The notes under the pieces were generated by a model. It was not told the origin of the DNA and searched no databases. It worked only from the letters and a program-made list of their open reading frames with translations. A stretch of 64,000 nucleotides of DNA from Nitrospirota bacterium (GTDB lineage: Bacteria; Nitrospirota; Thermodesulfovibrionia; Thermodesulfovibrionales; Dissulfurispiraceae), in the NCBI GenBank assembly GCA_004321915.1, contig SCQE01000068.1, forward strand, positions 1-64,000. The letters are read 5' to 3'. Below, one piece after another: positions 1 through 64,000 of the stretch; positions within the stretch are counted from its first letter, which is position 1; each line of letters opens with the position of its first letter. Position numbers and translations under genes: made by a program.

Positions 1-104
1 CGCAGCCATACGCAGTTGTTCTTTCGCTTTTCTCGGCAGACTTCGGCCATCAAATATCTTTTTGCATCTCATTCCTCATATTATACACCAATGAGGCTTA
101 GTTT

Positions 105-698
105 GTGAAGACATTAGTAATCAGCAGAATTAATGAACTCACACAGAAAATCAAGCCGACAGACAGCTTTATCCTCTTTGTAGCAGGTCATGGAGTGCTT
201 TTGCAGAACCAGTATTACATGCTGACCTCTGACTATGACGGTACGCTTGGAGAAAATAATATGATAAGCTCCAACGAAATAGTCGAGATGTCCAAAAAAA
301 TAAAATCGCTAAGTCAGCTTTTCATCTTTGATACCTGCCATGCGGGGGGTGTTGACTACATCGTAAGCGGCTTATACGATGCCCGCATGTCAGTACTTGC
401 AAAAAAGATGGGACTTCATATTTATGCCTCTGCAAATTCTATTCAACAGGCAATAGACGGATACAAGGGCAATGGATTGTTTACCTACACCCTGCTTGAT
501 GGCTTGAATAACAATAAGGCAGCAGACAAGAACAATGACAAGAACAATGACAAGAACAATGACAAGAAGGTCAGCCTTGTAGAACTTGGGGAGTACTCAA
601 AACAAACCACATCGGATATTTCAAAGAAACTCGGCCATAGCCAAACGCCGCTGATTATTAACTTCGGCAAAGATAATCCGGTTTATAATTTGAAATAA
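105..698 (+). CDS. Caspase-like (peptidase C14 type) protein, probably missing its N-terminus
   Basis: Cysteine peptidase of the caspase/metacaspase fold. The catalytic pair is visible: His29 in FVAGHG and Cys78 in FDTCHAGG; the C-terminal QTPLIINFGKD pattern is also usual for bacterial caspase-like domains. The GTG-initiated reading frame begins only about 28 residues before the catalytic His, so the first beta strand and helix of the fold are absent. The same frame is open from base 3 to a TAG at 99-101, and the residues just before it (LYTNEA) resemble the segment expected there, so a nonsense mutation or an internal start is likely. No clear ribosome-binding site precedes the GTG. A low-complexity K-N-N-D repeat lies at residues 141-154. 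It may be a defence effector; substrate unknown. Confidence 0.7.
   Translation: MKTLVISRINELTQKIKPTDSFILFVAGHGVLLQNQYYMLTSDYDGTLGENNMISSNEIVEMSKKIKSLSQLFIFDTCHAGGVDYIVSGLYDARMSVLAKKMGLHIYASANSIQQAIDGYKGNGLFTYTLLDGLNNNKAADKNNDKNNDKNNDKKVSLVELGEYSKQTTSDISKKLGHSQTPLIINFGKDNPVYNLK
525..566 (+). repeat. 12-bp tandem repeat inside the caspase-like gene
   Basis: Three and a half exact copies of the unit GACAAGAACAAT run head to tail and encode D-K-N-N repeats. The unit length is a multiple of three, so copy-number change would lengthen or shorten a charged linker without a frameshift. Confidence 0.9.
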
Positions 699-732
699 AA
701 ACTATACTGACAAACCGCTGACGTGTACACAA

Positions 733-1779
733 ATGAAATCTTTTGAGAATAAATATCTTTCAGAACTTGCAATCCCTCATCATCTAATCACCATTATTCG
801 TCAGATCGGGGAATACAAGGGCAAGCAAGACCTTTACAAAAAGCAGGCCCCTGAGATGCTCGAAAACCTCCGGCATGTTGCAATCATCCAGAGCACTGAG
901 TCCTCCAACCGATTGGAGGGCATCACCGCTGATATTCAGCGCATCAAGGAGCTTGTTGAAGATAAGACAAAGCCCGCCAACCGGTCGGAAGCGGAGATAG
1001 CAGGATACAGGGACGTATTGAGCACCATCCATTCAAACTACGAACATATTTCGTTCAGCAAATCCGTGATCCTTCAGTTCCACCGCGACCTTATGAAGTA
1101 TTCCGGCAAGGAAGGAGGCCGGTGGAAGTCCGCTTCAAATGAGATTACCGAGATTCTTCCTGACGGCACAAAAAGAATACGTTTCGTCCCTGTTGCGCCG
1201 CATCTAACGGCTGATTATATGAAAGAGCTTCATGATCTTTATGACACGCTCGAAAAAGAAGGAGACATTGATCCGCTTATCCTCATAGCACTTTATGTCC
1301 TCGACTTCCTCTGCGTCCATCCGTTTCTGGACGGCAACGGCAGAATGGCAAGGCTTATCACCGTGCTTCTCCTTTATCGTTACGGGTATGAAGTCGGCAG
1401 GTTTATAAGCATTGAAAGGGTCATAGAGCAGACGAAGGAATCTTACTACGAAACACTCCAGACGTCATCTCAGGGATGGCACGAAGGAAAACATGATGCG
1501 CTACCGTGGGTGGAATACGCGCTCTCGACAGTCCTTGCGGCGTATAAAGAATTCGAGACACGCTTTACGCGCATATCCTCAGGGCGCGGGAGCAAGACCG
1601 ATATTGTACTAAACACCATAGACAGCATTATCGGCGATTTCTCCGTCTCAGACCTGCAGAGTGCATGCCCTGACGTAAGCATTGACATGATACGGCACGT
1701 CCTTAAGAAGCTGAAAAAAGAGGAAAAGGTTATATCTCTGGGACAGGGGCGCGCCGCACGTTGGAGAAAGATAAAATAG
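733..1779 (+). CDS. Fic-family AMP transferase with N-terminal autoinhibitory helix
   Basis: Fic (filamentation induced by cAMP) enzymes transfer AMP or related groups onto protein hydroxyls. The full catalytic motif HPFLDGNGRMAR is at residues 196-207 (catalytic His196). The inhibitory motif S-N-R-L-E-G at residues 58-63 fits the S/TxxxE(G/N) consensus of class II Fic proteins, in which the helix is part of the same chain, so activity is probably self-restrained. The last 60-70 residues look like a winged helix, common in chromosomal Fic proteins that regulate themselves. Length (348 aa) is normal. It lies in the accessory island between a caspase-like gene and a toxin-antitoxin pair; its protein target cannot be told. 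Confidence 0.9.
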   Translation: MKSFENKYLSELAIPHHLITIIRQIGEYKGKQDLYKKQAPEMLENLRHVAIIQSTESSNRLEGITADIQRIKELVEDKTKPANRSEAEIAGYRDVLSTIHSNYEHISFSKSVILQFHRDLMKYSGKEGGRWKSASNEITEILPDGTKRIRFVPVAPHLTADYMKELHDLYDTLEKEGDIDPLILIALYVLDFLCVHPFLDGNGRMARLITVLLLYRYGYEVGRFISIERVIEQTKESYYETLQTSSQGWHEGKHDALPWVEYALSTVLAAYKEFETRFTRISSGRGSKTDIVLNTIDSIIGDFSVSDLQSACPDVSIDMIRHVLKKLKKEEKVISLGQGRAARWRKIK

Positions 1780-2043
1780 GCAACAGGATTTAATTAGATA
1801 ACAATACGGCAGTTATTACCCAGTTAAGGCGCATCATTACCTAATTGTTCGGAGGAATCACACCGAAGAGCGGAAACCATGGACAGCGACCGGATTCCCA
1901 TGTATAAGGTAAAGACTGGATATACCATCCCCAAAGGCAATGGCCACGGAACGGGGCTCTGTCTTGCATTTTTGCATTTAACTTGCTTTAAAGCCCAACT
2001 TGCCTGCCGCCACCTTGAAAACCTTATCTCCCTGTCTGAACGT
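1780..2043. other. Intergenic stretch without a convincing gene
   Basis: About 260 bases between the Fic gene and the toxin-antitoxin promoter. A plus-strand frame starting at 1879 and a 23-codon minus-strand frame (starting near 2052) are both open but match nothing I recognise. The composition and the island context make decayed gene remnants plausible. Confidence 0.4.
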
Positions 2044-2093
2044 TTGCATTAAGGCTTTTTGCAGGGTATAATAGTAGTACCTGATTAAGTACT
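2044..2093 (+). promoter_or_regulatory. Promoter and operator of the toxin-antitoxin pair
   Basis: The -35 box TTGCAT (2044-2049) and a perfect -10 box TATAAT (2067-2072) are separated by 17 bases. Immediately downstream is an inverted repeat, AGTAC-N8-GTACT (2076-2093), placed over the expected transcription start. Phd/YefM antitoxins usually repress their own promoter, and this palindrome is the obvious site. A ribosome-binding site (AAAGGAG, 2095-2101) follows. Confidence 0.8.
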
Positions 2094-2108
2094 GAAAGGA
2101 GTGCTAAT

Positions 2109-2372
2109 ATGAATACTATAGCGGCGCAGGAGATCAAGAGAAAAGGGATTTCGGCAGTTGATGAAGCTCTCAAGAATGGCCCTGTCCATGTAATCAAGAA
2201 CAATCAGCCGCAGTATGTCGTGATAACTGAAGAGCGGTATCGCGATCTTATCGATGCGGAAGACGAGGCGTTCACAGAACGCCTTAAAAAATCCCTGAAA
2301 GATGTGAAGGAAGGAAGGGTTTGGCGAGGAACAGCAGAAGAACTGATACGCAAACTGGAGCTTGAAGACTGA
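2109..2372 (+). CDS. Phd/YefM-family antitoxin
   Basis: An 87-residue protein with the Phd/YefM layout: an N-terminal DNA-binding half containing the KNNQPQYVVITEERYRDL pattern and an acidic C-terminal tail (residues 55-87) that would wrap the toxin. It neutralises the RelE-type toxin encoded two bases downstream and, with it, should bind the palindrome at 2076-2093. The ribosome-binding site AAAGGAG fixes the start at 2109. Confidence 0.9.
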   Translation: MNTIAAQEIKRKGISAVDEALKNGPVHVIKNNQPQYVVITEERYRDLIDAEDEAFTERLKKSLKDVKEGRVWRGTAEELIRKLELED

Positions 2373-2374
2373 GG

Positions 2375-2650
2375 ATGTATACCCTCCACTGGACGGCCTA
2401 TTTTACCCGAGCTGCAAAGAAGTTTGCTAAACAACATCCGGAACTGAAGAAGAATTTGGCAGAGATCCTTCGCGATCTCGAAGAAGACCCTTTCCAACCG
2501 CACCTTGATCTGCACAGCCTCGGAGGGAAGCTGAAAGACATCAAAGCTGTCAGTCTCACGTACAAATACCGGATTGTGCTTACCGTAATAGTCACTGACA
2601 AGGAAGTCACTCTTCTTGACATCGGCAGCCACGACGAGGTCTATCGGTGA
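2375..2650 (+). CDS. RelE/YafQ-type mRNA interferase toxin
   Basis: A 91-residue toxin of the RelE/ParE superfamily, most like the YafQ/RelE mRNA endonucleases that cut mRNA on the ribosome. Visible hallmarks are the basic N-terminal helix (AAKKFAKQHPELKK), the DLHSLGGKLK turn, the YKYRIVLTV strand and the terminal DIGSHDEVYR. It starts two bases after the antitoxin stop, so translation is coupled. The pair is a stabilisation or stress module typical of accessory islands. Confidence 0.9.
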   Translation: MYTLHWTAYFTRAAKKFAKQHPELKKNLAEILRDLEEDPFQPHLDLHSLGGKLKDIKAVSLTYKYRIVLTVIVTDKEVTLLDIGSHDEVYR

Positions 2651-2764
2651 AAGAATATCTGGCACAGCCAAAAGAAGATGGACGATCTATTCGGTGTTGA
2701 AGTCAATACGATCAACCACCATCTGAGGGAAATCTTTAGTTCCAAAAAATTATCCGCCTGTTGA
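2651..2764 (+). pseudogene. RhuM-family fragment
   Basis: Directly after the toxin stop, in the same reading frame, 37 codons read SQKKMDDLFGVEVNTINHHL and then REIFSS before a TGA at 2762-2764. This matches the helix-turn-helix N-terminus of RhuM-type 'virulence' proteins (pattern WLSQKQMAELFGV...INxHLxxIF). No start codon or ribosome-binding site remains and the rest of the gene (several hundred residues) is missing, so it is a decayed remnant, showing turnover in this island. Confidence 0.75.
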
Positions 2765-2833
2765 CAATCCAATAAGTTTTAATCATAATTAAAATAAACA
2801 ATAAATGGGGCATAAGTTTTAATCATGATTAAA
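2761..2833 (+). promoter_or_regulatory. Promoter with tandem palindromic operators for the DUF4143 ATPase gene
   Basis: The -35 TTGACA (2761-2766) and -10 CATAAT (2784-2789) are 17 bases apart. A 22-bp sequence occurs twice (2772-2793 and 2812-2833, one mismatch). Each copy contains the palindrome TTTAATCATGATTAAA (perfect in the second copy, one change in the first). Copy 1 covers the spacer and -10; copy 2 covers the start codon ATG at 2825. This arrangement suits tight repression, possibly by the gene's own product. Confidence 0.7.
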
Positions 2834-4033
2834 GAATATATCAAGAGGCCTTTATATCTGAACAGGGTGCGTCCTTTTATGAATAAGGATGTCATAAAGG
2901 CGCTCGTGGGGCAGCGCAGAGTGGGGAAAAGTTATCTCCTCTTTCAGATAATCGAAGAACTTGCCGCATTAGGTTTCAGCAAAGAGCGTATTATCTACAT
3001 AAATAAGGAACTGCATGAGTTTGAGGCTATCAAGGATTATAAAGATCTATTGAAGCATGTCAAAAAAGCGTGGAAAGGTAAAAAGAAGGCTGCTGTTCTT
3101 ATAGATGAAATTCAGGACATCTCGGAGTTTGAAAAAGCCTTGCGAGACCTTCAGGCGCAAGGCCGCTATGACATTTACTGCACAGGAAGCAATGCGGATC
3201 TGCTTTCGGGAGAACTTGCAACTTATTTGTCCGGCAGGTATGTAGAAATAGAAGTCTGCAGTCTGTCGTATCCGGAATTTTTGCTCTTCCATAAGCTTGC
3301 AGATTCGGATGAATCGTTGTTGAGCTACATAAAATATGGAGGACTGCCCTATCTGGTCAATCTCGATCTTAATGAGGCTGTGGTATATGATTATCTTAAG
3401 GGGATAAACAATACAATACTTTTTAAAGATGTGGTTCGGCGCTATAGCATCAGGAATATCGCCTTTCTTGAGCGTCTTGTGGAGTACACTGCAGACAATG
3501 TCGGCAGTCTTGTGTCCGCTAAAAAAATCAGCGACTTCCTAAAATCACAAAAGACAAATATATCTCCGAATGTAGTGCTTAACTATCTCTCTTGTATAGT
3601 CAACGCCTTTCTCATATATAAAGTGCGCCGCTCCGAGATAGGCGGCAAGCGTATCTTTGAGATCAGTGAGAAGTATTATTTTCAGGATTGTGGGCTTAGA
3701 AATGCCATTTGGGGCTATCGTCCCTCTGACATAAACAAGGTGCTTGAAAATATGGTTTATATGCACCTTCGGGTGATGGGATACGCTATAACAGTCGGAA
3801 AAATCGGGGCCAAAGAGGTGGATTTTGTCTGTGAAAAAAGAGGCGAGCGGCTTTATGTGCAGGTTGCCTATATTATTCCGGACAAAAGGGCGAGAGAGCG
3901 GGAGTTCGGCAACTTGCTGGCTATCAAAGACAACTACCCTAAAATTGTTACATCAATGGACAGGTTTATTGCCGGAACCGAAAAAGGCATTCAACATATG
4001 CATATTGCCGATTTTTTAAAAACCTCATTTTAG
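2825..4033 (+). CDS. AAA ATPase with C-terminal DUF4143 domain
   Basis: A COG1373-type ATPase of 402 residues. The Walker A motif is GQRRVGKS (29-36), Walker B is VLIDEIQD (91-98), with a sensor-like TGS around residue 120. The C-terminal half (about 200-390) is the DUF4143 region, which has a restriction-endonuclease-like flavour (EVDFVCEKRGERLYVQV, an E/D...V pattern with Q where nucleases have K). These proteins are abundant in accessory regions and their function is not established. The start codon lies inside a palindrome, so the first residues MIK are set by the operator; many family members begin MIKR. Confidence 0.85.
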   Translation: MIKEYIKRPLYLNRVRPFMNKDVIKALVGQRRVGKSYLLFQIIEELAALGFSKERIIYINKELHEFEAIKDYKDLLKHVKKAWKGKKKAAVLIDEIQDISEFEKALRDLQAQGRYDIYCTGSNADLLSGELATYLSGRYVEIEVCSLSYPEFLLFHKLADSDESLLSYIKYGGLPYLVNLDLNEAVVYDYLKGINNTILFKDVVRRYSIRNIAFLERLVEYTADNVGSLVSAKKISDFLKSQKTNISPNVVLNYLSCIVNAFLIYKVRRSEIGGKRIFEISEKYYFQDCGLRNAIWGYRPSDINKVLENMVYMHLRVMGYAITVGKIGAKEVDFVCEKRGERLYVQVAYIIPDKRAREREFGNLLAIKDNYPKIVTSMDRFIAGTEKGIQHMHIADFLKTSF

Positions 4034-4072
4034 GCAAAACAGCGCTTTAAGACTGGCCGAAGCAAAATAGAA

Positions 4073-4846
4073 GTGCATAAAAATATGGAAGATGATAAAT
4101 TTATAAGTGTGACGGATAGAGATATGGCTTCGCATGATTTTCTCAGGGACATAAAGATAGTCCAAAACGAAAACGGCTATCGTTTTTCGGTGGACGCTAT
4201 TCTGCTCGCGTCTTTCGTCAACATTCCGCGCGCAAAGATGATTGCGGATTTGGGCGCGGGTTCTGGTGTAATCGGACTTCTGCTCGCCCGCGAATATCCC
4301 GATGCTCGGATTTCTCTCGTAGAGTTGCAGGACACTCTTGCGGAAAGGGCCGAGGAAAACATCGCCCTGAACGAATTGCAGCAGAGGGTCAAAACGGTGA
4401 GGGCCGACATAAAGGATATTGCGTCAGTTGAGTCGCCGCTGCCGCATAACTCGTTCGACATGGTCGTTTCGAACCCGCCTTTCAGAAAACCGAAGACCGG
4501 CCTTATAAGCCCTGAGGACGAGCGGGCGGTTGCGCGCCACGAACTGAAGCTTGAACTCAAGGACCTGCTTGAGGCCGCCTCGACGCTGCTGAAACATCAC
4601 GGAAGATTCTTTATGATACATCTGCCCGAAAGGCTCGTCGAGATACTTAGGTTTATGGAGCGGCATGCGCTCGAACCCAAGCGTGTGAGGACGGTCCATT
4701 CATATTTGCGAACGGAAGCGAAGATGGTTTTGATAGAGGCCGCTAAAGGCGGCAGGACAGGATTGAAGATCGAAAACCCGCTCGTTATCTACAATGAAGA
4801 CGGAAGCTATACCGACGAGATGAAAGAGATATATAGGATTAGTTGA
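4073..4846 (+). CDS. TrmN6-like tRNA adenine-N6 methyltransferase
   Basis: A class I SAM-dependent methyltransferase. The SAM-binding loop DLGAGSG is at residues 59-65, the acidic motif LVELQ follows, and NPPF (134-137) is the catalytic motif of N6-adenine methyltransferases. The N-terminal pattern (FRFSVDAILLASF) is typical of the TrmN6/YfiC family that modifies adenine 37 of tRNA-Val. 257 residues fits. The start at 4073 has no good ribosome-binding site; Met5 (4085) is an alternative. Its 3' end carries the promoter of the next gene. Confidence 0.8.
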   Translation: MHKNMEDDKFISVTDRDMASHDFLRDIKIVQNENGYRFSVDAILLASFVNIPRAKMIADLGAGSGVIGLLLAREYPDARISLVELQDTLAERAEENIALNELQQRVKTVRADIKDIASVESPLPHNSFDMVVSNPPFRKPKTGLISPEDERAVARHELKLELKDLLEAASTLLKHHGRFFMIHLPERLVEILRFMERHALEPKRVRTVHSYLRTEAKMVLIEAAKGGRTGLKIENPLVIYNEDGSYTDEMKEIYRIS

Positions 4847-4877
4847 CTTTCGGCTATTCATGCTTTAATTTAAACCT
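4843..4877 (+). promoter_or_regulatory. Probable leaderless promoter of the Dpp-type permease operon
   Basis: TTGACT (4843-4848), 17-base spacer, TAATTT (4866-4871), then only six bases to the ATG at 4878. There is no ribosome-binding site between, so transcription should start at or beside the start codon. The -35 box overlaps the stop codon of the upstream methyltransferase gene. Confidence 0.55.
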
Positions 4878-5858
4878 ATGCCTGCATACATCGCCAAACG
4901 TCTGCTTTTAATGCTTCCGCTGATATTCGGGATTACGCTGATTACATTTACGGTGATACATCTTGCTCCCGGCGGCCCTGTGGAGGTCGAGACCGAGATG
5001 TCGCTCAAGGCTTCGGCGCAGGCAAGGGAGAACCTCAAGAAACTTTACGGCCTCGACAAGCCGCTGCATGTGCAATACCTCGAATGGCTTAAAAGGTTTG
5101 TGATGCTGGATTTCGGCAAGTCGTTCGTCGACAACAAGAAGGTTGTGGACAAGATATTCGAACGAATCCCTATAACGCTTACGATAAACATGCTGTCGTT
5201 GTTTTTGATCATTGCGATTGCCGTGCCTGTGGGGGTTGTTTCCGCCACAAAACAGTACTCGCTTTTCGATAAGCTGACGACCGTGTTTGTTTTCTTGGGC
5301 TTCTCCACGCCAACCTTCTGGCTTGCCCTTGTCCTGATGATAATTTTCGGAGTAAGCCTCGGACTGCTTCCCATATCCGGCATTCAGAGCATCGATGTTT
5401 CCGGCATGAACTATTTTGAAAGACTCATCGACTGGATAAAACACCTCATACTTCCTGTCGGTCTGAGCGCGTTCGGAGGGATTGCCGGACTGAGCAGATA
5501 CAGCCGTTCGAGCATGCTCGAGGTCATAAGGCAGGACTATGTCAGAACGGCGCGGGCCAAGGGATTGAAGGAATCGGATGTGATAATCACACATGCGCTG
5601 CGCAACGCCCTTATGCCTGTTGTCACGATACTCGGGCTTTCTGTGCCGGGGCTCATAGGCGGCAGCGTTATTTTTGAAACCATATTCGCCATACCCGGAA
5701 TGGGACAGCTTTTCTACGCCTCTACCATGTCGCGCGACTATCCTACGATTATGGGCATACTCGTTATCGGCGCGGTCTTGACTCTTGTAGGCAATCTTAT
5801 CGCCGACATTTCTTATGCGTTGGTCGACCCGAGGATACGGGTGAGCGGGGATAAGTAG
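4878..5858 (+). CDS. DppB-type ABC transporter permease
   Basis: Inner-membrane permease of the peptide/nickel (DppB/OppB) class, 326 residues with six predicted membrane segments. The N-terminal [20 protein letters not shown] and LAPGGP patterns and the cytoplasmic loop [13 protein letters not shown] (the EAA motif contacting the ATPase) are diagnostic. It pairs with the DppC-type gene downstream, although a YjbQ gene lies between them and no solute-binding protein or ATPase gene is present in this neighbourhood. Substrate (oligopeptide, dipeptide, nickel) cannot be assigned. Confidence 0.9.
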
Positions 5859-5861
5859 CTT

Positions 5862-6278
5862 ATGAAATCATACCGCAAAGAGCTTTGGTTTAATGTTCCG
5901 GCGAGAAGAGGATTTGTAAATATCACCCCTCAGGTGGAAGAATGCCTGAAGGAGAGCGGCATAAGGGAAGGGCTTGTGCTCGTAAACGCCATGCATATAA
6001 CGGCTTCGGTATTTATCAACGACGACGAGTCAGGGCTTCATCACGACTTTGATGTCTGGCTCGAAAAACTCGCGCCGCACGAGCCGGTTTCCGCCTATCG
6101 CCATAATACCGGCGAAGACAATGCTGACGCGCATCTGAAACGTCAGGTCATGGGCAGGGAGGTTGTAGTCGCGGTGACCGAAGGCAGGCTCGATTTCGGG
6201 CCGTGGGAGCAGATATTTTACGGCGAGTTTGATGGCAGAAGAAAAAAACGGGCGCTGATAAAGATTATCGGGAAGTGA
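5862..6278 (+). CDS. YjbQ-family protein (secondary thiamine-phosphate synthase-like)
   Basis: A UPF0047/YjbQ protein of 138 residues. The conserved pattern [31 protein letters not shown] and the later H-K-RQVMG and [11 protein letters not shown] segments cover nearly the whole family profile. Members complement a thiamine-phosphate synthase defect in vivo; their true reaction is uncertain. It sits three bases after dppB and ten bases before dppC, so it is co-translated with the two permeases: an insertion into a transporter operon. Confidence 0.9.
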
Positions 6279-6288
6279 GAAGGGCTGC

Positions 6289-7131
6289 ATGTTCAAAATA
6301 ATCTGGAACAGGTTTAAAAGAAATCGCTTGTCTGTGGCCGGTCTGGCGGTAATAGCCTCACTTGCGCTGGCCGCGCTGGCCGCGCCGCTCGTTTCTCCGC
6401 ATTCACCTACCAAGATAGACGTCTACAATGTGCTTGCGCCCCCCGATGCCTCACATCCGTTCGGCACTGACGAACTCGGCAGGGATGTTTTTTCGAGGAT
6501 GGTCTGGGGCAGCAGGGCGTCGCTTAAGGTGGGTTTTATCGCGGTCGGGATAGCCATAGCCATCGGGACCTTTATCGGCGCTGTAGCAGGTTTTTACGGC
6601 GCAAAGGTTGACGCGGTCCTCATGAGGTTTGTCGACATAATGCTCGCTTTTCCTACGTTCTTCCTGATATTGGCCGTGATAGCGGTTGTGGAGCCGAGCA
6701 TATCCACCATTATGATCGTGATAGGCCTTACCGGTTGGATGGATGTGGCGCGGCTTGTGAGGGCTGAATTTCTTACCTTGAAAGAGCGCGATTTTGTGTC
6801 TGCGGCGCGCGCTTTGGGTTCAACGGATTCGAGGCTTATCCTCCGCCATATAATCCCGAATGCTCTTTCGCCGGTTTTTGTGGCGGCCACCTTCGGTATA
6901 GCCGGGGCTATACTCACGGAATCAGGGCTCTCTTTTCTGGGGCTTGGAGTGCAGCCTCCGGACCCGAGTTGGGGCAATATGCTCACCTCCGGCAAAGACA
7001 ACATAACGGTCGCATGGTGGCTTTCCCTTTTTCCGGGCGTTGCTATTCTGGTTACTGTTTTGAGTTACAACCTTGTGGGGGAAGGCTTGAGGGACGCCCT
7101 CGATCCACGGCTTTGGAGGGGCGATGAATGA
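6289..7131 (+). CDS. DppC-type ABC transporter permease
   Basis: Second permease of a peptide/nickel class importer, 280 residues. Diagnostic segments are the N-terminal FKRNRLSVAGL, PFGTDELGRDVFSR, the EAA loop ERDFVSAARALG, and the C-terminal SFLGLGVQPPDPSWGNML. It has six membrane segments. Its stop overlaps the start of glnE by four bases (ATGA), so the permease and nitrogen-control genes are translationally coupled. Confidence 0.92.
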   Translation: MFKIIWNRFKRNRLSVAGLAVIASLALAALAAPLVSPHSPTKIDVYNVLAPPDASHPFGTDELGRDVFSRMVWGSRASLKVGFIAVGIAIAIGTFIGAVAGFYGAKVDAVLMRFVDIMLAFPTFFLILAVIAVVEPSISTIMIVIGLTGWMDVARLVRAEFLTLKERDFVSAARALGSTDSRLILRHIIPNALSPVFVAATFGIAGAILTESGLSFLGLGVQPPDPSWGNMLTSGKDNITVAWWLSLFPGVAILVTVLSYNLVGEGLRDALDPRLWRGDE

Positions 7132-9917
7132 GGCAGATCCCCGACGTTCCTGATCAGGACAGGGCCAAGAACAATATAGAGGCCTTTCTTTCGGCGTATC
7201 CGGGCCATTCGGATATTGTTGATGAGCACATCGAGAAGATTGCGCTTTTGTTCTCGAACAGCCAGTTTCTTGCAAACCACAGCCTTATCTATCCTGAAGA
7301 CCTGATAGATGCCTTGGGGTCTTTTAAATATCCGACGGCCGTTCAAACATTGCGCGGCGATTTAAAGGATTCCTTTCTCAACTGTTCTTCGGTCAAAGAG
7401 GGCATGAAGGTCGTCCGCCGGTTCAGAAAAAAACATATGCTGTCGCTTACGCTTAAGGACCTGTTAAGAACATGCGATATGCAGGAAGTTATGCTCGAAA
7501 TGAGCCTGCTCGCGGATGTTGTAATAGAGGGATCGCTCAATTTTATAGAACCGTTTATAGCTGAACGCTATGGCGCTCCCGCGAACGCCTCGTTTGTGGC
7601 TCTGGCCCTCGGCAAGCTGGGGGCGGAGGAACTGAACTACAGTTCCGATGTGGACCTGATCTTTGCTTATGCCGAAGATTGCGAGACCACAGGGATATCT
7701 ACAGTGCAGGGTGTGACCATAAACCGTATAACCGCATCTGAATACTATGCGAAGCTTATAGAGGAATTGTCGCGCTTTCTCTCTCTGAATACCGAAGACG
7801 GTTTTGCCTACAGGGTGGACCTGCGACTGAGGCCTCAGGGACAGAAAGGGAACCTTGCCATGGCGCTTTCAGGGTATGAGGAATACTATGAATCTTGGGG
7901 ACAGCTCTGGGAGCGGGCCATGCTGCTGAGGGCAAGGCCTGTGGCTGGAGATATGGAACTGGGCGAAAGGTTTTGCGATGTGATAAGCCCCTTTGTTTAC
8001 AGGAAATACCTTGATCTGGACACGATAGAGGAGATCCGCAAAATGAAGGCCCAAGTGGAGCATATAAAATCCGGCACCTTGAGCAGGGACATAAAGCGAG
8101 GCTACGGAGGCATAAGGGAAATAGAATTCTTTATCCAGATATTCCAGCTTATTTACGGCGGAAAGGAACCCCATATCCGGGAAAAGAGCACGATAAAAGG
8201 TCTGCACAAGCTGCTCCAGAAAAGGTTTATCGGCTATGAAGACTTTAAACGCCTTTCGGACAACTATATTTTTTTCAGGACGTTAGAACACAGACTGCAG
8301 CAGATGAACGACTTGCAGACGCATTCTCTTCCTTCAGGCGAACATGAACTGCAGGTGCTTGCGCTGAAACTCGGGTATAAGGACAAGGAATCGTTTGCCG
8401 GCTCTTTAGCATCGAGGCGCAGCAAGGTCAGGGAGATTTACGATTCGCTCCTTGAAAAAAAAGGTGAAGACGGAGAGAAGCAGGCCTCTATTTTGAGCAG
8501 GGTGTTCTGGGATATTGAAAGCCCGGTCGAAAACCTTCTTGCCGACGAATTGCGGAAAAGCAGGGTATCTGAGGTGCATAGGGCGATGCATTGCCTTATG
8601 CGGATCAGGAACAATATAAGTTCTTTTCAGACCATAAAGGGACGCAGGCTTCTCGAAAGCCTTGTCCCTCAATTTGTGGACGATGCGATAGAGAGAGAAA
8701 ACGCGGATGCGGTCCTCTCCCAGCTCGTAGATTTTTCATTGGTATTGGCCACTAAAGAGTCGTATCTCGAGGCGCTGGCCCGGAGGCCCGGAATAGTTTC
8801 AACCCTGAATTTCGTGTTTGCCCACAGCGGATACATTTCGCGGATAATAATGCAGAGCCCGGAATATCTCGAGTCTCTTGTGGGGCATGAAGTCAAACTC
8901 AAGTTGTTCGGGGAGTTGAAGAGCGAGCTTGCAGCTCTTATCGAAAAACAGGGTATGACTAACGCAATAAGGTTTCTCAGAAAAACGGAGGAGGTCAGGC
9001 TCGGAATTCTGTATTTGAACAACAGCATCGGGGTCAATGAACTGGTGAGTTCTTTGAGCCGTACGGCCGAGGCAATATTCTCGGAGCTTGCCGCTGTTTT
9101 ATCGCCTGATGTTGCGGTGATCGCGTTCGGCAAATTCGGCGGAAGGGAGCTTGCCTTCAACTCGGACCTCGACATAGTATTCGCTTCAGATTCCGACCCT
9201 TCATTGGAACGGATCAAATCCGCAGAACGGCTTCTTAAGGTCTTTACATCGTATACAAAAGACGGAGTGGCTTATCAGGTCGATACCCGGTTGAGGCCTG
9301 AGGGCAGCAAGGGGCCTCTTGTCGTCTCGATAGAAGGCTTGAGGAAGTACTATTTCAATAATGCCCACGCATGGGAGGTGCAGGCGCTTTTAAAGGCGAG
9401 ACCTGTTGCGGGCAATAAAGGGCAGTCCGCTACCGGGCGGCTTTTTTCTGGACTGAGAAGGGACGTTCTTGTTCGGCGAGGCAATGAAATCAAGATCGAA
9501 GAGCTGCGTCGCATGCGTGAGAGGATAGAAAAAGAGCTTGCGGATTCATCTAAAGGGTTCGATCTTAAGTTGGGGCAGGGCGGACTCGAGGAACTTGAGT
9601 TCGGGATCCAGTATCTTCAATTGAGACACTGCGATAAACATCCGGAACTGCTTGTTCAGGGAACGGTGAATGCCCTGAGGAGACTCGAAAAGTTCAATGT
9701 GCTGGGAAGCGCCGATGCAAAGGCGCTTTGCGATATTTATCTGTTTTATAGAACAGTGCAGTCGCTCATGAGGCTTCAGGAGGAGTCGGTCTTGAGTCCC
9801 GGCAGCGCTTCGTTCAATGGCATAGCCGGTTTTCTTGGAACGGACGGCGACGGGTTTGGCCGGGAAATAGAGAAAAACAGATTGAAGGTCTCGGACTTCT
9901 GGAATTCTTTAAGCTGA
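7128..9917 (+). CDS. glnE: Glutamine synthetase adenylyltransferase/adenylyl-removing enzyme GlnE
   Basis: Bifunctional enzyme that adenylylates glutamine synthetase when nitrogen is plentiful and removes AMP when it is scarce, under PII control. 929 residues, near the usual 940-990. Both nucleotidyltransferase domains keep their metal-binding signatures: GKLGAEELNYSSDVDLIF near residue 162 (removase half) and GKFGGRELAFNSDLDIVF near residue 667 (transferase half). Each is followed by the helical PII-uridylyltransferase-associated domain. The last nine bases overlap the convergent FMN reductase gene. No glnA or glnB is nearby; the PII-like protein at 52809 belongs to a metal operon. Confidence 0.95.
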   Translation: MRQIPDVPDQDRAKNNIEAFLSAYPGHSDIVDEHIEKIALLFSNSQFLANHSLIYPEDLIDALGSFKYPTAVQTLRGDLKDSFLNCSSVKEGMKVVRRFRKKHMLSLTLKDLLRTCDMQEVMLEMSLLADVVIEGSLNFIEPFIAERYGAPANASFVALALGKLGAEELNYSSDVDLIFAYAEDCETTGISTVQGVTINRITASEYYAKLIEELSRFLSLNTEDGFAYRVDLRLRPQGQKGNLAMALSGYEEYYESWGQLWERAMLLRARPVAGDMELGERFCDVISPFVYRKYLDLDTIEEIRKMKAQVEHIKSGTLSRDIKRGYGGIREIEFFIQIFQLIYGGKEPHIREKSTIKGLHKLLQKRFIGYEDFKRLSDNYIFFRTLEHRLQQMNDLQTHSLPSGEHELQVLALKLGYKDKESFAGSLASRRSKVREIYDSLLEKKGEDGEKQASILSRVFWDIESPVENLLADELRKSRVSEVHRAMHCLMRIRNNISSFQTIKGRRLLESLVPQFVDDAIERENADAVLSQLVDFSLVLATKESYLEALARRPGIVSTLNFVFAHSGYISRIIMQSPEYLESLVGHEVKLKLFGELKSELAALIEKQGMTNAIRFLRKTEEVRLGILYLNNSIGVNELVSSLSRTAEAIFSELAAVLSPDVAVIAFGKFGGRELAFNSDLDIVFASDSDPSLERIKSAERLLKVFTSYTKDGVAYQVDTRLRPEGSKGPLVVSIEGLRKYYFNNAHAWEVQALLKARPVAGNKGQSATGRLFSGLRRDVLVRRGNEIKIEELRRMRERIEKELADSSKGFDLKLGQGGLEELEFGIQYLQLRHCDKHPELLVQGTVNALRRLEKFNVLGSADAKALCDIYLFYRTVQSLMRLQEESVLSPGSASFNGIAGFLGTDGDGFGREIEKNRLKVSDFWNSLS

Positions 9918-10487
9918 CGCAGTTACAAGGTTTTTGCCGGTTTCGTAAGCATCGGTCAATGCTGTCGGATGGTTCAAGATGTGTCCGAACGCGTCTATGC
10001 CGAGATAGGACAATGTTTTATGCTCGGGTACGCTTACTGTCCTGAAAAAGGCCCTTGCCGAGGCCTCGGCGCATTTGATGCCTTCCTCTTTTTTCATCCC
10101 TCCTACAAGCAGTAGAAGGCCTTTTCTGCCGTAAGGTCCGGCCGGTATCGGTTTTTTCAGCAGGTATTTTTCGCACCAGAAGGCTTGGCACCGGTCTATC
10201 ATGATTTTTGTCTGGGCGCTCAAGGCAAAGAAGAAGATAGGCGAAGCGAGCACGATCCTGTCGGCTTCCCGTATTGCGCTGTAAACGGCCGTCATCTCAT
10301 CGTCGAGCACACATATCCCGCTTTCATCGCATCCGCCGCAGTTGAGGCACGGGGTCATTGACATGGAGGCCAGCCTGAAAAGCCTCACCTCGGCGCCGGA
10401 CTCTTCCGCCCCCCTGACAGCGCTTTTAAGGAGCTGGTGGGAATTGCCCTCTGCGCGAGGGCTTCCGTGAAACGCTACGACTTTCAC
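9909..10487 (-). CDS. Flavodoxin-fold NAD(P)H:FMN oxidoreductase
   Basis: A 192-residue flavodoxin-like reductase. The FMN phosphate loop GSPRAEGNSHQLL is at residues 9-21, the CxxCxxC-like NCGGCDESGICVLDD at about 49-63 is typical of iron-sulfur flavoproteins and their relatives, and SPIFFFALSAQTKIMIDR forms the isoalloxazine pocket. It is last in the FprA-rubredoxin group and could supply electrons to rubredoxin or reduce FMN. The start is preceded by the rubredoxin stop codon seven bases upstream. Confidence 0.85.
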   Translation of the reverse strand: MKVVAFHGSPRAEGNSHQLLKSAVRGAEESGAEVRLFRLASMSMTPCLNCGGCDESGICVLDDEMTAVYSAIREADRIVLASPIFFFALSAQTKIMIDRCQAFWCEKYLLKKPIPAGPYGRKGLLLLVGGMKKEEGIKCAEASARAFFRTVSVPEHKTLSYLGIDAFGHILNHPTALTDAYETGKNLVTASA

Positions 10488-10494
10488 GGCCCGC

Positions 10495-10626
10495 TCACCT
10501 CACCTTTTCAAAGGCGTCTTTGGGCGCATTGCAGATCGGGCATTTCCAGTCGTCAGGAAGCTGTTCGAACGGCGTTCCTTCGGCGGCCTCATCGTATTCG
10601 TATCCGCAAACAGTGCATCTCCACAT
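10495..10626 (-). CDS. Short rubredoxin (43 aa)
   Basis: One-iron electron carrier. The product begins [18 protein letters not shown] and continues with [19 protein letters not shown], giving the two iron-binding pairs CTVCG and CPICN. It lacks the 7-9 residue loop of ordinary 52-residue rubredoxins, like the 45-residue rubredoxin of Desulfovibrio desulfuricans. A ribosome-binding site (AGGAG) lies nine bases before the ATG. It sits between FprA and the FMN reductase, so it is the likely electron donor to FprA for reducing O2 or NO. Confidence 0.92.
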
Positions 10627-10733
10627 GGTCTTTCTCCTCTTACGTTTATTGGTTTAAAAAGTATTACGGCAAACCACAGAGGGACAGAGACAAGCTGACA
10701 CATTAAAAATATTTTGCTCTGTCTTTTCTGCGG

Positions 10734-11948
10734 TCAAAACTTGGCGTGATATTCTTTTACCTTTTCGGCAAAGGCCTTTCCGTACTCATAGCATTTCGTT
10801 TCGTCATCGAGCGAAGGCTTGAAGAGTATCTGAAGTCCGGGCTCATGCGCTTCAAGCCCCATACGTTTAATCTCTTCGTACGCTTCTTTTACGGCCCCGC
10901 CGCCCCAGCCATAGCTGCCGAATGCGCCGGCGATCCTGTTTTTAGGCCTGAGACCCCTAAGGTGCGTAAGAAAGTGCGCTACGCTCGGATACATTATGTT
11001 GTTGAGCGTCGGGGTCCCGATAAGGCAGCCGCGCGCCTTCCAGAATTCCTTTATGGCCACACTCATGGCTGACGCCCTGAGTTTTATCACTTTGCAGTCA
11101 ACGCCTGCGTCTCTTATCCCCTGCATTATGGGCAGCGCCATCTGTTCGGTGCTGTGCCACATTGTATCGTAAATAATGGCCACGCTTAAAGATGCGGTGC
11201 CGTTTGCCATGTCCAGATATCTTTGTATGGTTTTTCCGGGATGCGCTCTCCAGATTATCCCATGGTCAGGCGCGATTATCTCGATCTCGAGGCCCAGCTT
11301 CCGGATCTCTGCTATTTTAGACTTTATTAATTGACCGAAAGGCATGAGTATATTCGCATAGTAGTCGGTTACCGCGTCGTCGAGCTCCGACATCGATTCG
11401 CAGGTCACGAATTCGTCGTCGAATCTCACGGAAGAGGCGAGGTGCTGTCCGAAGGCGTCCTGACTAACCAACACCTTGTCTTCTTTGATGTAGGTCATCA
11501 TAGAGTCGGGCCAGTGTAGCATAGGGGTTTCGAGAAACATCAGGGTCCTCTTGCCTATACTCAGCGTGTTGCCTGATTTGACTATGTTTATGTTCCATCC
11601 GGACAGGTCATGAAACCGCTCGAGGCCTTTTTTGCCTTTTTCGGTTATGTATATCTTTGCATCGGGCGCAAGGGCCATAATGTCTCCTATGCCCGAAGCA
11701 TGATCGTTTTCGATATGGTTTATTACGATATTTTTAATTTTCGCAGGGTCAATAACGCTCCGGATGTTTTTTATCGAGACGTCGATGAAATCCGATTTTA
11801 CAGCATCCAGAAGCGTTATCTCGTCGTCCATTACAAGGTAGTTGTTGTAAGTCGTGCCGCGAGGTGTTTCGTACCCGTGAAAGTCTCTTACCGCCCAGTC
11901 AACGGCCCCCACCCAATAGATGCCGTTTTTTATTTCTACAGCTTTCAT
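10734..11948 (-). CDS. FprA-type A flavoprotein (rubredoxin:O2/NO oxidoreductase)
   Basis: Flavodiiron protein of 404 residues that reduces O2 to water or NO to N2O in anaerobes. The metallo-beta-lactamase half carries the di-iron ligands H78, E80, D82 and H83 (NHIENDHASG), with later ligand segments LHWPDSM and PDHGIIW. The flavodoxin half begins near residue 253 (VAIIYDTMWHSTEQMA, FMN loop). AGGAGG precedes the ATG. With the rubredoxin downstream it forms a complete detoxification chain, acting in the cytoplasm. Confidence 0.95.
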   Translation of the reverse strand: MKAVEIKNGIYWVGAVDWAVRDFHGYETPRGTTYNNYLVMDDEITLLDAVKSDFIDVSIKNIRSVIDPAKIKNIVINHIENDHASGIGDIMALAPDAKIYITEKGKKGLERFHDLSGWNINIVKSGNTLSIGKRTLMFLETPMLHWPDSMMTYIKEDKVLVSQDAFGQHLASSVRFDDEFVTCESMSELDDAVTDYYANILMPFGQLIKSKIAEIRKLGLEIEIIAPDHGIIWRAHPGKTIQRYLDMANGTASLSVAIIYDTMWHSTEQMALPIMQGIRDAGVDCKVIKLRASAMSVAIKEFWKARGCLIGTPTLNNIMYPSVAHFLTHLRGLRPKNRIAGAFGSYGWGGGAVKEAYEEIKRMGLEAHEPGLQILFKPSLDDETKCYEYGKAFAEKVKEYHAKF

Positions 11949-11988
11949 GCAGCCTCCTATATTTTGCAGTTAAGGAACATTCTATAAA

Positions 11989-12041
11989 AAAGCGGCTGTT
12001 GAAATCCACAAAGGCTTTTTAAAGAATTCAACAGCCGCTTT
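11989..12041 (-). terminator. Rho-independent terminator after the ferritin-like gene
   Basis: A perfect 15-bp inverted repeat (AAAGCGGCTGTTGAA at 11989-12003 and its complement at 12027-12041) is followed, on the minus strand, by a run of T. It starts ten bases past the ferritin-like stop codon and separates that gene from fprA. Confidence 0.85.
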
Positions 12042-12050
12042 ATATCGTTG

Positions 12051-12467
12051 CTACTTTTCGAGCAGCGTCCTGAAGGTGTTGTGATGGTTCTCCTCGTCCG
12101 AGAGTATCTGTTCGAAGAGCTTTTTTGTGGTATAGTCGTTTTCTTTGTCCGCCAGCTTTATTATTTCTCTGTAGAGTTTTATCGCCTCTTCTTCAGCTTT
12201 TTTGTCGAGCTTAAGCATTTCTGTAAGGTTTTTGCCGATGTTGATGGGTCCCGGCTGCGTGGTAGGCGTGCCTCCGAGGTAGTCGAGCCTTTCGGCTATC
12301 AATTCCGCATGGAGCATCTCCGCTATCGCGATTTGTCGCAGTATCGGAATTACGGCTTGGGCATTTATGCCCCGTGCCATAATATGCTGCCACATATACT
12401 GGATGCTCACCTGCATTTCCCTCGCTATCGCATCATTAAGTTTTTTCAGTAGGACCGTGCTTGCCAT
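12051..12467 (-). CDS. Ferritin-like/bacterioferritin-type diiron protein
   Basis: A four-helix ferritin-like protein of 138 residues. The iron ligands are visible as an E in REMQVSIQY, ExxH in EMLHAELIAERL, and ExxH near the end (DEENHHNTF). Length is a little short for bacterioferritin (about 155), closer to the short bacterioferritin/DPS-like proteins of anaerobes. It would store iron or consume peroxide in the cytoplasm. AGGAGG sits ten bases ahead of the ATG and a strong terminator follows, so it is transcribed with or without the cytochrome gene upstream. Confidence 0.85.
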   Translation of the reverse strand: MASTVLLKKLNDAIAREMQVSIQYMWQHIMARGINAQAVIPILRQIAIAEMLHAELIAERLDYLGGTPTTQPGPINIGKNLTEMLKLDKKAEEEAIKLYREIIKLADKENDYTTKKLFEQILSDEENHHNTFRTLLEK

Positions 12468-12503
12468 TTTAAAGCCTCCTAATTTTTATTGTTTCTAATC
12501 CGG

Positions 12504-12797
12504 CTATTTGCCGAAATTTTTAGACAGATAACCAACTATGGTTTCGGCCTCGTCATCGGACAAATCGCAGCCGTTTCCGCGCATTCTTTTCACGAGTTGG
12601 GTCCATTCCGCTTTTGTATTGCGTTGGGAGCGCGGGTCATCGAGGGAATGGCATTGGCTGCATTTTTGCTCGAACAGCTTTTGGGGCGTTATTTTTTCAT
12701 CGCCTTCCGCTGCCGGGGGGATGACGCTGATAAAGGTTGCAGCGCAAAACGCTGCCGCAAGCATTACGGATAATGTGCAAACCTTTCGCTCTCTCAT
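12504..12797 (-). CDS. Monohaem class I cytochrome c, periplasmic
   Basis: A 97-residue secreted cytochrome with a signal peptide (residues 1 to about 32). One haem-binding CSQCH lies near residue 46 and a Met in KRMRGNGCDLSDDEAETI is the likely distal ligand. The pattern (CxxCH, then TKAEW..LVxRM..NG..L....A..I..YL) is that of small cytochromes and quinohaemoprotein haem domains. GGGAG precedes the ATG. It lies between the zinc-ribbon and ferritin-like genes; its partner is not evident. Confidence 0.85.
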   Translation of the reverse strand: MRERKVCTLSVMLAAAFCAATFISVIPPAAEGDEKITPQKLFEQKCSQCHSLDDPRSQRNTKAEWTQLVKRMRGNGCDLSDDEAETIVGYLSKNFGK

Positions 12798-12811
12798 AAT
12801 TGTTTCTCCCG

Positions 12812-13021
12812 TCAGTGTATTATATTTTCTTTGCTGAACAACTTAAAGCCGCACATGCAGCATTTCGTCTCGTCTTCATCCGTCCAAAGCTCTACCTCGT
12901 GAGCGCAAAAAGGACACGTAATCTGCATTGGAAAGGATTCGCATATGGAATGGAAGGCAAATCTGACTTTGGCGTCCCTGTTCTGTTTTTGCCTTCCCGG
13001 ATCTTTCATATCGGCCCCCAT
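12812..13021 (-). CDS. Small zinc-ribbon protein
   Basis: A 69-residue protein with two CxxC knuckles (CPFCAHEV and CCMCGFKLF) forming a probable zinc ribbon. An alternative start at Met5 (13009) has a G-rich tract at the right distance and may be the real one. The protein ends 14 bases before the cytochrome gene, so the two are probably co-transcribed. Function unknown. Confidence 0.6.
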   Translation of the reverse strand: MGADMKDPGRQKQNRDAKVRFAFHSICESFPMQITCPFCAHEVELWTDEDETKCCMCGFKLFSKENIIH

Positions 13022-13106
13022 TTTTCCATACCCATATCCTATTCCATTATTGATTGTAAGTCAACGCCTGACTTGTCAAATTATAAAGGGCATAAACTTT
13101 CCGTGC

Positions 13107-13149
13107 TATGATTCAAATCATAATCCGACCTAGCCGGAGAGGGTATAAT
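13107..13149 (+). promoter_or_regulatory. FNR/CRP-type box and class II promoter
   Basis: TATGAT-TCAA-ATCATA (13107-13122) is a perfect inverted repeat with the four-base spacer of the CRP/FNR family (FNR consensus TTGAT-N4-ATCAA). The -10 box TATAAT is at 13144-13149, with no good -35 box. If transcription starts near 13156, the box is centred at -41.5, the classic position for activator-dependent class II promoters. Confidence 0.7.
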
Positions 13150-13169
13150 TTAAGCAATGGAGGCCTGTT

Positions 13170-13745
13170 ATGGGAAAGAGACCCGAAGATATTAACGAGG
13201 ACGACCTGAGGGCCGCGCTGAACGAAATAAAAACGTACGTCGATGTGACCGAAGCGGACCTGAAGGTCATCTATGAAAAGGCGTTGAAACATGCCCGCGA
13301 GCGTCTTACATTAGAGATTCCCGTAGGTTCGGTGATGACGAAAGATGTGTTTACGGTCATGCCCGGCTCGGACATACGGGATGTTGCAAAGCTCCTTTCT
13401 CTGCATAGGATAAGCGGCATTCCTGTCGTTGATGCAGACAACAGGGTTGTGGGCATAGTGAGCGAGGCCGACATCCTTTCGGGTATGGGGCTGAATAGAG
13501 ATCATGGGTTTAAGGACGTTCTGCGCCATATGGTCGGCATCCCTCTGCCGCACGCCAAGTCCGGAGGAAAGGCCGGAGATATCATGAATGCTCCGGCTAT
13601 AACCGTCAGGGCCGAGGACGATATTCGCACCGCCGCTAAAATTCTGGATGAAAAGAGGATTAAACGGCTTCCGGTTACGGATGCTGAAGGCGTATTGATC
13701 GGCATAATATCGAGGGCCGATATAGTAAGGGCCGCCGCAGCATGA
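13170..13745 (+). CDS. CBS-domain pair protein
   Basis: A 191-residue cytoplasmic protein with an N-terminal helical region (1-50) and two CBS motifs (about 55-110 and 130-190; VMTKDVFTVMPGSDI and IMNAPAITVRAEDDI). CBS pairs bind adenosine nucleotides and gate partner proteins. The stop overlaps the start of the HPP membrane gene (ATGATG), so this is very likely the regulatory subunit of that membrane protein; in other species HPP and CBS domains are fused in one chain. GGAGG sets the start. Expression is probably under the FNR-like box upstream. Confidence 0.88.
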   Translation: MGKRPEDINEDDLRAALNEIKTYVDVTEADLKVIYEKALKHARERLTLEIPVGSVMTKDVFTVMPGSDIRDVAKLLSLHRISGIPVVDADNRVVGIVSEADILSGMGLNRDHGFKDVLRHMVGIPLPHAKSGGKAGDIMNAPAITVRAEDDIRTAAKILDEKRIKRLPVTDAEGVLIGIISRADIVRAAAA

Positions 13746-14284
13746 TGCGAGGTTATTTTTTAAAAATGAAGGGCGGCGGCAAGGCGCCTCCCGGGGTAGG
13801 CCTTTCGGAGCATCTCTGGTCTTTTGCCGGGTCCGCAATCGGCATAGCTCTGTGCGGATATCTTTCCTCCATATATTTCGAGCCGAGGGACATGACGTTG
13901 ATCATAGGTTCGTTCGGCGCATCGGCGGTGCTTGTTTACGGAGCGATAAAGAGCCCTCTGGCCCAGCCGAGAAACCTTATAGGCGGGCATGTTGTTTCCG
14001 CCCTTGTCGGTGTCCTCTGTTTTAAATTGTTCGGCGAAACTTTGTGGCTGGCTGCGGCTGCTGCCGTATCTTCAGCCGTAGTCATAATGCTCGCGACAAA
14101 GACACTGCATCCTCCGGGGGGCGCAACCGCTTTGATCGCTGTTTTGGGGGGCGACAAGATACATGATCTCGGATTTTTGTATGCGGTAATCCCTGCCGGT
14201 GCAGGGGCACTTCTTCTGCTTTTTGTGGCACTGCTCGTAAATAATCTAAGCCGCAACAGGCGTTATCCTGAATACTGGTTGTAG
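13742..14284 (+). CDS. HPP-family integral membrane protein
   Basis: A 180-residue protein with four hydrophobic segments. The family motif is recognisable as TKTLHPPGGATALIAVLGG at about residues 119-137 (HPP). Some HPP proteins are nitrite transporters (chloroplast and cyanobacterial NITR2;1), and the FNR/DNR-type box ahead of the operon fits a role in nitrite or nitrogen-oxide handling. That role is inference. It overlaps the CBS gene by four bases. Confidence 0.85.
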   Translation: MMRGYFLKMKGGGKAPPGVGLSEHLWSFAGSAIGIALCGYLSSIYFEPRDMTLIIGSFGASAVLVYGAIKSPLAQPRNLIGGHVVSALVGVLCFKLFGETLWLAAAAAVSSAVVIMLATKTLHPPGGATALIAVLGGDKIHDLGFLYAVIPAGAGALLLLFVALLVNNLSRNRRYPEYWL

Positions 14285-14353
14285 ATCTGTTTTTCGCGTA
14301 ATAATCGTATGGTCGGACGTATTGGAATTAAGGCCGGTAAAGTGGCTTATTTA

Positions 14354-14383
14354 TTGACAATGTTTGGATGGAGCGGTTAAAAT
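14354..14383 (+). promoter_or_regulatory. Promoter of clpC
   Basis: TTGACA (14354-14359), an 18-base spacer and TAAAAT (14378-14383), 31 bases before the start codon. A GGGAGCG ribosome-binding site follows at 14404-14410. No CtsR-type operator or CIRCE repeat is visible. Confidence 0.65.
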
Positions 14384-14414
14384 TTTAATAAATAAAGGCA
14401 TTCGGGAGCGATGA

Positions 14415-16865
14415 ATGTTTGAAAAGTTCACAGAGAGAGGCCGTAAGATAGTCATATACGCCAAGGAAGAGGCTGAGAGGCGTAATAACGACTATTTGGG
14501 CACGGAACATATTCTGCTTGCGCTTCTTCGCGAAGAGGACGGAATACCATCCACGATAATCAAAAAGATGGGGCTTTCCATCGATGAGATCAAGTTCGAG
14601 GTGGAAAAGAACCTTCCGTCCGGCGGAAGCGTTCTCACGTTTGGCGATATACCCTTTACCCCTAGGGCGAAAAAAGTCCTCGAACTCGCCATAGAGGAGG
14701 CAAGGCTTTTAGGACACAATTACATAGGCAGTGAACACCTGATGCTCGGCTTGATAAGGGAGGACGAGGGCATTGCAGGCAAGATACTCAGGAACCTAGG
14801 CGCAAATCTGCTCGGGGCCCGGCAGCTTACTATAAACTTGGCCATAAAACCGCAGTTTCAGCAGACGCATCAGAAGGAGCGCAGGAGGTCGACCACCCCT
14901 GCCCTCGATGAGTTCGGAAGGGACCTTACCCTGCTTGCGGTCGAGGGCAAGCTCGACCCCGTGATAGGGCGGGAGGACGAGATAGAGCGGGTTTTGCAGG
15001 TACTGGGCAGGAGGCTCAAGAACAACCCCGCTATAGTAGGCGATCCCGGAGTAGGAAAGACCGCCATAGTCGAGGGGCTCGCGCAGAAGATAGTGTCCGG
15101 AGATGTGCCGGACAGCCTTATAGGCAAGCGGATCATCTCTCTGGACTTGGGATCTTTGATCGCAGGGACCAAATACAGAGGACAGTTTGAGGAGCGTCTC
15201 AAGGCGGTCATGCGGGAAATTTTACAGTCCGAAAATATTATTCTGTTTGTCGACGAATTCCATACGCTGATAGGAGCGGGCGCTGCCGAGGGTTCTGTTG
15301 ACGCTTCCAATATGCTTAAGCCTGCTTTGTCGAGGGGCGAACTGCAGTGCATAGGCGCTACCACACCCGACGAATACAGAAAATATATAGAGAAGGACGG
15401 GGCACTCGAAAGGCGTTTCCAGCCCATATATGTTCAGCCCCCCACAGTCGAGGTTACGATCGATATACTCAAAGGAGTACGCACCAAATATGAAAGTCAT
15501 CACAAGGTCAAAATAAGCAATGAGGCCATTGTAAGCGCGGCAAAACTGGCCGACAGGTACATATCGGACAGGTTTTTGCCCGATAAAGCGATTGATGTGA
15601 TAGACGAGACCGGTTCGCGCCTGAAACTTAAGAGGGCCACGATGCCTCATGAGTTGAAGGACATGGAATCGGAGCTTATGCAGCTCTCTAAGGAAAAGAC
15701 CCTTTATGTCAGGCTCCATGATATTGAAAAGGCGCAGCAGGTAAGGGAACAGGAAGACAGGCTTAAGAAAACATACGAGAACTACTATAAGAAATGGAAA
15801 GATGCCGTCAATAAGGACGCGCCGTTGGTAGGGCCGGACGATGTTTCCTATACCATTTCGAAAATGACCGGGATACCTCTTTCAAAACTTGAAGAGACCG
15901 AGTCCGAGAAACTGCTGCGCATGGAGGAAGAACTGCATGCGAGGATAGTGGGGCAGGATGAAGCGGTCAAGGCGGTTTCGCGCGCTATAAGGAGATCTCG
16001 GGCAGGCATAAAAAGCAACAAGAGGCCTATCGGTTCGTTTTTCTTTTTAGGGCCTACGGGTGTCGGCAAGACGGAACTCGCAAAGGCGCTCGCAACCCTG
16101 ATGTTCAGCGATGAGAGCGCCCTGATAAAGATAGATATGTCGGAGTATATGGAAAGGTTTGCCGTATCGCGCCTGACCGGAGCCCCTCCCGGATACGTAG
16201 GGTATGACGAAGGGGGCCAGCTTACGGAAAAGGTGCGGAAGAGGCCGTATTCCGTAATACTGTTTGACGAGATCGAGAAGGCCCATCCGGATGTCTTTAA
16301 TATGCTGCTCCAGATACTCGACGAGGGCGTGCTTACGGACAATTACGGCAGGAAGGTGGATTTCAGGAACACGATAATTATAATGACCTCGAACCTCGGC
16401 GCGCGTATTATCGAGAAGGCCACGCCGCTCGGTTTTTACAGGGCATCGGTATCGGATGCATATGCGAAGATCAAGGATAATGTCCTGTCCGAACTGAAGA
16501 AGACATTTAATCCCGAATTCCTTAACAGGGTTGACGAGACTGTGGTCTTCCATCCTCTCGAAAAGGAGCAGCTGCTTTCGATTATCGATCTGCTTGTGGC
16601 CGAAACCAACAAGCAGCTCATAGAACACTCCCTTGCGATAGAGGTTTCGCCTGAAGTTAAAGAATGGCTTCTAAACAAATACTACCAGCCTGCATACGGC
16701 GCAAGACCTATGCGGAGGGCCATAAGCCGCGAGATCGAAGACCTGCTTTCCGAGGAGATGCTCAGGGGCAGTTTCAGAAATTCCCCTGTTGTGAAGGTGG
16801 TTTTGATAGACGGCAAACCTGCCTTTGCCGAGTTGCAGGATCAGGTGCTTGTGTCGGTCAACTGA
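14415..16865 (+). CDS. clpC: ClpC-type AAA+ unfoldase
   Basis: Hexameric protein-unfolding ATPase that feeds ClpP. 816 residues with the standard layout: two Clp-N repeats (1-145), AAA1 with GDPGVGKT (209-216), a middle region with a UVR-like stretch (about 420-450), and AAA2 with GPTGVGKT near 546-553. Sensor and arginine-finger regions look intact. No mcsA, mcsB or ctsR is adjacent, unlike in Firmicutes. Start at 14415 is the second of two overlapping ATGs; the first (14411) hits an immediate stop. Confidence 0.93.
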
Positions 16866-16944
16866 TTTTTTCTGCAGAACTGTAGGGTCCCCTGCCATAA
16901 CGGATTTTTGACCGCTTGGTTCTTGTTGCTCAAGAGGAGGTTTG

Positions 16945-17469
16945 ATGAAAAATAAGGGCTTTGTTTTAGGAGTAATTTTTGCAGTAGGCTTGGCTGCGGT
17001 GTTATTGATTGCAACGAGCGGAGAACAAACTCCCCGGAAGGCCGCAATAGGTGTTGAAGCGCCTAAGTTCGAGCTGAAGGACATTACAGGAAAGACGTGG
17101 CGGCTTGCAGACCTTAAAGGCAAGGCTGTGCTGCTGAATTTTTGGGCCACATGGTGCGATACATGCAAATCCGAGAACCCCTCGCTCCAAAGGCTTGTCG
17201 TTTCAGAATGGAACAATACCAACTTCATGGCCTTATCCGTACTCTTTAAGGACGATCCGAAGAATGCGGTGGAATATGTAAAACAGACCGGGTTTAACCT
17301 GCCTGTATTGATTGACGACAAGAAAATATCGGCAGCGTACGGCCTTACAGGCGTTCCTGAGACTTTTCTCATAGATAAAAAGGGCGTGATCGTAAAGAAG
17401 GTGATAGGTCCGGTAGAGTGGGACGCCCCTGATGTAAAAGCTTATCTGTCCAAGATGTCGGCCGATTAA
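16945..17469 (+). CDS. TlpA-like periplasmic thiol-disulfide oxidoreductase
   Basis: A 174-residue membrane-anchored thioredoxin-fold protein. A hydrophobic N-terminal anchor (6-25) is followed by the redoxin fold with FWATWCDTCKSE (CxxC active site near residue 72). The cis-proline lies in GVPETFLID. AAGAGGAGG ends four bases before the ATG at 16945, which is preferred over the TTG three bases earlier. It probably reduces apocytochrome or other periplasmic cysteines, which fits a genome rich in c-type cytochromes. Confidence 0.88.
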   Translation: MKNKGFVLGVIFAVGLAAVLLIATSGEQTPRKAAIGVEAPKFELKDITGKTWRLADLKGKAVLLNFWATWCDTCKSENPSLQRLVVSEWNNTNFMALSVLFKDDPKNAVEYVKQTGFNLPVLIDDKKISAAYGLTGVPETFLIDKKGVIVKKVIGPVEWDAPDVKAYLSKMSAD

Positions 17470-17474
17470 TCCCT

Positions 17475-18023
17475 ATGGGTTTGCCTCGAAATCCTCACAG
17501 CGTTCTTTTTTTCACGGGTATGCTTTTTACGGATGAGGGAATTTATGATGCGGCGCTGACTAAACTCGAGGATTTTTTCGGCGAGGCAGTTATGGAGAGC
17601 GCCCCGGTCCGCTGGGACTGTTCGGCATATTACAGGGAAGAGATGGGCGAACCCATCTTCAGGCGTTTTATCTTCTTTAAGAACCTAAAGTTTCCGGATT
17701 CTCTCGCCGCAAGCAAGCTTTTTACAAACGGTATCGAGGCGTCTTTTTCGGTGGACGGCAGGCGGAAAATCAATATAGACCCGGGCTATATGCATCCTGC
17801 CAAGATAGTCCTTGCCTCAACGAAGGACTATTCCCATAGAATATATCTGCGTGACGGTATTTACGCAGAAGTTACGCTGCTTTTTCAGAAAGGCAGATTC
17901 GAGTCTCATGTAAACACTTACAGGGAATTTCAGGAAGAACGCAACCTGAAGACTTTTTATATGGCAAGAAGACTTTACTTTTTGCTAAGGGAAGGCCAGA
18001 AGCAGACTATTTCTCCTTCTTAG
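17475..18023 (+). CDS. DUF4416-family protein
   Basis: A 182-residue protein matching the DUF4416 pattern: N-terminal LFFTGMLF, then FRRFIFFKNL, KINIDPGYMHPAKIVLAS and the closing FQEERNLKTFYMARR. Members occur in Nitrospirota, Deltaproteobacteria and other anaerobes; function unknown. Five bases separate it from the TlpA-like gene and its 3' end overlaps the convergent glycosyltransferase gene by 17 bases. Confidence 0.8.
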   Translation: MGLPRNPHSVLFFTGMLFTDEGIYDAALTKLEDFFGEAVMESAPVRWDCSAYYREEMGEPIFRRFIFFKNLKFPDSLAASKLFTNGIEASFSVDGRRKINIDPGYMHPAKIVLASTKDYSHRIYLRDGIYAEVTLLFQKGRFESHVNTYREFQEERNLKTFYMARRLYFLLREGQKQTISPS

Positions 18024-18951
18024 GTATCGAGTTGATGTCGATGCTGATGGCCTGAAGGAGAAGCTGCGCTCCGAGTATTATCGGTAATACTGCGAGCATA
18101 ATTGTTCCCAAAGGCCGCGCCACCGAAGAACCTATGCTTCTTAACCATTCGACAGCGCCGAATATTACGCCGAACATGAAAGTGGGAAGTCCGATCAGCA
18201 GGTAGACAGACGCCATATTGAAATCATAAATGAAATATTTGAAGGCAAGCCTAAGAAACAGCCCTTTAATGATTTTCTGAGGGAATATGAATATTATTTT
18301 TTTGATCTTGAGCGAGCTGTTTTCCTTCCCGTATTTTGCCGGTATGCTGATGTCCTTCACAACCGCATTTACCATGTTCAGGTGAATAAGCATGTCCGAC
18401 TCGAAGAAGTAGCCTTTGGATATCTTGTCGGGATCCAGTTTTTCCAATGCCCTTCTGTGTATTGCCGTATAGCCGTTCGTCGGGTCCATTATGTTCCAGT
18501 AACCGGATGACATCTTCAGGAGAAAAGAGAGGATGCTGTTGCCGAAGAACCTTATCCAAGGCATGAATTTGAGCGCGGTGAAATCTCTGAAACGGTTGCC
18601 CTTTGTATAGTCGGCTTCGTTCTCCTTGAGAGGGGTTATAAGGTTTTGCATGTAAGAGGCGTCCATTTGTCCGTCGCCGTCAATTTTGACCGCTATATCG
18701 CAATTCAGTTCAAGGGCTTTTTTATATCCGGTCATCATGGCCCCGCCTACGCCTTGGTTGCGTTCGTGATAAAGCACGATGAGGTTTTTCCTGCCGGTCG
18801 CTTCTGCGGCTTTTCCTGAGGATTCGGGGCATTTGTCGTCGACGACAATTATATGGTCTACGTTGTCCGGTATGGCAAGGATGACATCCTTTATGTGGGC
18901 TGCCGTTTTGTAAGAAGGAATGACCACCGCAATTTTAGTATTGTCCGGCAA
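18007..18951 (-). CDS. GT2 glycosyltransferase with C-terminal membrane segments
   Basis: A 314-residue family 2 glycosyltransferase of the polyprenol-phosphate sugar type. The nucleotide-sugar site is VVIPSYKTAAHI at the N-terminus, then DDKCPESS and the metal motif KIDGDGQMD. Two hydrophobic segments occupy about 238-300. The start codon is TTG at 18951, supported by GGGAGG seven bases upstream. It probably builds a lipid-linked sugar at the inner face of the membrane; the sugar is unknown. Confidence 0.88.
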   Translation of the reverse strand: MPDNTKIAVVIPSYKTAAHIKDVILAIPDNVDHIIVVDDKCPESSGKAAEATGRKNLIVLYHERNQGVGGAMMTGYKKALELNCDIAVKIDGDGQMDASYMQNLITPLKENEADYTKGNRFRDFTALKFMPWIRFFGNSILSFLLKMSSGYWNIMDPTNGYTAIHRRALEKLDPDKISKGYFFESDMLIHLNMVNAVVKDISIPAKYGKENSSLKIKKIIFIFPQKIIKGLFLRLAFKYFIYDFNMASVYLLIGLPTFMFGVIFGAVEWLRSIGSSVARPLGTIMLAVLPIILGAQLLLQAISIDINSIPKKEK

Positions 18952-19074
18952 ATTGCCTCCCGCGTTTTATCTGATATAATAACCTAAGAAAAATCTTTTT
19001 CCGCAAGATTTCTCCATGCGTGTTGCATTTTTGGCCGCATATGATATGATAAAAGAAAATAAGGTTCAGTTGCC

Positions 19075-19407
19075 ATGAAAATATTTTTTGCATTCCTAAG
19101 TTTATTGGTTTTCCCGGTTCTGTCATTGGCCATAAGGTCCAATGACTGCAATATATGCCATGAACCGCATCAGGGTTTTATCATAAAACGCGACGTCACA
19201 GAACTCTGCAGGGATTGCCATAAAGAGAGGGTAGCTGCCGGCGAGCACAGGGTTGATATGGAGCCCAAGATGGAGGTGCCCAAGGCGCTTCCCCTTAAAA
19301 AAGACGGCAAGATCACCTGTATAACATGCCACGATTCTCATTCCAAAGAATATCTTATGCTCAGGTATAAGCCGGTAGAGCTCTGTTATAAGTGCCACAA
19401 GAAGTGA
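19075..19407 (+). CDS. Tetrahaem c-type cytochrome (cytochrome c3-like), periplasmic
   Basis: A 110-residue secreted cytochrome with signal peptide (1-19) and four CXXCH sites: CNICH, CRDCH, CITCH and CYKCH. It follows the doubled-CXXCH pattern, with extra His residues (EPHQG, DSHSK) as distal ligands. A promoter TTGCAT-N16-TATGAT lies about 30 bases before the ATG. It is convergent with, and 15 bases from, the NHL lipoprotein gene of the cytochrome operon, so it probably exchanges electrons with that system. Confidence 0.9.
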   Translation: MKIFFAFLSLLVFPVLSLAIRSNDCNICHEPHQGFIIKRDVTELCRDCHKERVAAGEHRVDMEPKMEVPKALPLKKDGKITCITCHDSHSKEYLMLRYKPVELCYKCHKK

Positions 19408-19422
19408 CTTTGTTTTAAGAAA

Positions 19423-20511
19423 TTATTGCGGATTCGGTCTGCCCTGTGTGCTTCTTTTGTATTTTTCACCCATGTATTGGAAAATACTAACTCTTTTATT
19501 GAACTCGTCCGAGACGTATATCTTGTCCTCCTCGTCGATGGATATTCCGGCCGGAAACAGGAATTTGCCGGGCTCCCATCCGGAGCCCCCGAAAAACATC
19601 AGTATGTTGCCTTTCTGATCGAATATCTGGACATTGGCAAACGCGGCATCGACCACGTAGATATTGCCTTCAGAGTCTACGGCCACTCCGCGCGGTCTGG
19701 CGAACATGCCTAGCCCGTCGCCGATCTGTCCGAATTTCGAGATGAATTTCCCGTTTGAGTCGAAAATCTGGACCCTGAAATTCAGGCTGTCGGTCACATA
19801 CAGCTTGTTTTTATTGTCGACGCAAATATGGGTCGGCGCGTTGAACTCCCCGTCTTTCTCACCCTCTTTTCCGATCTCGAAAAGAAAATCGCCTTTTTTG
19901 GAGAACGCATAGATCTTATGGTTTTTCTGGTCCGATATATAAACCTTGCCTTCTTGGTCATTTACCGCGATCCCCGACGGTTTTGAAAATTGCTTGGCCG
20001 TACCGAAACTGAAAAGGTATTTGCCGCTTTTTTCGAACACCACGACCCTGTTTTGTCCGCTGTCCGTCACATATACCCTGTTTTCATTGTCCGCAGCTAT
20101 TCCCATCGGCCGTACCAGTTTACCGGGGCCCTTATCGGAACCGATAAAATGAAAGTTTTTGGTTTTAGTGTCGAACACGGCGACTACGCCGCCCAGCATC
20201 TCGGCGACATATATGGTGCCGTTTGAAGAGAAGACACCATAAGGTTTCATCAGGGCAAAACCCCTACGCTGTTCCCCTAAAAACGCATCGAGGATCTTTT
20301 CCTGAGTGCTTGCCTCTTTGATCTCGAGTTCGGAACGCAGTCCGCGGACCCATTTTATCCTAGGCTCATCAGGCGGCTTGGGCCAGAATATATCAGGTTG
20401 CGGCGTATGTTCAGGCGCAGACATGCAGGCGTAAGACAGGAGGAGGGAAGCTGCGAGAGCTAAGAGGAAACCTGATTTTCTTGAATTTCCGATGCTTCTT
20501 TCCCGGGACAT
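19423..20511 (-). CDS. NHL-repeat beta-propeller lipoprotein
   Basis: A 362-residue secreted protein. The N-terminus has a signal sequence ending in the lipobox-like LLSYAC (Cys at about 29), so it is a predicted lipoprotein. Six NHL repeats follow (motifs such as RPMGIAADNENRVYVTDSGQNRVVVF and KPSGIAVNDQEGKVYISDQKN), forming a six-bladed propeller. It is the last gene of the cytochrome/redox-sensor operon. NHL propellers are encoded beside some outer-surface or filament-forming cytochromes in Geobacter, so a scaffold or assembly role is plausible. Confidence 0.88.
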   Translation of the reverse strand: MSRERSIGNSRKSGFLLALAASLLLSYACMSAPEHTPQPDIFWPKPPDEPRIKWVRGLRSELEIKEASTQEKILDAFLGEQRRGFALMKPYGVFSSNGTIYVAEMLGGVVAVFDTKTKNFHFIGSDKGPGKLVRPMGIAADNENRVYVTDSGQNRVVVFEKSGKYLFSFGTAKQFSKPSGIAVNDQEGKVYISDQKNHKIYAFSKKGDFLFEIGKEGEKDGEFNAPTHICVDNKNKLYVTDSLNFRVQIFDSNGKFISKFGQIGDGLGMFARPRGVAVDSEGNIYVVDAAFANVQIFDQKGNILMFFGGSGWEPGKFLFPAGISIDEEDKIYVSDEFNKRVSIFQYMGEKYKRSTQGRPNPQ

Positions 20512-20519
20512 GTGCGATA

Positions 20520-21896
20520 TTACATCAGGCCGAACTTTTGCATCTTGTACCTGAGGGCGTCTCTCGATATGCCAAGGAGTCTTGCGGCCCTAGTCTGGTT
20601 TCCCTCGACGATCTCGATCGCCTGCGCTATAAGGTCCCGCTCGACGTTCTTCAACGAAATGCCTTCCGGCGGAATGTTTATCGATGAAAGTTTTTGCGCA
20701 GCAGGCGGTTGGGCCATGCTGTCGACTATTTCTACCGGTATGTGTTCGGGATAGATTATATCGGTATTTTCGAGGATGCATATTCTCTCGATTACGTTTT
20801 TCAGTTCTCTGGCGTTTCCGTACCACGGATAGGTGATCAGGAGCTTTTCGGCATCCGGAGATATGCCTTTCAGGGTCTTTTTGAATTCTTTGCTGAAGAC
20901 CTTGATGTAATGCATGGCAAGGGGTATTATGTCTTCTTTCCTTTCTCTAAGCGGGGGTATGAAAATCGGTATGACCTTAAGCCTGTAAAACAGGTCCATT
21001 CTGAAGTTGCCCTCTTTGACCGCATTTTCCAGATCGACATTGGTGGCCGCAATGACCCTGAGGTTCACGTTTATGTCTTTGAGCCCGCCGATCCTCTTAA
21101 AGGCCTTGTCTTCGATGACCCGCAGCAGTTTTGCCTGAGTGGCCGGCTTGATGTCTCCGATTTCATCTAGGTATATGGTGCCTTCGTTGGCGTGTTCGAA
21201 CAGTCCGCTTTTTGCCGCTTTTGCGTCGGTAAAAGCGCCTTTTTCGTATCCGAACAACTCGCTTTCTATAAGGGTTTCCGGGATGGCGGTAGCGGTAACT
21301 TCGACAAAAGGCTTGGAGGCGCGGGCGCTGTAGTAATGTATGGCCCTCGCGATGAGGTTTTTACCGGTGCCGCTCTCTCCTTGGATAAGTACAGTGTTGG
21401 CGTCGCTCTCCGCCACTTTTTTCGCAAGGCCGATCATGTCCCGCATGGGCTTCGATACGCCTATTATATTGTCGAAGCTGTATTTATCGTACTGCTCTCC
21501 CCTCAGATAACTGACCTCTCTCTTAAGGTTGAGGGTTTCGAGGGATTTTTTGATGAGGACCGATATCCTGTTTAAATCGAACGGCTTTTCCACAAAATCG
21601 AAAATGCCCAATCGCATGGCCGATACTGCGGTTTCTATGTCGCCGTGCGCCGTTATCATGATTACGATGACTTCTTTATTTATATTTCGCAGTGTTTCGA
21701 GCATGTCCAGACCGCTCATTCCCGGAAGGTTTATGTCGAGAATAATAATGCCGGGGGCTTCGGTCTTGAAAAACTCCATTCCTTGCTCGGCGGAATCGGC
21801 CGTTATTACCTCATAACCCTCTTTTTCGAGATGCTGTTTAAGCGACCATGTTATGAATTTCTCATCGTCTATTACAAGGATCTTAGACTGAAACAA
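20520..21896 (-). CDS. NtrC-family sigma-54-dependent response regulator
   Basis: A 458-residue transcription activator: receiver domain with phosphorylation site Asp54 (ILDINLPG), AAA+ domain with GESGTGK (173-179), and a Fis-type helix-turn-helix (GNQTRAARLLGISRDALRYK) at the C-terminus. The sigma-54 contact loop reads GAFTDA (220-225) instead of GAFTGA, a known natural variant. The start is TTG at 21896, supported by CCGGAGG. It is the partner of the kinase encoded just upstream. No -24/-12 promoter was seen in front of the operon. Confidence 0.93.
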   Translation of the reverse strand: MFQSKILVIDDEKFITWSLKQHLEKEGYEVITADSAEQGMEFFKTEAPGIIILDINLPGMSGLDMLETLRNINKEVIVIMITAHGDIETAVSAMRLGIFDFVEKPFDLNRISVLIKKSLETLNLKREVSYLRGEQYDKYSFDNIIGVSKPMRDMIGLAKKVAESDANTVLIQGESGTGKNLIARAIHYYSARASKPFVEVTATAIPETLIESELFGYEKGAFTDAKAAKSGLFEHANEGTIYLDEIGDIKPATQAKLLRVIEDKAFKRIGGLKDINVNLRVIAATNVDLENAVKEGNFRMDLFYRLKVIPIFIPPLRERKEDIIPLAMHYIKVFSKEFKKTLKGISPDAEKLLITYPWYGNARELKNVIERICILENTDIIYPEHIPVEIVDSMAQPPAAQKLSSINIPPEGISLKNVERDLIAQAIEIVEGNQTRAARLLGISRDALRYKMQKFGLM

Positions 21897-21908
21897 AAGG
21901 CCTCCGGA

Positions 21909-23438
21909 TTAGGGATTTATTTTTAAAGGAGTGTTCCTTACAGGTAAGTATACAGTAAAAACGCTTCCATCTCCAAGAGCGCTGCTGACCGTTATCCTGC
22001 CGCCGTGCTCTTCTATTATGCGTTTGCATATGGACAGGCCGAGACCTGTGCCGACCGTTTTCTTAGTGAAAAAGGGCTCAAAGATCTTTTCAAGGTCTTC
22101 AGGCGCTATGCCTTGCCCCGTATCGTGGAAAGATATCACAAAAACCTTGTCGCAGCCGGTAATCCCGAGCGTATCTTTGAGTTTGGAACATTCCGTCTCT
22201 GACGCATGGACCGAAACCGTACCTCCGCTGTGCATCGCGTGCAGGGCGTTTACGGTGATGTTCATGAACACCTGCTGCATCTGGTCCGGATCGACAAGGA
22301 TATCAGGGAGGTCTTCCTGAATCTTCAAATCGATTTTTACGTTGAGCTTTCTTGCTTCGGGGTAGAGGAAGAACAGGGCCCTGTCGAGCACTTCGCTTAT
22401 TTTTGTGTGTATATACCGGGGGGCCTTGGGCTTTGCGTAGCTTAAAAGATCTTTTACTATTTTATCGAGTCTTGTCACCTGATTCAGTACTTCAGAAACA
22501 ACCTCTTTTTGGGGGTCGTCGTTTTTCATTTCGGCATGGAAGACCTGAACGGCGCAGCTTATGCCTGCGAGCGGGTTTTTTATTTCATGGGCTATACCCG
22601 ATACTATTTGTCCGAGGGACGCAAGCTTTGATGTCTGTTCCATTTGCTGTATGTGGCATATTTCGAGGTTTTGCTGCGCGGACTGCAGGGCGTCGATCAT
22701 CTTATTGAAGGAGTGGGAAAGGTATCCGAATTCATCCCCGCTGATTTTTTTTATCCTGACCGACAGGTCCCCGCCCTCAACCGTCTGCATTACTCCGGTG
22801 AGCTTGCGCAGAGGCAAGCTGATAAGCCGCTCCCCGACTATTATGAATATGACCGTTATTATCACAAATCCAAGCGCGAGTCCTAAGAAATGCCTGTACG
22901 TGGCTTCTACTATGGACTTGTGGGCCACCGAGAGCGAGACCTCAACATCCAGAACGCCTAACACCTTATGGTTCGGCGGGTGGCATTTATAGCAGGCGGG
23001 CTTGTTAAGTATCGGGGACACACGCGTCGCAAATATGGTCCCTTTTTTATTTATGACAAAAGGTTCGTTGCGCTGATTTACAAATTTATTCCAGTCTTCA
23101 TGATATATCTGTTTACCGATGTCCTTGATGTCCGCCGAAGCTATTATTTTGCCGTTAAGGGGATGGAATATGCGCACCTCGTCAAGCTCCGGATTGGCTT
23201 TGGTGATGTCTTCAAGCAGGTCCTGAACGTCTTTCCACCTGTTTTCGAGCATCAGGAGCATGATGCTCTGTTTCAGCATATCGGACATCAATGCCGCTTT
23301 TTCTTTTTGCGTGGCGATAAGCCTGTGTTCCGTGTCCTTTACATCCGAATAGACGATAAGGAGCGTTATCACGAATACTGCGACCAGCGCTATGAACGTG
23401 AGTTTAAACCGTATGCTTTCAAAAACCTTGAGTTTCAT
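21909..23438 (-). CDS. Sensor histidine kinase with a c-type haem motif in the sensor domain
   Basis: A 509-residue membrane kinase. Membrane segment 1 is at 12-30, a periplasmic sensor domain spans about 35-178, membrane segment 2 about 183-201, then HAMP, HisKA with His284 (GIAHEIKNPLAG) and an HATPase domain with the usual N, G1 and G2 boxes. The sensor domain contains CYKCH (149-153), a covalent haem c attachment site, so it probably senses redox state or a gas ligand. It overlaps the octahaem cytochrome gene by four bases and pairs with the NtrC-type regulator 12 bases downstream. Confidence 0.92.
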   Translation of the reverse strand: MKLKVFESIRFKLTFIALVAVFVITLLIVYSDVKDTEHRLIATQKEKAALMSDMLKQSIMLLMLENRWKDVQDLLEDITKANPELDEVRIFHPLNGKIIASADIKDIGKQIYHEDWNKFVNQRNEPFVINKKGTIFATRVSPILNKPACYKCHPPNHKVLGVLDVEVSLSVAHKSIVEATYRHFLGLALGFVIITVIFIIVGERLISLPLRKLTGVMQTVEGGDLSVRIKKISGDEFGYLSHSFNKMIDALQSAQQNLEICHIQQMEQTSKLASLGQIVSGIAHEIKNPLAGISCAVQVFHAEMKNDDPQKEVVSEVLNQVTRLDKIVKDLLSYAKPKAPRYIHTKISEVLDRALFFLYPEARKLNVKIDLKIQEDLPDILVDPDQMQQVFMNITVNALHAMHSGGTVSVHASETECSKLKDTLGITGCDKVFVISFHDTGQGIAPEDLEKIFEPFFTKKTVGTGLGLSICKRIIEEHGGRITVSSALGDGSVFTVYLPVRNTPLKINP

Positions 23439-24823
23439 TTCTTATGACACACCTGACAGAGTTGGAACATTGTTTGTACGTCCTGCGAAAAAAGCGAGCG
23501 CGAATTTGCGGCGTGCGGCGTATGGCAGCTCTTGCAGGAGAAGTCCGCACCGGGACGCAACAGGTCCGGCTTGTCTTTCATGGGGTGTCCTCCGCCGGAA
23601 CCGAATCCGGTAAGAACATGGGTGCCTGAAGCCCTGTCCTCATGGCATGTGGTGCAGAGTTCCCAAGGCGCTTTTTTCAGCCAGAACTCGTGATTGGTAG
23701 CATGCGGGTTGTGGCATATGGTGCATTTGCCTGTGGCTGTGGGGCCGTGAACGTATTTCTTTTTCTCCCATGCTTCTTTGCGGTCGGTATGGCACATAAA
23801 GCATAAATCCTTATCGGGTTTTTTTGTAAGGTATTTGGAAGGCCTTGAGTCTTTTTCATGGCATGTCAGGCATTCCCACCGTGCGGAAGGCCCGTGTACG
23901 TTCGAATATACGTTTATCTTTTTATGGCAGGGATAGCAGACCGAATCCTTGATGTTCTGCGGAATGTTGTCCGATTCCTTTACCTTCAGTCTGTGGCAGG
24001 CCACGCATCTTTTTTCGGATTCATCGGTATGAAACACCTTTTTTTTGTATTGCGACGGGAGCGCGTTAAAATTTTTGGATATGTCCAATCTGTAGAATAC
24101 GGTTATTTTTTGTGTTGCTACTGTGGTTGAGTCTTTTAATCCTATCACCACTATGTCGTTTGGGCCGTTGTCAAGCTTGACTGTCTTTGAAAAATATTTA
24201 GCGCCTTTGACATTCGGCAACGAATGCTGGCTTCGCGGACAGCTGGCCGGAAAATTCTCTTCCAGAATAATGCGGTTTAGCTTGAGTATGGCCCTCTGCT
24301 GCTCGTCTGTAAGCGAGGCGAATTGTTTGTGTCTGAAGCTTTCCGACTCCTTCACCAATATTTTGCCCTGTTCGGAAAGCTTTATGAATTTCTTTTTTAT
24401 AAGAAAGGTCGAATAGAAGTTCGGTTTTCTCAATATTTCATTGAGGCGCTCGATGGTGTCCTCGGCGTCCTCGGCAGGCTTCAGGTCAAGATTTAACTCT
24501 TCCTGCGCGATGTCTTTGAGCAAGGACTTTACGGAAAAGTTGTTCTTGAATTCGTTTTCGTTGAACTCGCGGGCCTCCTCGGAGAATACGCTTCTGCCGT
24601 TTCTGACTATGTCCAACGAGGTAACGTCACTGCTGTTGATAATTATTACCACCGAAGCGAGTTCCCCTTCGACTCCGGTCAGATCAACAGGCTCTATGAT
24701 CGAGAAGTAAGGGTTGGTGTCTGCATGCAGGGAATTTAGGCCGGCAAGGGTCAACGCCAGCGCTGTTAAAACCATGTAAAAATTTTTTTTGTTCAATATA
24801 AAATGTTTTATGCGCGGAGGCAT
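23435..24823 (-). CDS. Octahaem c-type cytochrome with a long non-haem N-terminal domain
   Basis: A 462-residue secreted protein. After a signal anchor (14-34), about 225 residues lack haem sites and include an Ig- or FN3-like strand-rich part. The C-terminal half has eight CXXCH sites (CVACH, CYPCH, CLTCH, CFMCH, CTICH, CTTCH, CKSCH, CQVCH) in doubled-CXXCH units. One base separates it from the redoxin-TPR gene and four bases overlap the haem-sensor kinase gene, so they are coupled in one operon. Confidence 0.92.
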   Translation of the reverse strand: MPPRIKHFILNKKNFYMVLTALALTLAGLNSLHADTNPYFSIIEPVDLTGVEGELASVVIIINSSDVTSLDIVRNGRSVFSEEAREFNENEFKNNFSVKSLLKDIAQEELNLDLKPAEDAEDTIERLNEILRKPNFYSTFLIKKKFIKLSEQGKILVKESESFRHKQFASLTDEQQRAILKLNRIILEENFPASCPRSQHSLPNVKGAKYFSKTVKLDNGPNDIVVIGLKDSTTVATQKITVFYRLDISKNFNALPSQYKKKVFHTDESEKRCVACHRLKVKESDNIPQNIKDSVCYPCHKKINVYSNVHGPSARWECLTCHEKDSRPSKYLTKKPDKDLCFMCHTDRKEAWEKKKYVHGPTATGKCTICHNPHATNHEFWLKKAPWELCTTCHEDRASGTHVLTGFGSGGGHPMKDKPDLLRPGADFSCKSCHTPHAANSRSLFSQDVQTMFQLCQVCHKK

Positions 24824-24824
24824 T

Positions 24825-25916
24825 TCATTTGCCGATCTTCATCTTCATTTCGAGCGCTTTGCGGTAATCGGTCGCCGCTTCCTTCTGCATTTTATTTAAA
24901 TCGTAAACTTCAGCCCTTAAAGCGTATATGTTTTCTTCGAACGGATTCAGTGAGAGCGCCTTCTCAAAATTAACGAGAGACTCTTTTATCTGCCCGTTTT
25001 TCCCGAGCGCATAGGCGTAATAGTAGTGCGAAGGCGTGTAGGAATTCAGGGCGGAGGCCCTTTCGAGTATGGCGATGGAATCTTTGTTCCTGCCCGCTTT
25101 TATCAGCAGATGTCCGAGTTCCGTCATGACGGCCACGTTTTCCGGCTCGATGTTCAAGGCTTTTTTAAGTGTTTCTTCGGCATCCGCGGTCTTGCCCTCG
25201 ATCTCATATAATTTTGCAAGTTCGACATAAGCCAGCATGTATTTGGGATCCTTCTCTACGGCTTTTTTTAAAAAGGGATGTGCCATATCGTATTTCTTCT
25301 TTGCGATAAAGCCTTTTGCTAGGTTGGTGTCGGCTATGGCATCGTGGCGCGGTTTGTATTTTTGCACCACCTTTTTTCGCGGCTGCTCCCCGGCCAAGGT
25401 CATAAGATAATCTATCAGGTCTTCGGTCCCTACAAGCGGCAGCCCCGGCAGTTCATAAGCTATTTTGCCTTCCGAAATTACAATCGTGGACGGAAGCGCG
25501 ATCGTATCGTAGCTCCTGAATGTTTTCAACCCGTCGTCGAATACGACTGGAAAGGCGATAGCAAGCTCCTGCGCGATTTTTTTTACGGCCTCGATATCGT
25601 CTTTGGAAATCACCTGATTGTTGGCGTTTATCGCAATAATTTCTATTCCTTTGTCCTTGTGCTTCTTGTAAAACTCATCGAAGCGCTTAAGCGCCTTTTT
25701 GGAGTTTGCGCTCCATGTGGCCCAGAAAACCACAACGACCGCTTTTTTCTGTTGCAGGTTCTTAAGCGAAACATCCTTGCCGTTTAGGTCCGCAAGCGAA
25801 AAATCGGGCGCCTCCTTGCCTATTTGGAGCATGGCCTGAGCGTTTGCCGTGTGGATGCAGAACGGGGCCATAAACATCAGCAAGATCATTTTCAGGAAGA
25901 AGATATGTCTTCTCAT
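24825..25916 (-). CDS. Redoxin-TPR fusion that has lost its redox cysteines
   Basis: A 363-residue secreted protein. After a signal peptide (1-27), residues 30-175 are a TlpA/AhpC-like thioredoxin fold (APDFSLADLNGKDVSL, FWATWSANSKKAL). The usual WCxxC is WSANS, so both active-site cysteines are replaced by Ser69 and Ser72. Residues 200-360 carry four or five TPR units. It therefore cannot act as an ordinary thiol reductase; a binding or scaffold role for cytochrome assembly is more likely. It follows the small TPR gene with a two-base gap. Confidence 0.9.
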   Translation of the reverse strand: MRRHIFFLKMILLMFMAPFCIHTANAQAMLQIGKEAPDFSLADLNGKDVSLKNLQQKKAVVVVFWATWSANSKKALKRFDEFYKKHKDKGIEIIAINANNQVISKDDIEAVKKIAQELAIAFPVVFDDGLKTFRSYDTIALPSTIVISEGKIAYELPGLPLVGTEDLIDYLMTLAGEQPRKKVVQKYKPRHDAIADTNLAKGFIAKKKYDMAHPFLKKAVEKDPKYMLAYVELAKLYEIEGKTADAEETLKKALNIEPENVAVMTELGHLLIKAGRNKDSIAILERASALNSYTPSHYYYAYALGKNGQIKESLVNFEKALSLNPFEENIYALRAEVYDLNKMQKEAATDYRKALEMKMKIGK

Positions 25917-25918
25917 GC

Positions 25919-26461
25919 TTATCTTTTTCCTCCTTTAAATGTTCTTATGCCCTCTTTGAAGTGATGTATGGCCTTTTCATAAGCGCCCAGCTTCTCATAA
26001 ACAAGGCCGAGCGCATAATGGGTCATGGCAGGATACGGGTTCAGCGTAAGCGCTTCCTTTAATGTCTCTTCTGCGCCTTTCAGGTCGCCCTTGGCGTAAA
26101 GAACGAGACCGATGCCGGTCCTCGATGTGCGGAAACGGGGATTGATTTTCAGTGCGGCATTAAATGAGTCCAGCGCCCCGTCGTAATTCTTCTTCTTGAG
26201 CAGCACATAGCCCAACTGGTCATGCACTTCTGGATAGTTCGCGTCGGACTTGACGGCTTCGGCGAGAAGTTCGGCTGCGCGGTCGTAGTTCCCGCTTTCA
26301 TACAGGACCACAGCTTCTTTCAAAAGGGACGAGGCTTTTTGCCTGCCTTCCGATGCGCTTGCCGGAAATGACAGAAACATGATCGAGCAGGCAAGAAGAG
26401 ACAGGTGTAAAAACAGTCTGCAGGCCTTGCGATAAGACATGTATGTCATGGCCTTTTGCAC
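25919..26461 (-). CDS. Periplasmic TPR protein
   Basis: A 180-residue secreted protein. A signal segment (about 10-37) precedes four TPR units (for example YDRAAELLAEAVKSDANYPE and YDGALDSFNAALKINPRFR). TPR arrays bind other proteins. It sits immediately (0 bases) after the large cytochrome gene and before the redoxin-TPR gene, so it is a likely assembly factor for these cytochromes. The first Met may be residue 4 or 7; the signal would remain. Confidence 0.85.
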   Translation of the reverse strand: MQKAMTYMSYRKACRLFLHLSLLACSIMFLSFPASASEGRQKASSLLKEAVVLYESGNYDRAAELLAEAVKSDANYPEVHDQLGYVLLKKKNYDGALDSFNAALKINPRFRTSRTGIGLVLYAKGDLKGAEETLKEALTLNPYPAMTHYALGLVYEKLGAYEKAIHHFKEGIRTFKGGKR

Positions 26462-27817
26462 TTATCTGTTTTTGACAGGGTTGTCCCTGTTGTACTCAAA
26501 CTTCTGGTGGCAACCCGGCAGGCATGAGCCGCCTTTTGCCGTTTTCGAAAATCCGACCGGGAGTCCCCATGCTCCAAACGGCACCGCATTTCTTATATGC
26601 TTCGGATTGTTCGTGGCATGCGCATCATGGCAGGCCCTGCAGGTACGGCCTTTGTCGACCTTGTTCACATGTACAAAATGCAGGTTTTGCTCTCCGTTTC
26701 TGAACCCCGTAAGGGTTTTTGTTTTTGCGTCGAGTACGAGGGTTTTCTCATGGCAGTTAAAGCATAGCTCGTAATTTTTAATATCGAACGGCGCATAGAA
26801 AACAGGGGGATAATATTTTCTGAGTATCCTGTAGTTGTCCGACCCGTGGGTGTTGTGGCATCCGGAGCAGTCCTTTTGCTGTATCGGCCCGTGATGGTTT
26901 TTGTTTTTTTCGAGATATTCCTGCATATTTATGGTTTTGCTCAACTGCTTGTTGTGGCACAAGTTGCAGGAGTCGGCAGGTTCCCTTGTAAGCTGTTTCA
27001 CATAGTCGGAGACATGCGGGTCATGACAGGCCAGACATTTTCTGTCGGTTTCGAGGCCGCCGTGTTTTACCTTAACGCTTTCGACCCAGTCTTTTTTGTC
27101 CTTGTGGCATGTAAAGCATAAATCTCTAGACCCGTCCTGACTGAAATTGAATTTGTAGTCCCCCGAATGCGGACTGTGGCAGTTAATGCATTTCTCTTTT
27201 ACGGGTTTGTGTGCGAACTTTTTATTTTGGAAGGACTGGGCCTTGTCCGTATGACAGATATAGCAGACATCGTTCCCGACTGCGTTCAGCATTTTCGGGA
27301 AATCGGTCTGGTGCGGGTTGTGACACATGGCGCAGCCGCCTACGGCCACAGGCCCGTGAACAAATTTGCCGGCCGCTATTTTTTTGTCATGACACATGAA
27401 GCAGAGTGTCTGTCCGTCTCCGCGCAGCATGAATTTGTAGGAAGACTGGTGGGCGTCATGGCAAAGAGTGCAGTTGCCTGCCTTTACCGGACTGTGCACT
27501 CCTTTTTTTACGTCGAGGCGGTCATGGCATTTATAGCACAGCTCGGAAGAATTGGTTATCGGCGCGAATTTGGGGTGCTGCCCTCTGGTGCCTTGCTGTA
27601 TATGACAGGCATCACACTGTCCAACGGCCGCGGGGCCGTGCACGAATTTCCCCTTGCCCATATTGCTGTGGCATGCGCCGGTAACGCAGGAGCCCGCTGC
27701 CTCGGCGTTTCCGACCGGCAGATTGTTTCCCCAAAATGCGCATATCCCCAGAACAATTGAAATTGCGACAAAATACATTACACAGACCCTAACGGCTTTT
27801 AGCTCTCTCCCATGCAT
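26462..27817 (-). CDS. Large multihaem c-type cytochrome (13 CXXCH plus two variant haem motifs)
   Basis: A 451-residue secreted cytochrome built of doubled-CXXCH units. I count 13 standard CXXCH sites, plus CVTGACH near the N-terminus (CX4CH) and CLPGCH near the C-terminus (CX3CH), which could bring the total to 15 haems. Repeated H-G-P segments (FVHGPVAVGGC) are typical of this family. The start is set at 27817, where GGGGAGG stands five bases upstream, rather than at the earlier ATG (27835) without a ribosome-binding site. It is first in the seven-gene operon and the probable main electron carrier. Confidence 0.92.
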   Translation of the reverse strand: MHGRELKAVRVCVMYFVAISIVLGICAFWGNNLPVGNAEAAGSCVTGACHSNMGKGKFVHGPAAVGQCDACHIQQGTRGQHPKFAPITNSSELCYKCHDRLDVKKGVHSPVKAGNCTLCHDAHQSSYKFMLRGDGQTLCFMCHDKKIAAGKFVHGPVAVGGCAMCHNPHQTDFPKMLNAVGNDVCYICHTDKAQSFQNKKFAHKPVKEKCINCHSPHSGDYKFNFSQDGSRDLCFTCHKDKKDWVESVKVKHGGLETDRKCLACHDPHVSDYVKQLTREPADSCNLCHNKQLSKTINMQEYLEKNKNHHGPIQQKDCSGCHNTHGSDNYRILRKYYPPVFYAPFDIKNYELCFNCHEKTLVLDAKTKTLTGFRNGEQNLHFVHVNKVDKGRTCRACHDAHATNNPKHIRNAVPFGAWGLPVGFSKTAKGGSCLPGCHQKFEYNRDNPVKNR

Positions 27818-27874
27818 GACAGCCTCCCCGGACATATTTATGAATTTCAGTATGTGTTAAGTTATAGTTATGAA

Positions 27875-27903
27875 ATTTTAATTGTTGCCAAAATTTTTGT
27901 CAA
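27875..27903 (-). promoter_or_regulatory. Promoter of the cytochrome/redox-sensor operon
   Basis: On the minus strand, TTGACA (27898-27903), a 17-base spacer and TAAAAT (27875-27880) form a near-consensus sigma-70 promoter about 58 bases before the first cytochrome start codon. Confidence 0.7.
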
Positions 27904-27954
27904 ATGAACAAAAACCGCATACTTAAGAATATTATCGCATAAACTATAAATCCA

Positions 27955-27983
27955 TTGACATCTTATAGCATATAAACTGCAAT
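27955..27983 (+). promoter_or_regulatory. Probable promoter of the ppnP gene
   Basis: TTGACA (27955-27960), a 17-base spacer and TGCAAT (27978-27983). The -10 box is weak. It is divergent from the cytochrome-operon promoter, the two -35 boxes being about 50 bases apart. Confidence 0.4.
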
Positions 27984-28050
27984 ATATATAAGCGGTTTTT
28001 ATGCGGCGAGAAACAAACGGCGGGGCTTAAATATAAATTGTGAGGTGCAT

Positions 28051-28365
28051 ATGGAAGAATTCAGGGACGTAACGGTCGTAAAAAAGGCGAATGTTTATTT
28101 TGACGGAAAGGTCACGAGCAGGACGGTCATCTTCAGGGACGGCTCGAAAAAGACGCTCGGCGTGATGCTGCCCGGCGAGTACGAATTCAACACCGCAGAC
28201 AAAGAGCTTATGGAGATAATGTCGGGCGAACTCGATGTGACTATTGCCGGACAGGCCGGAAACAGGGCGATAAAGGGCGGGGAGTCCTTCGAGGTGCCGG
28301 CAAATTCAAAATTCAGTATGAAGGTAAAGACGCTTACAGACTACTGCTGCTCGTTTTTGAAGTAG
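28051..28365 (+). CDS. ppnP: Pyrimidine/purine nucleoside phosphorylase PpnP
   Basis: A 104-residue cupin-fold enzyme that phosphorolyses ribonucleosides to base and ribose-1-phosphate. The family's whole length is recognisable, including [38 protein letters not shown] and FEVPANSKF. The ATG at 28051 is chosen over the GTG at 28045 because GTGAGG ends five bases ahead of it. Confidence 0.9.
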
Positions 28366-28377
28366 CCGCTTGACCTG

Positions 28378-29544
28378 ATGCAAAAAAGCAGAATATTGAT
28401 AACCTGCGCTAAAGGCGCGGTCCCTTACCTTCAGGAGGAATTGGTTGCGCTCGGTTTTCCTGTTCTTGCCGAGTCGGTTGCGAGTGTGACTACGGAAGGC
28501 GCGATGGAAGATGCGATGAGGCTGAATCTGTTGCTTTGCACAGGCCAGCGAGTGCTCTATCTTATCAAGAAAGTTGTCGCAAGAGACGCAGGAGAACTAT
28601 ATAACGAAATTTCAAAAATCGCTTGGGAAGACAGGATAGACGAAAACGGCTATATTTGCGTGACCTCGACCGTTGACAATCCGGACATCAAAGATTCCCG
28701 TTTCGCAAATGTTAAATGCAAAGATGCGATAGTGGACAGGATCAGGGAAAAGCGCGGGCAGCGGCCTGATTCAGGGCCGGAACAGGACAGAACGGTCATA
28801 AATCTCTATTGGAAGGGCGACGACTGTTCCATCTATTTCGACACATCAGGAGAACCGCTTTCAAAGCGAGGGTACAGGAAGATCCCGCTCAAGGCGCCTA
28901 TGCAGGAAACGCTCGCCGCGGCTGTGATCAAGGCGACCGGATGGGAAGGCGGCCGCAATTTTATCAATCCCATGTGCGGCAGCGGCACGCTTGCGATAGA
29001 GGCCGCTCTTGCCGGCCTCAACAGGGCGCCCGGGATATTGAGGAACAACTACGGCTTCATGCACATTAAGGGGTACGATAAAGCGCTCTGGGACGATTTG
29101 CGGGCGACCGCGAAAAAAGCGGCAAGGAAGAACATACAAGGCAGGATAATCGCAACGGACATACGGGAAGAAGCTGTCGAAGCCGCGAGAAAGAATGCGA
29201 CCACAGCTGGAGTGGAACATCTCATCGAATTTTCGGTCTGCGATTTTTCGCAGACGGACGTGCCGGAAGGCGGAGGGGTTGTGCTGCTTAATCCCGAATA
29301 CGGCGAAAGGATGGGCAAGATCAACGAGCTTGAAGCCATATACAAAAACATCGGAGATTTTTTCAAACAAAAATGCGGCGGTTATTCCGGATACATATTT
29401 ACCGGCAATCTTGAATTGGCCAAAAAAGTCGGGCTGAGGTCAAAACGAAAGATACAGTTTTTCAACGGCGCAATAGAATGCAGATTGCTCGAGTACGAGC
29501 TTTATGCGGGCAGCAGAAAAACAAGACAGGAAACAGGGGAATGA
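28378..29544 (+). CDS. RlmL/YpsC-type 23S rRNA guanine-N2 methyltransferase with THUMP domain
   Basis: A 388-residue RNA methyltransferase. The THUMP-like N-terminal part (1-155) is followed by the SAM domain: NPMCGSGTLAIEAALAG is motif I and NPEYGER replaces the usual NPPYGER in motif IV. COG0116 members of this size modify a guanine in 23S rRNA. The stop overlaps the rimO start by four bases (ATGA), so the two ribosome-modification genes are coupled. Confidence 0.85.
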   Translation: MQKSRILITCAKGAVPYLQEELVALGFPVLAESVASVTTEGAMEDAMRLNLLLCTGQRVLYLIKKVVARDAGELYNEISKIAWEDRIDENGYICVTSTVDNPDIKDSRFANVKCKDAIVDRIREKRGQRPDSGPEQDRTVINLYWKGDDCSIYFDTSGEPLSKRGYRKIPLKAPMQETLAAAVIKATGWEGGRNFINPMCGSGTLAIEAALAGLNRAPGILRNNYGFMHIKGYDKALWDDLRATAKKAARKNIQGRIIATDIREEAVEAARKNATTAGVEHLIEFSVCDFSQTDVPEGGGVVLLNPEYGERMGKINELEAIYKNIGDFFKQKCGGYSGYIFTGNLELAKKVGLRSKRKIQFFNGAIECRLLEYELYAGSRKTRQETGE

Positions 29545-30857
29545 AGGTCCATATCACAACCCTAGGATGCCCGAAAAATACGGTTGACTCAGGCCATCTC
29601 AGCCGGGCTTTTCATGCTGAAGGCTTTGAAATTGCGGATGATGAACGCGGCGCGGACATACTGCTCATAAACACCTGCGGCTTTATCAAGGATGCCAAGG
29701 AAGAATCCGTCGAAGAGATCCTCAGGATCTCAAAACTCAAAAAGGGCGGCAAAAAACTCGTTGTTTTCGGCTGCCTCGCCAAGAGATACGATGCCGAATT
29801 ACGGTGCGAAATACCGGAGATAGATGCGCTTTTCGGTGTGGGGGAAGACGCACGGATAATCGAATACTGCAAACAGACAACAACTACAAGGGGCGAGGGG
29901 CATGGAGCAAGAGGCGATTCAAAAAAAGCCCTCGTCTTCTCAAAAGCCGGAGAAACAGCCCATCCTGCGCCGTACGCCTATCTTAAAATAGCCGACGGCT
30001 GCGATAAAAAATGCACCTTCTGCGCCATACCGTCGATTCGCGGCAGGTTCAAAAGTGTCAGTCCCGAAGCCGTTGTGCAGGAGGCAAAAGAGTATGTAGA
30101 AAAAGGCGTTAAAGAGCTTATCCTCGTGGCCCAAGACATCACAAACTTCGGCAAAGATATGAAAAAACATACTCTCGTCTCGCTGCTGAATGACCTGATT
30201 TCGATAAAAGGCGATTTTTTTATAAGACTGCTTTATTTGTATCCGACCGAAATAACGGGCGAGCTTTTGAAATTGATAGCCGTCTCGGACAAAATCCAGA
30301 AATATCTCGACATACCGCTTCAGCATTCCGAAGACAAGATGCTGAGACTTATGGGGCGCAGGGGCACGAGAAAAGACTATATCAAGCTGATCCGTCAAAT
30401 TCGAAAGACCATACCCGGCGTTGCCTTGAGGACCACCTTTATCGTCGGCTTTCCGGGCGAAACCGAGGACGATTTTAACGGCCTTGTTGACTTCATAGAA
30501 GAGTTAAGGTTCGACAGGCTTGGCGTTTTCAAATACTCAAAAGAAGACGGGACGCCCGCCGCAAGGCTTACGCCCAATGTCCCTGAAAAGATAAAAGACA
30601 GAAGGCTCGACGAGATAATGACACGGCAGGCGGTCATCTCGCTCGAAAAAAACAAAGAGTTGGCAGGCAGGACCTATAGGGCCATAATCGACGAAGTTGA
30701 TCGTGACGCGGCCATAGCAAGGCTTTACTCGCATGCGCCGGAAATAGACGGGGTCGTCATAATCGAAAAACCGGAGCGTCAATTAAGACCGGCCTCTATA
30801 GTCGATGTCGAGATAACCGAGGCCTACGACTACGACCTCAAAGGCAGGGTTGTTTAG
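29541..30857 (+). CDS. rimO: Ribosomal protein S12 methylthiotransferase RimO
   Basis: Radical SAM enzyme that adds a methylthio group to an aspartate of ribosomal protein S12. The 438-residue product starts MKVHITTLGCPKNTVDSG, the N-terminal UPF0004 domain with its three Cys for the auxiliary cluster. The radical SAM motif CDKKCTFC is near residue 155 and a C-terminal TRAM domain follows. The start at 29541 overlaps the previous stop; the longer frame upstream is only out-of-frame rlmL sequence. Its 3' end overlaps the convergent gene by four bases. Confidence 0.94.
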   Translation: MKVHITTLGCPKNTVDSGHLSRAFHAEGFEIADDERGADILLINTCGFIKDAKEESVEEILRISKLKKGGKKLVVFGCLAKRYDAELRCEIPEIDALFGVGEDARIIEYCKQTTTTRGEGHGARGDSKKALVFSKAGETAHPAPYAYLKIADGCDKKCTFCAIPSIRGRFKSVSPEAVVQEAKEYVEKGVKELILVAQDITNFGKDMKKHTLVSLLNDLISIKGDFFIRLLYLYPTEITGELLKLIAVSDKIQKYLDIPLQHSEDKMLRLMGRRGTRKDYIKLIRQIRKTIPGVALRTTFIVGFPGETEDDFNGLVDFIEELRFDRLGVFKYSKEDGTPAARLTPNVPEKIKDRRLDEIMTRQAVISLEKNKELAGRTYRAIIDEVDRDAAIARLYSHAPEIDGVVIIEKPERQLRPASIVDVEITEAYDYDLKGRVV

Positions 30858-32431
30858 TCCGCTGATTTTACTATTCGCAAGCCGACATAATAGCCGTAAG
30901 TCGGCAGATACCAGTGGCGGAATGTGGTGCGCGAGGTCCTCATATTAAAGCCCCATGAGCCGCCGCGAAGAACTCGGGACTGTCCGGTCCCCGGACCTGT
31001 CGGATTGTTTCTCAGGCTTTCGCTGTAGTAGTTTTCGCCGTACCAGTCTTGGCACCACTCCAGTACGTTGCCGGTCATATCGTATATCCCGAGTCCGTTA
31101 GGCAGTTTCATCCCTACAGGGTATGTTTTGTTTCCTGAGTTGGACAGATACCATGCCACACTGTCTATGTCGCCGCCGCCTGAGTATTTCTCATTCTTCC
31201 CGCCGCTGCGCGCAGCATATTCCCATTCGGCCTCTGTCGGCAGCCTGAATTTATCGGTTCCGCTTTTTTGGTTCAGTCTTCTTACGAATTCTTGAGCGTC
31301 GTTCCAACTGACCTGCTCGATGGGACAGTTGTCGCCGCAATTTTTGAAATAAGAGGGGTTGTTTCCCATCACGGCCTTCCATCGTCCCTGTGTAACCTCG
31401 TACTTGCCTATGTAAAAGTCATTCACACATGCCTCGTGCGCGGGCCTTTCGTCACTGTCCCCGTCCCCGAACATGTCTCCCATCTGATAACATCCGCCGT
31501 TGACGAATACGAACTCGCCCGCAAGTGCGTCCGCCTCTTCCTGTTCTTTCTTTATGGCCTCTTCCAGCCATTCAGGGCTGAAGGCTATTATCCTGATGTC
31601 ATCGATGCCGACCCGTACTTCTTCATGGACCTCTTTTTCGTGTCCCTGCACATCGATTTTTCTGACCCTCTTTTCTGTGATGGCCGCGTCTTTGCAGCGC
31701 TCCGGCTTTAAAGAGGCCGCCTCAAAATCATTTTCGTTTCTCAACGCCCCCTTACCCGGTTCAGGGATGACATATTTGATGTCTTCCCACCGCAGGTCTA
31801 TCGCTTTTACTTTCGTCTCATATCTTATTCCCTCCTCTTTGTATCCGCCGCATTTCGTGTTAAAGCCGTTGAAGACCATTTCCATGCGCGCTCCGCTTTT
31901 CATGACCAGCCACACCTTAACCACTTTTGGAGGTTCATCATATGTCCCGGGAGCATCGTCTAGGAGCCTTCGTGCGATCTTCTTTGTCGACTTCAAAAGC
32001 TCGTCAACGCTGCATTCGCATCTGTATTCATACGTATAACCGGTTTGTCCGGTTTCTGCATTTATGATCGCAAGCCTGATATGATAGGCGCGCCCTTTAA
32101 GGTTCAGAGAGCCTATCGCAACGCTGTCCGCTCCCAAAGCCCGTCCCATCCCGCTTGCACAGGCTTCTGAAGAGCAGGCTGTTATCTTCAAATTTTTCTC
32201 GACCGCCGTTTTATTCATATCGGTGCGATTCAGGACTTTATATTTTTTTAATGCTCCGAACTCTTTTCTCAGGCTTTCCGCTACTTGGCGGGACAGCTTT
32301 TTATCGACGCCTATAGCTGCAAGGTCAAAAACAGCGAGGGTCTTTGGGGAATGGGTGTTTTTTTCGGATGCAAAAGATACGGCGGTGAAGAGGATGATAA
32401 GTATGAGAGAAGATACGCCGGTTTTAGCCAA
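30854..32431 (-). CDS. Secreted CsgG/TolB-like plus SUMF1-type (FGE-like) protein
   Basis: A 525-residue secreted protein. Signal peptide 1-21; residues 28-160 resemble CsgG/FlgT-type 'LAVFDL...' domains; a short linker; then a formylglycine-generating-enzyme-like fold from about residue 305 (PTEAEWEYAARSGG, GNVLEWCQDWY, RVLRGGSW, GLRIVKS). The two catalytic cysteines of true FGE near the last strand are absent, so it is probably not a sulfatase activator. The start is TTG at 32431, eight bases inside the nfeD 3' end, coupling the two genes. Confidence 0.8.
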   Translation of the reverse strand: MAKTGVSSLILIILFTAVSFASEKNTHSPKTLAVFDLAAIGVDKKLSRQVAESLRKEFGALKKYKVLNRTDMNKTAVEKNLKITACSSEACASGMGRALGADSVAIGSLNLKGRAYHIRLAIINAETGQTGYTYEYRCECSVDELLKSTKKIARRLLDDAPGTYDEPPKVVKVWLVMKSGARMEMVFNGFNTKCGGYKEEGIRYETKVKAIDLRWEDIKYVIPEPGKGALRNENDFEAASLKPERCKDAAITEKRVRKIDVQGHEKEVHEEVRVGIDDIRIIAFSPEWLEEAIKKEQEEADALAGEFVFVNGGCYQMGDMFGDGDSDERPAHEACVNDFYIGKYEVTQGRWKAVMGNNPSYFKNCGDNCPIEQVSWNDAQEFVRRLNQKSGTDKFRLPTEAEWEYAARSGGKNEKYSGGGDIDSVAWYLSNSGNKTYPVGMKLPNGLGIYDMTGNVLEWCQDWYGENYYSESLRNNPTGPGTGQSRVLRGGSWGFNMRTSRTTFRHWYLPTYGYYVGLRIVKSAD

Positions 32432-33731
32432 TCGGCGTTTTCCTGACTTTGACTTTCAGTCCTTTGACTTCCGTTATAATTACACTTTCATCTTTTGCGA
32501 TCCGCTCATCAGAGTATGCGGACCATAACTCGCCGTGGACCATGATCATTCCGTCGTGAGCGGTGATATTTGTTTTTGCCGTTCCTTCAAGCCCGACAAG
32601 GCCTTCCTGTCCGGTGACCGGCTTGGTCTTGTATGCCTTATACGCAAGCCTGAAGGTGAGCATGAAGAATAGCGCGGTGATTATGGCCGTGGGCAGGATG
32701 AGCGAAAGCGAAACTTTGAAGAACGGCAGTGGAGAATCGAAGAGCATCATAGAGCCGAGGACAAGACAAAAGACGCCTCCGACGGTCAGCATGCCATATG
32801 AGGTGACCTTCACTTCGAGTATGAACAGGATTATCCCCACGAGTATCAGAAGCATGCCCGCATAATTGACCGGCAGGGTCTGGAAGGAATAAAAGGCAAG
32901 GATGAGGCATATCGCGCCTATGACACCCGGAGCCACTACCCCCGGATTCGTGAGCTCGAAAAAAAGTCCGTAAAAGCCGAGCAGCATGAGGATATAAGCC
33001 ACATTAGGGTTGCTTATCAGGTCGAGCACTTTGCTCCTGAACCCCATCTCGCGCTTGGTCATTCTTGCGTTTGCCGTCTTGAGCGTCATGTTCCCGGCTG
33101 CGGTGGTAACCTTCCTGCCGTCTATCTCGTCGAGAAGCGACGGGACATCGTCGGCAACAATATCAACCACGTTCAATTTTAACGCTTCGCTTTCTGTGAC
33201 CGATACGCTGTTGCGCACCGAATCTTCCGCCCACTTCGCGTTTCTGCCGGACTGTTTAGCGATGGTCTTGATGTATGCGGCCGCATCGTTGGTCGCTTTT
33301 TCAGAGGTCACATTGTCCATTTTCCCGCCGACCGAAACAGGATGCGCCGCGCCTATGTTCGTGCCCGGGGCCATTGCCGCAACATGCGCCGACATTGTGA
33401 TAAAAACCCCTGCGGAAGCGGCGCGGGCTCCGCGTGGCGAGACAAATACGATTACCGGAACTCTGGACGCTCCGATGTCCTTCACGATGCTTCTCATGGA
33501 AGTATCAAGCCCTCCGGGCGTGTCGAGTTCTATTAGAAGCGCGGCGGCATTCGTTTCTTCCGCTTCTTTTACAGCCTTGCCTATGAACTCGGCGGACACA
33601 GGGTTTATCACGCCCGCAACCGTTATGTGAAGGACCTCTGCGCTTAAAGCCGGACTTGCGGGAAAGAACAGGAATATAAGCGGAAGAAACAGCAGAAAGA
33701 TCAAGGCAGGGAAATAGGAAAAACGTACCAT
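32424..33731 (-). CDS. NfeD-family membrane serine protease (ClpP class)
   Basis: A 435-residue membrane-bound protease. Signal anchor 1-30, a ClpP/crotonase-fold protease domain (PGGLDTSM, then SPRGARAASAGVFI with the candidate nucleophile Ser), four membrane segments (about 230-340) and a C-terminal OB-fold NfeD domain (GLEGTAKTNI to the end). Members act with SPFH/stomatin-like proteins on membrane quality; no stomatin gene is adjacent. TATAAT on the minus strand (33737-33742) lies five bases before the ATG and no ribosome-binding site is seen, so the mRNA may be leaderless. Confidence 0.88.
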   Translation of the reverse strand: MVRFSYFPALIFLLFLPLIFLFFPASPALSAEVLHITVAGVINPVSAEFIGKAVKEAEETNAAALLIELDTPGGLDTSMRSIVKDIGASRVPVIVFVSPRGARAASAGVFITMSAHVAAMAPGTNIGAAHPVSVGGKMDNVTSEKATNDAAAYIKTIAKQSGRNAKWAEDSVRNSVSVTESEALKLNVVDIVADDVPSLLDEIDGRKVTTAAGNMTLKTANARMTKREMGFRSKVLDLISNPNVAYILMLLGFYGLFFELTNPGVVAPGVIGAICLILAFYSFQTLPVNYAGMLLILVGIILFILEVKVTSYGMLTVGGVFCLVLGSMMLFDSPLPFFKVSLSLILPTAIITALFFMLTFRLAYKAYKTKPVTGQEGLVGLEGTAKTNITAHDGMIMVHGELWSAYSDERIAKDESVIITEVKGLKVKVRKTPIG

Positions 33732-33790
33732 ATGAAATTATAGCACACGCTATACCCGATTAACGGCCGGTTTTTTTTATTTGACCCCGT

Positions 33791-33840
33791 TTGCTTTTTT
33801 GTCCCGCTTTATCGTATCATTTAATTGAGATTTAGTCTCA
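33791..33840 (+). promoter_or_regulatory. feoB promoter with a palindromic operator
   Basis: TTGCTT (33791-33796), an 18-base spacer and TATCAT (33815-33820). The palindrome TGAGA-TTTAG-TCTCA (33826-33840) lies over the expected transcription start. The Fur-family gene at the end of the operon is the likely binder; it differs from the E. coli Fur box. Confidence 0.6.
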
Positions 33841-33880
33841 GTTTAAATTGCTTCGAATCTGCACTGAAAGGAAACATCAA

Positions 33881-35857
33881 GTGGATTGCCATTCCCCCAA
33901 AGGCAAAAAACAGACGCAGGGTCTCGACAAGATTGCGCTCATAGGCAATCCCAATGTGGGCAAAAGCGTCATTTTCGGCCTGCTTACGGGCAAATACGCT
34001 ACGGTGTCCAACTATCCGGGCACGACCGTGGAACTCACGCAGGCCAACATATCTTTCGACGGCAAGCGCCTGCTGCTTATAGATACCCCGGGGGTGAACA
34101 GCCTCATCCCTATGAGCGAGGACGAGAAGGTCACGCGCGACATTTTGCTGTTACAGGCGCCTTCGACCGTTATACAGGTGGGGGATTCTAAAAACCTTAA
34201 AAGGACCTTGCTGATAACGCTCCAGCTTGCAGAGATGAAACTGCCGATGCTTCTCGCGCTTAATATGATAGACGAGGCGATGGACAGGGGCATAGCCATA
34301 GACACCGCAAAGTTGGGAGCGCTTCTCGGGACTGACGTTATAAGCACCATAGCTCCTCAGAGAAAGGGGCTGAAAGAACTGAAAGAGGCGATGCTTGCTC
34401 CGAAGCGTCCGGCGCTTGAATTCTCGTACCATCATATTATCGAGGAGCACACAGCCAAGATAGCCGCTCTTTTGCCTGAAACAGGCATTTCAAAACGCTC
34501 GCTCGCGCTGATGATTTTGTCCGAGGACCTGAGCCTCAGGGATTGGATGAAGACGCACCTTTCGAGAGAAACGCTTTCCGAAATAGAAGGGCTTATTCAT
34601 GCCTGCAGCCTGTCCTTTAAAGAGCCTGTGGGCTATGTCATAAACAGGACCAGAATAGAAAAGGCGGAAGAGATTGCTTCAGCGGTCGTCAAGAAGACCG
34701 CCTCGGAAGGGGGCAAGGCTTTGGCTTTGTTCGGCAGGCTGAGCATGCATCCTGTTTTCGGGGTTCCGGTGCTGCTGGCTGTGCTTTACTGCGTTTATCA
34801 GTTCGTGGGCGTGTTCGGCGCAAAGACGCTTGTGGACTTTGTCGAGAACACGGTATTCAACGGATACCTCAATCCGGTTTTTAAAACAGTGGTCGAGGCG
34901 GTCATGCCTTTTGAAATAGTGCGCGAACTGCTTATCGGAGATTACGGCCTTATCACAATGGCGCTGACTTATGCCATAGCGATAATATTGCCTATAACAG
35001 CTACTTTCTTCTTGGCCTTTGCGGTTCTGGAAGACAGCGGATATCTGCCTAGGCTGGCGATAATGAGCAACCGCGTTTTCAACATAATGGGGCTGAACGG
35101 CAAGGCCGTGCTTCCTATGATACTCGGTCTAGGCTGCGGGACCATGGCTGTCATGACTTCGAGGATTCTGGAGACGAGGAGAGACCGTATCATCACTACA
35201 TTCCTGCTTGCGCTTGCCATACCTTGTTCCGCGCAGTTGGGCGTGATTTTAGGCATACTCGGAGCTCTTCCGTTTAAGGCAACGCTGGTGTGGTCGGGAA
35301 GCCTTCTTTTTGTCCTCTTTACCGCCGGCTTTTTGGCCTCTAAGGTGATCCCCGGAGACAGGACCGAATTCTTTTTGGAAATACCGCCCATAAGGGTCCC
35401 GGCCATTGCCAATATCCTGATTAAAACCGCCGGAAGAATAGAGTGGTATCTTAAGGAAGCGGTGCCGCTCTTCATGCTCGGAACTTTCATACTGTTTTTG
35501 TTTCATAAGCTGAATCTGCTGGATAAGCTCGAACGGATAACCTCTCCTGTGGTGGTGAACCTGCTGGACCTGCCGTCCCGGACAGCAGAGACTTTTATCT
35601 TGGGGTTCCTGCGCAGAGACTTCGGGGCGGCCGGCCTTTTTAAGATGTTTCAGGACGGAACTCTCAGTCCTGTTCAGGCCATAGTAAGCCTTGTAACGGT
35701 CACTCTTTTCATACCTTGCCTTGCCAGTTTCTTCATGATCATAAAAGAGCGCGGCCTGAAAACCGCGGCAGTTGTAAGCGCGATCGTCTTTCCCACGGCT
35801 TTCCTTTTCGGAGGGGCGCTGAACTGGATATTGAGGGCCTTCGGGGTTACATTCTGA
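33881..35857 (+). CDS. feoB: Ferrous iron transporter FeoB
   Basis: Inner-membrane Fe(II) importer with a cytoplasmic GTPase domain. G1 motif GNPNVGKS lies near residue 22, G3 DTPGV and G4 NMID follow, then the membrane core with Gate motifs (GLGCGTMAVMTSR, the Cys-containing gate) and about nine membrane segments. 658 residues from the GTG at 33881, which has AAAGGA eight bases upstream; the TTG at 33848 is an alternative. No FeoA or FeoC is present. Followed after one base by a Fur-family gene. Confidence 0.92.
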   Translation: MDCHSPKGKKQTQGLDKIALIGNPNVGKSVIFGLLTGKYATVSNYPGTTVELTQANISFDGKRLLLIDTPGVNSLIPMSEDEKVTRDILLLQAPSTVIQVGDSKNLKRTLLITLQLAEMKLPMLLALNMIDEAMDRGIAIDTAKLGALLGTDVISTIAPQRKGLKELKEAMLAPKRPALEFSYHHIIEEHTAKIAALLPETGISKRSLALMILSEDLSLRDWMKTHLSRETLSEIEGLIHACSLSFKEPVGYVINRTRIEKAEEIASAVVKKTASEGGKALALFGRLSMHPVFGVPVLLAVLYCVYQFVGVFGAKTLVDFVENTVFNGYLNPVFKTVVEAVMPFEIVRELLIGDYGLITMALTYAIAIILPITATFFLAFAVLEDSGYLPRLAIMSNRVFNIMGLNGKAVLPMILGLGCGTMAVMTSRILETRRDRIITTFLLALAIPCSAQLGVILGILGALPFKATLVWSGSLLFVLFTAGFLASKVIPGDRTEFFLEIPPIRVPAIANILIKTAGRIEWYLKEAVPLFMLGTFILFLFHKLNLLDKLERITSPVVVNLLDLPSRTAETFILGFLRRDFGAAGLFKMFQDGTLSPVQAIVSLVTVTLFIPCLASFFMIIKERGLKTAAVVSAIVFPTAFLFGGALNWILRAFGVTF

Positions 35858-35858
35858 T

Positions 35859-36278
35859 ATGCCGAATAAAAGATTCAAAAAATTCCTGTCGGTCAAAGGC
35901 TTTAAATTCACAAAAGAGCGCGAAGAGATTTTTTCGGAAATAATGCTGATCGAAGGGCATTTCGACCCTGACGAGCTTTTTATAACGATGAAAACCAAAG
36001 GCTCGAAAGTTTCGCGCGCCTCTATCTACCGCACCATCCCGCTTCTTGTGGACGGCGGTCTTATCGAAAAAGTCGAGATGACCGACAGGCACGCTCATTA
36101 TGAAAAAAAGCCCGGAAAGCGCCACCACGACCATATGATATGTTCGATATGCGGGAAGGTTATAGAGTTTTATTCGCCTGAACTCGAGAAACTTCAGGAG
36201 AGTATCTGCCGCAAGGAAAAATTCAAGGCCCTGCGCCACAGTCTTGAGATAATGGGCCGCTGCGGCGACTGCGGATGA
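35859..36278 (+). CDS. Fur-family metal-responsive repressor
   Basis: A 139-residue regulator with the Fur winged helix (FTKEREEIFSEI, SRASIYRTIPLL) and dimerisation domain. The metal sites are visible as HHDHMIC, CSICGKV and the terminal CGDCG (two CxxC pairs of the structural zinc). It is the second gene of the feoB operon, so it most likely senses Fe(II) and represses feoB through the palindrome at 33826. Confidence 0.92.
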   Translation: MPNKRFKKFLSVKGFKFTKEREEIFSEIMLIEGHFDPDELFITMKTKGSKVSRASIYRTIPLLVDGGLIEKVEMTDRHAHYEKKPGKRHHDHMICSICGKVIEFYSPELEKLQESICRKEKFKALRHSLEIMGRCGDCG

Positions 36279-36291
36279 CACCAAATGTCGA

Positions 36292-36462
36292 CAAGGCAAG
36301 ATTCCTTCCGTTCAGAAGCTGCGTTTTGACGGTTCTAAATGCTCATTCCGCTACAGCCGTGCAACTCGGCCTTCGGCCTCAAACACTCACGGCTGTTTAA
36401 CGCTGCGCTTCGCAAAGGACCGTTTCCAAAACTCCGCTATTCACTCCCTGAATCTTGCCTTG
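36292..36462. repeat. Large hairpin-forming repeat element
   Basis: Nested inverted repeats fold the whole 171-bp stretch: outer arms CAAGGCAAGATTC (36292-36304) and its exact complement (36450-36462), inner arms ACAGCCGTG (36353-36361) and CACGGCTGT (36388-36396), and a central GGCCTTCGGCC (36368-36378). The middle parts of the arms match partially. No coding potential is visible. It lies just after the fur gene, so it could also act as its terminator, but the size suggests an intergenic repeat or MITE-like element. Confidence 0.7.
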
Positions 36463-36486
36463 CCTCCAATAAGCATGACAGCGGGT

Positions 36487-36523
36487 TTGCCTCATCCGTC
36501 GGAATTGAACTATAATTTTCAGC
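36487..36523 (+). promoter_or_regulatory. Probable leaderless promoter of the dehydrogenase operon
   Basis: TTGCCT (36487-36492), an 18-base spacer and a perfect TATAAT (36511-36516), seven bases before the ATG at 36524, with no ribosome-binding site. Confidence 0.6.
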
Positions 36524-36760
36524 ATGTTCAGCGTTCTTGAAATCACACTGCTGGCGTTTGTTTTGAATATACCGTTCGGATATTTCAGGACCCGTTCGAA
36601 AAAATATTCTTTGAAATGGTGGCTGTGCGTCCATACCCCTGTACCCATCGTAATCTTCGCCCGGCTGGCGCTTGAGGTCGATTACAAATTCATCCCTGTT
36701 TTCATAGCGGCATCCATAGTCGGGCAGTTCATCGGCGGAAAGATAACTTTTAACGTATGA
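36524..36760 (+). CDS. Small membrane protein of unknown function
   Basis: A 78-residue protein with two or three hydrophobic segments (about 3-18, 35-50 and 55-72) and a basic loop between the first two. It overlaps the following dehydrogenase gene by four bases, so it is the first gene of that operon. I do not recognise the family. Confidence 0.65.
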   Translation: MFSVLEITLLAFVLNIPFGYFRTRSKKYSLKWWLCVHTPVPIVIFARLALEVDYKFIPVFIAASIVGQFIGGKITFNV

Positions 36761-37776
36761 TAGCTGCGTATCTCATCGGACCCGGAAAGATAGAGTTCAG
36801 GGATGTCCCGGAGCCGGGGCCTGATAAGGGAGAAGTCGTAATCAAGATTAAGGCCGCGCTTACCTGCGGGACCGACCTTAAAGCATTTCAGCGCGGGCAC
36901 CCGATGATACCTATGCCCGGCCCTTTTGGGCATGAATTTTCGGGCATGATCGCAAAGACGGGGAAGGGCGTTAAAAAGTTCAAGGAGGGCGACGAAGTCA
37001 TGGGGGTGCACAGTGCGCCCTGCCGCCAATGTCTCTATTGTTCGAAGAAGCTCTACAACCTCTGCAAAAACATAATGAGCACCAAGGTATTAGGCGCTTA
37101 TGCCGAGTATCTGCGTATACCGGAACATATAGTAAAACAGAACTTTTTTAAAAAACCGTCGAATTTGACTTTTCGGGAAGCCGCTTTTTTGGAGCCGCTT
37201 GCCTGCGTGGTCCACGGGATGTCCGGCCTTAAAGTCGGGAAAAACGATACGGTCCTGATCATAGGAACAGGGCCGATAGGCCTGCTGCATCTGTTGCTCG
37301 CAAAAAGCAAAGGCGCGAGGGTCCTGATGGCCGGAAGAAAAAAAGCGAGGCTAGATTTTGCGCTGGGCCTCGGAGCCGACGCTGCGGTCGAAGCCGGAGG
37401 GCTTGAAAACGCTGTAAAAGATTTCACTGCCGGAATGGGAATGGATCATGTTTTTGAGTGCACAGGCCGGCTTCAGGTTTGGGAGAGCTCGCCTCGTTTT
37501 GCGCGGAGAGGCGGCACGGTGGTAATGTTCGGAGGCGTGAAAGGCGGGACCTCCGCAAGCTTTGATACATACAGACTGCACTACGACGAGCTGATGATTA
37601 AAGGCGTTTTTCATTTTACACCGGCTGATGTTAAAGAGGCGTTCTCTATCATATGCGCTGGATTGCTTGTGAAGAGCCTGATAAGCGGCTCATACGGATT
37701 GAATGAACTGCCTCTTGCCTTGAGTAGGCTGGGCGAGGGCGACGGCCTTAAATTCGCGATAGAACCGGAGAGGTGA
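36757..37776 (+). CDS. Zinc-dependent medium-chain dehydrogenase (first of two)
   Basis: A 339-residue MDR-family alcohol/polyol dehydrogenase. Catalytic zinc ligands: Cys in LTCGTDLKAF, His in FGHEFSG, Glu in FLEPLACVVHG. Structural zinc: four Cys in APCRQCLYCSKKLYNLC. NAD-binding loop IGTGPIGLLH. Substrate unknown. Together with the thioredoxin-CcdA fusion and the second dehydrogenase it forms an operon with overlapping ends. Confidence 0.9.
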   Translation: MIAAYLIGPGKIEFRDVPEPGPDKGEVVIKIKAALTCGTDLKAFQRGHPMIPMPGPFGHEFSGMIAKTGKGVKKFKEGDEVMGVHSAPCRQCLYCSKKLYNLCKNIMSTKVLGAYAEYLRIPEHIVKQNFFKKPSNLTFREAAFLEPLACVVHGMSGLKVGKNDTVLIIGTGPIGLLHLLLAKSKGARVLMAGRKKARLDFALGLGADAAVEAGGLENAVKDFTAGMGMDHVFECTGRLQVWESSPRFARRGGTVVMFGGVKGGTSASFDTYRLHYDELMIKGVFHFTPADVKEAFSIICAGLLVKSLISGSYGLNELPLALSRLGEGDGLKFAIEPER

Positions 37777-37778
37777 GT

Positions 37779-39044
37779 ATGAATATTAAGAAGAGATTAT
37801 CATTCATAATTTTTGCACTTATACTTTCAATTTGCGCTGCTTCAAATATTCAGGCCGCAGATAATAAGGTCAAAGTTGTTTTTTTCTACGGGGAGGGCTG
37901 CCCCCACTGCTCGCTCGAAAAGCCTTTTCTCGTCAGGATGTCCGTGATGTATCCGGAGATCGAGGTGGTCTCTTTCGAGATATGGAAAGACAAAGAAAAT
38001 GCAAAACTTCTGTCCGAGGTTGCCGAGGCATATGGCGTGAAAGTTTCGGGAATCCCGGCAACGTTTATAGGCGATTATGCGCCGGTCATAGGATATATTT
38101 CCGATGAGACGAGCGGTAGAGAGATAGAGAGTAAAATAAAGGCCTGCATTAGAAAAGGATGCCCGGACCCTCTTCAAAAGCTTAAAACGCCTCTTTCCCG
38201 TCCGGCACAGGAACAATCTACAAAAGTAAATATTCCGGGCATGGGCGAGGTCGACGCTTCAAAGATGGCCCTTCCTGCTCTGACCGTTATTTTAGGCGGG
38301 CTCGACAGCTTCAACCCCTGCGCGTTCTTTGTGCTGTTCACCCTGCTCGGAATTCTGGTCCATGCGAAGACGCGGAGCAGGATGTTCATAATCGGCGGGG
38401 TCTTCGTCTTTTTTTCGGGCTTTATATATTTTCTCTTTATGGCCGCTTGGCTGAATTTCTTTTTGTACATCGGAGAGTTCAAGGCAGTAACCATAGCCGC
38501 AGGCATCATCGCCCTCGTTATCGCGGCAATCAACATAAAAGACTTTTTCTTTTTCGCAAAAGGCGTATCTCTTTCGATACCCGACAGCGCTAAACCCAAG
38601 CTTTTCGATCGTATGAGGGGCCTGCTGAAGGCCACCTCAACCGCGTCCATGCTGTTCGGCACGATCGTTCTGGCTGCCGCCGCAAACACATACGAACTCT
38701 TCTGCACAGCCGGATTCCCTATGGTGTTTACGAGGGTGCTGACGCTTCACGGACTGACCACATTTCAGTATTACCTCTACCTTGTTCTCTACAATGTGAT
38801 ATACATAATACCGCTCGCCGCAATAGTTTTTACATTTACGATGACCCTCGGAAAACGGAAGCTTACGGAACGGCAGGGTCAGGTGCTTAAGCTCGTTTCG
38901 GGAATGATGATGCTCTGTCTCGGAGCTGTGCTTCTTATAGACCCTTCGCTTTTTAACAATATCGTTGTGAGCGTCAGCCTGATAGCCGTCTCTCTCGGAG
39001 CGGCTTGGCTGATTGTGCTGATAACCAAAATGGTCGGTAAATGA
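37779..39044 (+). CDS. Thioredoxin-CcdA (DsbD-like) membrane fusion
   Basis: A 421-residue protein. Signal peptide (1-27), a thioredoxin-like domain with CPHC (residues 41-44) and cis-Pro in SGIPATFIG, then about six membrane segments of the CcdA/DsbD-beta type. The two membrane cysteines used for electron transfer are present (FNPCAFF and YELFCTAGFP). It should carry electrons from cytoplasmic thioredoxin across the membrane. The ATG at 37779 is favoured; a GTG at 37773 overlaps the previous stop. The 3' end overlaps the next gene by four bases. Confidence 0.85.
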   Translation: MNIKKRLSFIIFALILSICAASNIQAADNKVKVVFFYGEGCPHCSLEKPFLVRMSVMYPEIEVVSFEIWKDKENAKLLSEVAEAYGVKVSGIPATFIGDYAPVIGYISDETSGREIESKIKACIRKGCPDPLQKLKTPLSRPAQEQSTKVNIPGMGEVDASKMALPALTVILGGLDSFNPCAFFVLFTLLGILVHAKTRSRMFIIGGVFVFFSGFIYFLFMAAWLNFFLYIGEFKAVTIAAGIIALVIAAINIKDFFFFAKGVSLSIPDSAKPKLFDRMRGLLKATSTASMLFGTIVLAAAANTYELFCTAGFPMVFTRVLTLHGLTTFQYYLYLVLYNVIYIIPLAAIVFTFTMTLGKRKLTERQGQVLKLVSGMMMLCLGAVLLIDPSLFNNIVVSVSLIAVSLGAAWLIVLITKMVGK

Positions 39045-40072
39045 AGGCCGCAAGGCTTTACAGTTTCACCGATATAAGGATCGAGGATATCCCTGTTCCT
39101 GATGTGGGGCCGCGCGACGCCCTAGTAAAAACCAAGGCCTGCGGGATATGCTCCGGCGATGTAATGCCGTGGTACATCGAAAAAAAGGCCCCGCTCGTTA
39201 TAGGGCATGAGCCGTCAGGTGAGATCGTTGCGCTCGGAAGCGACATTCAAAAAAGCCGCTTCAAAATCGGCGACCGCGTGTTTATGCATCATCACGCCCC
39301 GTGCATGAGATGCCGCTGCTGTGAGCGCGGAGACCATGTTCAATGCGATACTTGGCGCAGCACGAAAATAAGTCCCGGAGGCGTATCGGAATACATACTG
39401 GTCCCGGAGACCAATCTGTTCAATGACACGTTCGGCATACCCGATACCGTGAGTTTTGAAGACGGCTCTCTGATCGAGCCTGCTGCTTGCGTCTTGAAAT
39501 CATTGAAGCGTTCGAGGCTTAAAAAAGGCGACACAGTGCTTGTTATCGGGCTCGGCGTAATGGGACAACTGCATGTATTGCTCGCTAAGGAATTCGGCGC
39601 GGCTAGGGTAATCGGCGCGGATATGGTTTCTTTCAGGATCAAGAAAGCACTGGAATTCGGCGCTGACCATGCGATAGATGTCTCAAAATCGGAATTGGCT
39701 GCTGAACTGTCGAAGATGACCGGCGGCAGGATGGCGGATGTCGTTATCGTCGGTCCTAACAGCGCAGCCGCGATGAAACAGGGGATCGCGTCCGCTGCGG
39801 CCGGAGGAACAGTCGTGCTTTTCACCCCCGCAAAGCCTGACGAAGTATTGTCTTTCGATCCGAACGATTTTTATTTCAGGGATATAACGCTCACAGCCTC
39901 ATACTCCTGCGGCCCGGACGATACAAAGGAAGCGCTCGGTTTTATAGAGAGAAAGATCGTGAGCTCCGAAAAACTCGTGACGCACCGTTTTAAGATAGAG
40001 GATGCTGCAGAGGCTTACAGGCTTACGGTCGAAGCGCGCGACTCGCTGAAATGCTTGGTGGTGTTCGAGTGA
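39041..40072 (+). CDS. Zinc-dependent medium-chain dehydrogenase (second of two)
   Basis: A 343-residue MDR-family enzyme (threonine/sorbitol-dehydrogenase-like). Catalytic zinc ligands: Cys in KACGICSGD, His in IGHEPSGE, Glu in LIEPAACVLK. Structural zinc Cys cluster: APCMRCRCCERGDHVQC. NAD loop IGLGVMGQLH. It is a diverged paralogue of the enzyme encoded at 36757. Substrate unknown. Its stop overlaps a small downstream frame. Confidence 0.9.
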   Translation: MKAARLYSFTDIRIEDIPVPDVGPRDALVKTKACGICSGDVMPWYIEKKAPLVIGHEPSGEIVALGSDIQKSRFKIGDRVFMHHHAPCMRCRCCERGDHVQCDTWRSTKISPGGVSEYILVPETNLFNDTFGIPDTVSFEDGSLIEPAACVLKSLKRSRLKKGDTVLVIGLGVMGQLHVLLAKEFGAARVIGADMVSFRIKKALEFGADHAIDVSKSELAAELSKMTGGRMADVVIVGPNSAAAMKQGIASAAAGGTVVLFTPAKPDEVLSFDPNDFYFRDITLTASYSCGPDDTKEALGFIERKIVSSEKLVTHRFKIEDAAEAYRLTVEARDSLKCLVVFE

Positions 40073-40209
40073 GATATATCTTGAAGACTATTTTTCCGGA
40101 GTTCAATATAAACAAGTATCCGTCAGCCCTTCATATGCTGATATCGGTTGTGGTATCTATGTTTGTCGCAGAGATCATGACCAACCCGGGGATTTCCCGA
40201 TTGTCTTAG
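40069..40209 (+). CDS. Possible 46-residue membrane peptide
   Basis: A GTG-initiated frame overlaps the dehydrogenase stop (GTGA) and encodes 46 residues, with a central hydrophobic stretch (ALHMLISVVVSMFVAE). The overlap mirrors the coupling used by the rest of the operon, but there is no recognised homology and the frame could be chance. Confidence 0.35.
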   Translation: MRYILKTIFPEFNINKYPSALHMLISVVVSMFVAEIMTNPGISRLS

Positions 40210-40229
40210 ATTTGTTCAAATGATATACT
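40201..40229 (+). promoter_or_regulatory. Promoter of the phosphate-binding-protein gene
   Basis: TTGTCT (40201-40206), a 17-base spacer and TATACT (40224-40229), about 30 bases before the start codon. A GGAGGA ribosome-binding site follows at 40251-40256. No clear Pho box was seen. Confidence 0.6.
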
Positions 40230-40259
40230 AAACCTAAATCTCAGACAATGGAGGAAATC

Positions 40260-41039
40260 ATGAAAAACAGGCGCTTTTTTATTTTTCTGGCAGGGTTGGC
40301 AATCTTGTTGCTTCCGCTTACAGCGTATTCCGAGGAGGTCCTTAAATTAAACGGCTCCACTACTGTCCAAAAGCGGATTATGGAGCCGGGCAAAGAGGCT
40401 TTTGAAAAGGCGACCGGAATAAAGCTTGTGCTTGTGGGCAACGGCACAGGCAGCGGCATGGAAGACCTCGTCAAAGGCAGATGCGACGCGGCCATGGCAT
40501 CGGAAGAAATGGCCGACGCTATTTCGAGCATGAAGGCTGCATCGGGCACCGAAGCCCCTGCAGATCTCAAAGGACATACTATTGTATCCGACATCATAAA
40601 AGTCATAGTAAACCCGTCCAATACAGTCAGCAAGCTTTCTAAAGATCAGCTTAAAGCGCTCAGCACAGGCAAAATCGCAAGCTGGAACGCAGTCGGCGGA
40701 CCTGAAATGTCTGTAATCGTGGTCACATCACATGCGGGTTCGGCCACAAGAAAGGTGTTCCAGAAGTTGATGATGGACAATGCGCCGTATGCTCCGGGCG
40801 CCATAGAAGTTGAGACCACAAGGAAGGAAATAGAAACGGTCAATCTCTTCCCTGAGGGTATCGGCGCGGTGAGCCAAGGTTTCATAAATTTGCCGGGGAA
40901 TAAAGATAAAATAAAGGTGGTTGAAACGCCCGAAATAAGCAGACCGCTTATGGTCATCACAAAAGGCGATGCATCTCCGAAGGTCCAGAAACTTCTCGAC
41001 TTCTTCAGGGGAGAAGGCAAAAAATACATTAAAGACTAA
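40260..41039 (+). CDS. PstS-like periplasmic substrate-binding protein
   Basis: A 259-residue secreted binding protein of the phosphate ABC class (PBP-like). Signal peptide 1-22, then LNGSTTVQKRI, GNGTGSGMEDL (phosphate-loop-like), SSDLKGH..VVSDIIKVIVNP. The longer frame from 40248 is rejected because the ribosome-binding site GGAGGA lies inside it, eight bases before 40260. No pstC/A/B follow; the next gene encodes a chemoreceptor, 43 bases away. Confidence 0.85.
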   Translation: MKNRRFFIFLAGLAILLLPLTAYSEEVLKLNGSTTVQKRIMEPGKEAFEKATGIKLVLVGNGTGSGMEDLVKGRCDAAMASEEMADAISSMKAASGTEAPADLKGHTIVSDIIKVIVNPSNTVSKLSKDQLKALSTGKIASWNAVGGPEMSVIVVTSHAGSATRKVFQKLMMDNAPYAPGAIEVETTRKEIETVNLFPEGIGAVSQGFINLPGNKDKIKVVETPEISRPLMVITKGDASPKVQKLLDFFRGEGKKYIKD

Positions 41040-41066
41040 CTTGCCGTAGAGAGGTCAATCGGTAGT

Positions 41067-41075
41067 GGGGGGGGG
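41067..41075 (+). repeat. G9 homopolymer at the chemoreceptor ribosome-binding site
   Basis: Nine consecutive G residues end seven bases before the ATG at 41083, exactly where a Shine-Dalgarno sequence should be. Slippage in such tracts changes spacing and hence translation. Confidence 0.9.
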
Positions 41076-41082
41076 AGCTCGG

Positions 41083-43584
41083 ATGACGATCAAGAAGAAA
41101 CTGTATCTGAATATGTTCGTGACCATTGCGGGGATTGCGATTATAGGGGGCTTCAGCATTATAGGAATGAAGTTTGTTCACGGCAATCTCTCGATGCTTA
41201 CCGAACGCTCCACCCCGTATCAGTTGAAGACGGTCGAACTCCAGCGGGCGATGCAGGAGCATACATCAAACCTCCTGAAGGTTGCGGCTTCGACCTCAAC
41301 GCAGGATTTCAGTTCCGTAAAGGCTGAAGCTGAAAAGAGCCTTGCGGATGTTAAAAAGACTGCTGACGATCTGAGCGCTTTCAAGGCCGACCGCGACAGC
41401 TCTTCGGAGATAAAGGCCGATGAGTTGGCGGGCATTACCTCTGACATGTTCAGAACAACGGAGGACCGTCTGAAGGCTGAGGAAGGGGCAAAAAACGCAG
41501 ACTTGCTGATGCAGAACAGGCTGAAAGAGGTCTCGAAGCGTTTGGCCGAGCTCGACATATCAATCAAGAAACTACAGAAGTCTTCCGTCGGACAACTCAT
41601 GTCTTCCTCGGAAAGCGCCCGCAAGATGACCACCAAGGTGGGGATACTGCAAACTCTGAATCAAGCGCTCAAGGATGCAAATGCAGGGTTTTTAGAACTC
41701 CAAGCGGCACGAAGGGTCTCTGATGTCCTTGTGGCAAACAACCGTATAAACGGCGCGCTTCGCACTGTCCAGTCAAACGCAGCCAACCTGAGGTCTTTCG
41801 GGGATAATGATCTGGCAAAGAGCCTTTTGTTGGGCGCATCGGACATGCAGAAGCTTCTGGCAGGCGCTAACGGAATTGTTCAGGCCAAGAAAAATACCTT
41901 TGAAGACGATGCTGTGACCGCTGATTCGGGGCAGGTCATTTTTGACAAAAACATGCCTTTCGCCAAACAGAGTCTCGGCAACCTTGTAGTGCTTATACAG
42001 GACGAGATCGAAAAATCGGGCGATAAATTCCAGTCCGAGAACGCTAATTTCGACTCATCCTTGAAAGGCTCCACTTCCGCCGGCGACATACTACTTATAA
42101 ACAGCGAGCTTACGGCCCTCGGTCTGAATATAGAGGGGCTTATCGGCAGGTTGTTCAGCGTTCGAAGGCTTCAGGACCTGAATGCGATGAACGCCGAACT
42201 GAAAGGCAGGTTCGAACGGTCTGCTCTGCTCGAAAAAAAGCTGACGGATTCGCTGTCATCGGCAAAGAGGACAGAGGAGGTCAAGCTTATAAAGGCGGCA
42301 GGCAGTTCCCTGTCGGATATAAAGGGGCTGCTCTTTTCCAAGGATGGGGTAATCGAAAAACTGCACAGGGTTTTGAGCGTCAATGAACAGGCCTCCGCCC
42401 TGAACGAGAAGCTCAAAAATACGGTCGCCCAACAGCGCGAAAAAGGCAAAAAAGGTATGACCACGGCGCAGGAGGCGCAGGAGAAGGCGATAAAATCGGT
42501 CAACAATATAGTCAGCACATATCTGGTCAGTGTGGGCGTTATAAGCTTAATTACGCTTGTTATAGGCATTTTCTTCAGCAAGACTGTGGTAAGTTCCATA
42601 TTGACCCCTGTGCGCGAATTACAGGACCTTGCCGAAGGTTTCGGTAACGGAGACTTCAACAAGCGCATGGACGAAAAGAGGAAGGATGAGTTCGGCGGTC
42701 TTGCCGTTAATTTCAATCAAGCCACACTAAAGCTAAGCGGAATAACCACACAGATAAGGGACTCTATAAAAAAGTTGTCTCACGATTCTGAGGAGCTTAC
42801 TGCCGTTTCAGAGCGTTTGAGCGGCGGGTCTTCCAAGCAGGCCTCGCAAACCGATCAAGCCGCCACTGCGATGACGGAAATGTCGCAGACCACGATAGAC
42901 ATGGCGCGCAACGCCTCGGAAACCGCTCAAACCGCAGAGGTGATGAAAGACACCGCGCTTCAGGGCAAAGGCGCTGTTGACGGCACCGCACAGGAGCTTG
43001 AACGCTTTGCTGAAATGGTCAGGAAGTCGGCAGAAAAAGTCGAATCTCTCGGACAGAAATCTTCAGAAATAAACAACATAATAACACTCATAAAAGAGAT
43101 AGCTGATCAGACTAATTTATTAGCGCTGAATGCCGCGATAGAGGCGGCCAGAGCAGGAGACCAAGGCCGCGGGTTTGCGGTTGTGGCCGACAGCGTAAGA
43201 CAGCTTGCGGAACGGACAACGGTCGCGGCCGACGACATAGCCAAGACGGTGAAGTCCATGCAGGGCGAGGTAAAAGACTCTGTGGACTTCATGCATGAGC
43301 AGAGGGGCTCTATCGTAAAGGTGCTCGCCGATGTTAAAAATACGCTGGCCTCTATGGGCATGATAGTTTCTAATGTCGAAACGGTCACTGACATGATACA
43401 GCGGATAGCGACCGCAACCGAAGAGCAGTCTTCCACCGCGTCGGAGGTATCGCACAACATGGAGAACATTTCCGTCATAACAAGGGAGCTTAACGGGTCT
43501 GTCGAAGGGATACGCCGCGCTTCCGAAGACCTTTCCAAACTCGCTTCGGATTTGAGTTCGACTGCAGCGTGGTTTAAGACATAA
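41083..43584 (+). CDS. Methyl-accepting chemotaxis protein with a large helical sensor region
   Basis: An 833-residue chemoreceptor. Membrane segment 1 about 8-30, a long extracytoplasmic, heptad-rich region (30-475), membrane segment 2 about 480-503, HAMP (505-560), then the signalling domain with the hairpin tip EIADQTNLLALNAAIEAARAGDQGRGFAVVADSVR. A CheA/CheW contact and methylation helices follow. The start ATG follows the G9 tract; GTG at 41065 is a less likely alternative. It may sense ligand through the binding protein encoded upstream. Confidence 0.93.
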   Translation: MTIKKKLYLNMFVTIAGIAIIGGFSIIGMKFVHGNLSMLTERSTPYQLKTVELQRAMQEHTSNLLKVAASTSTQDFSSVKAEAEKSLADVKKTADDLSAFKADRDSSSEIKADELAGITSDMFRTTEDRLKAEEGAKNADLLMQNRLKEVSKRLAELDISIKKLQKSSVGQLMSSSESARKMTTKVGILQTLNQALKDANAGFLELQAARRVSDVLVANNRINGALRTVQSNAANLRSFGDNDLAKSLLLGASDMQKLLAGANGIVQAKKNTFEDDAVTADSGQVIFDKNMPFAKQSLGNLVVLIQDEIEKSGDKFQSENANFDSSLKGSTSAGDILLINSELTALGLNIEGLIGRLFSVRRLQDLNAMNAELKGRFERSALLEKKLTDSLSSAKRTEEVKLIKAAGSSLSDIKGLLFSKDGVIEKLHRVLSVNEQASALNEKLKNTVAQQREKGKKGMTTAQEAQEKAIKSVNNIVSTYLVSVGVISLITLVIGIFFSKTVVSSILTPVRELQDLAEGFGNGDFNKRMDEKRKDEFGGLAVNFNQATLKLSGITTQIRDSIKKLSHDSEELTAVSERLSGGSSKQASQTDQAATAMTEMSQTTIDMARNASETAQTAEVMKDTALQGKGAVDGTAQELERFAEMVRKSAEKVESLGQKSSEINNIITLIKEIADQTNLLALNAAIEAARAGDQGRGFAVVADSVRQLAERTTVAADDIAKTVKSMQGEVKDSVDFMHEQRGSIVKVLADVKNTLASMGMIVSNVETVTDMIQRIATATEEQSSTASEVSHNMENISVITRELNGSVEGIRRASEDLSKLASDLSSTAAWFKT

Positions 43585-43596
43585 TAGAGGACAATT

Positions 43597-43659
43597 ATGG
43601 CCATGCGAATTGTTATAGCAGATGACCATTGTATAATGCAGTTGTTTCGGCTGACTATA
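43597..43659 (+). pseudogene. Response-regulator N-terminal remnant
   Basis: Twelve bases after the chemoreceptor, an ATG with its own GAGG site begins MAMRIVIADDHCIMQLFRLT, the start of a receiver domain (IADDH carries the acidic pocket). The frame then runs into the terminator at 43662 and the porin 3' end, so the rest of the gene is gone. Confidence 0.65.
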
Positions 43660-43661
43660 AA

Positions 43662-43698
43662 AAAAAGGCGGAAAGGGAAGGCCCCTTTCCGCCTTTTT
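43662..43698. terminator. Bidirectional terminator between chemoreceptor and porin
   Basis: AAAAAGGCGGAAAGGG (43662-43677) pairs with its exact complement (43683-43698) around a five-base loop. A-runs and T-runs on both sides make it work for both convergent genes. Confidence 0.92.
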
Positions 43699-43707
43699 AA
43701 AGAACGA

Positions 43708-45420
43708 TTAAAACATAACTTCGAGAGTCAGATAGATGTTGTCCGCGCTCTGTATCGGGCGTAAAAGCGAGTTTGAATTTGTGGTGAGTTCGCTGATCTT
43801 CTTAGGTTCTCCGAGCCAGAAGCCGCTGCCTGTGTACTCGAAGTTATATTTCTGATAGCCCAATCTTGCGAAGGCCTTGCCTCTTTTGGCGATGGGTTTC
43901 TTGTTCAGCTCCTGAATCAGATAAACCTCGTAGACCGAGCCCCTTGTGCCGAGCTTGCCTGTCCACATATCGTCTGCAGCAGGAGTAAACGCCATCCAGT
44001 ATTTTGTGCCGCGGTTGTACTCGGCTCCGATTTTCGTCAGTGTCGGTTTTATGTCATACCGCGCGCCCAAGTAGTAGGCGCTGCCTGTCCTTGACCTCTT
44101 GAGGGTGCTTCCGCCTCTCGCGTCCGGATCGTACAGGAAGCCTGCAAGCGCAGCATTTTGGTTGTAGTATATGCCGCCTGTTCCGTTGTCAGAATAGAAA
44201 TTGCCGCTGTACATATTGTCGTTGGGGTCGGTGGTGCTGACCGCAAAACTTCCGAAAAGGTTCAGGTCTCCGAAGCCGAGTTTCTCGATCTTTCCGGATA
44301 CCACACTGCCGTACCATGTGAGGTCGCCGATATTTTTATTGGCGGCTCCGAGGCCGAACGGGTCGCTGCTGCCCGGATAGGCGAATATGTCTTTGCCTTT
44401 CTGCCACTGCAACTCAACATGTAAATTGTCGGTGTCATAGGGTACGATGTTTAAGCCGTAAAACTGGACATCCTTGAACCTGTTGCTGTAATTGCCCTGC
44501 TCGTAAAAGCCGCTGTCCATCCCTTTGCCGTAGCAGAACTTCGCATACGCGCCCGGAAGGATGTCTATATCGGGGGCCACGCCGAGAGTAAGACCGTCAA
44601 ACGCATAATCCACAAGCAGTCCCGGCACGCCTGCGGTGCCGCTTTTTTCGAGGTTCTGTCTGATATTTGTCGGGATGCCGCCTGTCGAAGGCCGCCTTCC
44701 TACCGAAAACCATACAGGAGCTCCTCCTATATTGCTCCATGTGGCATAAGCCTGATCGACCCTAAGAGTGTTGTCGGTCGGAACATGCCCTAAATTGCCG
44801 TCCATCAATACGAACCTGTCGGCAAAGAACGGGCTCTGGTCTATTGCGCTGTTGCCCCATGTTTTGTACATGAGCAGCCGGGCCTTGACCTGAATGTCCT
44901 CTGTCGCCTTGGCCACCATGTTCAGGCCGAACCTGTTCGTGAACAGGGAATCGTTCTTGGCGATATAACTGTTTGTCTGTCCCGAACCCAGAGCCGCTGC
45001 ATAAACCGCGGCTGCAGGCGAATAATAACCCGGGACCGTTGCGGTGGCAGGCGTCAGTGCGCCCATGGTGCCGTTGGCTATCCTTGTCTGAACGTCCCGT
45101 TGCATGGTCCCGAAATGATAGTGATTAGCCACCTTGCCGGTCAGGTAGTCGCTCCTGAACCTGTAATCCCCGCCGAGTTGAAGCCACGACGCACTTGCGG
45201 AGTCCTTGGAATCCTGAGACTTCTTTTCGACGACTGTGATGCGCTCTTCCTTGTCCGCATCCTTCTTCTGCATGTCCTGCAACTGCTGTTTCATGTGTTC
45301 CAGTTGTTTCGAGAGCGCCTCGATTTTCTGGAGCATGTCGCTCTGGTCCAGAGCAAATGCAGGGATGGGGAGAAGAAGGGAGAGCGAAAGGAGAACTGCA
45401 ACAAACTTCCTGATACGCAT
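43708..45420 (-). CDS. DUF3373-family outer-membrane porin
   Basis: A 570-residue protein. The signal peptide (1-23) ends AFA, a coiled coil follows (about 25-70, KIEALSKQLEHMKQQLQD), then beta-barrel strands (LQLGGDYRFRSDY onward) to the terminal aromatic-ending strand YLTLEVMF. The start at 45420 has GGGGGTG ahead of it; the longer frame is not used. These porins occur in Nitrospirota and related anaerobes; solute unknown. Confidence 0.85.
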   Translation of the reverse strand: MRIRKFVAVLLSLSLLLPIPAFALDQSDMLQKIEALSKQLEHMKQQLQDMQKKDADKEERITVVEKKSQDSKDSASASWLQLGGDYRFRSDYLTGKVANHYHFGTMQRDVQTRIANGTMGALTPATATVPGYYSPAAAVYAAALGSGQTNSYIAKNDSLFTNRFGLNMVAKATEDIQVKARLLMYKTWGNSAIDQSPFFADRFVLMDGNLGHVPTDNTLRVDQAYATWSNIGGAPVWFSVGRRPSTGGIPTNIRQNLEKSGTAGVPGLLVDYAFDGLTLGVAPDIDILPGAYAKFCYGKGMDSGFYEQGNYSNRFKDVQFYGLNIVPYDTDNLHVELQWQKGKDIFAYPGSSDPFGLGAANKNIGDLTWYGSVVSGKIEKLGFGDLNLFGSFAVSTTDPNDNMYSGNFYSDNGTGGIYYNQNAALAGFLYDPDARGGSTLKRSRTGSAYYLGARYDIKPTLTKIGAEYNRGTKYWMAFTPAADDMWTGKLGTRGSVYEVYLIQELNKKPIAKRGKAFARLGYQKYNFEYTGSGFWLGEPKKISELTTNSNSLLRPIQSADNIYLTLEVMF

Positions 45421-45430
45421 AGTACACCCC

Positions 45431-45494
45431 CTATTGATTTTTATTACATGAATAATAATGTAAAGCAATTAATAAAATCAATAGTCTATTGATT
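45431..45494. promoter_or_regulatory. Palindrome and extra half-site upstream of the porin gene
   Basis: AATCAATAG-T-CTATTGATT (45476-45494) is a perfect palindrome, and the half CTATTGATT recurs at 45431-45439. Between them lies a weak minus-strand promoter (TTGCTT-N16-TAATAA). The sites flank the probable porin promoter, as expected for a repressor. Confidence 0.55.
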
Positions 45495-45613
45495 GCGAAA
45501 CTATATCAAAACATGTCCGGCAGGCAGGAACGCGCCCCCCCGGGGATGCATCACCGACAACTCCGGCTGCGGCGCTGTAGATTTGGCCTAAGCCGGTAAT
45601 TCCGGGGCTTTTA

Positions 45614-45649
45614 TTGACCTTATTTGGCTTTTGTTATTAAAATATCCCC
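45614..45649 (+). promoter_or_regulatory. Probable leaderless promoter of the ArsR gene
   Basis: TTGACC (45614-45619), an 18-base spacer and TAAAAT (45638-45643), six bases before the ATG at 45650; no ribosome-binding site is visible. Confidence 0.5.
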
Positions 45650-45982
45650 ATGAATAAAGACAAAACCATATTTGAGATGCAAGCGGAAATCTGCAAAGTC
45701 CTGTCCAGCCCGATGAGGATAGAGATCCTCGGCGCGTTAAAAGACGGTGAAAAAACAGTGACCGAACTTGTAGAGATCCTAGGCACACAAAAGGCAAATG
45801 TTTCGCAACACCTCTCTGTTATGAGACATAAAAACATTCTGAAGAGCAGAAGGAACGGGGTGAATATCTACTACGCCATTGCGAACACAAAGGTCATTCA
45901 AGCATGCACCCTCATGAAGGAAGTCCTCGCTGAACTATTGACTGAGCGCAGCAAAATGGCCGGTATGATCCGTAAGGCGTAG
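45650..45982 (+). CDS. ArsR-family transcription regulator
   Basis: A 110-residue winged-helix repressor. Helix-turn-helix: KTVTELVEILGTQKANVSQHLSVMRHKNIL. No metal-binding Cys pair of the ArsR/SmtB alpha-3 type is visible, but His and Cys residues occur in the dimer helices (Cys in IQACTLMK). It precedes the ICMT-like gene by 98 bases and may control it or the divergent porin. Confidence 0.88.
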   Translation: MNKDKTIFEMQAEICKVLSSPMRIEILGALKDGEKTVTELVEILGTQKANVSQHLSVMRHKNILKSRRNGVNIYYAIANTKVIQACTLMKEVLAELLTERSKMAGMIRKA

Positions 45983-46080
45983 CTCTACCGGGTGCGAATG
46001 GAAAGTGATAGACCCGGTTTAGCTACGGCAGATAATAAATCCGGATCTGTTAAGGGACAACGACGCCGGTTTATTTCCGC

Positions 46081-46713
46081 ATGAAAGAAGTATTTATAAT
46101 ATTTGTTACTTTATCGTGCTTCGGTCTCTTCCACAGCGTACTGTCCCGGGAAAGCGCTAAAATAGCTGTTGCACGTTATGCCGGGACCGCTTTTGTTAAT
46201 GCCTTTTACAGACTTATATACACTATTTTCAGCATTGTTACGACCGTTATCGCCTTTGCTGTGGTTCGCCGGCTTCCGGATGTCGGTCTTTTCAACACAC
46301 CGGTATGGCTCGTGTGGCCTATGCATCTAATTCAGCTGGCCGGACTTCTTTTTGGCGCCTCGGTCTTCCGTGTGCTTGACCCATGGGAGTTTCTCGGGTT
46401 CAGACAGGCATGGAGTTTTATTTGTCGCCGCGAGGGGGATGAAGGAAAAGTCAAAGATATAGAAGGGCTCTCCCGGACAGGTCTGGTCACAGTAGGTCCT
46501 TATCGGATTGTAAGACATCCGTTATATGCGGCCGGGTTGATTTTTTTCACTTTCGGGCCGGTCATCACCAGAAACCGGCTCTTTGTAACTATTCTTGCGG
46601 ACCTTTATTTTGTTTACGGCGCTTTGTCCGAGGAGAGGCGCATGTTGAAACGCTTTGGCACGGAATACCGCGAATATATGAAGAGAACACCACGGTTTAT
46701 ACCTTATTTCTGA
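46081..46713 (+). CDS. ICMT/NnrU-like membrane methyltransferase
   Basis: A 210-residue integral membrane protein. Five or six hydrophobic segments, then GPYRIVRHPLYAAGLIF and EERRMLKRFGTEYREYMKRTPRFIP at the C-terminus, the SAM-binding signature of the isoprenylcysteine carboxyl methyltransferase/PEMT fold. Similar proteins include NnrU and the methanethiol methyltransferase MddA. The substrate is unknown. No ribosome-binding site is obvious. Confidence 0.8.
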   Translation: MKEVFIIFVTLSCFGLFHSVLSRESAKIAVARYAGTAFVNAFYRLIYTIFSIVTTVIAFAVVRRLPDVGLFNTPVWLVWPMHLIQLAGLLFGASVFRVLDPWEFLGFRQAWSFICRREGDEGKVKDIEGLSRTGLVTVGPYRIVRHPLYAAGLIFFTFGPVITRNRLFVTILADLYFVYGALSEERRMLKRFGTEYREYMKRTPRFIPYF

Positions 46714-46739
46714 TTATCTTTCGGGACAATAATTCCTCG

Positions 46740-47708
46740 TTATTTGATAAGCCTCGAAACCTCGTTTAAAAGCGCCGCAACATCGAACTTCACAAGGTAG
46801 CCGTCCGCGCCGACGCCTTTGGCCTTGACCCTGTTCTCCTCGCCGCTCAATGAGGTGTTGACTATTATCGGTATGCCCTGAAGTTTCGGATCGGCCTTCA
46901 GGTTTTTGCAGAAGGTAAGACCGTCCATTTCAGGCATCTCCACATCGGAAATTATAAGATTTACATAGTCGGTTATCGGGTTGTTGCCTATCTTGCCTAG
47001 AAATTCGTGCAGAGTATTTAATGCCTGAGCCCCGTCAACCGACTCTATTACGGTAAGACCGGCATTTTCGAGGATGTCTTTCAGTATCTTTCGCGCAACG
47101 CTCGAATCGTCTGCGATAAGCACATTCCCGCTCAGTTTTTTATGCCCGGATTTACCGAGGGCGTCAAGAGATATTTCTTTTTGAGAATGCAGGGACCCTA
47201 TGTCCGCTATGACGCTTTCGAGGTCGAGGATGAGAAGGAGATGGCCGTCTTCTTTTTCGTCGAGCTTCGTAACTCCGGTGACCCTGCCGCTGTGTTTGGC
47301 CTGAAGGAGAGCGGGCGGAGGTTTTATCTGGTCCCATTTGATCCTGCGGATCCTTTCGACCTCATGCACGATCATTCCGGTCGTGGTGCCCATCATTTCA
47401 AGCACGACCACCTTGGGTCTTATTTCCATGTCGTGAGGTGCGGTCAGTTTCATCCATTTGCCGAGGTCCACTATAGGTATGACCTCTCCGCGGACATGGG
47501 CCAGCGCTTCTGCGTAAGAAGGCATGTCAGGGACCTTAGTTAGTGTAGGCATAGGTATTATCTCACGAACTTTAGCGACATTGACGCCATAGTCCAAAAT
47601 TTCGGTGACTCCGTCGAGGGTTGCGTTGTACATCCTGAACACTACAAGTTCGAGTTCGTTGCTGCCGACCTTTAAAACCTCCGGCATGGTGCTGGTGCTT
47701 TGTGCCAT
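46740..47708 (-). CDS. cheV: CheV-type coupling protein (CheW plus receiver)
   Basis: A 322-residue chemotaxis scaffold. Residues 1-170 are a CheW domain (VREIIPMPTLTKVPDMPSYA) and 195-322 a receiver with the phosphorylation site in IISDVEMPEMDG. CheV couples chemoreceptors to the CheA kinase and adapts by phosphorylation. AGGAGG precedes the ATG. No other che gene is in the window except the receptor at 41083. Confidence 0.92.
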   Translation of the reverse strand: MAQSTSTMPEVLKVGSNELELVVFRMYNATLDGVTEILDYGVNVAKVREIIPMPTLTKVPDMPSYAEALAHVRGEVIPIVDLGKWMKLTAPHDMEIRPKVVVLEMMGTTTGMIVHEVERIRRIKWDQIKPPPALLQAKHSGRVTGVTKLDEKEDGHLLLILDLESVIADIGSLHSQKEISLDALGKSGHKKLSGNVLIADDSSVARKILKDILENAGLTVIESVDGAQALNTLHEFLGKIGNNPITDYVNLIISDVEMPEMDGLTFCKNLKADPKLQGIPIIVNTSLSGEENRVKAKGVGADGYLVKFDVAALLNEVSRLIK

Positions 47709-47754
47709 ATGTCCTCCTGAAATGCCTTAAATGCCCTATTTGCCTTGGTCTATA

Positions 47755-47783
47755 ATTATATGCTCAACGACCGGGTTTTGCAA
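47755..47783 (-). promoter_or_regulatory. Promoter of cheV
   Basis: On the minus strand, TTGCAA (47778-47783), a 17-base spacer and a perfect TATAAT (47755-47760), about 46 bases before the start codon. An ordinary leader with AGGAGG follows. Confidence 0.7.
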
Positions 47784-47789
47784 TTTTTA

Positions 47790-48743
47790 TCAGGTCTTTT
47801 TCATGGCTTCGTCAAAAAGCGAGCTGAGGTTTTTGGCTGCTCCGTAAATGCCTCTCAGCGTTTCGGCCAGTTCGCTCTTGCCTGCCTGTTCGGCCTTTGC
47901 GGCCCATTCCCGGTAAGTTGCGGCGTGCTCGTCGTTGTGCTCTTTCCAGTGGTGCAGCAGGTGATTAAGTTTTGCCATGTCGTCCATAGAAGTGCTCTCC
48001 TTGTTTATGCTTTGTTTTTGAAGAGATAGAGGCAACTCAAGATTGTTTCCTTCAAGCAAGGCTTTGTTCGACAGTATCGCTTCTGCGGGGCCGTCGGCCG
48101 CAACCCTGCCGTCCTTTATCACGATGCATCTTTTGCAGACATCCAGTATCAGGTCAAGGTCGTGTGAGGCCACTATCTTTGTGTGTTCGAATGCCTTCAG
48201 CAGCTCAATGAGCTGCCGCCGGGATTTGGGGTCGAGATTTGAAGCCGGTTCGTCCATCACAAGTATGTCCGGCCGCATGGCTATGACTGTCGCGATCGCC
48301 ACAGCGCTCTTCTGGCCGGACGAAAGGTGGTGCGGCGGCTTATCTTTCAATTTAAGACAACCGACAGTATCGAGCGCCTCCTCAACCCGTTCGGCAATCC
48401 TGTCAGCGCTTATTCCGAGATTCAGCGGGCCGAAGGCGACGTCATCGAATACGGTGGGCATGAAAAGCTGGTCGTCCGGATTTTGAAAGACGAGGCCGAC
48501 TTTTTTCCTTATGTCCTGACGGGTATGTTTGTCTAGCTGAAGGTCTCCTACGACTATGCTACCGCTGGAGGGCAGGAGATGGCCGTTTATGTGCATGAGC
48601 AGCGTTGATTTTCCCGCCCCGTTTGCCCCGACAATGCCGACAGATTCCCCGTGAGATATCCTGAAGGAAGCGCCGTTAAGGGCCGATGAGCCGTCCGGAT
48701 AGCGGAAATGTACATCTTTAAATTCGACAAAGTGATGGCTCAT
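47790..48743 (-). CDS. cbiO: Co/Ni ECF-type importer ATPase CbiO with C-terminal extension
   Basis: Energy-coupling ATPase of a cobalt or nickel importer, 317 residues. Walker A GANGAGKST, Q-loop QNPDDQLF, signature LSSGQK, Walker B ILVMDEP and switch His (SHDLD) are all present. About 68 extra residues at the C-terminus (from about 250, MDDMAKLNHLLHHWKEHNDEH) are His-rich and helical, as found on some Ni/Co importer ATPases, and may bind metal. It is the last gene of the porin-cbiM-cbiQ-cbiO operon. Confidence 0.92.
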   Translation of the reverse strand: MSHHFVEFKDVHFRYPDGSSALNGASFRISHGESVGIVGANGAGKSTLLMHINGHLLPSSGSIVVGDLQLDKHTRQDIRKKVGLVFQNPDDQLFMPTVFDDVAFGPLNLGISADRIAERVEEALDTVGCLKLKDKPPHHLSSGQKSAVAIATVIAMRPDILVMDEPASNLDPKSRRQLIELLKAFEHTKIVASHDLDLILDVCKRCIVIKDGRVAADGPAEAILSNKALLEGNNLELPLSLQKQSINKESTSMDDMAKLNHLLHHWKEHNDEHAATYREWAAKAEQAGKSELAETLRGIYGAAKNLSSLFDEAMKKT

Positions 48744-48747
48744 GAAA

Positions 48748-49545
48748 TCATCCCGTCGTCCATCTGCCTATAAGCGTTGTCAGGTTAACGACCCTGAATA
48801 ACAGGATGAGCCCGACGCTCGCAAAAATGAACAGGATGTCGGACATAGTCAGGGCATATGCCTTCGTGGAATATATCTTCCCGTTAAAGCCCCTTGCGAG
48901 CATCGCATTGTAAACACGTTCCGCCCGATCCACTGTCCTGATAAATAAAACGCCTATAAGCGGCACGAAATGTTTTATTCCCTTTCCCCTTTTGTTAAAT
49001 GACCGCATGTCGCGGGCACGGACTATTTTCATCGCTTCTTCCATCAAAACGAAAAGATACCGGTAAAGAAAAAGAAGCTGGGCCACAAAGGCCTTTGGTA
49101 TTCGGAGCTTTTGCATCGCAAAGCAGATGCCGGGGAACGAAGTCGTTGCAATGAGAAGCAACGCAGCGCTGATCGTAAGTGAGAACTTGAGCATTATGGA
49201 AACAAATGACATCCATCCGCGACTCACAGTAAAGCCAAGGAAATTAAGCGCCGGCTGGCTGTCAAGCAGAGGGTTGAATATTCCGATAAAAACGGCAAAT
49301 GGAGAGACAAACAATATTTTTTTCAGTATGAACCGAAAGGGAATGTCACCGAGGGTAAGAAATAATACAGGGAAAATAAAAAACGGCAAAAGCCCTGTGA
49401 CGGCGTATTTAGGAAAAGAAACAACGGCGACGATGAACATGAGCGACGAGATCAGCTTTATCCTCGGATCGATCCGGTGGATAAAGGTGTTCTGATAGGA
49501 AAGCCTGTCGAGATAACCTAGGTTAAAGAATTCCGTGTCGAACAT
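48748..49545 (-). CDS. cbiQ: Co/Ni ECF-type importer transmembrane protein CbiQ
   Basis: A 265-residue energy-coupling membrane protein. About five or six membrane segments; the coupling-loop motifs ARDMRSFNKRG and AERVYNAMLARGF (two A-R-G helices that contact the ATPase) are clear. It lies four bases before cbiO. Confidence 0.92.
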   Translation of the reverse strand: MFDTEFFNLGYLDRLSYQNTFIHRIDPRIKLISSLMFIVAVVSFPKYAVTGLLPFFIFPVLFLTLGDIPFRFILKKILFVSPFAVFIGIFNPLLDSQPALNFLGFTVSRGWMSFVSIMLKFSLTISAALLLIATTSFPGICFAMQKLRIPKAFVAQLLFLYRYLFVLMEEAMKIVRARDMRSFNKRGKGIKHFVPLIGVLFIRTVDRAERVYNAMLARGFNGKIYSTKAYALTMSDILFIFASVGLILLFRVVNLTTLIGRWTTG

Positions 49546-49620
49546 TATTTTTTATGTTACGGCAGAGAGGCTGGAGTAATCGCTGCCCGCGCCTTTGTCC
49601 GCCTTAATCTTACCTCTGGA

Positions 49621-50667
49621 TCAGGTCTTTTTTTTCACAGCCTTGATGCTGAATCCGATAAGGAGGATCATGCCGATTACGATGCCCGAACCGACCATGC
49701 CCGACAAGGATTTGCCGGACTCGACGTTTGGCCAGACCTCGGCTTTTTCCCCTGCCCCGGCGCTTTCCGTTTTTTCTCCGGTTTTTCTGAAACTATAATC
49801 AGGGAGAAAAGAGGTGGCTTCTTGCACCCTTTTCAGCGAATGCGTTATGCCCTGTGGCTGTTCCGGAAGTTCCGGCTTGCCGAAAGTCTTTTCTATGGAC
49901 CATTCAAGGCCGTCCGGGTTTGCAGAAGCAAACCAAGAGAGCGTTCCGCCGGTCAGCAAAGCCGCAACCGATAAGCCGACCAAGACATTTCTAAGCGATA
50001 CTCCGGCGGCAATCGGGCGGGTTGAAAAGGCGCTTTCGATGATCTCAGGCCGCGCAGATTTTATGAAATTTATGACCCCCGCCGTTACAAAACCTTCGAC
50101 TATCCCTATGCCTAGGTGAATAGGCTGCATCAATAAAACGAATGTGTTGAAGGGCAGTTCGCTCCGGCCCGACAGCAACGTCTGAAGGACCACTGAAAAA
50201 GCGCCTAACTGCAGACCGACCACCCCGCTTATCATTGCGGCGGCAGTAATCCGTCCGGACGTGGCCCCTGAACCGGCTAAAGGTTTATAAATCAGCGGAT
50301 AGGCGATGAAGCAGGGGTATATGCCGAGGTTCCAGATATTGCATCCGAGCGCAAGAAGGCCCCCGTCTGCGAAGAAAAGGGCCTGCACCGTAAGGACCGA
50401 GGCCATGACTACAAACGCAGCGTAAGGGCCGAGCACTATAGAAAGTATCATTCCCCCGCCGAGATGTCCGCTCGAACCTGTAGCAGGAATCGTGAAATTG
50501 ATCATCTGCGCTGCGAATATAAAAGCCCCTAGAACACCCATAAGCGGGACCATTTTTTCGTCCATGGTCTCTTTCAGCTTCTTGGAGCAATATGCGATTG
50601 CAGCTAAAGTCCCTGCCCAAAATGTTGCTCCGGCTGCAGGTGAAAGTAAAGCATCCGCCATGTGCAT
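49621..50667 (-). CDS. cbiM: Co/Ni-binding substrate component CbiM fused to a CbiN/PDGLE-like part
   Basis: Substrate-binding membrane component of an ECF-type cobalt/nickel importer, 348 residues. The mature-type N-terminus MHMADALLSP supplies the metal ligand His2; about seven membrane segments and GSSGHLGGGM follow. The C-terminal 100 residues (a PDGLEWSIEKTFG segment and a last membrane helix) match the PDGLE/CbiN-type subunit, so two subunits are fused. The start lies 21 bases after the porin stop. Cobalt versus nickel cannot be decided. Confidence 0.93.
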   Translation of the reverse strand: MHMADALLSPAAGATFWAGTLAAIAYCSKKLKETMDEKMVPLMGVLGAFIFAAQMINFTIPATGSSGHLGGGMILSIVLGPYAAFVVMASVLTVQALFFADGGLLALGCNIWNLGIYPCFIAYPLIYKPLAGSGATSGRITAAAMISGVVGLQLGAFSVVLQTLLSGRSELPFNTFVLLMQPIHLGIGIVEGFVTAGVINFIKSARPEIIESAFSTRPIAAGVSLRNVLVGLSVAALLTGGTLSWFASANPDGLEWSIEKTFGKPELPEQPQGITHSLKRVQEATSFLPDYSFRKTGEKTESAGAGEKAEVWPNVESGKSLSGMVGSGIVIGMILLIGFSIKAVKKKT

Positions 50668-50688
50668 AACTATTCGCCCTTTTGATCC

Positions 50689-52032
50689 TTATTGGAAGCT
50701 TACGCCCATTTTCATAAAGACCTCATCGTTCTTTCCGCCCATAATCAGTTTCTGTGAGGGATGCAGTCTGTAGTTGGTGTGTCTGTATTCCGAGGCCACA
50801 AAAGCTGAAAGGCCTTTTTTCTCGTCTTTATAGAAAGTATATGTCCCGCCTGCGCTGTATCTGTTGTCCACAGACCATGTCCTCGATTTTTCGGCTATTC
50901 CTCCGTCATCGAAGTCCTCGTACCTGACCGCTAATTCAAGCGGGTCTGTAACACTGTAAGCTGCTCCCAAAACCAGTATCCGCTCTTTGAAGCTGTCGCT
51001 GAACAAAGCGCCGGCTGTTGTGTCCCAGTACCTCTCTCTGCTCAATGCCTTCATATACTCCGCCTCGACGGTCAGGCCCTTTATGAAAATGCAGTTGTAT
51101 TTTGCGTTTAAGCCCATGGTAGTATTGCGCTTGCTGTGGCCCGGCTCCGATATGTAAGAGGCTCCGAGTGACAGGCGGTCTTTGAACGGGCTAAACTGTG
51201 CGGCCAGAATGTACGAGTTGACCTCATTGGTCTGCTGTGCAACAGGCATGACACTTCCGGTGGATGCCCTTCTGATGTTATTGTTTGCGTTTGTTTCGTC
51301 AAAAAGCCTTGACTGAAATAGATGCGTCTGGTGCTCCTCCCCCTTGTAAGCCGTAGCGGACAAATCCAGATCCAGAGGCCCGGTAACGCCTACGGTCAAG
51401 CCGACCTTTTTGGTCTCGTAAGCGTCCTGAGTCATGGGGTCGGTCACAAGATGGTTGTAAAACGCGCCGAAGGGCTGCGTGCGCTTGCCCACAACCGCAT
51501 AAAGCGGAAAGCCCTCTTTCTTTGCGGTGATTATGGCCTGATCGACTTTAGTGTCTTCGTTGTTGTTCGCGTTATTGACGCTGTCGCCTATCCACTCCGA
51601 GTTGAGCGTTATATTTGTGGTGAGCCATTCGTTAATGCCGGCCTGCAGGCCTATTTCGGTCTTTCTCAGATAGAGGTCAGAGGTTGAATCGTAGCCTGTA
51701 TTCCCGAACGCCATGTTCCTGTGCCTTCTCCACCTGTATTCGCCTTGGACCGTGCCCGAGAATTTTAGGCGTTTGGCCCATTCGGCCGCGTCGGATTCTT
51801 TCTTCTTCTCGACCTCGGCAATGACCTCTTTTTTAATCTCTTCTTTCATCTTTGCGCTCTCTTCGCCTTTTGCGGTCTCTTTGAGCTCTTTTTTCAGCTC
51901 CTGATATTCCGCCTCGGTTATAACGCCTTTCTTGATGAGCAGTTTGAGTATAAGGTCCGCCTCGCCGGCGAAAGAGAGTGAGGCCGCAAACAAAAAGGCG
52001 GCTGCCGTAAGGATCGATAAATATTTTTTCAT
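50689..52032 (-). CDS. LbtU-family outer-membrane porin, first gene of the Co/Ni operon
   Basis: A 447-residue outer-membrane protein. Signal peptide 1-22 (SLSFA), an N-terminal helical, coiled-coil part (25-85), then a beta barrel ending in MKMGVSFQ. The LbtU family includes a siderophore importer of Legionella; here its place directly before cbiM, with a shared leader, suggests it admits the metal or a metal chelate through the outer membrane. That is inference. GGGGGC precedes the ATG. Confidence 0.82.
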   Translation of the reverse strand: MKKYLSILTAAAFLFAASLSFAGEADLILKLLIKKGVITEAEYQELKKELKETAKGEESAKMKEEIKKEVIAEVEKKKESDAAEWAKRLKFSGTVQGEYRWRRHRNMAFGNTGYDSTSDLYLRKTEIGLQAGINEWLTTNITLNSEWIGDSVNNANNNEDTKVDQAIITAKKEGFPLYAVVGKRTQPFGAFYNHLVTDPMTQDAYETKKVGLTVGVTGPLDLDLSATAYKGEEHQTHLFQSRLFDETNANNNIRRASTGSVMPVAQQTNEVNSYILAAQFSPFKDRLSLGASYISEPGHSKRNTTMGLNAKYNCIFIKGLTVEAEYMKALSRERYWDTTAGALFSDSFKERILVLGAAYSVTDPLELAVRYEDFDDGGIAEKSRTWSVDNRYSAGGTYTFYKDEKKGLSAFVASEYRHTNYRLHPSQKLIMGGKNDEVFMKMGVSFQ

Positions 52033-52043
52033 TATGCCCCCTG

Positions 52044-52097
52044 AAATAAAAATGCCACGAACGCTTGGGGACCTTCAGATCCGCTCGCCTTCGTGGC
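52044..52097 (-). promoter_or_regulatory. Structured 5' leader of the Co/Ni import operon (possible riboswitch or attenuator)
   Basis: On the minus strand an eight-base-pair stem (GCCACGAA with TTCGTGGC, 52054-52097) encloses an internal loop (GGCGAGC opposite CCAAGCG) and an inner stem GGATC-TGAA-GGTCC. A U-rich stretch follows (ATTTTTATTT, 52044-52053), then the porin ribosome-binding site. Only about 70 bases lie between transcription start and the ATG. It is too short for a cobalamin riboswitch and does not match the NiCo (czcD) fold that I know. Confidence 0.55.
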
Positions 52098-52107
52098 TTG
52101 ACTGAAA

Positions 52108-52136
52108 ATTTATCAAATAGGGTCTTGCTTTGTCAA
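52108..52136 (-). promoter_or_regulatory. Promoter of the porin-cbiMQO operon
   Basis: On the minus strand, TTGACA (52131-52136), a 17-base spacer and ATAAAT (52108-52113). Transcription would begin near 52101, directly at the leader hairpin. Confidence 0.7.
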
Positions 52137-52173
52137 GGGACCGGCAAAAACGATTACATGACCCGGACAGTCG

Positions 52174-52755
52174 CTATATTGATTGCTCGTTAAACAAGAT
52201 ACTGTAAGAAGATATTCCTTTTGAAAAAGTCCTGTTTCTCGGCAACCCATAATCGGATTTGCTGCGATACTCTCTATCATATTTATACACCGGCTGAAGC
52301 TCGAGATAATGAGGCCCGCCTTCTTTTACGGTTAGGCTAAACTCTTTTGAATACTCGTCTTCAGGGAGTCCGATAAAGAATTTATGCGTACCGGCTGAAA
52401 GTATTATCCTTTTATAAAGCTTATATTTTATACCGTCACCCGCTTCAGGATTATTTGATTTGTAGCCATCGGCATACTTCGGAAGGTTATCCTGCATCCC
52501 CTGAGACTTCCATGTTACTGCTTGACCGTCAATGTTAATCACAAACGGATATTCCGGCCGCAACCCTTCTTTTTTAATAGAAGCTTTGATTATCAATATC
52601 GCCTGTCCTTTTTGCACTTGCCCTTCTTCGGCAAATACGTTTGTCTTGGCGCTTTTCGCTTTTTCTAAAATCTGACCCTTGCCTGACATGTCAAAACCAT
52701 AGCTAAGTGTTACGCAAAGAACTACCGCCATAAAAGCAACGCCGATTCGTTTCAT
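52174..52755 (-). CDS. Secreted protein of unknown function, metal-efflux operon
   Basis: A 193-residue predicted periplasmic protein with a signal peptide (1-20, ending SYGF). The rest is beta-rich with a few aromatic pairs (YKYDREYRSKSDYG). The start at 52755 has GGAGGG ahead of it. It is the last gene behind the PII-like and RND genes, 53 bases downstream of the former. No family recognised. Confidence 0.65.
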   Translation of the reverse strand: MKRIGVAFMAVVLCVTLSYGFDMSGKGQILEKAKSAKTNVFAEEGQVQKGQAILIIKASIKKEGLRPEYPFVINIDGQAVTWKSQGMQDNLPKYADGYKSNNPEAGDGIKYKLYKRIILSAGTHKFFIGLPEDEYSKEFSLTVKEGGPHYLELQPVYKYDREYRSKSDYGLPRNRTFSKGISSYSILFNEQSI

Positions 52756-52808
52756 TTTGTCCCTCCATATCTGTTGTATTGTATTGCCGTTTATTTTCAT
52801 AATGGATT

Positions 52809-53138
52809 TTAAGCGTTAATCGCTCCCTTTCCTATTTTGATCGCCTGCTGCACATTAAGGACATATATTTTGCCGTCGCCCCTAATGCCTGTATAAGCGA
52901 CCTCATTAACAATCGAAATAAGCTTATCGGCGAGGTCGTCATTGCAGAATATTTCTATTCGTGCATAAGGCGCAAAATCCAATAGACTGTCTATTTTGCA
53001 GGCATGTTCCTGTCCCTCTCTTCTGCCAAACCCCTTTACTTCAGAAACGCTGATACCCCTTAGCCCTTCAACTTTTTGAAGGGCCAAGGTGACATCCGAC
53101 AACTTGTGAGGCTTGATGTAGGCTATGATTTCTTTCAT
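52809..53138 (-). CDS. PII-like regulator (GlnB/GlnK fold) in a metal-efflux operon
   Basis: A 109-residue PII-family trimeric signalling protein. Typical strands KEIIAYIKPHKLSDVTLAL, RGISVSEVKGFGR and GDGKIYVLNVQQAIKIG are present. The T-loop region (EGQEHACKIDSLLDFAPYA) is short and lacks the uridylylated Tyr of GlnB, so it is not a nitrogen PII but a relative found beside heavy-metal RND pumps. It lies 11 bases after the RND gene. Confidence 0.88.
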   Translation of the reverse strand: MKEIIAYIKPHKLSDVTLALQKVEGLRGISVSEVKGFGRREGQEHACKIDSLLDFAPYARIEIFCNDDLADKLISIVNEVAYTGIRGDGKIYVLNVQQAIKIGKGAINA

Positions 53139-53149
53139 CTGTTCTCCTC

Positions 53150-56100
53150 CTATTTCATAACGGTTTCTTCTTCGGGATTTATAGCAAACCAGCGGTATAA
53201 TGACGGTATAACTAAAAGCGTAAGGGCTGTTGATGTAACAAGCCCCCCAATCACTACCGTTGCAAGAGGACGCTGGACCTCACTGCCTGTGCCGCCTGAC
53301 AACACCATAGGAATCAGTCCAAGCGCAGCCGCCAGCGCAGTCATAAGCACAGGCCGCAGCCTCATGCAAGCGCCCTGAATACAGGTTTCATCCATAGGCA
53401 TTCCTTTCCTTAAAAGTTGATTCAGGTATGTAACAAGGACCATGCCGTTTGCAAGGGCGATACCGAAGAGGGCTATAAAGCCTACCGATGCGGGCACAGA
53501 AAGGTTCTGCTGCGTAATCCATAAGCCCACCACGCCCCCTACGAGGGCAAGGGGAATGTTGAGCAATATCAGAAACGAGTTCTTCATCGAATTGAACGAC
53601 GAGTATAGCAGCAGAAAGACGATCAGCAGCGTAACTGGGATTACAAGGGTCAAACGCTTATTGGCCTCTTTCTGCAACTCGAACTGTCCGCCCCAACTCA
53701 TGAGGTATCCGGGAGGAAGTTTGACTTTGGCATCTATCGCCTTCTGCGCATCCTTAACAAAAGAACCTATGTCACGGTTCCGTACATTGCACTGAACGGT
53801 TATGAATCGTTGGTTATGTTCGCGTGTAACCTGTCTCGGTCCGATGAGCTCTTCAATCTTTGCCAGTTCGGACAGAGGGACCCTTGGGCCTCCGGGCGCA
53901 GGAACAAGAATATTGCCGATAACCTCCGCGCTGACTCTTGCCTCAGGTGCGTATCGGACAAAGATATCAAAGCGCTTTATGCCTTCAAAAACCTGCCCCG
54001 CTTTGTCACCCCCGACAGCGGTACGAATGATCTCCTGAACATCCTCGACATTTATCCCATACCGTGAGATAGCCTGACGGTTTATTGTAATGCGGAGCTG
54101 AGGCGTTCCTGACACTTGGTCCTTCTGCACATCGGCAGCGCCCGGCACCTTCCGTATAACCTCTTCGATGGCTTCAGCCTGCTCCTTAAGCTCCTCCATG
54201 TCCGGGCCGAATATCTTTATTGCGAGGTCAGCTTTAATACCGGTAAGAAGTTCGTCAACCGCCGCCGCAATCGGCTGAGTGAAGTTGAACTGGACACCCG
54301 GAAAGTTTTCGAACTCCTCGCCCATCTTAAAATACAACTCTTCAAGACTCTTGGCGGATGTCCATTGATTTTTCGGCTTAAGCTCCACAAAGGCCTCGGC
54401 GCTGTTGACAGGGTCTGCATGTGCTCCTACTTCTCCCCTGCCGACCCTTGTAACAACTCTTTTTACCTCCGGGAATTTTGACATAAGTCTTTTCTCAAAT
54501 CTGAGCATAGTATCTCTCGACTCTTCGATTGATATTGAAGGGGCCATTGTTGCTCGTACTAGAAGGTCTCCCTCGTTCAGCCTCGGCACAAATTCCGAGC
54601 CGAGCAGCATGTATAATAGACAGCCAATAACAAGAAGGCTTGCAGAGAGAATGACCGCTGATTTAGGGTTCCGAACAAAATACGACACAGCGGGTTTGTA
54701 ATGCTTTAGGAGCCGGCGCAGAACAAACACCTCTTTGTGCTCCCCGGAGGTTGTCGGCTTTTTCATAATAAGGCTTGCCAGCACAGGCACAAAAAGCACA
54801 GCAAAGATCAGAGAGCCTAACATCGCATAGGACATTGTTTGCGCAAGGGGTTTGAATGTTTTCCCTTCAACTCCCTGCAGCGTAAAGAGAGGCAAAAATA
54901 CTATTACGATTATTAACAGGGAAAACAGTATCGGTCTTGCCACTTCAATGCAGGACCGGGCCACAATATGCATCGTTGGCTCGTTAGGATCTGCATCCCT
55001 CAGATGGCTGTCTATATTTTCGACCATGACAACAGCTCCGTCAACCAACAACCCGAGTGCAATGGCAAGTCCGCCAAGAGACATAAGGTTTGCCGAGATG
55101 TTGAAATACCACATAAGCAGAAATGCAAAAGCCAGAGAAAACGGGATTGCGGCAAGTACGACAACGCTGGGTCTCAGACCTCCGAGCATGACCAGCTGGA
55201 TAATGACTATAAGGATACCCGCCTCGATAAGCGCCGTGGTAACTGTCTGAATGCATTTCTTCACAAGAGTTGCCTGATCATAATACGCAACGACTTTTAC
55301 GCCTTGAGGAAGCACCTTGTTGATCTCTGCCATTTTTGCTTTCACATCGGCGATGACCGTAGAGGTATTTGTCCCGATAAGTTTAAGCACCATACCGACG
55401 ACAGCCTCTCCTTTACCGTTCATTGTGGCAAGTCCTCGACGGATTTCGCCGCCTATAACAATTTTCGCAACGTGGCTGAGGAATACAGGAGTTCCCTTTT
55501 TGGATTTCAGGACGATAGCCTCAAGATCGCTTATCTTCTCCGCAAGCCCTACCGAGCGGACAATGTATTCTTCTGCGTTTTTGACTATGAACTGAGCGCC
55601 TACATTAGAGTTGTTGGCCTTAATTGCCGCTATCACTTCTTTGAGAGAGATATCATATCTAAGAAGGTCCTGCGGCCGCACCTGAACATGGAACTGTTTG
55701 ACTTCGCCTCCAAGCGAAAGAACTTCTGTCACGCCCGAGACTGTCTGGAGGTTAAACTTTATAAGCCAATCCTGAATCTCTCTCATCTCTTCCGGAGATC
55801 TCTTGCCTGTTTCGTCTTCCAAAACATAGAAGAGTATCTGTCCGAGCCCTGTGGAAATCGGCCCCATTTCCGGCTTGCCGAACCCCTCGGGTATTTCTTC
55901 ACGCGCGTGCTGCAGCCGTTCGTTTACGAGCTGCCGTGCAAAGTATGTATCCGTTCCATCCTTGAAGTAAATATTAACGACCGACAAGCCGAAATTCGAT
56001 ACCGACCTGATTTCTTTAAGCTCGGGGAGCCCTGCCATTGCAGCCTCAACAGGATAGGTGACATACTTTTCGACCTCTTCAGGCGCAAGTCCTTCTGTCT

Positions 56101-56251
56101 CTGTAAAGACCTGAACCAGATTCGGCGTTACATCAGGGAAAGCGTCAACGGGAAGCTTGATATAACTGTAATAACCGGCTGCAAGGATTAGTATGCCGAG
56201 CACCCCCATAAGCAAACGGTTCTGTAGAACAAAGTGTATAATTTTCTGCAT
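53150..56251 (-). CDS. Heavy-metal efflux RND pump (CzcA/CusA family)
   Basis: Inner-membrane proton-driven pump, 1033 residues with 12 membrane segments and two large periplasmic loops. The HME-RND signature in TM4 reads LGLLVDGAVVMVEN; the N-terminus QNRLLMGVLGILILAAG and C-terminal TSTALTLLVIPSLYRWF are family-typical. It exports a metal cation with the CusB-type and TolC-type partners encoded upstream. Which metal (Zn, Co, Ni, Cd, Cu, Ag) cannot be assigned from the motif alone. Confidence 0.93.
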   Translation of the reverse strand: MQKIIHFVLQNRLLMGVLGILILAAGYYSYIKLPVDAFPDVTPNLVQVFTETEGLAPEEVEKYVTYPVEAAMAGLPELKEIRSVSNFGLSVVNIYFKDGTDTYFARQLVNERLQHAREEIPEGFGKPEMGPISTGLGQILFYVLEDETGKRSPEEMREIQDWLIKFNLQTVSGVTEVLSLGGEVKQFHVQVRPQDLLRYDISLKEVIAAIKANNSNVGAQFIVKNAEEYIVRSVGLAEKISDLEAIVLKSKKGTPVFLSHVAKIVIGGEIRRGLATMNGKGEAVVGMVLKLIGTNTSTVIADVKAKMAEINKVLPQGVKVVAYYDQATLVKKCIQTVTTALIEAGILIVIIQLVMLGGLRPSVVVLAAIPFSLAFAFLLMWYFNISANLMSLGGLAIALGLLVDGAVVMVENIDSHLRDADPNEPTMHIVARSCIEVARPILFSLLIIVIVFLPLFTLQGVEGKTFKPLAQTMSYAMLGSLIFAVLFVPVLASLIMKKPTTSGEHKEVFVLRRLLKHYKPAVSYFVRNPKSAVILSASLLVIGCLLYMLLGSEFVPRLNEGDLLVRATMAPSISIEESRDTMLRFEKRLMSKFPEVKRVVTRVGRGEVGAHADPVNSAEAFVELKPKNQWTSAKSLEELYFKMGEEFENFPGVQFNFTQPIAAAVDELLTGIKADLAIKIFGPDMEELKEQAEAIEEVIRKVPGAADVQKDQVSGTPQLRITINRQAISRYGINVEDVQEIIRTAVGGDKAGQVFEGIKRFDIFVRYAPEARVSAEVIGNILVPAPGGPRVPLSELAKIEELIGPRQVTREHNQRFITVQCNVRNRDIGSFVKDAQKAIDAKVKLPPGYLMSWGGQFELQKEANKRLTLVIPVTLLIVFLLLYSSFNSMKNSFLILLNIPLALVGGVVGLWITQQNLSVPASVGFIALFGIALANGMVLVTYLNQLLRKGMPMDETCIQGACMRLRPVLMTALAAALGLIPMVLSGGTGSEVQRPLATVVIGGLVTSTALTLLVIPSLYRWFAINPEEETVMK

Positions 56252-56266
56252 GTCCTGACCTCCCGT

Positions 56267-57487
56267 TTAGTGGTTGCTATGTCCGTCGCCGAATGCGCCC
56301 TTGGACATTTGGGCTTTGAGCGTAAAGCCGCCCTTGGCAACATATTTCTGCCCATTCGCTAAACCCGAAATAACTTCAACATGGGTATCGCTGCTTCTGC
56401 CGAGCGTCACAACCTGCGGTTTAAATCCTTCTTCCGTCTGCACAAAGACTTCAGATTTGCCGCCTTCTGATGTGATTGCTGTTTTGGGTATGAGCACCGG
56501 TACAGACACCTCAGCAACCGCAAGTTTAGCCGTCACAAAAAGTCCCGGTCTAAGAAGGTCTTTAGCATTCGGCAATACAACCCGCGCAATTGCGGTCCTT
56601 GTCTCCTGTCCCGTCACCGGAGATATATAAGAGATTGAACCTTTTGCATCCGGGATTCCACTGCCTGCTGAAATAATCACATGCTGTCCTTTTTTTACAT
56701 GAAGCATATCTTTTTGATAAACGCTTATATTCACCCATACAGAACTCATGTCCGCTATTACGAAAGCTGCGGTATCGTCCTTCAGCGCTGCACCCAAGGA
56801 AATATGTTTTTCTATTAGTGTGCCGCTGAAAGGAGCTTTCATTTCATAGCGGGTAAAGCTCATATTGGACTGCGTGGGCAAAGCTGACAGATCCTGAGCG
56901 GTAAAACCAAGGGCGTAAAGCTTTTGCTCCGAAGATCTCAACTCGATCTGGGCTTCGGCAAATGCCTTTCCGGCATCGAGGTAATCGAGTTCCGGAGAGA
57001 TTTTCTTTTTATAAAGCGTCTCCTCCCGCTTCAGGTTGGTTTGCGCTATCTCCATTCGCTTTAGGGCAGTAAGGTATGCGGCTTTTGAATCGGACATCTC
57101 TTTGCTGTCAAGAACCGCGAGAACGTCGCCGGCCCTAACTTGATCGCCAAGGTTTTTCGATACCGTTCTGACAACACCCGACACTCGGGGGACAATACTC
57201 ACTAACCTGTCCGCATTCGGGGTTATCTCTCCGGGCAGCTCTATCTGTACAGCCATTCTTCCCTGTCCGGCTTCTTTAATCTCTATGCCGAATTCTTTTA
57301 TATCATCGGCATGCAGTTTGACTATCTTCTCGTCATCGTGGCGCTCCTTGTCTTCCTTGTGATTCTCTTTAGATGCTTTTTCAGGCGAATGCGCCTCTTT
57401 CTTTGCTCCTGTGGCCGAATATCTAAAGCCTATGCCGGCCATAATAGCGGCCGCTATTATAAGGACAGCGATGTATTTGATTTTCAT
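56267..57487 (-). CDS. Membrane fusion protein of the heavy-metal RND pump
   Basis: A 406-residue periplasmic adaptor (CzcB/CusB type). Signal anchor 1-22, a His/Glu/Asp-rich stretch (about 32-56, KENHKEDKERHDDEKIV) that may bind metal, then barrel-sandwich (RVSGVVRTVSKNLGDQVRAGDVLAVLDS), alpha-hairpin and beta-barrel domains. The last residues include DGHSNH. It lies 15 bases before the RND gene and 20 after the TolC-type gene. Confidence 0.92.
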   Translation of the reverse strand: MKIKYIAVLIIAAAIMAGIGFRYSATGAKKEAHSPEKASKENHKEDKERHDDEKIVKLHADDIKEFGIEIKEAGQGRMAVQIELPGEITPNADRLVSIVPRVSGVVRTVSKNLGDQVRAGDVLAVLDSKEMSDSKAAYLTALKRMEIAQTNLKREETLYKKKISPELDYLDAGKAFAEAQIELRSSEQKLYALGFTAQDLSALPTQSNMSFTRYEMKAPFSGTLIEKHISLGAALKDDTAAFVIADMSSVWVNISVYQKDMLHVKKGQHVIISAGSGIPDAKGSISYISPVTGQETRTAIARVVLPNAKDLLRPGLFVTAKLAVAEVSVPVLIPKTAITSEGGKSEVFVQTEEGFKPQVVTLGRSSDTHVEVISGLANGQKYVAKGGFTLKAQMSKGAFGDGHSNH

Positions 57488-57507
57488 ATCTGTCTTTCCT
57501 CCAATTT

Positions 57508-58770
57508 CTATTGCCCTGACTGATGGATGTTTGGGCCCGCGCCGGTCAGTCTTTCTATGTCGGCAGCGGCCTTGCTGTATGAGACAAGAGACTCGATGTA
57601 CTGTTTTTTAGACTCAAATAAAGTTCTCTGTGCATCGAGAAACTCAAGGTGGCCGAATTTCCCGTATTTATAGCCCTCATGTACAGACTCATATGCCCTC
57701 TGTAGAGAAGGCAGTATTTTGTCTTTTAAAGCAGCAGCCTCCGACATCGCCCCTGACAAAGCCAGATAAGCATCCGCCAGCAATGTCTTAGTTTTTAGAT
57801 GTGCCGCTTCCCGCTCCTTTTTAGCTTTTTCAAGCCTGTTTTCGGCTTCGGCCACTGCGCCGCTGTTCAGATTGAAAAAAGGCAGAGGCACGGACATGCC
57901 AAAAATTAGAGCGGTTTCTTTTCCGTTAAAACGTTTAATCCCTCCACTTATAGATGGGTCGGGTATTCGATTTGCTTTCTCAAGAGACAGAGCAGCTTCT
58001 CGTTGAGCAATTTCCGTATCCCATTTAATTACATCAGGATTTTTGTTCGCAAGCGTTTCGATTTGTTCAAGTGACATATCAGAAGGTCCAACCTTAAGCT
58101 GATAGTCCGCTTTTGAAAAAGGTGTTCCGCTATCACCAAGCGCAAAAGCCAAACGCTTTCGTGCCGCAATAAGTGAGCCTTTAGTGCGCTCAAGTTCAAG
58201 ATTTGCTTTTGCCAGCTCAACCGAGGCTTTGACCTCATCTATCGGGGATGCTTTGCCTGCCTGTACCCGGGCCGATGCCGTGTTAAAAGAGTGTTCGGCA
58301 AGCCGATATAGTTCTTCGGATACTATTAACTTTTCCTGCGCAGCAACAACATCAATGAACATTTTTGTGGTTTCATTTATAACATCAAGTTTCTTTGCTT
58401 CATAATCCCAGCGTGAGATATCGCGGTCAATCGAAGCCGCCCGGACTCTCTTTGTGCGCTTTCCCCCTAACTCTACCTGCTGACTGACCGACCATGAAAA
58501 TTCGGCCTCAACAAAACCTTGACGGTCTCGCGAACCTCCGAAATTGTCCATTCCAAATTCGAGCTGTGGGTTTTGTAATACGCCTGACTGCACAATTTTA
58601 GCTCCCTTTGCTTTGACCTCAAACGAAGCGGCCGCAAGTTCAGGATGCTTTTCGATGGCTATAGTGATTGCCTGCTCAAGCGTTAATTCTTTTGTTTCAG
58701 CGGCAACGGGTGATATGACCATGAGTACGATGAACAAAGCACTCGCAACAGGATAAAAAATTCGACCCAT
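57508..58770 (-). CDS. TolC-family outer-membrane efflux channel
   Basis: A 420-residue outer-membrane factor (CzcC type). Signal peptide 1-24, then two TolC-type repeats (LTLEQAITIAIEKHPELAAA, and the second starting near NPDVIKWDTEIAQREA). It completes the tripartite pump with the MFP and RND genes. AGGAGG ten bases ahead of the ATG fixes the start. Confidence 0.92.
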   Translation of the reverse strand: MGRIFYPVASALFIVLMVISPVAAETKELTLEQAITIAIEKHPELAAASFEVKAKGAKIVQSGVLQNPQLEFGMDNFGGSRDRQGFVEAEFSWSVSQQVELGGKRTKRVRAASIDRDISRWDYEAKKLDVINETTKMFIDVVAAQEKLIVSEELYRLAEHSFNTASARVQAGKASPIDEVKASVELAKANLELERTKGSLIAARKRLAFALGDSGTPFSKADYQLKVGPSDMSLEQIETLANKNPDVIKWDTEIAQREAALSLEKANRIPDPSISGGIKRFNGKETALIFGMSVPLPFFNLNSGAVAEAENRLEKAKKEREAAHLKTKTLLADAYLALSGAMSEAAALKDKILPSLQRAYESVHEGYKYGKFGHLEFLDAQRTLFESKKQYIESLVSYSKAAADIERLTGAGPNIHQSGQ

Positions 58771-58815
58771 AAAATATAAACCTCCTTAGGTGTTCTATCG
58801 AATAAAGACGGAACT

Positions 58816-58840
58816 CCTGCGCCAAATAAAAATGCGCAGG
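58816..58840. promoter_or_regulatory. Hairpin between the leader gene and the efflux channel gene
   Basis: CCTGCGC and GCGCAGG form a seven-base-pair stem with an 11-base loop. It has no U-run for intrinsic termination, so a role in transcript processing or partial attenuation is possible. Confidence 0.4.
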
Positions 58841-58853
58841 AAAAGGAGGATTC

Positions 58854-59255
58854 TCAGATTAGAAGAATGACCGAATGTAAAGAGGAGAGAGTCTTATGAT
58901 GTGACGATACCTGTGGAATTAAAAGCCTGCTGAAATATTCTGCATGATTTGATGACGACAATACCGGAGATGCTGAAATAAGCGGAAACGTTTGAACGTA
59001 ACGCGGAGCATTATTGGTATGCGCCGTAGCGCTGATAAACTGCACATCCTTGCAAGGGCCGCAGGCATCGTTTTCCATCCCTTCAAGCCGTGACCCGGCG
59101 CTCTCCCCGTTACATGCATCGACAAACTCTATTGCAACATGTCCGTCATTGCCGAAACAGAGGAGAGTCCCTTCGGGACCGAAGAATGAAGCAAAGAGGA
59201 ATAACAACAGCATAAATACCGTTGATAATGTTTTAATACGTGTAACCCCGTTCAT
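58854..59255 (-). CDS. Small secreted Cys/His-containing protein ahead of the efflux operon
   Basis: A 133-residue protein with a signal peptide (about 8-25), then LLCFGNDGHVAIEFVDACNG and DACGPCKDVQF with four cysteines and a His. Proteins of this type (short, Cys-rich, LCxGxDGHxxIE pattern) often precede heavy-metal RND operons and may bind the metal in the periplasm; this is from memory of such clusters. It lies 83 bases before the channel gene. Confidence 0.7.
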   Translation of the reverse strand: MNGVTRIKTLSTVFMLLLFLFASFFGPEGTLLCFGNDGHVAIEFVDACNGESAGSRLEGMENDACGPCKDVQFISATAHTNNAPRYVQTFPLISASPVLSSSNHAEYFSRLLIPQVSSHHKTLSSLHSVILLI

Positions 59256-59296
59256 TTAATAACCTAACGCAATTCCGGACACTCCGTCAAGGTATG

Positions 59297-59315
59297 AATA
59301 TTCGGTGCGAATATT
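59297..59315. promoter_or_regulatory. Palindrome upstream of the efflux operon
   Basis: AATATTC-GGTGC-GAATATT is an inverted repeat just upstream of a minus-strand TTGACG-N17-TTAGGT promoter for the small secreted protein, and 40 bases before the plus-strand NERD-like gene. It is suited to a metal-responsive regulator, whose gene is not seen nearby. Confidence 0.5.
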
Positions 59316-59352
59316 ATTGACTTTAACGTCCGGCGGATTTAGGCTAAAAGAT

Positions 59353-59868
59353 ATGCCGATCGAACTGATCAAAAAAATCCTGAACAGAAACAAAAAGCGG
59401 TCCGAAAGCGTGGCCTCGGTCTTAGGGGCGCTGACTGAGGACTACAAGGTCTTTAAAGACATGCTGTATAACCAAAGCAGCATCGACTACGTTATATTCA
59501 ACCGGGAGCGCGGGTTTTTCATGGTAAACCTGCTGCACGGCAAGGGCGATGTTTCCTGCGACGGCAAGAACCTTTTGATGAAAAAGAAGGTTTGCTCGGA
59601 CATAATACGCAAAACCCTGCAGGATGTGTTCTGGTTGAAATCGACTATCAGGGAACGCATCGGCATAGACGCTGCGATAACACCTTTTGTCGTGTGCGAA
59701 AACGCGAGGGTCAAACTCGACACGCCTTTTGCCGGCATAAATGTCATAGAAAGCGGCGCTCTGCGGGGGGCCATGCTTACGCCCTTAAAAGAAGAGCTTC
59801 CTCAAGGGATGCTTGTTTTACTGAGGGAGTTGTACGTCGGACAGAATCTCAGCAGCCCGACCATCTGA
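59353..59868 (+). CDS. NERD-like domain protein, probably inactive
   Basis: A 171-residue protein resembling the NERD (nuclease-related) fold: SSIDYVIFNRERGFFMVNLLHGKGDVSCDG corresponds to the D-x-V...G.F.(I/V)E.K..G.V core, but the catalytic E-x-K is N-x-L. Later GIDAAITPFVVCENA fits the 'P..V.. F' strand. The ATG at 59353 is used; earlier residues are a weak extension. Function unknown; recognition is tentative. Confidence 0.5.
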   Translation: MPIELIKKILNRNKKRSESVASVLGALTEDYKVFKDMLYNQSSIDYVIFNRERGFFMVNLLHGKGDVSCDGKNLLMKKKVCSDIIRKTLQDVFWLKSTIRERIGIDAAITPFVVCENARVKLDTPFAGINVIESGALRGAMLTPLKEELPQGMLVLLRELYVGQNLSSPTI

Positions 59869-59870
59869 AA

Positions 59871-61742
59871 CTAACCGCGTCCCATCACGTCCTTTATCAA
59901 GGCCGCAATCTCCGCCGCTTGATAGGGTTTGTGCAGGACAGCCTTAAAACCGTAGTTTTTATAGTTGACCATGACCGGATTGTACGAATAACCGCTGGAG
60001 ACCACGGCCTTGATTTCAGGATCGAATTTGAGCAGCTCTTCGAGCGTTTCCTGTCCGCCCATCCCGCCGGGTACGGTAAGGTCCAGTATCGCCATATCGA
60101 AGGAGTTGCGCGATTCTTTTGCGCTTTTGTATGCGTCAATCGCCTCTTTTCCGTCCCGGACAAAAACTATTTCATACCCGTTTTTCTTAAAGAGGATGGC
60201 TGCGACCTGTCCGATCATCTCTTCGTCGTCCATCAAGAGCACACGCCCTGTTTTGGGGACCGGGGTTTCGCTGATCGGGGGGGCGACGGTCGGGGTTTCA
60301 GGTGCGGCGGCAGGCAGGTATATCGTAAATGTCGAGCCTTTTCCCTGCTCGGATTCCACTGCGATGTGCCCCTCGTGGTTTTTTAAAATCGTATAGCAGA
60401 TTGCCAAGCCGAGCCCCACGCCTTTCTGTGCGCCGAGTTTTTTTGTCGTAAAATAAGGACCGAAAATCTTTTCCATATTTTCTTTCGATATCCCCGCCCC
60501 TTGGTCGCTGATGGAAGCTTTTACATAGTTGCCCTCTCTTAACGGCAGATTGCCGGACGCTCCGAGATGGAAATTTTCGGCCCTGACGCCGAGTGTCCCG
60601 CCTTCCGGCATGGCCTCCCTCGCATTGATCGCGAGGTTGTGCACAACTTCGCTTATGCGGACCGTATCTATCTCTACCGGCCAAAGGTCTTCGGGAATAT
60701 CGAACTCCGGTTTTATATTGGAGCCCGTCATTGCAAAGGTGACCGAGTTCTTCAGTATGTCCGAAAGCGCGGCCCTTTTTTTGTCTTCGTCCCCGGCCTG
60801 AGAGAAGGCGAAAAGCTGCTTTGTCAGGTCCCTCGCTTGCAGCGACGCGCCTTGGGCCATCTTAAGTATTTCGTAAAGTTCGTTGTTCCTGTCTGTCGAA
60901 TCTAAAGCGAGCGCGATGCAGCTCATTATTCCGGTGAGCAGATTGTTGAAGTCGTGGGCGATCCCCCCGGCAAGCACGCCTATGGATTCGAGGTTTCTTG
61001 TCCTGAGCATCTCCCGCTCCATCTCTTTGCTCAGCGTGATGTCTCTGAACGCTGTGACTGCGCCTACTATCTGTCCGTTCTCGATGACCGGCGTCGAAAT
61101 ATATGACACCGGCAGCATGGTCCCGTCTTTGCGCGTAAATACATCGTCTTCGGCGAAGCGGGGACGACCGCTCGACAGCACACCGATAACAGGACATTCA
61201 TTTCCGGGCAGGGGCCCCCTGTCCGTTTTCTGAAAATGAAAGATGTCATGGACATTCCTGCCGAGCAGCTCCGTTTCTGTCCATCCTAAAAGCTTCTCGG
61301 CCTCGGGGTTCATAAATACAAGTTCGCAATTTTTGTTAAGGACGTAAACGCCTTCTCCGAGCGCTGCGGTTATGTCCCGCAGCTTCTTTTCGCTTTTTCT
61401 GACCGATTCTTCCGCTATGGCGTCGGGGCTGTTGTCGTAAAGTTGGCGCAATTTCCGTCTTTCGAATTCTACATTGGTCAGGGCATTTTTCAGAATGTCT
61501 TCGCTGTCCTTTTTTGTTGCCAGAAGCTGCGTGATAACGGCCGTGCAGACGGTGATGCAAACTATGAAAAAAAGGCGGTAATAAAGTTCGAACCCTCCGG
61601 GGTAGAGTCCGAAAAACAGAAGGTCTGGAAATGTCCCTTTATTGAAAACGAATGAGTCTATTAGAGAATCGATGACCCAGAAAGCAAGGCCGAACAAAAG
61701 CGCGACCGATAAAGGTCTATATTTGGGGGACAATGGGGCCAT
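59871..61742 (-). CDS. PAS hybrid histidine kinase with C-terminal receiver
   Basis: A 623-residue kinase. Two membrane segments in the first 75 residues, a coiled linker, one PAS domain (about 117-230, ALGEGVYVLNKNCELVFMNP), HisKA with GGIAHDFNNLLTGIM, HATPase, then a receiver (about 500-620) with its Asp in AILDLTVPGG. Its own REC suggests a phosphorelay. A TTGCCT-N17-TATAAT promoter (61750-61778) ends seven bases before the ATG with no ribosome-binding site, so the mRNA may be leaderless. Confidence 0.92.
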   Translation of the reverse strand: MAPLSPKYRPLSVALLFGLAFWVIDSLIDSFVFNKGTFPDLLFFGLYPGGFELYYRLFFIVCITVCTAVITQLLATKKDSEDILKNALTNVEFERRKLRQLYDNSPDAIAEESVRKSEKKLRDITAALGEGVYVLNKNCELVFMNPEAEKLLGWTETELLGRNVHDIFHFQKTDRGPLPGNECPVIGVLSSGRPRFAEDDVFTRKDGTMLPVSYISTPVIENGQIVGAVTAFRDITLSKEMEREMLRTRNLESIGVLAGGIAHDFNNLLTGIMSCIALALDSTDRNNELYEILKMAQGASLQARDLTKQLFAFSQAGDEDKKRAALSDILKNSVTFAMTGSNIKPEFDIPEDLWPVEIDTVRISEVVHNLAINAREAMPEGGTLGVRAENFHLGASGNLPLREGNYVKASISDQGAGISKENMEKIFGPYFTTKKLGAQKGVGLGLAICYTILKNHEGHIAVESEQGKGSTFTIYLPAAAPETPTVAPPISETPVPKTGRVLLMDDEEMIGQVAAILFKKNGYEIVFVRDGKEAIDAYKSAKESRNSFDMAILDLTVPGGMGGQETLEELLKFDPEIKAVVSSGYSYNPVMVNYKNYGFKAVLHKPYQAAEIAALIKDVMGRG

Positions 61743-61778
61743 AAAGAAAATTATACAAGCTTATTCTTAATCAGGCAA
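61743..61778 (-). promoter_or_regulatory. Probable leaderless promoter of the hybrid kinase gene
   Basis: On the minus strand, TTGCCT (61773-61778), a 17-base spacer and TATAAT (61750-61755), followed after seven bases by the ATG at 61742. Confidence 0.6.
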
Positions 61779-61809
61779 TTTTTTTAATGCGACCGTGGTC
61801 GATGCGCGT

Positions 61810-62709
61810 TTATTTCGGGGAGGGCAGGTTCTCTTTGAGGTAATCTATGAACGCCTGATACAGGCGGGGCAGGGGGCGTCGTCCTGAAGAGGCTACATAC
61901 AGGGTGCGCTTCATTTTTACGCCTCGGATGCGAACTTCATCGAGCAGGCCGGCTTTGAGGTCGTCCCTTACCGCAAACCGCGAAATAATGGCCGCTCCGA
62001 GCCCTGCTTTAACTGCCTCTTTGAGCGAGTCTGTTGAACCCAATATGGCCACGACATTAAGCGCCCGGATGGATATTTTGTGGAGCAGGTGCTGTTTTTC
62101 CATGCTTTTACGGGCGTCAGACTCTTCTTCTCTCATCAGGAGCGGTATGCGGAAAATCCCGAGCGGTGATATTATTTTTTTTGGGAGGTAGCCGGGCGCG
62201 GTCACCAGCACCATTTCATCGTCTATGGAATGCAGGTAGTTGATGCCTTCACGCTCTTTACGGTCTTCGACAACGCCGATAAGCAATACGCCTTTTTCGA
62301 TCTGCTCGTATATGTCGCCGGTGTTTTTTACTATAAGCTGGAAAAAGACCTTCGGGTAAAGTTTTCTGAACTCGGCCGCGACGTACGGCAGCATGTAAGA
62401 GCCGGGCGAACTGCCGGTCCCGATGGTAAGCAGCCCCTCGATCTCCTCCTGTTCGGTTTTCCCGAAATCCTCTTTCAGGTCTTTCAGTTTGAGTATCAGC
62501 TCTTCGGCTTTATTGTAGAGAAGGTCGGCCTCTTTGGTCGGGATGTTTTTCTTGCCGTTGCGGTCGAAGAGCTTGACGCCGAGGTCGTCTTCGAGCCGCT
62601 TGATATGCATGCTTACCGTCGGCTGCGTCAGGTGCAGTTCCTCCGATGCGCGGGAGAAGCTGCGCGACCGGTACACCGAAGAAAAGACCTGAAGCTGATA
62701 AATGTCCAT
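61810..62709 (-). CDS. LysR-family transcription regulator
   Basis: A 299-residue LysR activator. The N-terminal helix-turn-helix (FSRASEELHLTQPTVSMHIKRLE) and the two-lobe effector domain (GTGSSPGSYMLPYVAAEFRKLYP onward) are standard. Such regulators often control sulfur or CysB/CbbR-like pathways; the target here is unknown. It sits between the hybrid kinase and the receiver/PilT pair. Confidence 0.9.
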   Translation of the reverse strand: MDIYQLQVFSSVYRSRSFSRASEELHLTQPTVSMHIKRLEDDLGVKLFDRNGKKNIPTKEADLLYNKAEELILKLKDLKEDFGKTEQEEIEGLLTIGTGSSPGSYMLPYVAAEFRKLYPKVFFQLIVKNTGDIYEQIEKGVLLIGVVEDRKEREGINYLHSIDDEMVLVTAPGYLPKKIISPLGIFRIPLLMREEESDARKSMEKQHLLHKISIRALNVVAILGSTDSLKEAVKAGLGAAIISRFAVRDDLKAGLLDEVRIRGVKMKRTLYVASSGRRPLPRLYQAFIDYLKENLPSPK

Positions 62710-62772
62710 TATGCGATAAATCGAACGGGGACAAATCCCGATGAGATCTGTCCCCGCGCTTTATTGAATTTT

Positions 62773-63249
62773 TTACATCTTTCCGAATTTTGCCATACTT
62801 TCTCTGTAAACTTTGCAGAACTGGTCGTTGGCGGCGATCGCTTTTTTCAGTACGGCCCTTGAATTCGGCAGGTCGGACTGGTTTACGACAACATGCACGC
62901 TCTTTTCGAACGCCTGCATATTGTCCATCGTAGTAAAGTTTTTTCCGAAAAGCGCGAAGAAGGTGGTCCTTCTGGCGCTCATCGGCATTTTCTGGATATG
63001 GGCCAGAAACTCGTTGTTGTCGGGAGTCGACCCTGCAAAAGATTCGCTTATCACAACTACATCGTAGCGGTTGAACTTTATCTTGTCGAAGGCGTCGTCC
63101 ACGTTCGGCGCTGTATCAACGGCGTATTTGAGTTCGCGCAGTCCCGAGGCTACGGCCTTTTGCGCGTCCTGATTGTCGTCGCAGATAAGCGCGGTCTTGG
63201 CCCCTTCGTCGTACTCTTTAAGTATATCGTCGATTTTTTCTTCAGCCAT
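62773..63249 (-). CDS. Degenerate receiver-domain protein beside PilT
   Basis: A 158-residue protein with a receiver fold. The acidic pair is kept (ALICDDNQDAQ) but the phospho-accepting Asp strand reads VVVISESF, so the phosphorylatable Asp is missing and it is likely a pseudo-receiver. It lies 12 bases downstream of the PilT-like gene and probably belongs to its operon, perhaps as a regulator of pilus retraction. Confidence 0.75.
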   Translation of the reverse strand: MAEEKIDDILKEYDEGAKTALICDDNQDAQKAVASGLRELKYAVDTAPNVDDAFDKIKFNRYDVVVISESFAGSTPDNNEFLAHIQKMPMSARRTTFFALFGKNFTTMDNMQAFEKSVHVVVNQSDLPNSRAVLKKAIAANDQFCKVYRESMAKFGKM

Positions 63250-63261
63250 GTGATAACCCCC

Positions 63262-64000
63262 TTATCTTGACCCGAGCTTGACCTTCTTGTCATAGCTCTT
63301 GTCGATTTTCAGCCCTTCGATATCGGTTGTTTTTTCGCCCTTCTTGCTCTTTATAACGTCTATGCCCCTGCCTACTACAGGCTTGTGCGAAGCGTAAGCC
63401 ATGGCGGTCTCTTCGGTGATGACTTCATCTTCGAACAGTTGTAAAATCGCCTTGTCGAAGGTCTGCATCCCGTAAGAATCGCCGGTCTCGATGATTTCGT
63501 AAAAGGTCTTGCCTTCCGACTCTCCGTTCAGGATGGAGTCTTTCACCCTCAGGTTTGTTCTCATGATCTCTATGACCGCGACTCGGCCGCCGCCGACCTT
63601 GGGCAGGAGTCTCTGGCTTACTACCCAGCGGATAGTGTCCGCGAGCCGTATCCTGATCTGTTTTTCCTCGTCCTTGTCGAACATGCCGAGGATCCTGTTT
63701 ATGGTCTGTCCCGCGTCTATGGTGTGCAGCGTCGAAAGGACAAGGTGTCCTGTTTCTGCCGCGGACAGGCCGATCTCGACCGTTTCCCTGTCTCTCATTT
63801 CACCGACGAGGATGACCTTCGGGGCCTGACGCAGCGCGGCCCTCAGCCCTGTGGCGAAGGTGTCGAAGTCTATTCCCATTTCCCTCTGATTGAAGGTCGC
63901 TTTTATGTGGGGGTGCGCGAACTCGACAGGGTCTTCGAGTGTCAGGACATGCACGGATTTGTTTTCGTTTATAAGTCTCAGCACCGCTGCCAAGGTCGAT
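63262..64000 (-). CDS. PilT/PilU-type pilus retraction ATPase, C-terminal part (runs off the window)
   Basis: Type IV pilus twitching-motility ATPase. The visible 246 residues include the Asp box (VHVLTLEDPVEF), Walker B (VILVGEMRD) and His box (TGHLVLSTLHT); the Walker A motif and N-terminal domain lie beyond base 64000, where the frame remains open. The C-terminal YGMQTFDKAILQLFEDEVITEETAMAYA is typical of PilT/PilU, followed by a basic tail of about 40 residues longer than in the model PilT. Confidence 0.9.
   Translation of the reverse strand, partial: STLAAVLRLINENKSVHVLTLEDPVEFAHPHIKATFNQREMGIDFDTFATGLRAALRQAPKVILVGEMRDRETVEIGLSAAETGHLVLSTLHTIDAGQTINRILGMFDKDEEKQIRIRLADTIRWVVSQRLLPKVGGGRVAVIEIMRTNLRVKDSILNGESEGKTFYEIIETGDSYGMQTFDKAILQLFEDEVITEETAMAYASHKPVVGRGIDVIKSKKGEKTTDIEGLKIDKSYDKKVKLGSR

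Follow-up and report, generated by a model that had tools for sequence, protein, structure and literature searches.

The histidine kinase encoded in the window (the whole 64,000-nucleotide stretch of DNA analysed here) reads best as a redox or ligand switch, in which a haem c held between His153 and Met63 would drive the sigma-54-dependent expression of cytochromes—a reading to which we assign a rough probability of 0.68. The cell most likely relies on such a haem sensor to time the production of its electron-export machinery. Cytochrome c is the common theme of two clades of related kinases and of two kinds of cytochrome cluster.

The kinase, its haem motif and its operon

The kinase follows the layout transmembrane segment, sensor, transmembrane segment, HAMP, HisKA and HATPase (Table 1), and its HAMP, HisKA and HATPase_c domains all proved intact in Pfam and motif checks. 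The initial annotation had placed a CYKCH motif at residues 149–153, in a sensor domain between two membrane segments, and the open reading frame, which occupies exactly the annotated coordinates on the minus strand (no strand had been given at first), and its hydropathy bear this out: as transmembrane segments lie at residues ~11–31 and ~183–205, with HAMP, HisKA and HATPase_c behind them, the motif falls within a single periplasmic domain of ~150 residues. CYKCH is the sole CXXCH in the protein, where amino-acid composition (7 Cys and 17 His in 509 residues) would lead one to expect ~0.003. All 29 relatives from the same order whose sequence spans the motif region have a CXXCH (a thirtieth ends at a contig edge there), as do 46/46 of a wider set collected by similarity searches without selection for the motif.

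Seven minus-strand genes abut, in the order multihaem cytochrome, TPR protein, TlpA-like/TPR protein, 8-haem cytochrome, kinase, NtrC-type regulator and NHL lipoprotein. The kinase is the fifth of the seven; its start overlaps the stop of the 8-haem cytochrome by 4 bp, and gaps of 12 bp and 8 bp separate kinase from regulator and regulator from NHL gene, respectively. An operon shared with two multihaem cytochromes (23435–24823 and 26462–27835), as first proposed, accords with the seven abutting genes, and the proposed pairing with an NtrC-type regulator is also supported. The regulator carries GAFTDA in place of the canonical GAFTGA, a variant common to 31 of 41 relatives.

Two of the accompanying proteins have features of their own. 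The cytochrome at 26462–27835 has its CX4CH near the N-terminus and its CX3CH (CLPGCH) near the C-terminus and, because all ten homologues examined retain the two motifs, it is likely to carry 15 haems, with the unusual motifs included. In the TlpA/ResA-like protein at 24825–25916, the CXXC cysteines are missing, as they are in its homologues wherever the motif is readable, and the protein probably does not act as a thiol reductase; a TlpA of the usual CXXC type is encoded at 16942–17469.

Table 1 Features of the kinase gene and the surrounding operon, with positions in the window.
Feature	Position	Strand	Basis
Haem c sensor histidine kinase (predicted), 509 aa	21909..23438	-	ORF; Pfam HAMP/HisKA/HATPase_c
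Transmembrane segment 1, residues about 11–31	23346..23408	-	Hydropathy
Periplasmic sCache_heme-type sensor domain (predicted), residues about 32–182	22893..23345	-	AF2 model; Foldseek and VIA matches; profile match to 3b42/3b47
Met63, predicted distal haem ligand	23250..23252	-	Invariant 46/46; aligned with Met60 of GSU0935
CYKCH haem c attachment motif (predicted), residues 149–153; His153 predicted proximal ligand	22980..22994	-	Sequence; kept 46/46
Transmembrane segment 2, residues about 183–205	22824..22892	-	Hydropathy
HAMP domain	22683..22829	-	PF00672 E 6e-11
HisKA domain, phospho-acceptor His284	22425..22616	-	PF00512 E 3.5e-14; H-box HEIKNPL
HATPase_c domain with N, G1 and G2 boxes	21936..22292	-	PF02518 E 5e-26; motifs
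Multihaem cytochrome, 13 CXXCH + one CX4CH + one CX3CH (15 possible haems)	26462..27835	-	
TPR protein	25919..26461	-	Pfam
TlpA/ResA-like thioredoxin-fold + TPR protein, without CXXC (WATWSANS)	24825..25916	-	Pfam, NCBIfam, motif
8-haem cytochrome, haem-free N-terminal half	23435..24823	-	8 CXXCH, Paired_CXXCH_1
NtrC-family response regulator (receiver, sigma-54 AAA+, Fis HTH; GAFTDA variant of GAFTGA)	20520..21896	-	Pfam, NCBIfam AtoC/NtrC-like, motif
NHL-repeat protein with lipobox-like signal	19423..20511	-	
Small 4-haem cytochrome, convergent	19075..19407	+	
Sigma-70-like promoter upstream of operon (TTGACA-17-TAAAAT, 11/12)	27875..27903	-	Consensus match only

Sensor fold and predicted haem pocket

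Judged from profile and model comparisons, the sensor is a predicted Cache-fold haem c domain of an already known and named kind, sCache_heme, defined in a 2026 preprint that includes histidine kinases and lists Nitrospirota as enriched (PMC12889525). Against PF21563 (Mcp40H-20_sensor), the full-length kinase scored 18.5 bits, under the Pfam cut-off of 27, while 16 of 17 relatives matched that family at E up to 1 (best 3.7e-11). PF11845 gave no match to the window kinase at E up to 1 and weak matches to nine of the 17 relatives (best E 0.0023). A single-sequence search of the PDB with the N-terminal 202 residues returned nothing meaningful. A family profile built on an alignment of these 17 kinases, gathered by similarity, retrieved 3b42 (GSU0935; E 1.3e-5) and 3b47 (GSU0582; E 6e-4), with no other PDB match at E up to 10.

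Structural prediction, which the initial annotation had proposed, yielded a Cache fold: an AF2 monomer model of residues 30–191, built from 26 natural sequences, reached a mean pLDDT of 86. A prediction of the whole kinase from its single sequence was discarded (pLDDT 39). Foldseek ranked 3b42 first, at a large rmsd such as the helix-swapped dimer in the crystal would lead one to expect; the Cache domains of DcuS and CitA came next, and KinD was also matched. VIA-align placed WalK (Z 14.0), CitA (12.1–12.7) and TlpB near the top, all of them Cache-type sensor domains. In the model, the haem motif sits between strands 105–115 and 130–139, and the profile alignment puts it at the same insertion position as in 3b42 and 3b47. 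The comparison with DUF3365/haem-PAS sensors suggested at the outset was apt, these proteins now being described as sCache_heme.

Six residues—Cys149, Cys152, His153, Asn145, Gly161 and Met63—are invariant in every covering row among the 46 relatives, which were collected by sequence similarity alone. The 46/46 figure for Met63 comes only from these similarity searches; methionine conservation in a second alignment was set aside as circular, because Met-Leu-Glu formed part of the pattern that had retrieved that collection. The profile alignment places Met63 opposite residue 26 of 3b42 chain A, which corresponds to Met60 of GSU0935, because Cys140, Cys143 and His144 of that protein occupy chain positions 106, 109 and 110 (PMC8396549). 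Met60 binds the haem iron in one crystal subunit and in the reduced state; more generally, in GSU0582 and GSU0935 the methionine is bound when reduced and released when oxidised, and diatomic ligands are also bound (PMC8396549). The initial annotation had raised the case of a CXXCH buried without a distal ligand, and at the level of sequence the window kinase is not of that sort, with its invariant Met63 aligned to Met60.

Conservation and alignment with GSU0935 and GSU0582 therefore support the c-type haem site proposed for the periplasmic sensor domain, and we hold it very probable that haem c is covalently attached there. That CYKCH serves as a metal site or a redox-active dithiol in place of a haem site is scarcely credible: the motif is single and haem at this position is a prediction from sequence, but it lies on the periplasmic side, it is an exact CXXCH in 46/46 relatives, it aligns with crystallised haem c domains, a distal methionine is conserved along with it and the genome encodes ResB homologues.

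As to what the haem senses, we lean towards redox state over NO as the principal signal. A reading that we consider unlikely is that the haem senses NO (or CO), with NO displacing a weak distal ligand and the kinase answering nitrosative stress or denitrification intermediates. It remains a live rival because the signalling member tested in the sCache_heme preprint is an NO sensor with a labile sixth ligand, namely water: this two-TM/HAMP protein, from Pseudomonas azotoformans, binds NO tightly, with a koff of about 6e-4 per s, a property that the preprint extends to signalling members (PMC12889525). The binding of diatomics by GSU0582 and GSU0935 points the same way (PMC8396549). Against this, one would expect from the invariant Met63 that the reduced haem is six-coordinate, like that of GSU0935, whereas in the tested NO sensor the sixth ligand is presumed to be water.

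Kinase clades, gene neighbourhoods and candidate targets

A maximum-likelihood tree of 47 kinases resolved two groups, the window clade (n = 29) and a sister clade (n = 18; support 100/99). At least one open reading frame with three or more CXXCH motifs lay within 5 kb of the kinase in 22/29 window-clade loci (the remaining 7/29 had none), and 18/18 sister-clade kinases lay directly downstream of resB-ccsA, which encode the system II cytochrome c synthetase (Pfam: ResB, CcsA); these counts come from related loci and so do not represent independent trials. As a rough control, among 73 other kinase places in the window genome, one was within 5 kb of a Paired_CXXCH_1 match. Cytochromes of the window clade come in at least two arrangements, the 13-haem/8-haem operon seen in the window and clusters of 18-, 6-, 5- and 3-haem proteins. 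Three members of this clade derive from Nitrospiria-like genomes, and homologues of the window operon genes are still found nearby.

Some further details of these neighbourhoods were recorded. In most of loci L095–L100, the haem c kinase/NtrC pair is flanked by 18-haem, 6-haem, 3-haem, NHL and 5-haem genes, and in L097 a cytochrome b561-like protein also lies beside it; here a second type of cytochrome cluster accompanies a regulator of the same kind. In loci L046–L057, L059 and L062–L067 (for example L051:7359-13081), resB and ccsA are directly followed by the sister-clade kinase, its NtrC partner and, in many cases, a short CheY-like receiver. The best ResB gene of the window genome (L106, G000:C143:18000-34000) has as neighbours two kinase genes that lack CXXCH and another regulator.

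These surroundings bear on the alternatives. That the neighbours in both clades are cytochromes or a cytochrome c synthetase tells against NO sensing, as does the absence of any NO-detoxification gene among the flanking open reading frames that were annotated (a part of the total). The resB-ccsA arrangement of the sister clade possibly reflects a feedback loop on cytochrome c synthesis, and it is the 18/18 linkage, together with the fact that window-clade kinases sit with cytochromes competing for the same machinery, that would favour a sensor of cytochrome c maturation, whose haem-loaded and haem-free states signal haem supply or synthetase capacity. We nevertheless judge this very unlikely for the window kinase: haem attachment is irreversible and so could be read only on newly made protein, and such a readout would have no need of the conserved Met63. 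A wider scheme, which we regard as distinctly unlikely, would have the paralogous Nitrospirota haem c kinases read the cytochrome c economy as a whole, the ResB-CcsA clade gauging haem attachment and the multihaem-conduit clade gauging redox load, with haem loading itself part of the signal and the sensor haem made by the machinery of its clients.

Window-clade loci, together with the cytochrome cluster on contig C131 of the window genome (L109, G000:C131:20000-39500), were scanned with a hand-made sigma-54 (−24/−12) matrix for sites within 200 bp upstream of the start of an open reading frame. Nineteen strong sites were found, 18 of them before multihaem cytochrome genes; the nineteenth, in L043, precedes an open reading frame that is ended by a contig edge after its first haem motif. 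Multihaem open reading frames make up 80/438 of those in the scanned loci, giving a hypergeometric probability of 1.5e-13, a value to be read with the relatedness, and hence non-independence, of the loci in mind. No common dyad clearly above shuffles emerged from the 300 bp that precede these sites. The clade-wide neighbourhoods and the sigma-54-type sites together support the functional tie between kinase and cytochromes that had been postulated, and we consider it quite probable that the kinase and its regulator control cytochrome genes.

The window operon itself yielded no sigma-54-type site, its upstream region being sigma-70-like instead, so the likely target of the regulator is elsewhere in the genome. 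In loci L042, L044, L069 and L070, a site lies ahead of a 4-haem cytochrome gene that follows the kinase-regulator pair at a distance of a few genes, and the cluster there is homologous to, and in the same gene order as, the C131 cluster: 4-haem cytochrome, NHL protein, SurA-like PPIase, 559-residue protein, NHL protein and 10-haem cytochrome. The 559-residue protein has features of a beta-barrel (a terminal Phe, and an alternating pattern scoring 46 vs at most 39 in shuffles). The C131 site, TGGCATAATATTTGCA, stands 132 bp before the 4-haem gene, and exact sites of this form number 24 in the 3.6-Mb window genome vs four for the reversed pattern. From one consensus match and synteny in relatives, this porin-cytochrome-like cluster appears the likeliest target of the regulator in the window genome.

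Proposed mechanism and known systems

In the mechanism that we propose, a ResB-type cytochrome c synthetase, of which the genome encodes ResB homologues, would attach one haem to Cys149 and Cys152, with His153 as the fixed ligand and Met63, contributed by a long N-terminal helix, as the exchangeable distal ligand. A change in redox state (Met on when reduced and off when oxidised, a switch inferred from GSU0582 and GSU0935; PMC8396549), or a ligand competing with Met63, would shift the helices, and the shift would pass through the second transmembrane segment and HAMP to alter autophosphorylation at His284. Phosphate would then move from His284 to the NtrC-type regulator encoded by the adjacent gene, which would activate sigma-54 promoters of multihaem cytochrome clusters.

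A sensor that shares the cofactor of the cytochromes, with a predicted Met63 switch and a candidate sigma-54 target cluster, would make it directly testable how electron-exporting bacteria choose which cytochromes to make. In the open-licence literature, we found no description of this kinase family being coupled to cytochrome clusters through sigma-54-type sites, or of its sister clade being coupled to ResB-CcsA. In Geobacter, the gene for BccR (GSU0598), an NtrC-like regulator of cbcBA, presumably adjoins the haem-sensor gene GSU0599.

Among characterised proteins, GSU0582 and GSU0935 of Geobacter sulfurreducens (3b47 and 3b42; PF21563) resemble the window kinase in having one periplasmic Cache/PAS-like domain between two transmembrane helices, with a single CXXCH placed between the final two long strands and an aligned distal Met. 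Those proteins are chemotaxis receptors with MCP output, whereas the window protein has HisKA and HATPase_c, falls under the PF21563 cut-off and, in sequence searches, reaches 3b42 only through the family profile. With two-component systems such as AtoSC, ZraSR and NtrBC, it shares a kinase core with intact boxes and an NtrC-family regulator with receiver, sigma-54 AAA+ and Fis HTH domains, but it differs from them in its predicted haem c input, in GAFTDA for GAFTGA and in scores under the curated cut-offs of the named equivalogs. Like the sCache_heme proteins (DUF3365/Tll0287-like, PF11845; PMC12889525), it is predicted to combine a Cache fold with an inserted CXXCH. The preprint proposes NO sensing, in a text without operons, CcsA or methionine ligation (PMC12889525), and the resB-ccsA linkage of the sister clade, which connects these sensors to cytochrome c biology a second time, extends the role proposed for sCache_heme kinases to more than the detection of NO.

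Follow-up and report, generated by a model that had tools for sequence, protein, structure and literature searches.

A conserved two-state leader as a probable transcription attenuator of nickel, possibly nickel/cobalt, import genes in Nitrospirota

Introduction

What does the compact structured RNA at the head of a metal import operon in a Nitrospirota bacterium do, and to which signal does it respond? The locus lies in a stretch of 64,000 nucleotides (hereafter the window), in which the original prediction, made from the letters, placed a 44-base hairpin close to a transcription start and suggested a new metal- or B12-sensing leader. The wider background is the control of nickel uptake, which is open in the more than half of bacteria with NikABCDE importers from which NikR is missing (PMC2667541).

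Results

A leader between a promoter and the import operon

The features of the locus are listed here.

52107-52136, minus strand: sigma-70-like promoter, TTGACA (52136-52131), spacer and TTTGATAAATT (about 52117-52107); kept in the sister species
52087-52097, minus strand: hairpin A, GCC-ACGAA-GGC, which doubles as the 5' arm of the terminator
52069-52082, minus strand: hairpin B, GGATC-TGAA-GGTCC; stems variable and covarying in the family
52054-52064, minus strand: 3' arm, GCGTTCGTGGC, which pairs with hairpin A to form the terminator stem
52044-52053, minus strand: U tract of the terminator, A-UUUUU-A-UUU; family consensus TTTTTTATTT
52037-52042, minus strand: porin ribosome-binding site, AGGGGG, read from the sequence
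50689-52032, minus strand: outer-membrane porin, first gene of the operon; Porin_4 match slightly below the Pfam cut-off
49621-50667, minus strand: CbiM/NikM-type substrate-binding component with a PDGLE (NikN-like) domain
48748-49545, minus strand: CbiQ transmembrane component
47790-48743, minus strand: CbiO ATPase with a His-rich C-terminal domain of 65 residues

On the minus strand the promoter is followed in order by the 44-nt hairpin (52097-52054), the A-UUUUU-A-UUU tract (52053-52044), the ribosome-binding site AGGGGG and the porin-cbiM-cbiQ-cbiO operon, the porin ATG being at 52032. The hairpin near the transcription start, the U-rich run ahead of the porin ribosome-binding site and the operon behind them are thus as originally predicted. 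The -10-like TTTGATAAAT lies 16-18 bp downstream of the -35 box TTGACA (52136-52131). Folded alone, the hairpin has an energy of -26.5 kcal/mol, compared with a mean of -12.8 for shuffled sequences (z = -5.0), and none of 200 shuffles was as stable. We rejected a plus-strand structure, as the fold of the region on that strand is weaker than that on the minus strand and opposite to the orientation of the operon. A mobile or repeated element was also rejected, as the window's genome contains one copy and there was no good plasmid match.

The only other member of the genus that we found, the MAG Nitrospirae bacterium MYbin3 (PEAD01000026), retains the promoter and is identical at 41 of the 44 hairpin positions. 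One change turns a U-G pair of the inner stem into U-A, another a C.C mismatch into C.U, and the third the basal G-C pair into G-U; all three keep pairing or fall at the mismatch. The promoter is conserved in this sister species although the sequence further upstream differs, and the window's gene at 52174-52800, on the upstream side of its promoter, has no counterpart upstream of the sister locus. As the two loci do not share this gene, the hairpin is not its tail. Across 81 leaders of the family described below, a -10 box at the fixed spacing with at least five of six matches is found in 25, compared with 18% in shuffles; the enrichment is only modest, and it is mainly in the window and its sister that the start site has support.

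The surroundings of the operon have features of their own. Shortly upstream of the leader and on the same strand, an RND metal-efflux-like set (52809-57487, minus strand), composed of a CusA/AcrB-type pump, an HlyD/CusB-type fusion protein and a P-II-like small protein, places efflux beside the import operon, and between this set and the leader the gene at 52174-52800 encodes a 208-residue protein of no known family. The last 65 residues of the window's CbiO are helical and His-rich, with a weak EncFtn-like match (E 0.019); this C-terminal domain is a separate gene in relatives, and a separate small gene in many leader operons.

The leader belongs to a widespread family

Of 176 genomes of the order, 59 gave a match to a covariance model built from the window and sister sequences (R1). 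A second model, R2, built from 40 leaders, matched 136 of 396 Nitrospirota genomes at E<=0.01, where about four false genomes are expected by chance; the matches come from 81 of 170 genera, and a single genome has as many as 10. The E-values of R2 are calibrated approximately, and presence/absence counts are affected by the incompleteness of the MAGs. At the gathering score Rfam gave no relevant match to the leader, including the cobalamin (RF00174) and NiCo (RF02683) riboswitches, and at E<=10 nothing relevant, again including these two, was found over 51900-52300. This agrees with the original view that the leader is neither of them; the same scan detects true cobalamin riboswitches in five relatives. 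We found no paper in the open-licence literature that ties nickel import to attenuation or names the leader motif.

The anatomy is described from 81 leaders gathered by a descriptor. Hairpin A has the consensus (AA)GCC-A[C/U]GAA-GGC(UU), with ACGAA or AUGAA as its loop in all 81. An A-rich linker of 1-10 nt leads to hairpin B, in which 38 different 4-bp stems surround near-constant loops, (A/U)GNA or AYGAA, the former more generally NGNA (AGAA in 22 leaders, AYGAA in 14, AGCA in 12, UGAA in 6 and AGUA in 5). A linker, the 3' arm GC(U/C)UUC(G/A)UGGC, UUUUUUAUUU and the ribosome-binding site follow. Some leaders have an additional upstream hairpin with a similar type of loop, or two tandem attenuators.

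Several variants were observed. Two complete leaders, in tandem or flanking cooT, precede a single operon at five loci (L029, L135, L142, L178 and L206). Variant leaders with the hairpin-A loop AUGUA and strong GC stems are found before NikL-CbiM operons in family f28 (L179, L182 and L183). Leaders of family f11 (L092, L093, L094, L100, L058 and others) have a conserved GCCGCGGGAA 3' of the U tract; this GCCGCGGGAA could perhaps pair with the 3' arm of the terminator (CGCGGC), giving a third state or an anti-terminator.

Two mutually exclusive folds covary

The minimum-energy fold of the leader RNA without the 3' arm consists of hairpins A and B (-9.0 kcal/mol in the window), and hairpin A forms in the nascent-RNA fold, with the 3' arm removed, of 79 of the 81 leaders. 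With the 3' arm present, the window's leader folds as the terminator, at -26.3 kcal/mol. Covariation, by which the original prediction was to be judged, was scored on a MAFFT alignment made from sequence only and not fitted to structure, and it is strong for both folds. Over the whole terminator fold there are 49 two-sided changes, where shuffles give 16.8, and over the A+B fold 42, where they give 16.0; none of 500 shuffles scored as high in either case. The signal is far lower when either structure is slid by 1-3 columns. In the terminator helix 94% of the alignment cells are paired, and at position 5 of the arm C-G is exchanged for U-A in step with the 3' arm.

From the covariation of both folds and the computed energies with and without the 3' arm, we model the leader as a two-state attenuator whose OFF state is the hairpin first noticed. 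The original prediction was right about this terminator hairpin and overlooked the alternative fold, the tandem hairpins. As in an attenuator, mutually exclusive antiterminator and intrinsic terminator folds lie between the promoter and the first gene. The A and GAA of loop A are invariant in all 81 leaders, whereas their 3' partner drifts (for example to A.C in 10 of the 81); termination alone does not account for this invariance, and the 5' arm is constrained beyond termination.

The genes behind the leaders

Nickel/cobalt uptake-type genes follow 76 of the 81 leaders. In a second set, which extends to other classes and families, they follow 47 of 52. No information on genes entered the searches. 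Because the leaders are related to one another, the counts do not represent independent trials. The target types in the two sets are porins, CbiM/NikM, NikL, DUF4198, PDGLE, CbiQ, CbiO, TonB and ExbB/D, and further TonB-dependent receptors, SBP_bac_5 proteins and a methyltransferase. The gene order OprB porin-DUF4198-CbiM-NikL-CbiQ-CbiO resembles nikKMLQO, which is NikR-controlled in delta-proteobacteria (PMC545781); DUF4198 would then be the counterpart of NikK.

Leader and NikR exclude each other

Of 175 genomes of the order, 36 encode NikR. It is absent from all 93 genomes with a firm leader (E<=1e-4), against an expectation of about 19 uncorrected for phylogeny, and families f2, f3 and f13 include genomes of both the leader type and the NikR type. 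Six NikR genomes have weak leader matches, with E-values of 2e-4 to 6e-3, near the chance range. In two genomes (G045 and G062) nikR stands directly before a homolog of the window's porin. Action of NikR on the same genes is excluded in the genomes with firm leaders by the count of 0/93, and the leader appears to stand in for NikR in many Nitrospirota.

Two genomes have porin paralogs of which one carries the leader, while the other carries a cobalamin riboswitch in G085 (an Rfam match) and a cobalamin-riboswitch-like 3' end, recognised by eye, in G129. As paralogous porin operons carry the cobalamin riboswitch in the same place, the signal read by the leader is probably not B12; judged by these sequences, B12 is unlikely. 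The suggestion of a new metal or B12 leader therefore stands as to a conserved, covarying leader of Co/Ni import; its B12 part is unsupported, given these paralogs and the mutual exclusion of leader and NikR. Nickel is probably the best-fitting signal, with cobalt possible: the corrinoid-type methyltransferase, TonB receptors and CbiMQO among the targets could equally indicate cobalt.

Candidate factors

CooT (PF10133) is encoded by 123 of the 136 leader genomes and by 59 of the 260 genomes of the phylum without a leader, counts that are uncorrected for lineage. As CooT is common without the leader, and present in most NikR genomes as well, the co-occurrence largely reflects lineage and a CO-dehydrogenase lifestyle. 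No CooT was detected in four fairly complete genomes with firm leaders. In the window's genome CooT adjoins DUF3842. Among the leaders, L206 stands directly before DUF3842-cooT and L207 directly before cooT. DUF3842 (PF12953) stands consistently beside CooT in both phyla (L210:2515-3112, L206, L212, L215, L217 and L222), and from this arrangement the two probably work together. CooT is presumably a member of COG1532, named 'predicted RNA-binding protein'. The Rhodospirillum rubrum protein is a 7.1-kDa homodimer that binds one nickel with a Kd of 9 nM, and cooT mutants depend on a nickel supplement (PMC6006190); a structure is available (6fan). Of the 176 genomes of the order, 7 encode ANTAR proteins (PF03861), among them a single leader genome by R1, and the window's genome encodes none; we ruled them out as binders on this distribution. 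No other candidate factor was found in the islands examined.

Outside Nitrospirota the scan covered one genome, that of the clostridium Acetoanaerobium noterae (Bacillota; NZ_CP154629.1), chosen only for encoding CooT, the sole CooT in the plasmid collection PLSDB. The record is a 2.63-Mb Acetoanaerobium chromosome filed there as a plasmid. Downstream of its CooT come DUF3842 and a His-rich protein related to the CbiO tail domain (L222). The best R2 match (E 3.6e-6) immediately precedes an ABC operon; the binding protein of this operon has TIGR02294 nickel_nikA as its best match (2e-40, below the curated cut-off), and the loop of the leader's hairpin B is atypical. NikR was not found in this record. 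A second R2 match (L244, NZ_CP154629.1:1031412-1031468, E 1.2e-4) has the complete anatomy of A, B and terminator, followed by a second terminator and uppP, with no adjoining nickel gene; it may be a free small RNA.

Discussion

We conclude that the leader represents a new class of attenuator for nickel (or nickel/cobalt) uptake genes. On the evidence above we consider it probable that it controls the import of nickel, possibly of nickel and cobalt, through a trans-acting factor for which CooT is the best candidate; the direction of the response, the existence and identity of the factor, and nickel over cobalt are what we infer. Transcription would start at or slightly before hairpin A, and the nascent RNA would first form two small tandem hairpins with related loops (AYGAA in A, NGNA or AYGAA in B). 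Once made, the 3' arm would pair with the 5' arm of hairpin A into a strong intrinsic terminator, and transcription would end before the porin and transporter genes. Under nickel shortage the factor would bind both hairpin loops and keep hairpin A closed, allowing read-through; loaded with nickel, it would be released from the RNA and the operon would shut. A small nickel-binding homodimer of the CooT family best suits this part, and a CooT dimer reading two hairpins is attractive. The fuller proposal, that the CooT family is a metal-sensing RNA-binding antiterminator, gripping both tandem loops and taking the place of NikR in Nitrospirota and some Clostridia, is a tentative one and may well be wrong.

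The main rival to CooT as sensor is the RNA itself. A true riboswitch, binding Ni2+ or Co2+ (or a corrinoid) and choosing between tandem hairpins and terminator without protein, would explain why metal-import operons begin with so compact a leader, why its folds are mutually exclusive and why it is spread widely over two phyla with no obligatory regulator gene nearby. The conserved unpaired bases are, however, found only in two small loops, a pattern that points to a binding protein no less than to an aptamer; the A-rich linkers of variable length and the freely changing stem of hairpin B are unlike the core of a metal or corrinoid aptamer; no Rfam riboswitch matches; and for B12 the paralogous operons already use the cobalamin riboswitch. 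We regard direct sensing as unlikely. Protein-dependent antitermination by a factor other than CooT is a serious contender, if short of an even chance: DUF3842, which usually accompanies CooT, can stand first after a leader, and the topology matches that of ANTAR targets (PMC3369931), so that a divergent ANTAR-like domain or an unknown protein might also serve. Against this stand the scarcity of ANTAR in the order, its absence from the window's genome and the lack of another candidate in the islands.

A hairpin without any response to a signal, acting as a constitutive partial terminator or stabilising the 5' end, fits a strong terminator that begins at the 5' end, and similar hairpins can stabilise mRNA. 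It would leave unexplained why the loop of hairpin A is invariant while the 3' arm drifts, why loop B stays near-constant on variable stems, why the leaders are restricted to metal-uptake genes and why they and NikR exclude each other, and we think it very improbable. Practically no credence can be given to the idea, raised with the original prediction, that the hairpin is merely the terminator of the gene at 52174-52800: the shape is that of an intrinsic terminator, but a conserved promoter stands upstream of the hairpin, the sister genome does not have the same upstream gene, and the family goes with the downstream genes.

An attenuator with a trans-acting factor, the reading we prefer, would offer a concrete candidate for nickel control without NikR, in the form of an RNA regulon that is large, with as many as 10 leaders in a genome, and whose distribution complements that of NikR. 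If true, it would give a regulatory role to CooT/DUF3842 or to another sensor, and it would make it easier to recognise outer-membrane porins, TonB systems and methyltransferases that serve nickel/cobalt uptake. So far CooT has been described only as an accessory protein of CO dehydrogenase that binds nickel; were it the factor, the leaders would form a previously undescribed nickel-responsive RNA antitermination regulon. We know of no other attenuation system for nickel import, and the leader would be the first.

Among known systems, the targets of ANTAR proteins (EutV, NasR, AmiR) also carry a pair of small hairpins in a 5' leader, with conserved loops that are related to each other; one hairpin of the pair shares the 5' arm with an intrinsic terminator, which makes the folds mutually exclusive. 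In ANTAR targets the second hairpin overlaps the terminator and the similar loops are hexanucleotides with A at position 1 and G at position 4 (PMC3369931), and EutV may exclude tetraloops (PMC8934654). In the present leader, by contrast, the upstream hairpin A overlaps the terminator arm, and the loops have 4-5 nt (AYGAA, mostly NGNA) rather than A1/G4 hexaloops. The targets are metal uptake genes and not nitrogen or ethanolamine genes, and ANTAR proteins are almost absent from the genomes of the order.

The guanidine-II (mini-ykkC) riboswitch likewise consists of two tandem hairpins with short similar loops, ACGR. The leader shares this layout and has no Rfam match to it; the C of its loop is freely replaced by U and is missing in loop B, so the CG kissing contact of guanidine-II cannot form. 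The NiCo (czcD) riboswitch (RF02683), a four-way junction that controls efflux, is also an RNA leader linked to Ni/Co transport, whereas the present leader, which its covariance model does not match, has two hairpins and precedes import genes. Cobalamin riboswitches (RF00174) precede homologous porin and cobalt-transport operons in related genomes; they do not match the leader in sequence or structure, and both can be found in one genome at different porin paralogs. NikR apparently does the same job as the leader, the control of nik/cbiMQO-type uptake and porin genes. It does so as a DNA-binding protein, whereas the leader acts on RNA, and within the order the two do not co-occur (leader E<=1e-4).
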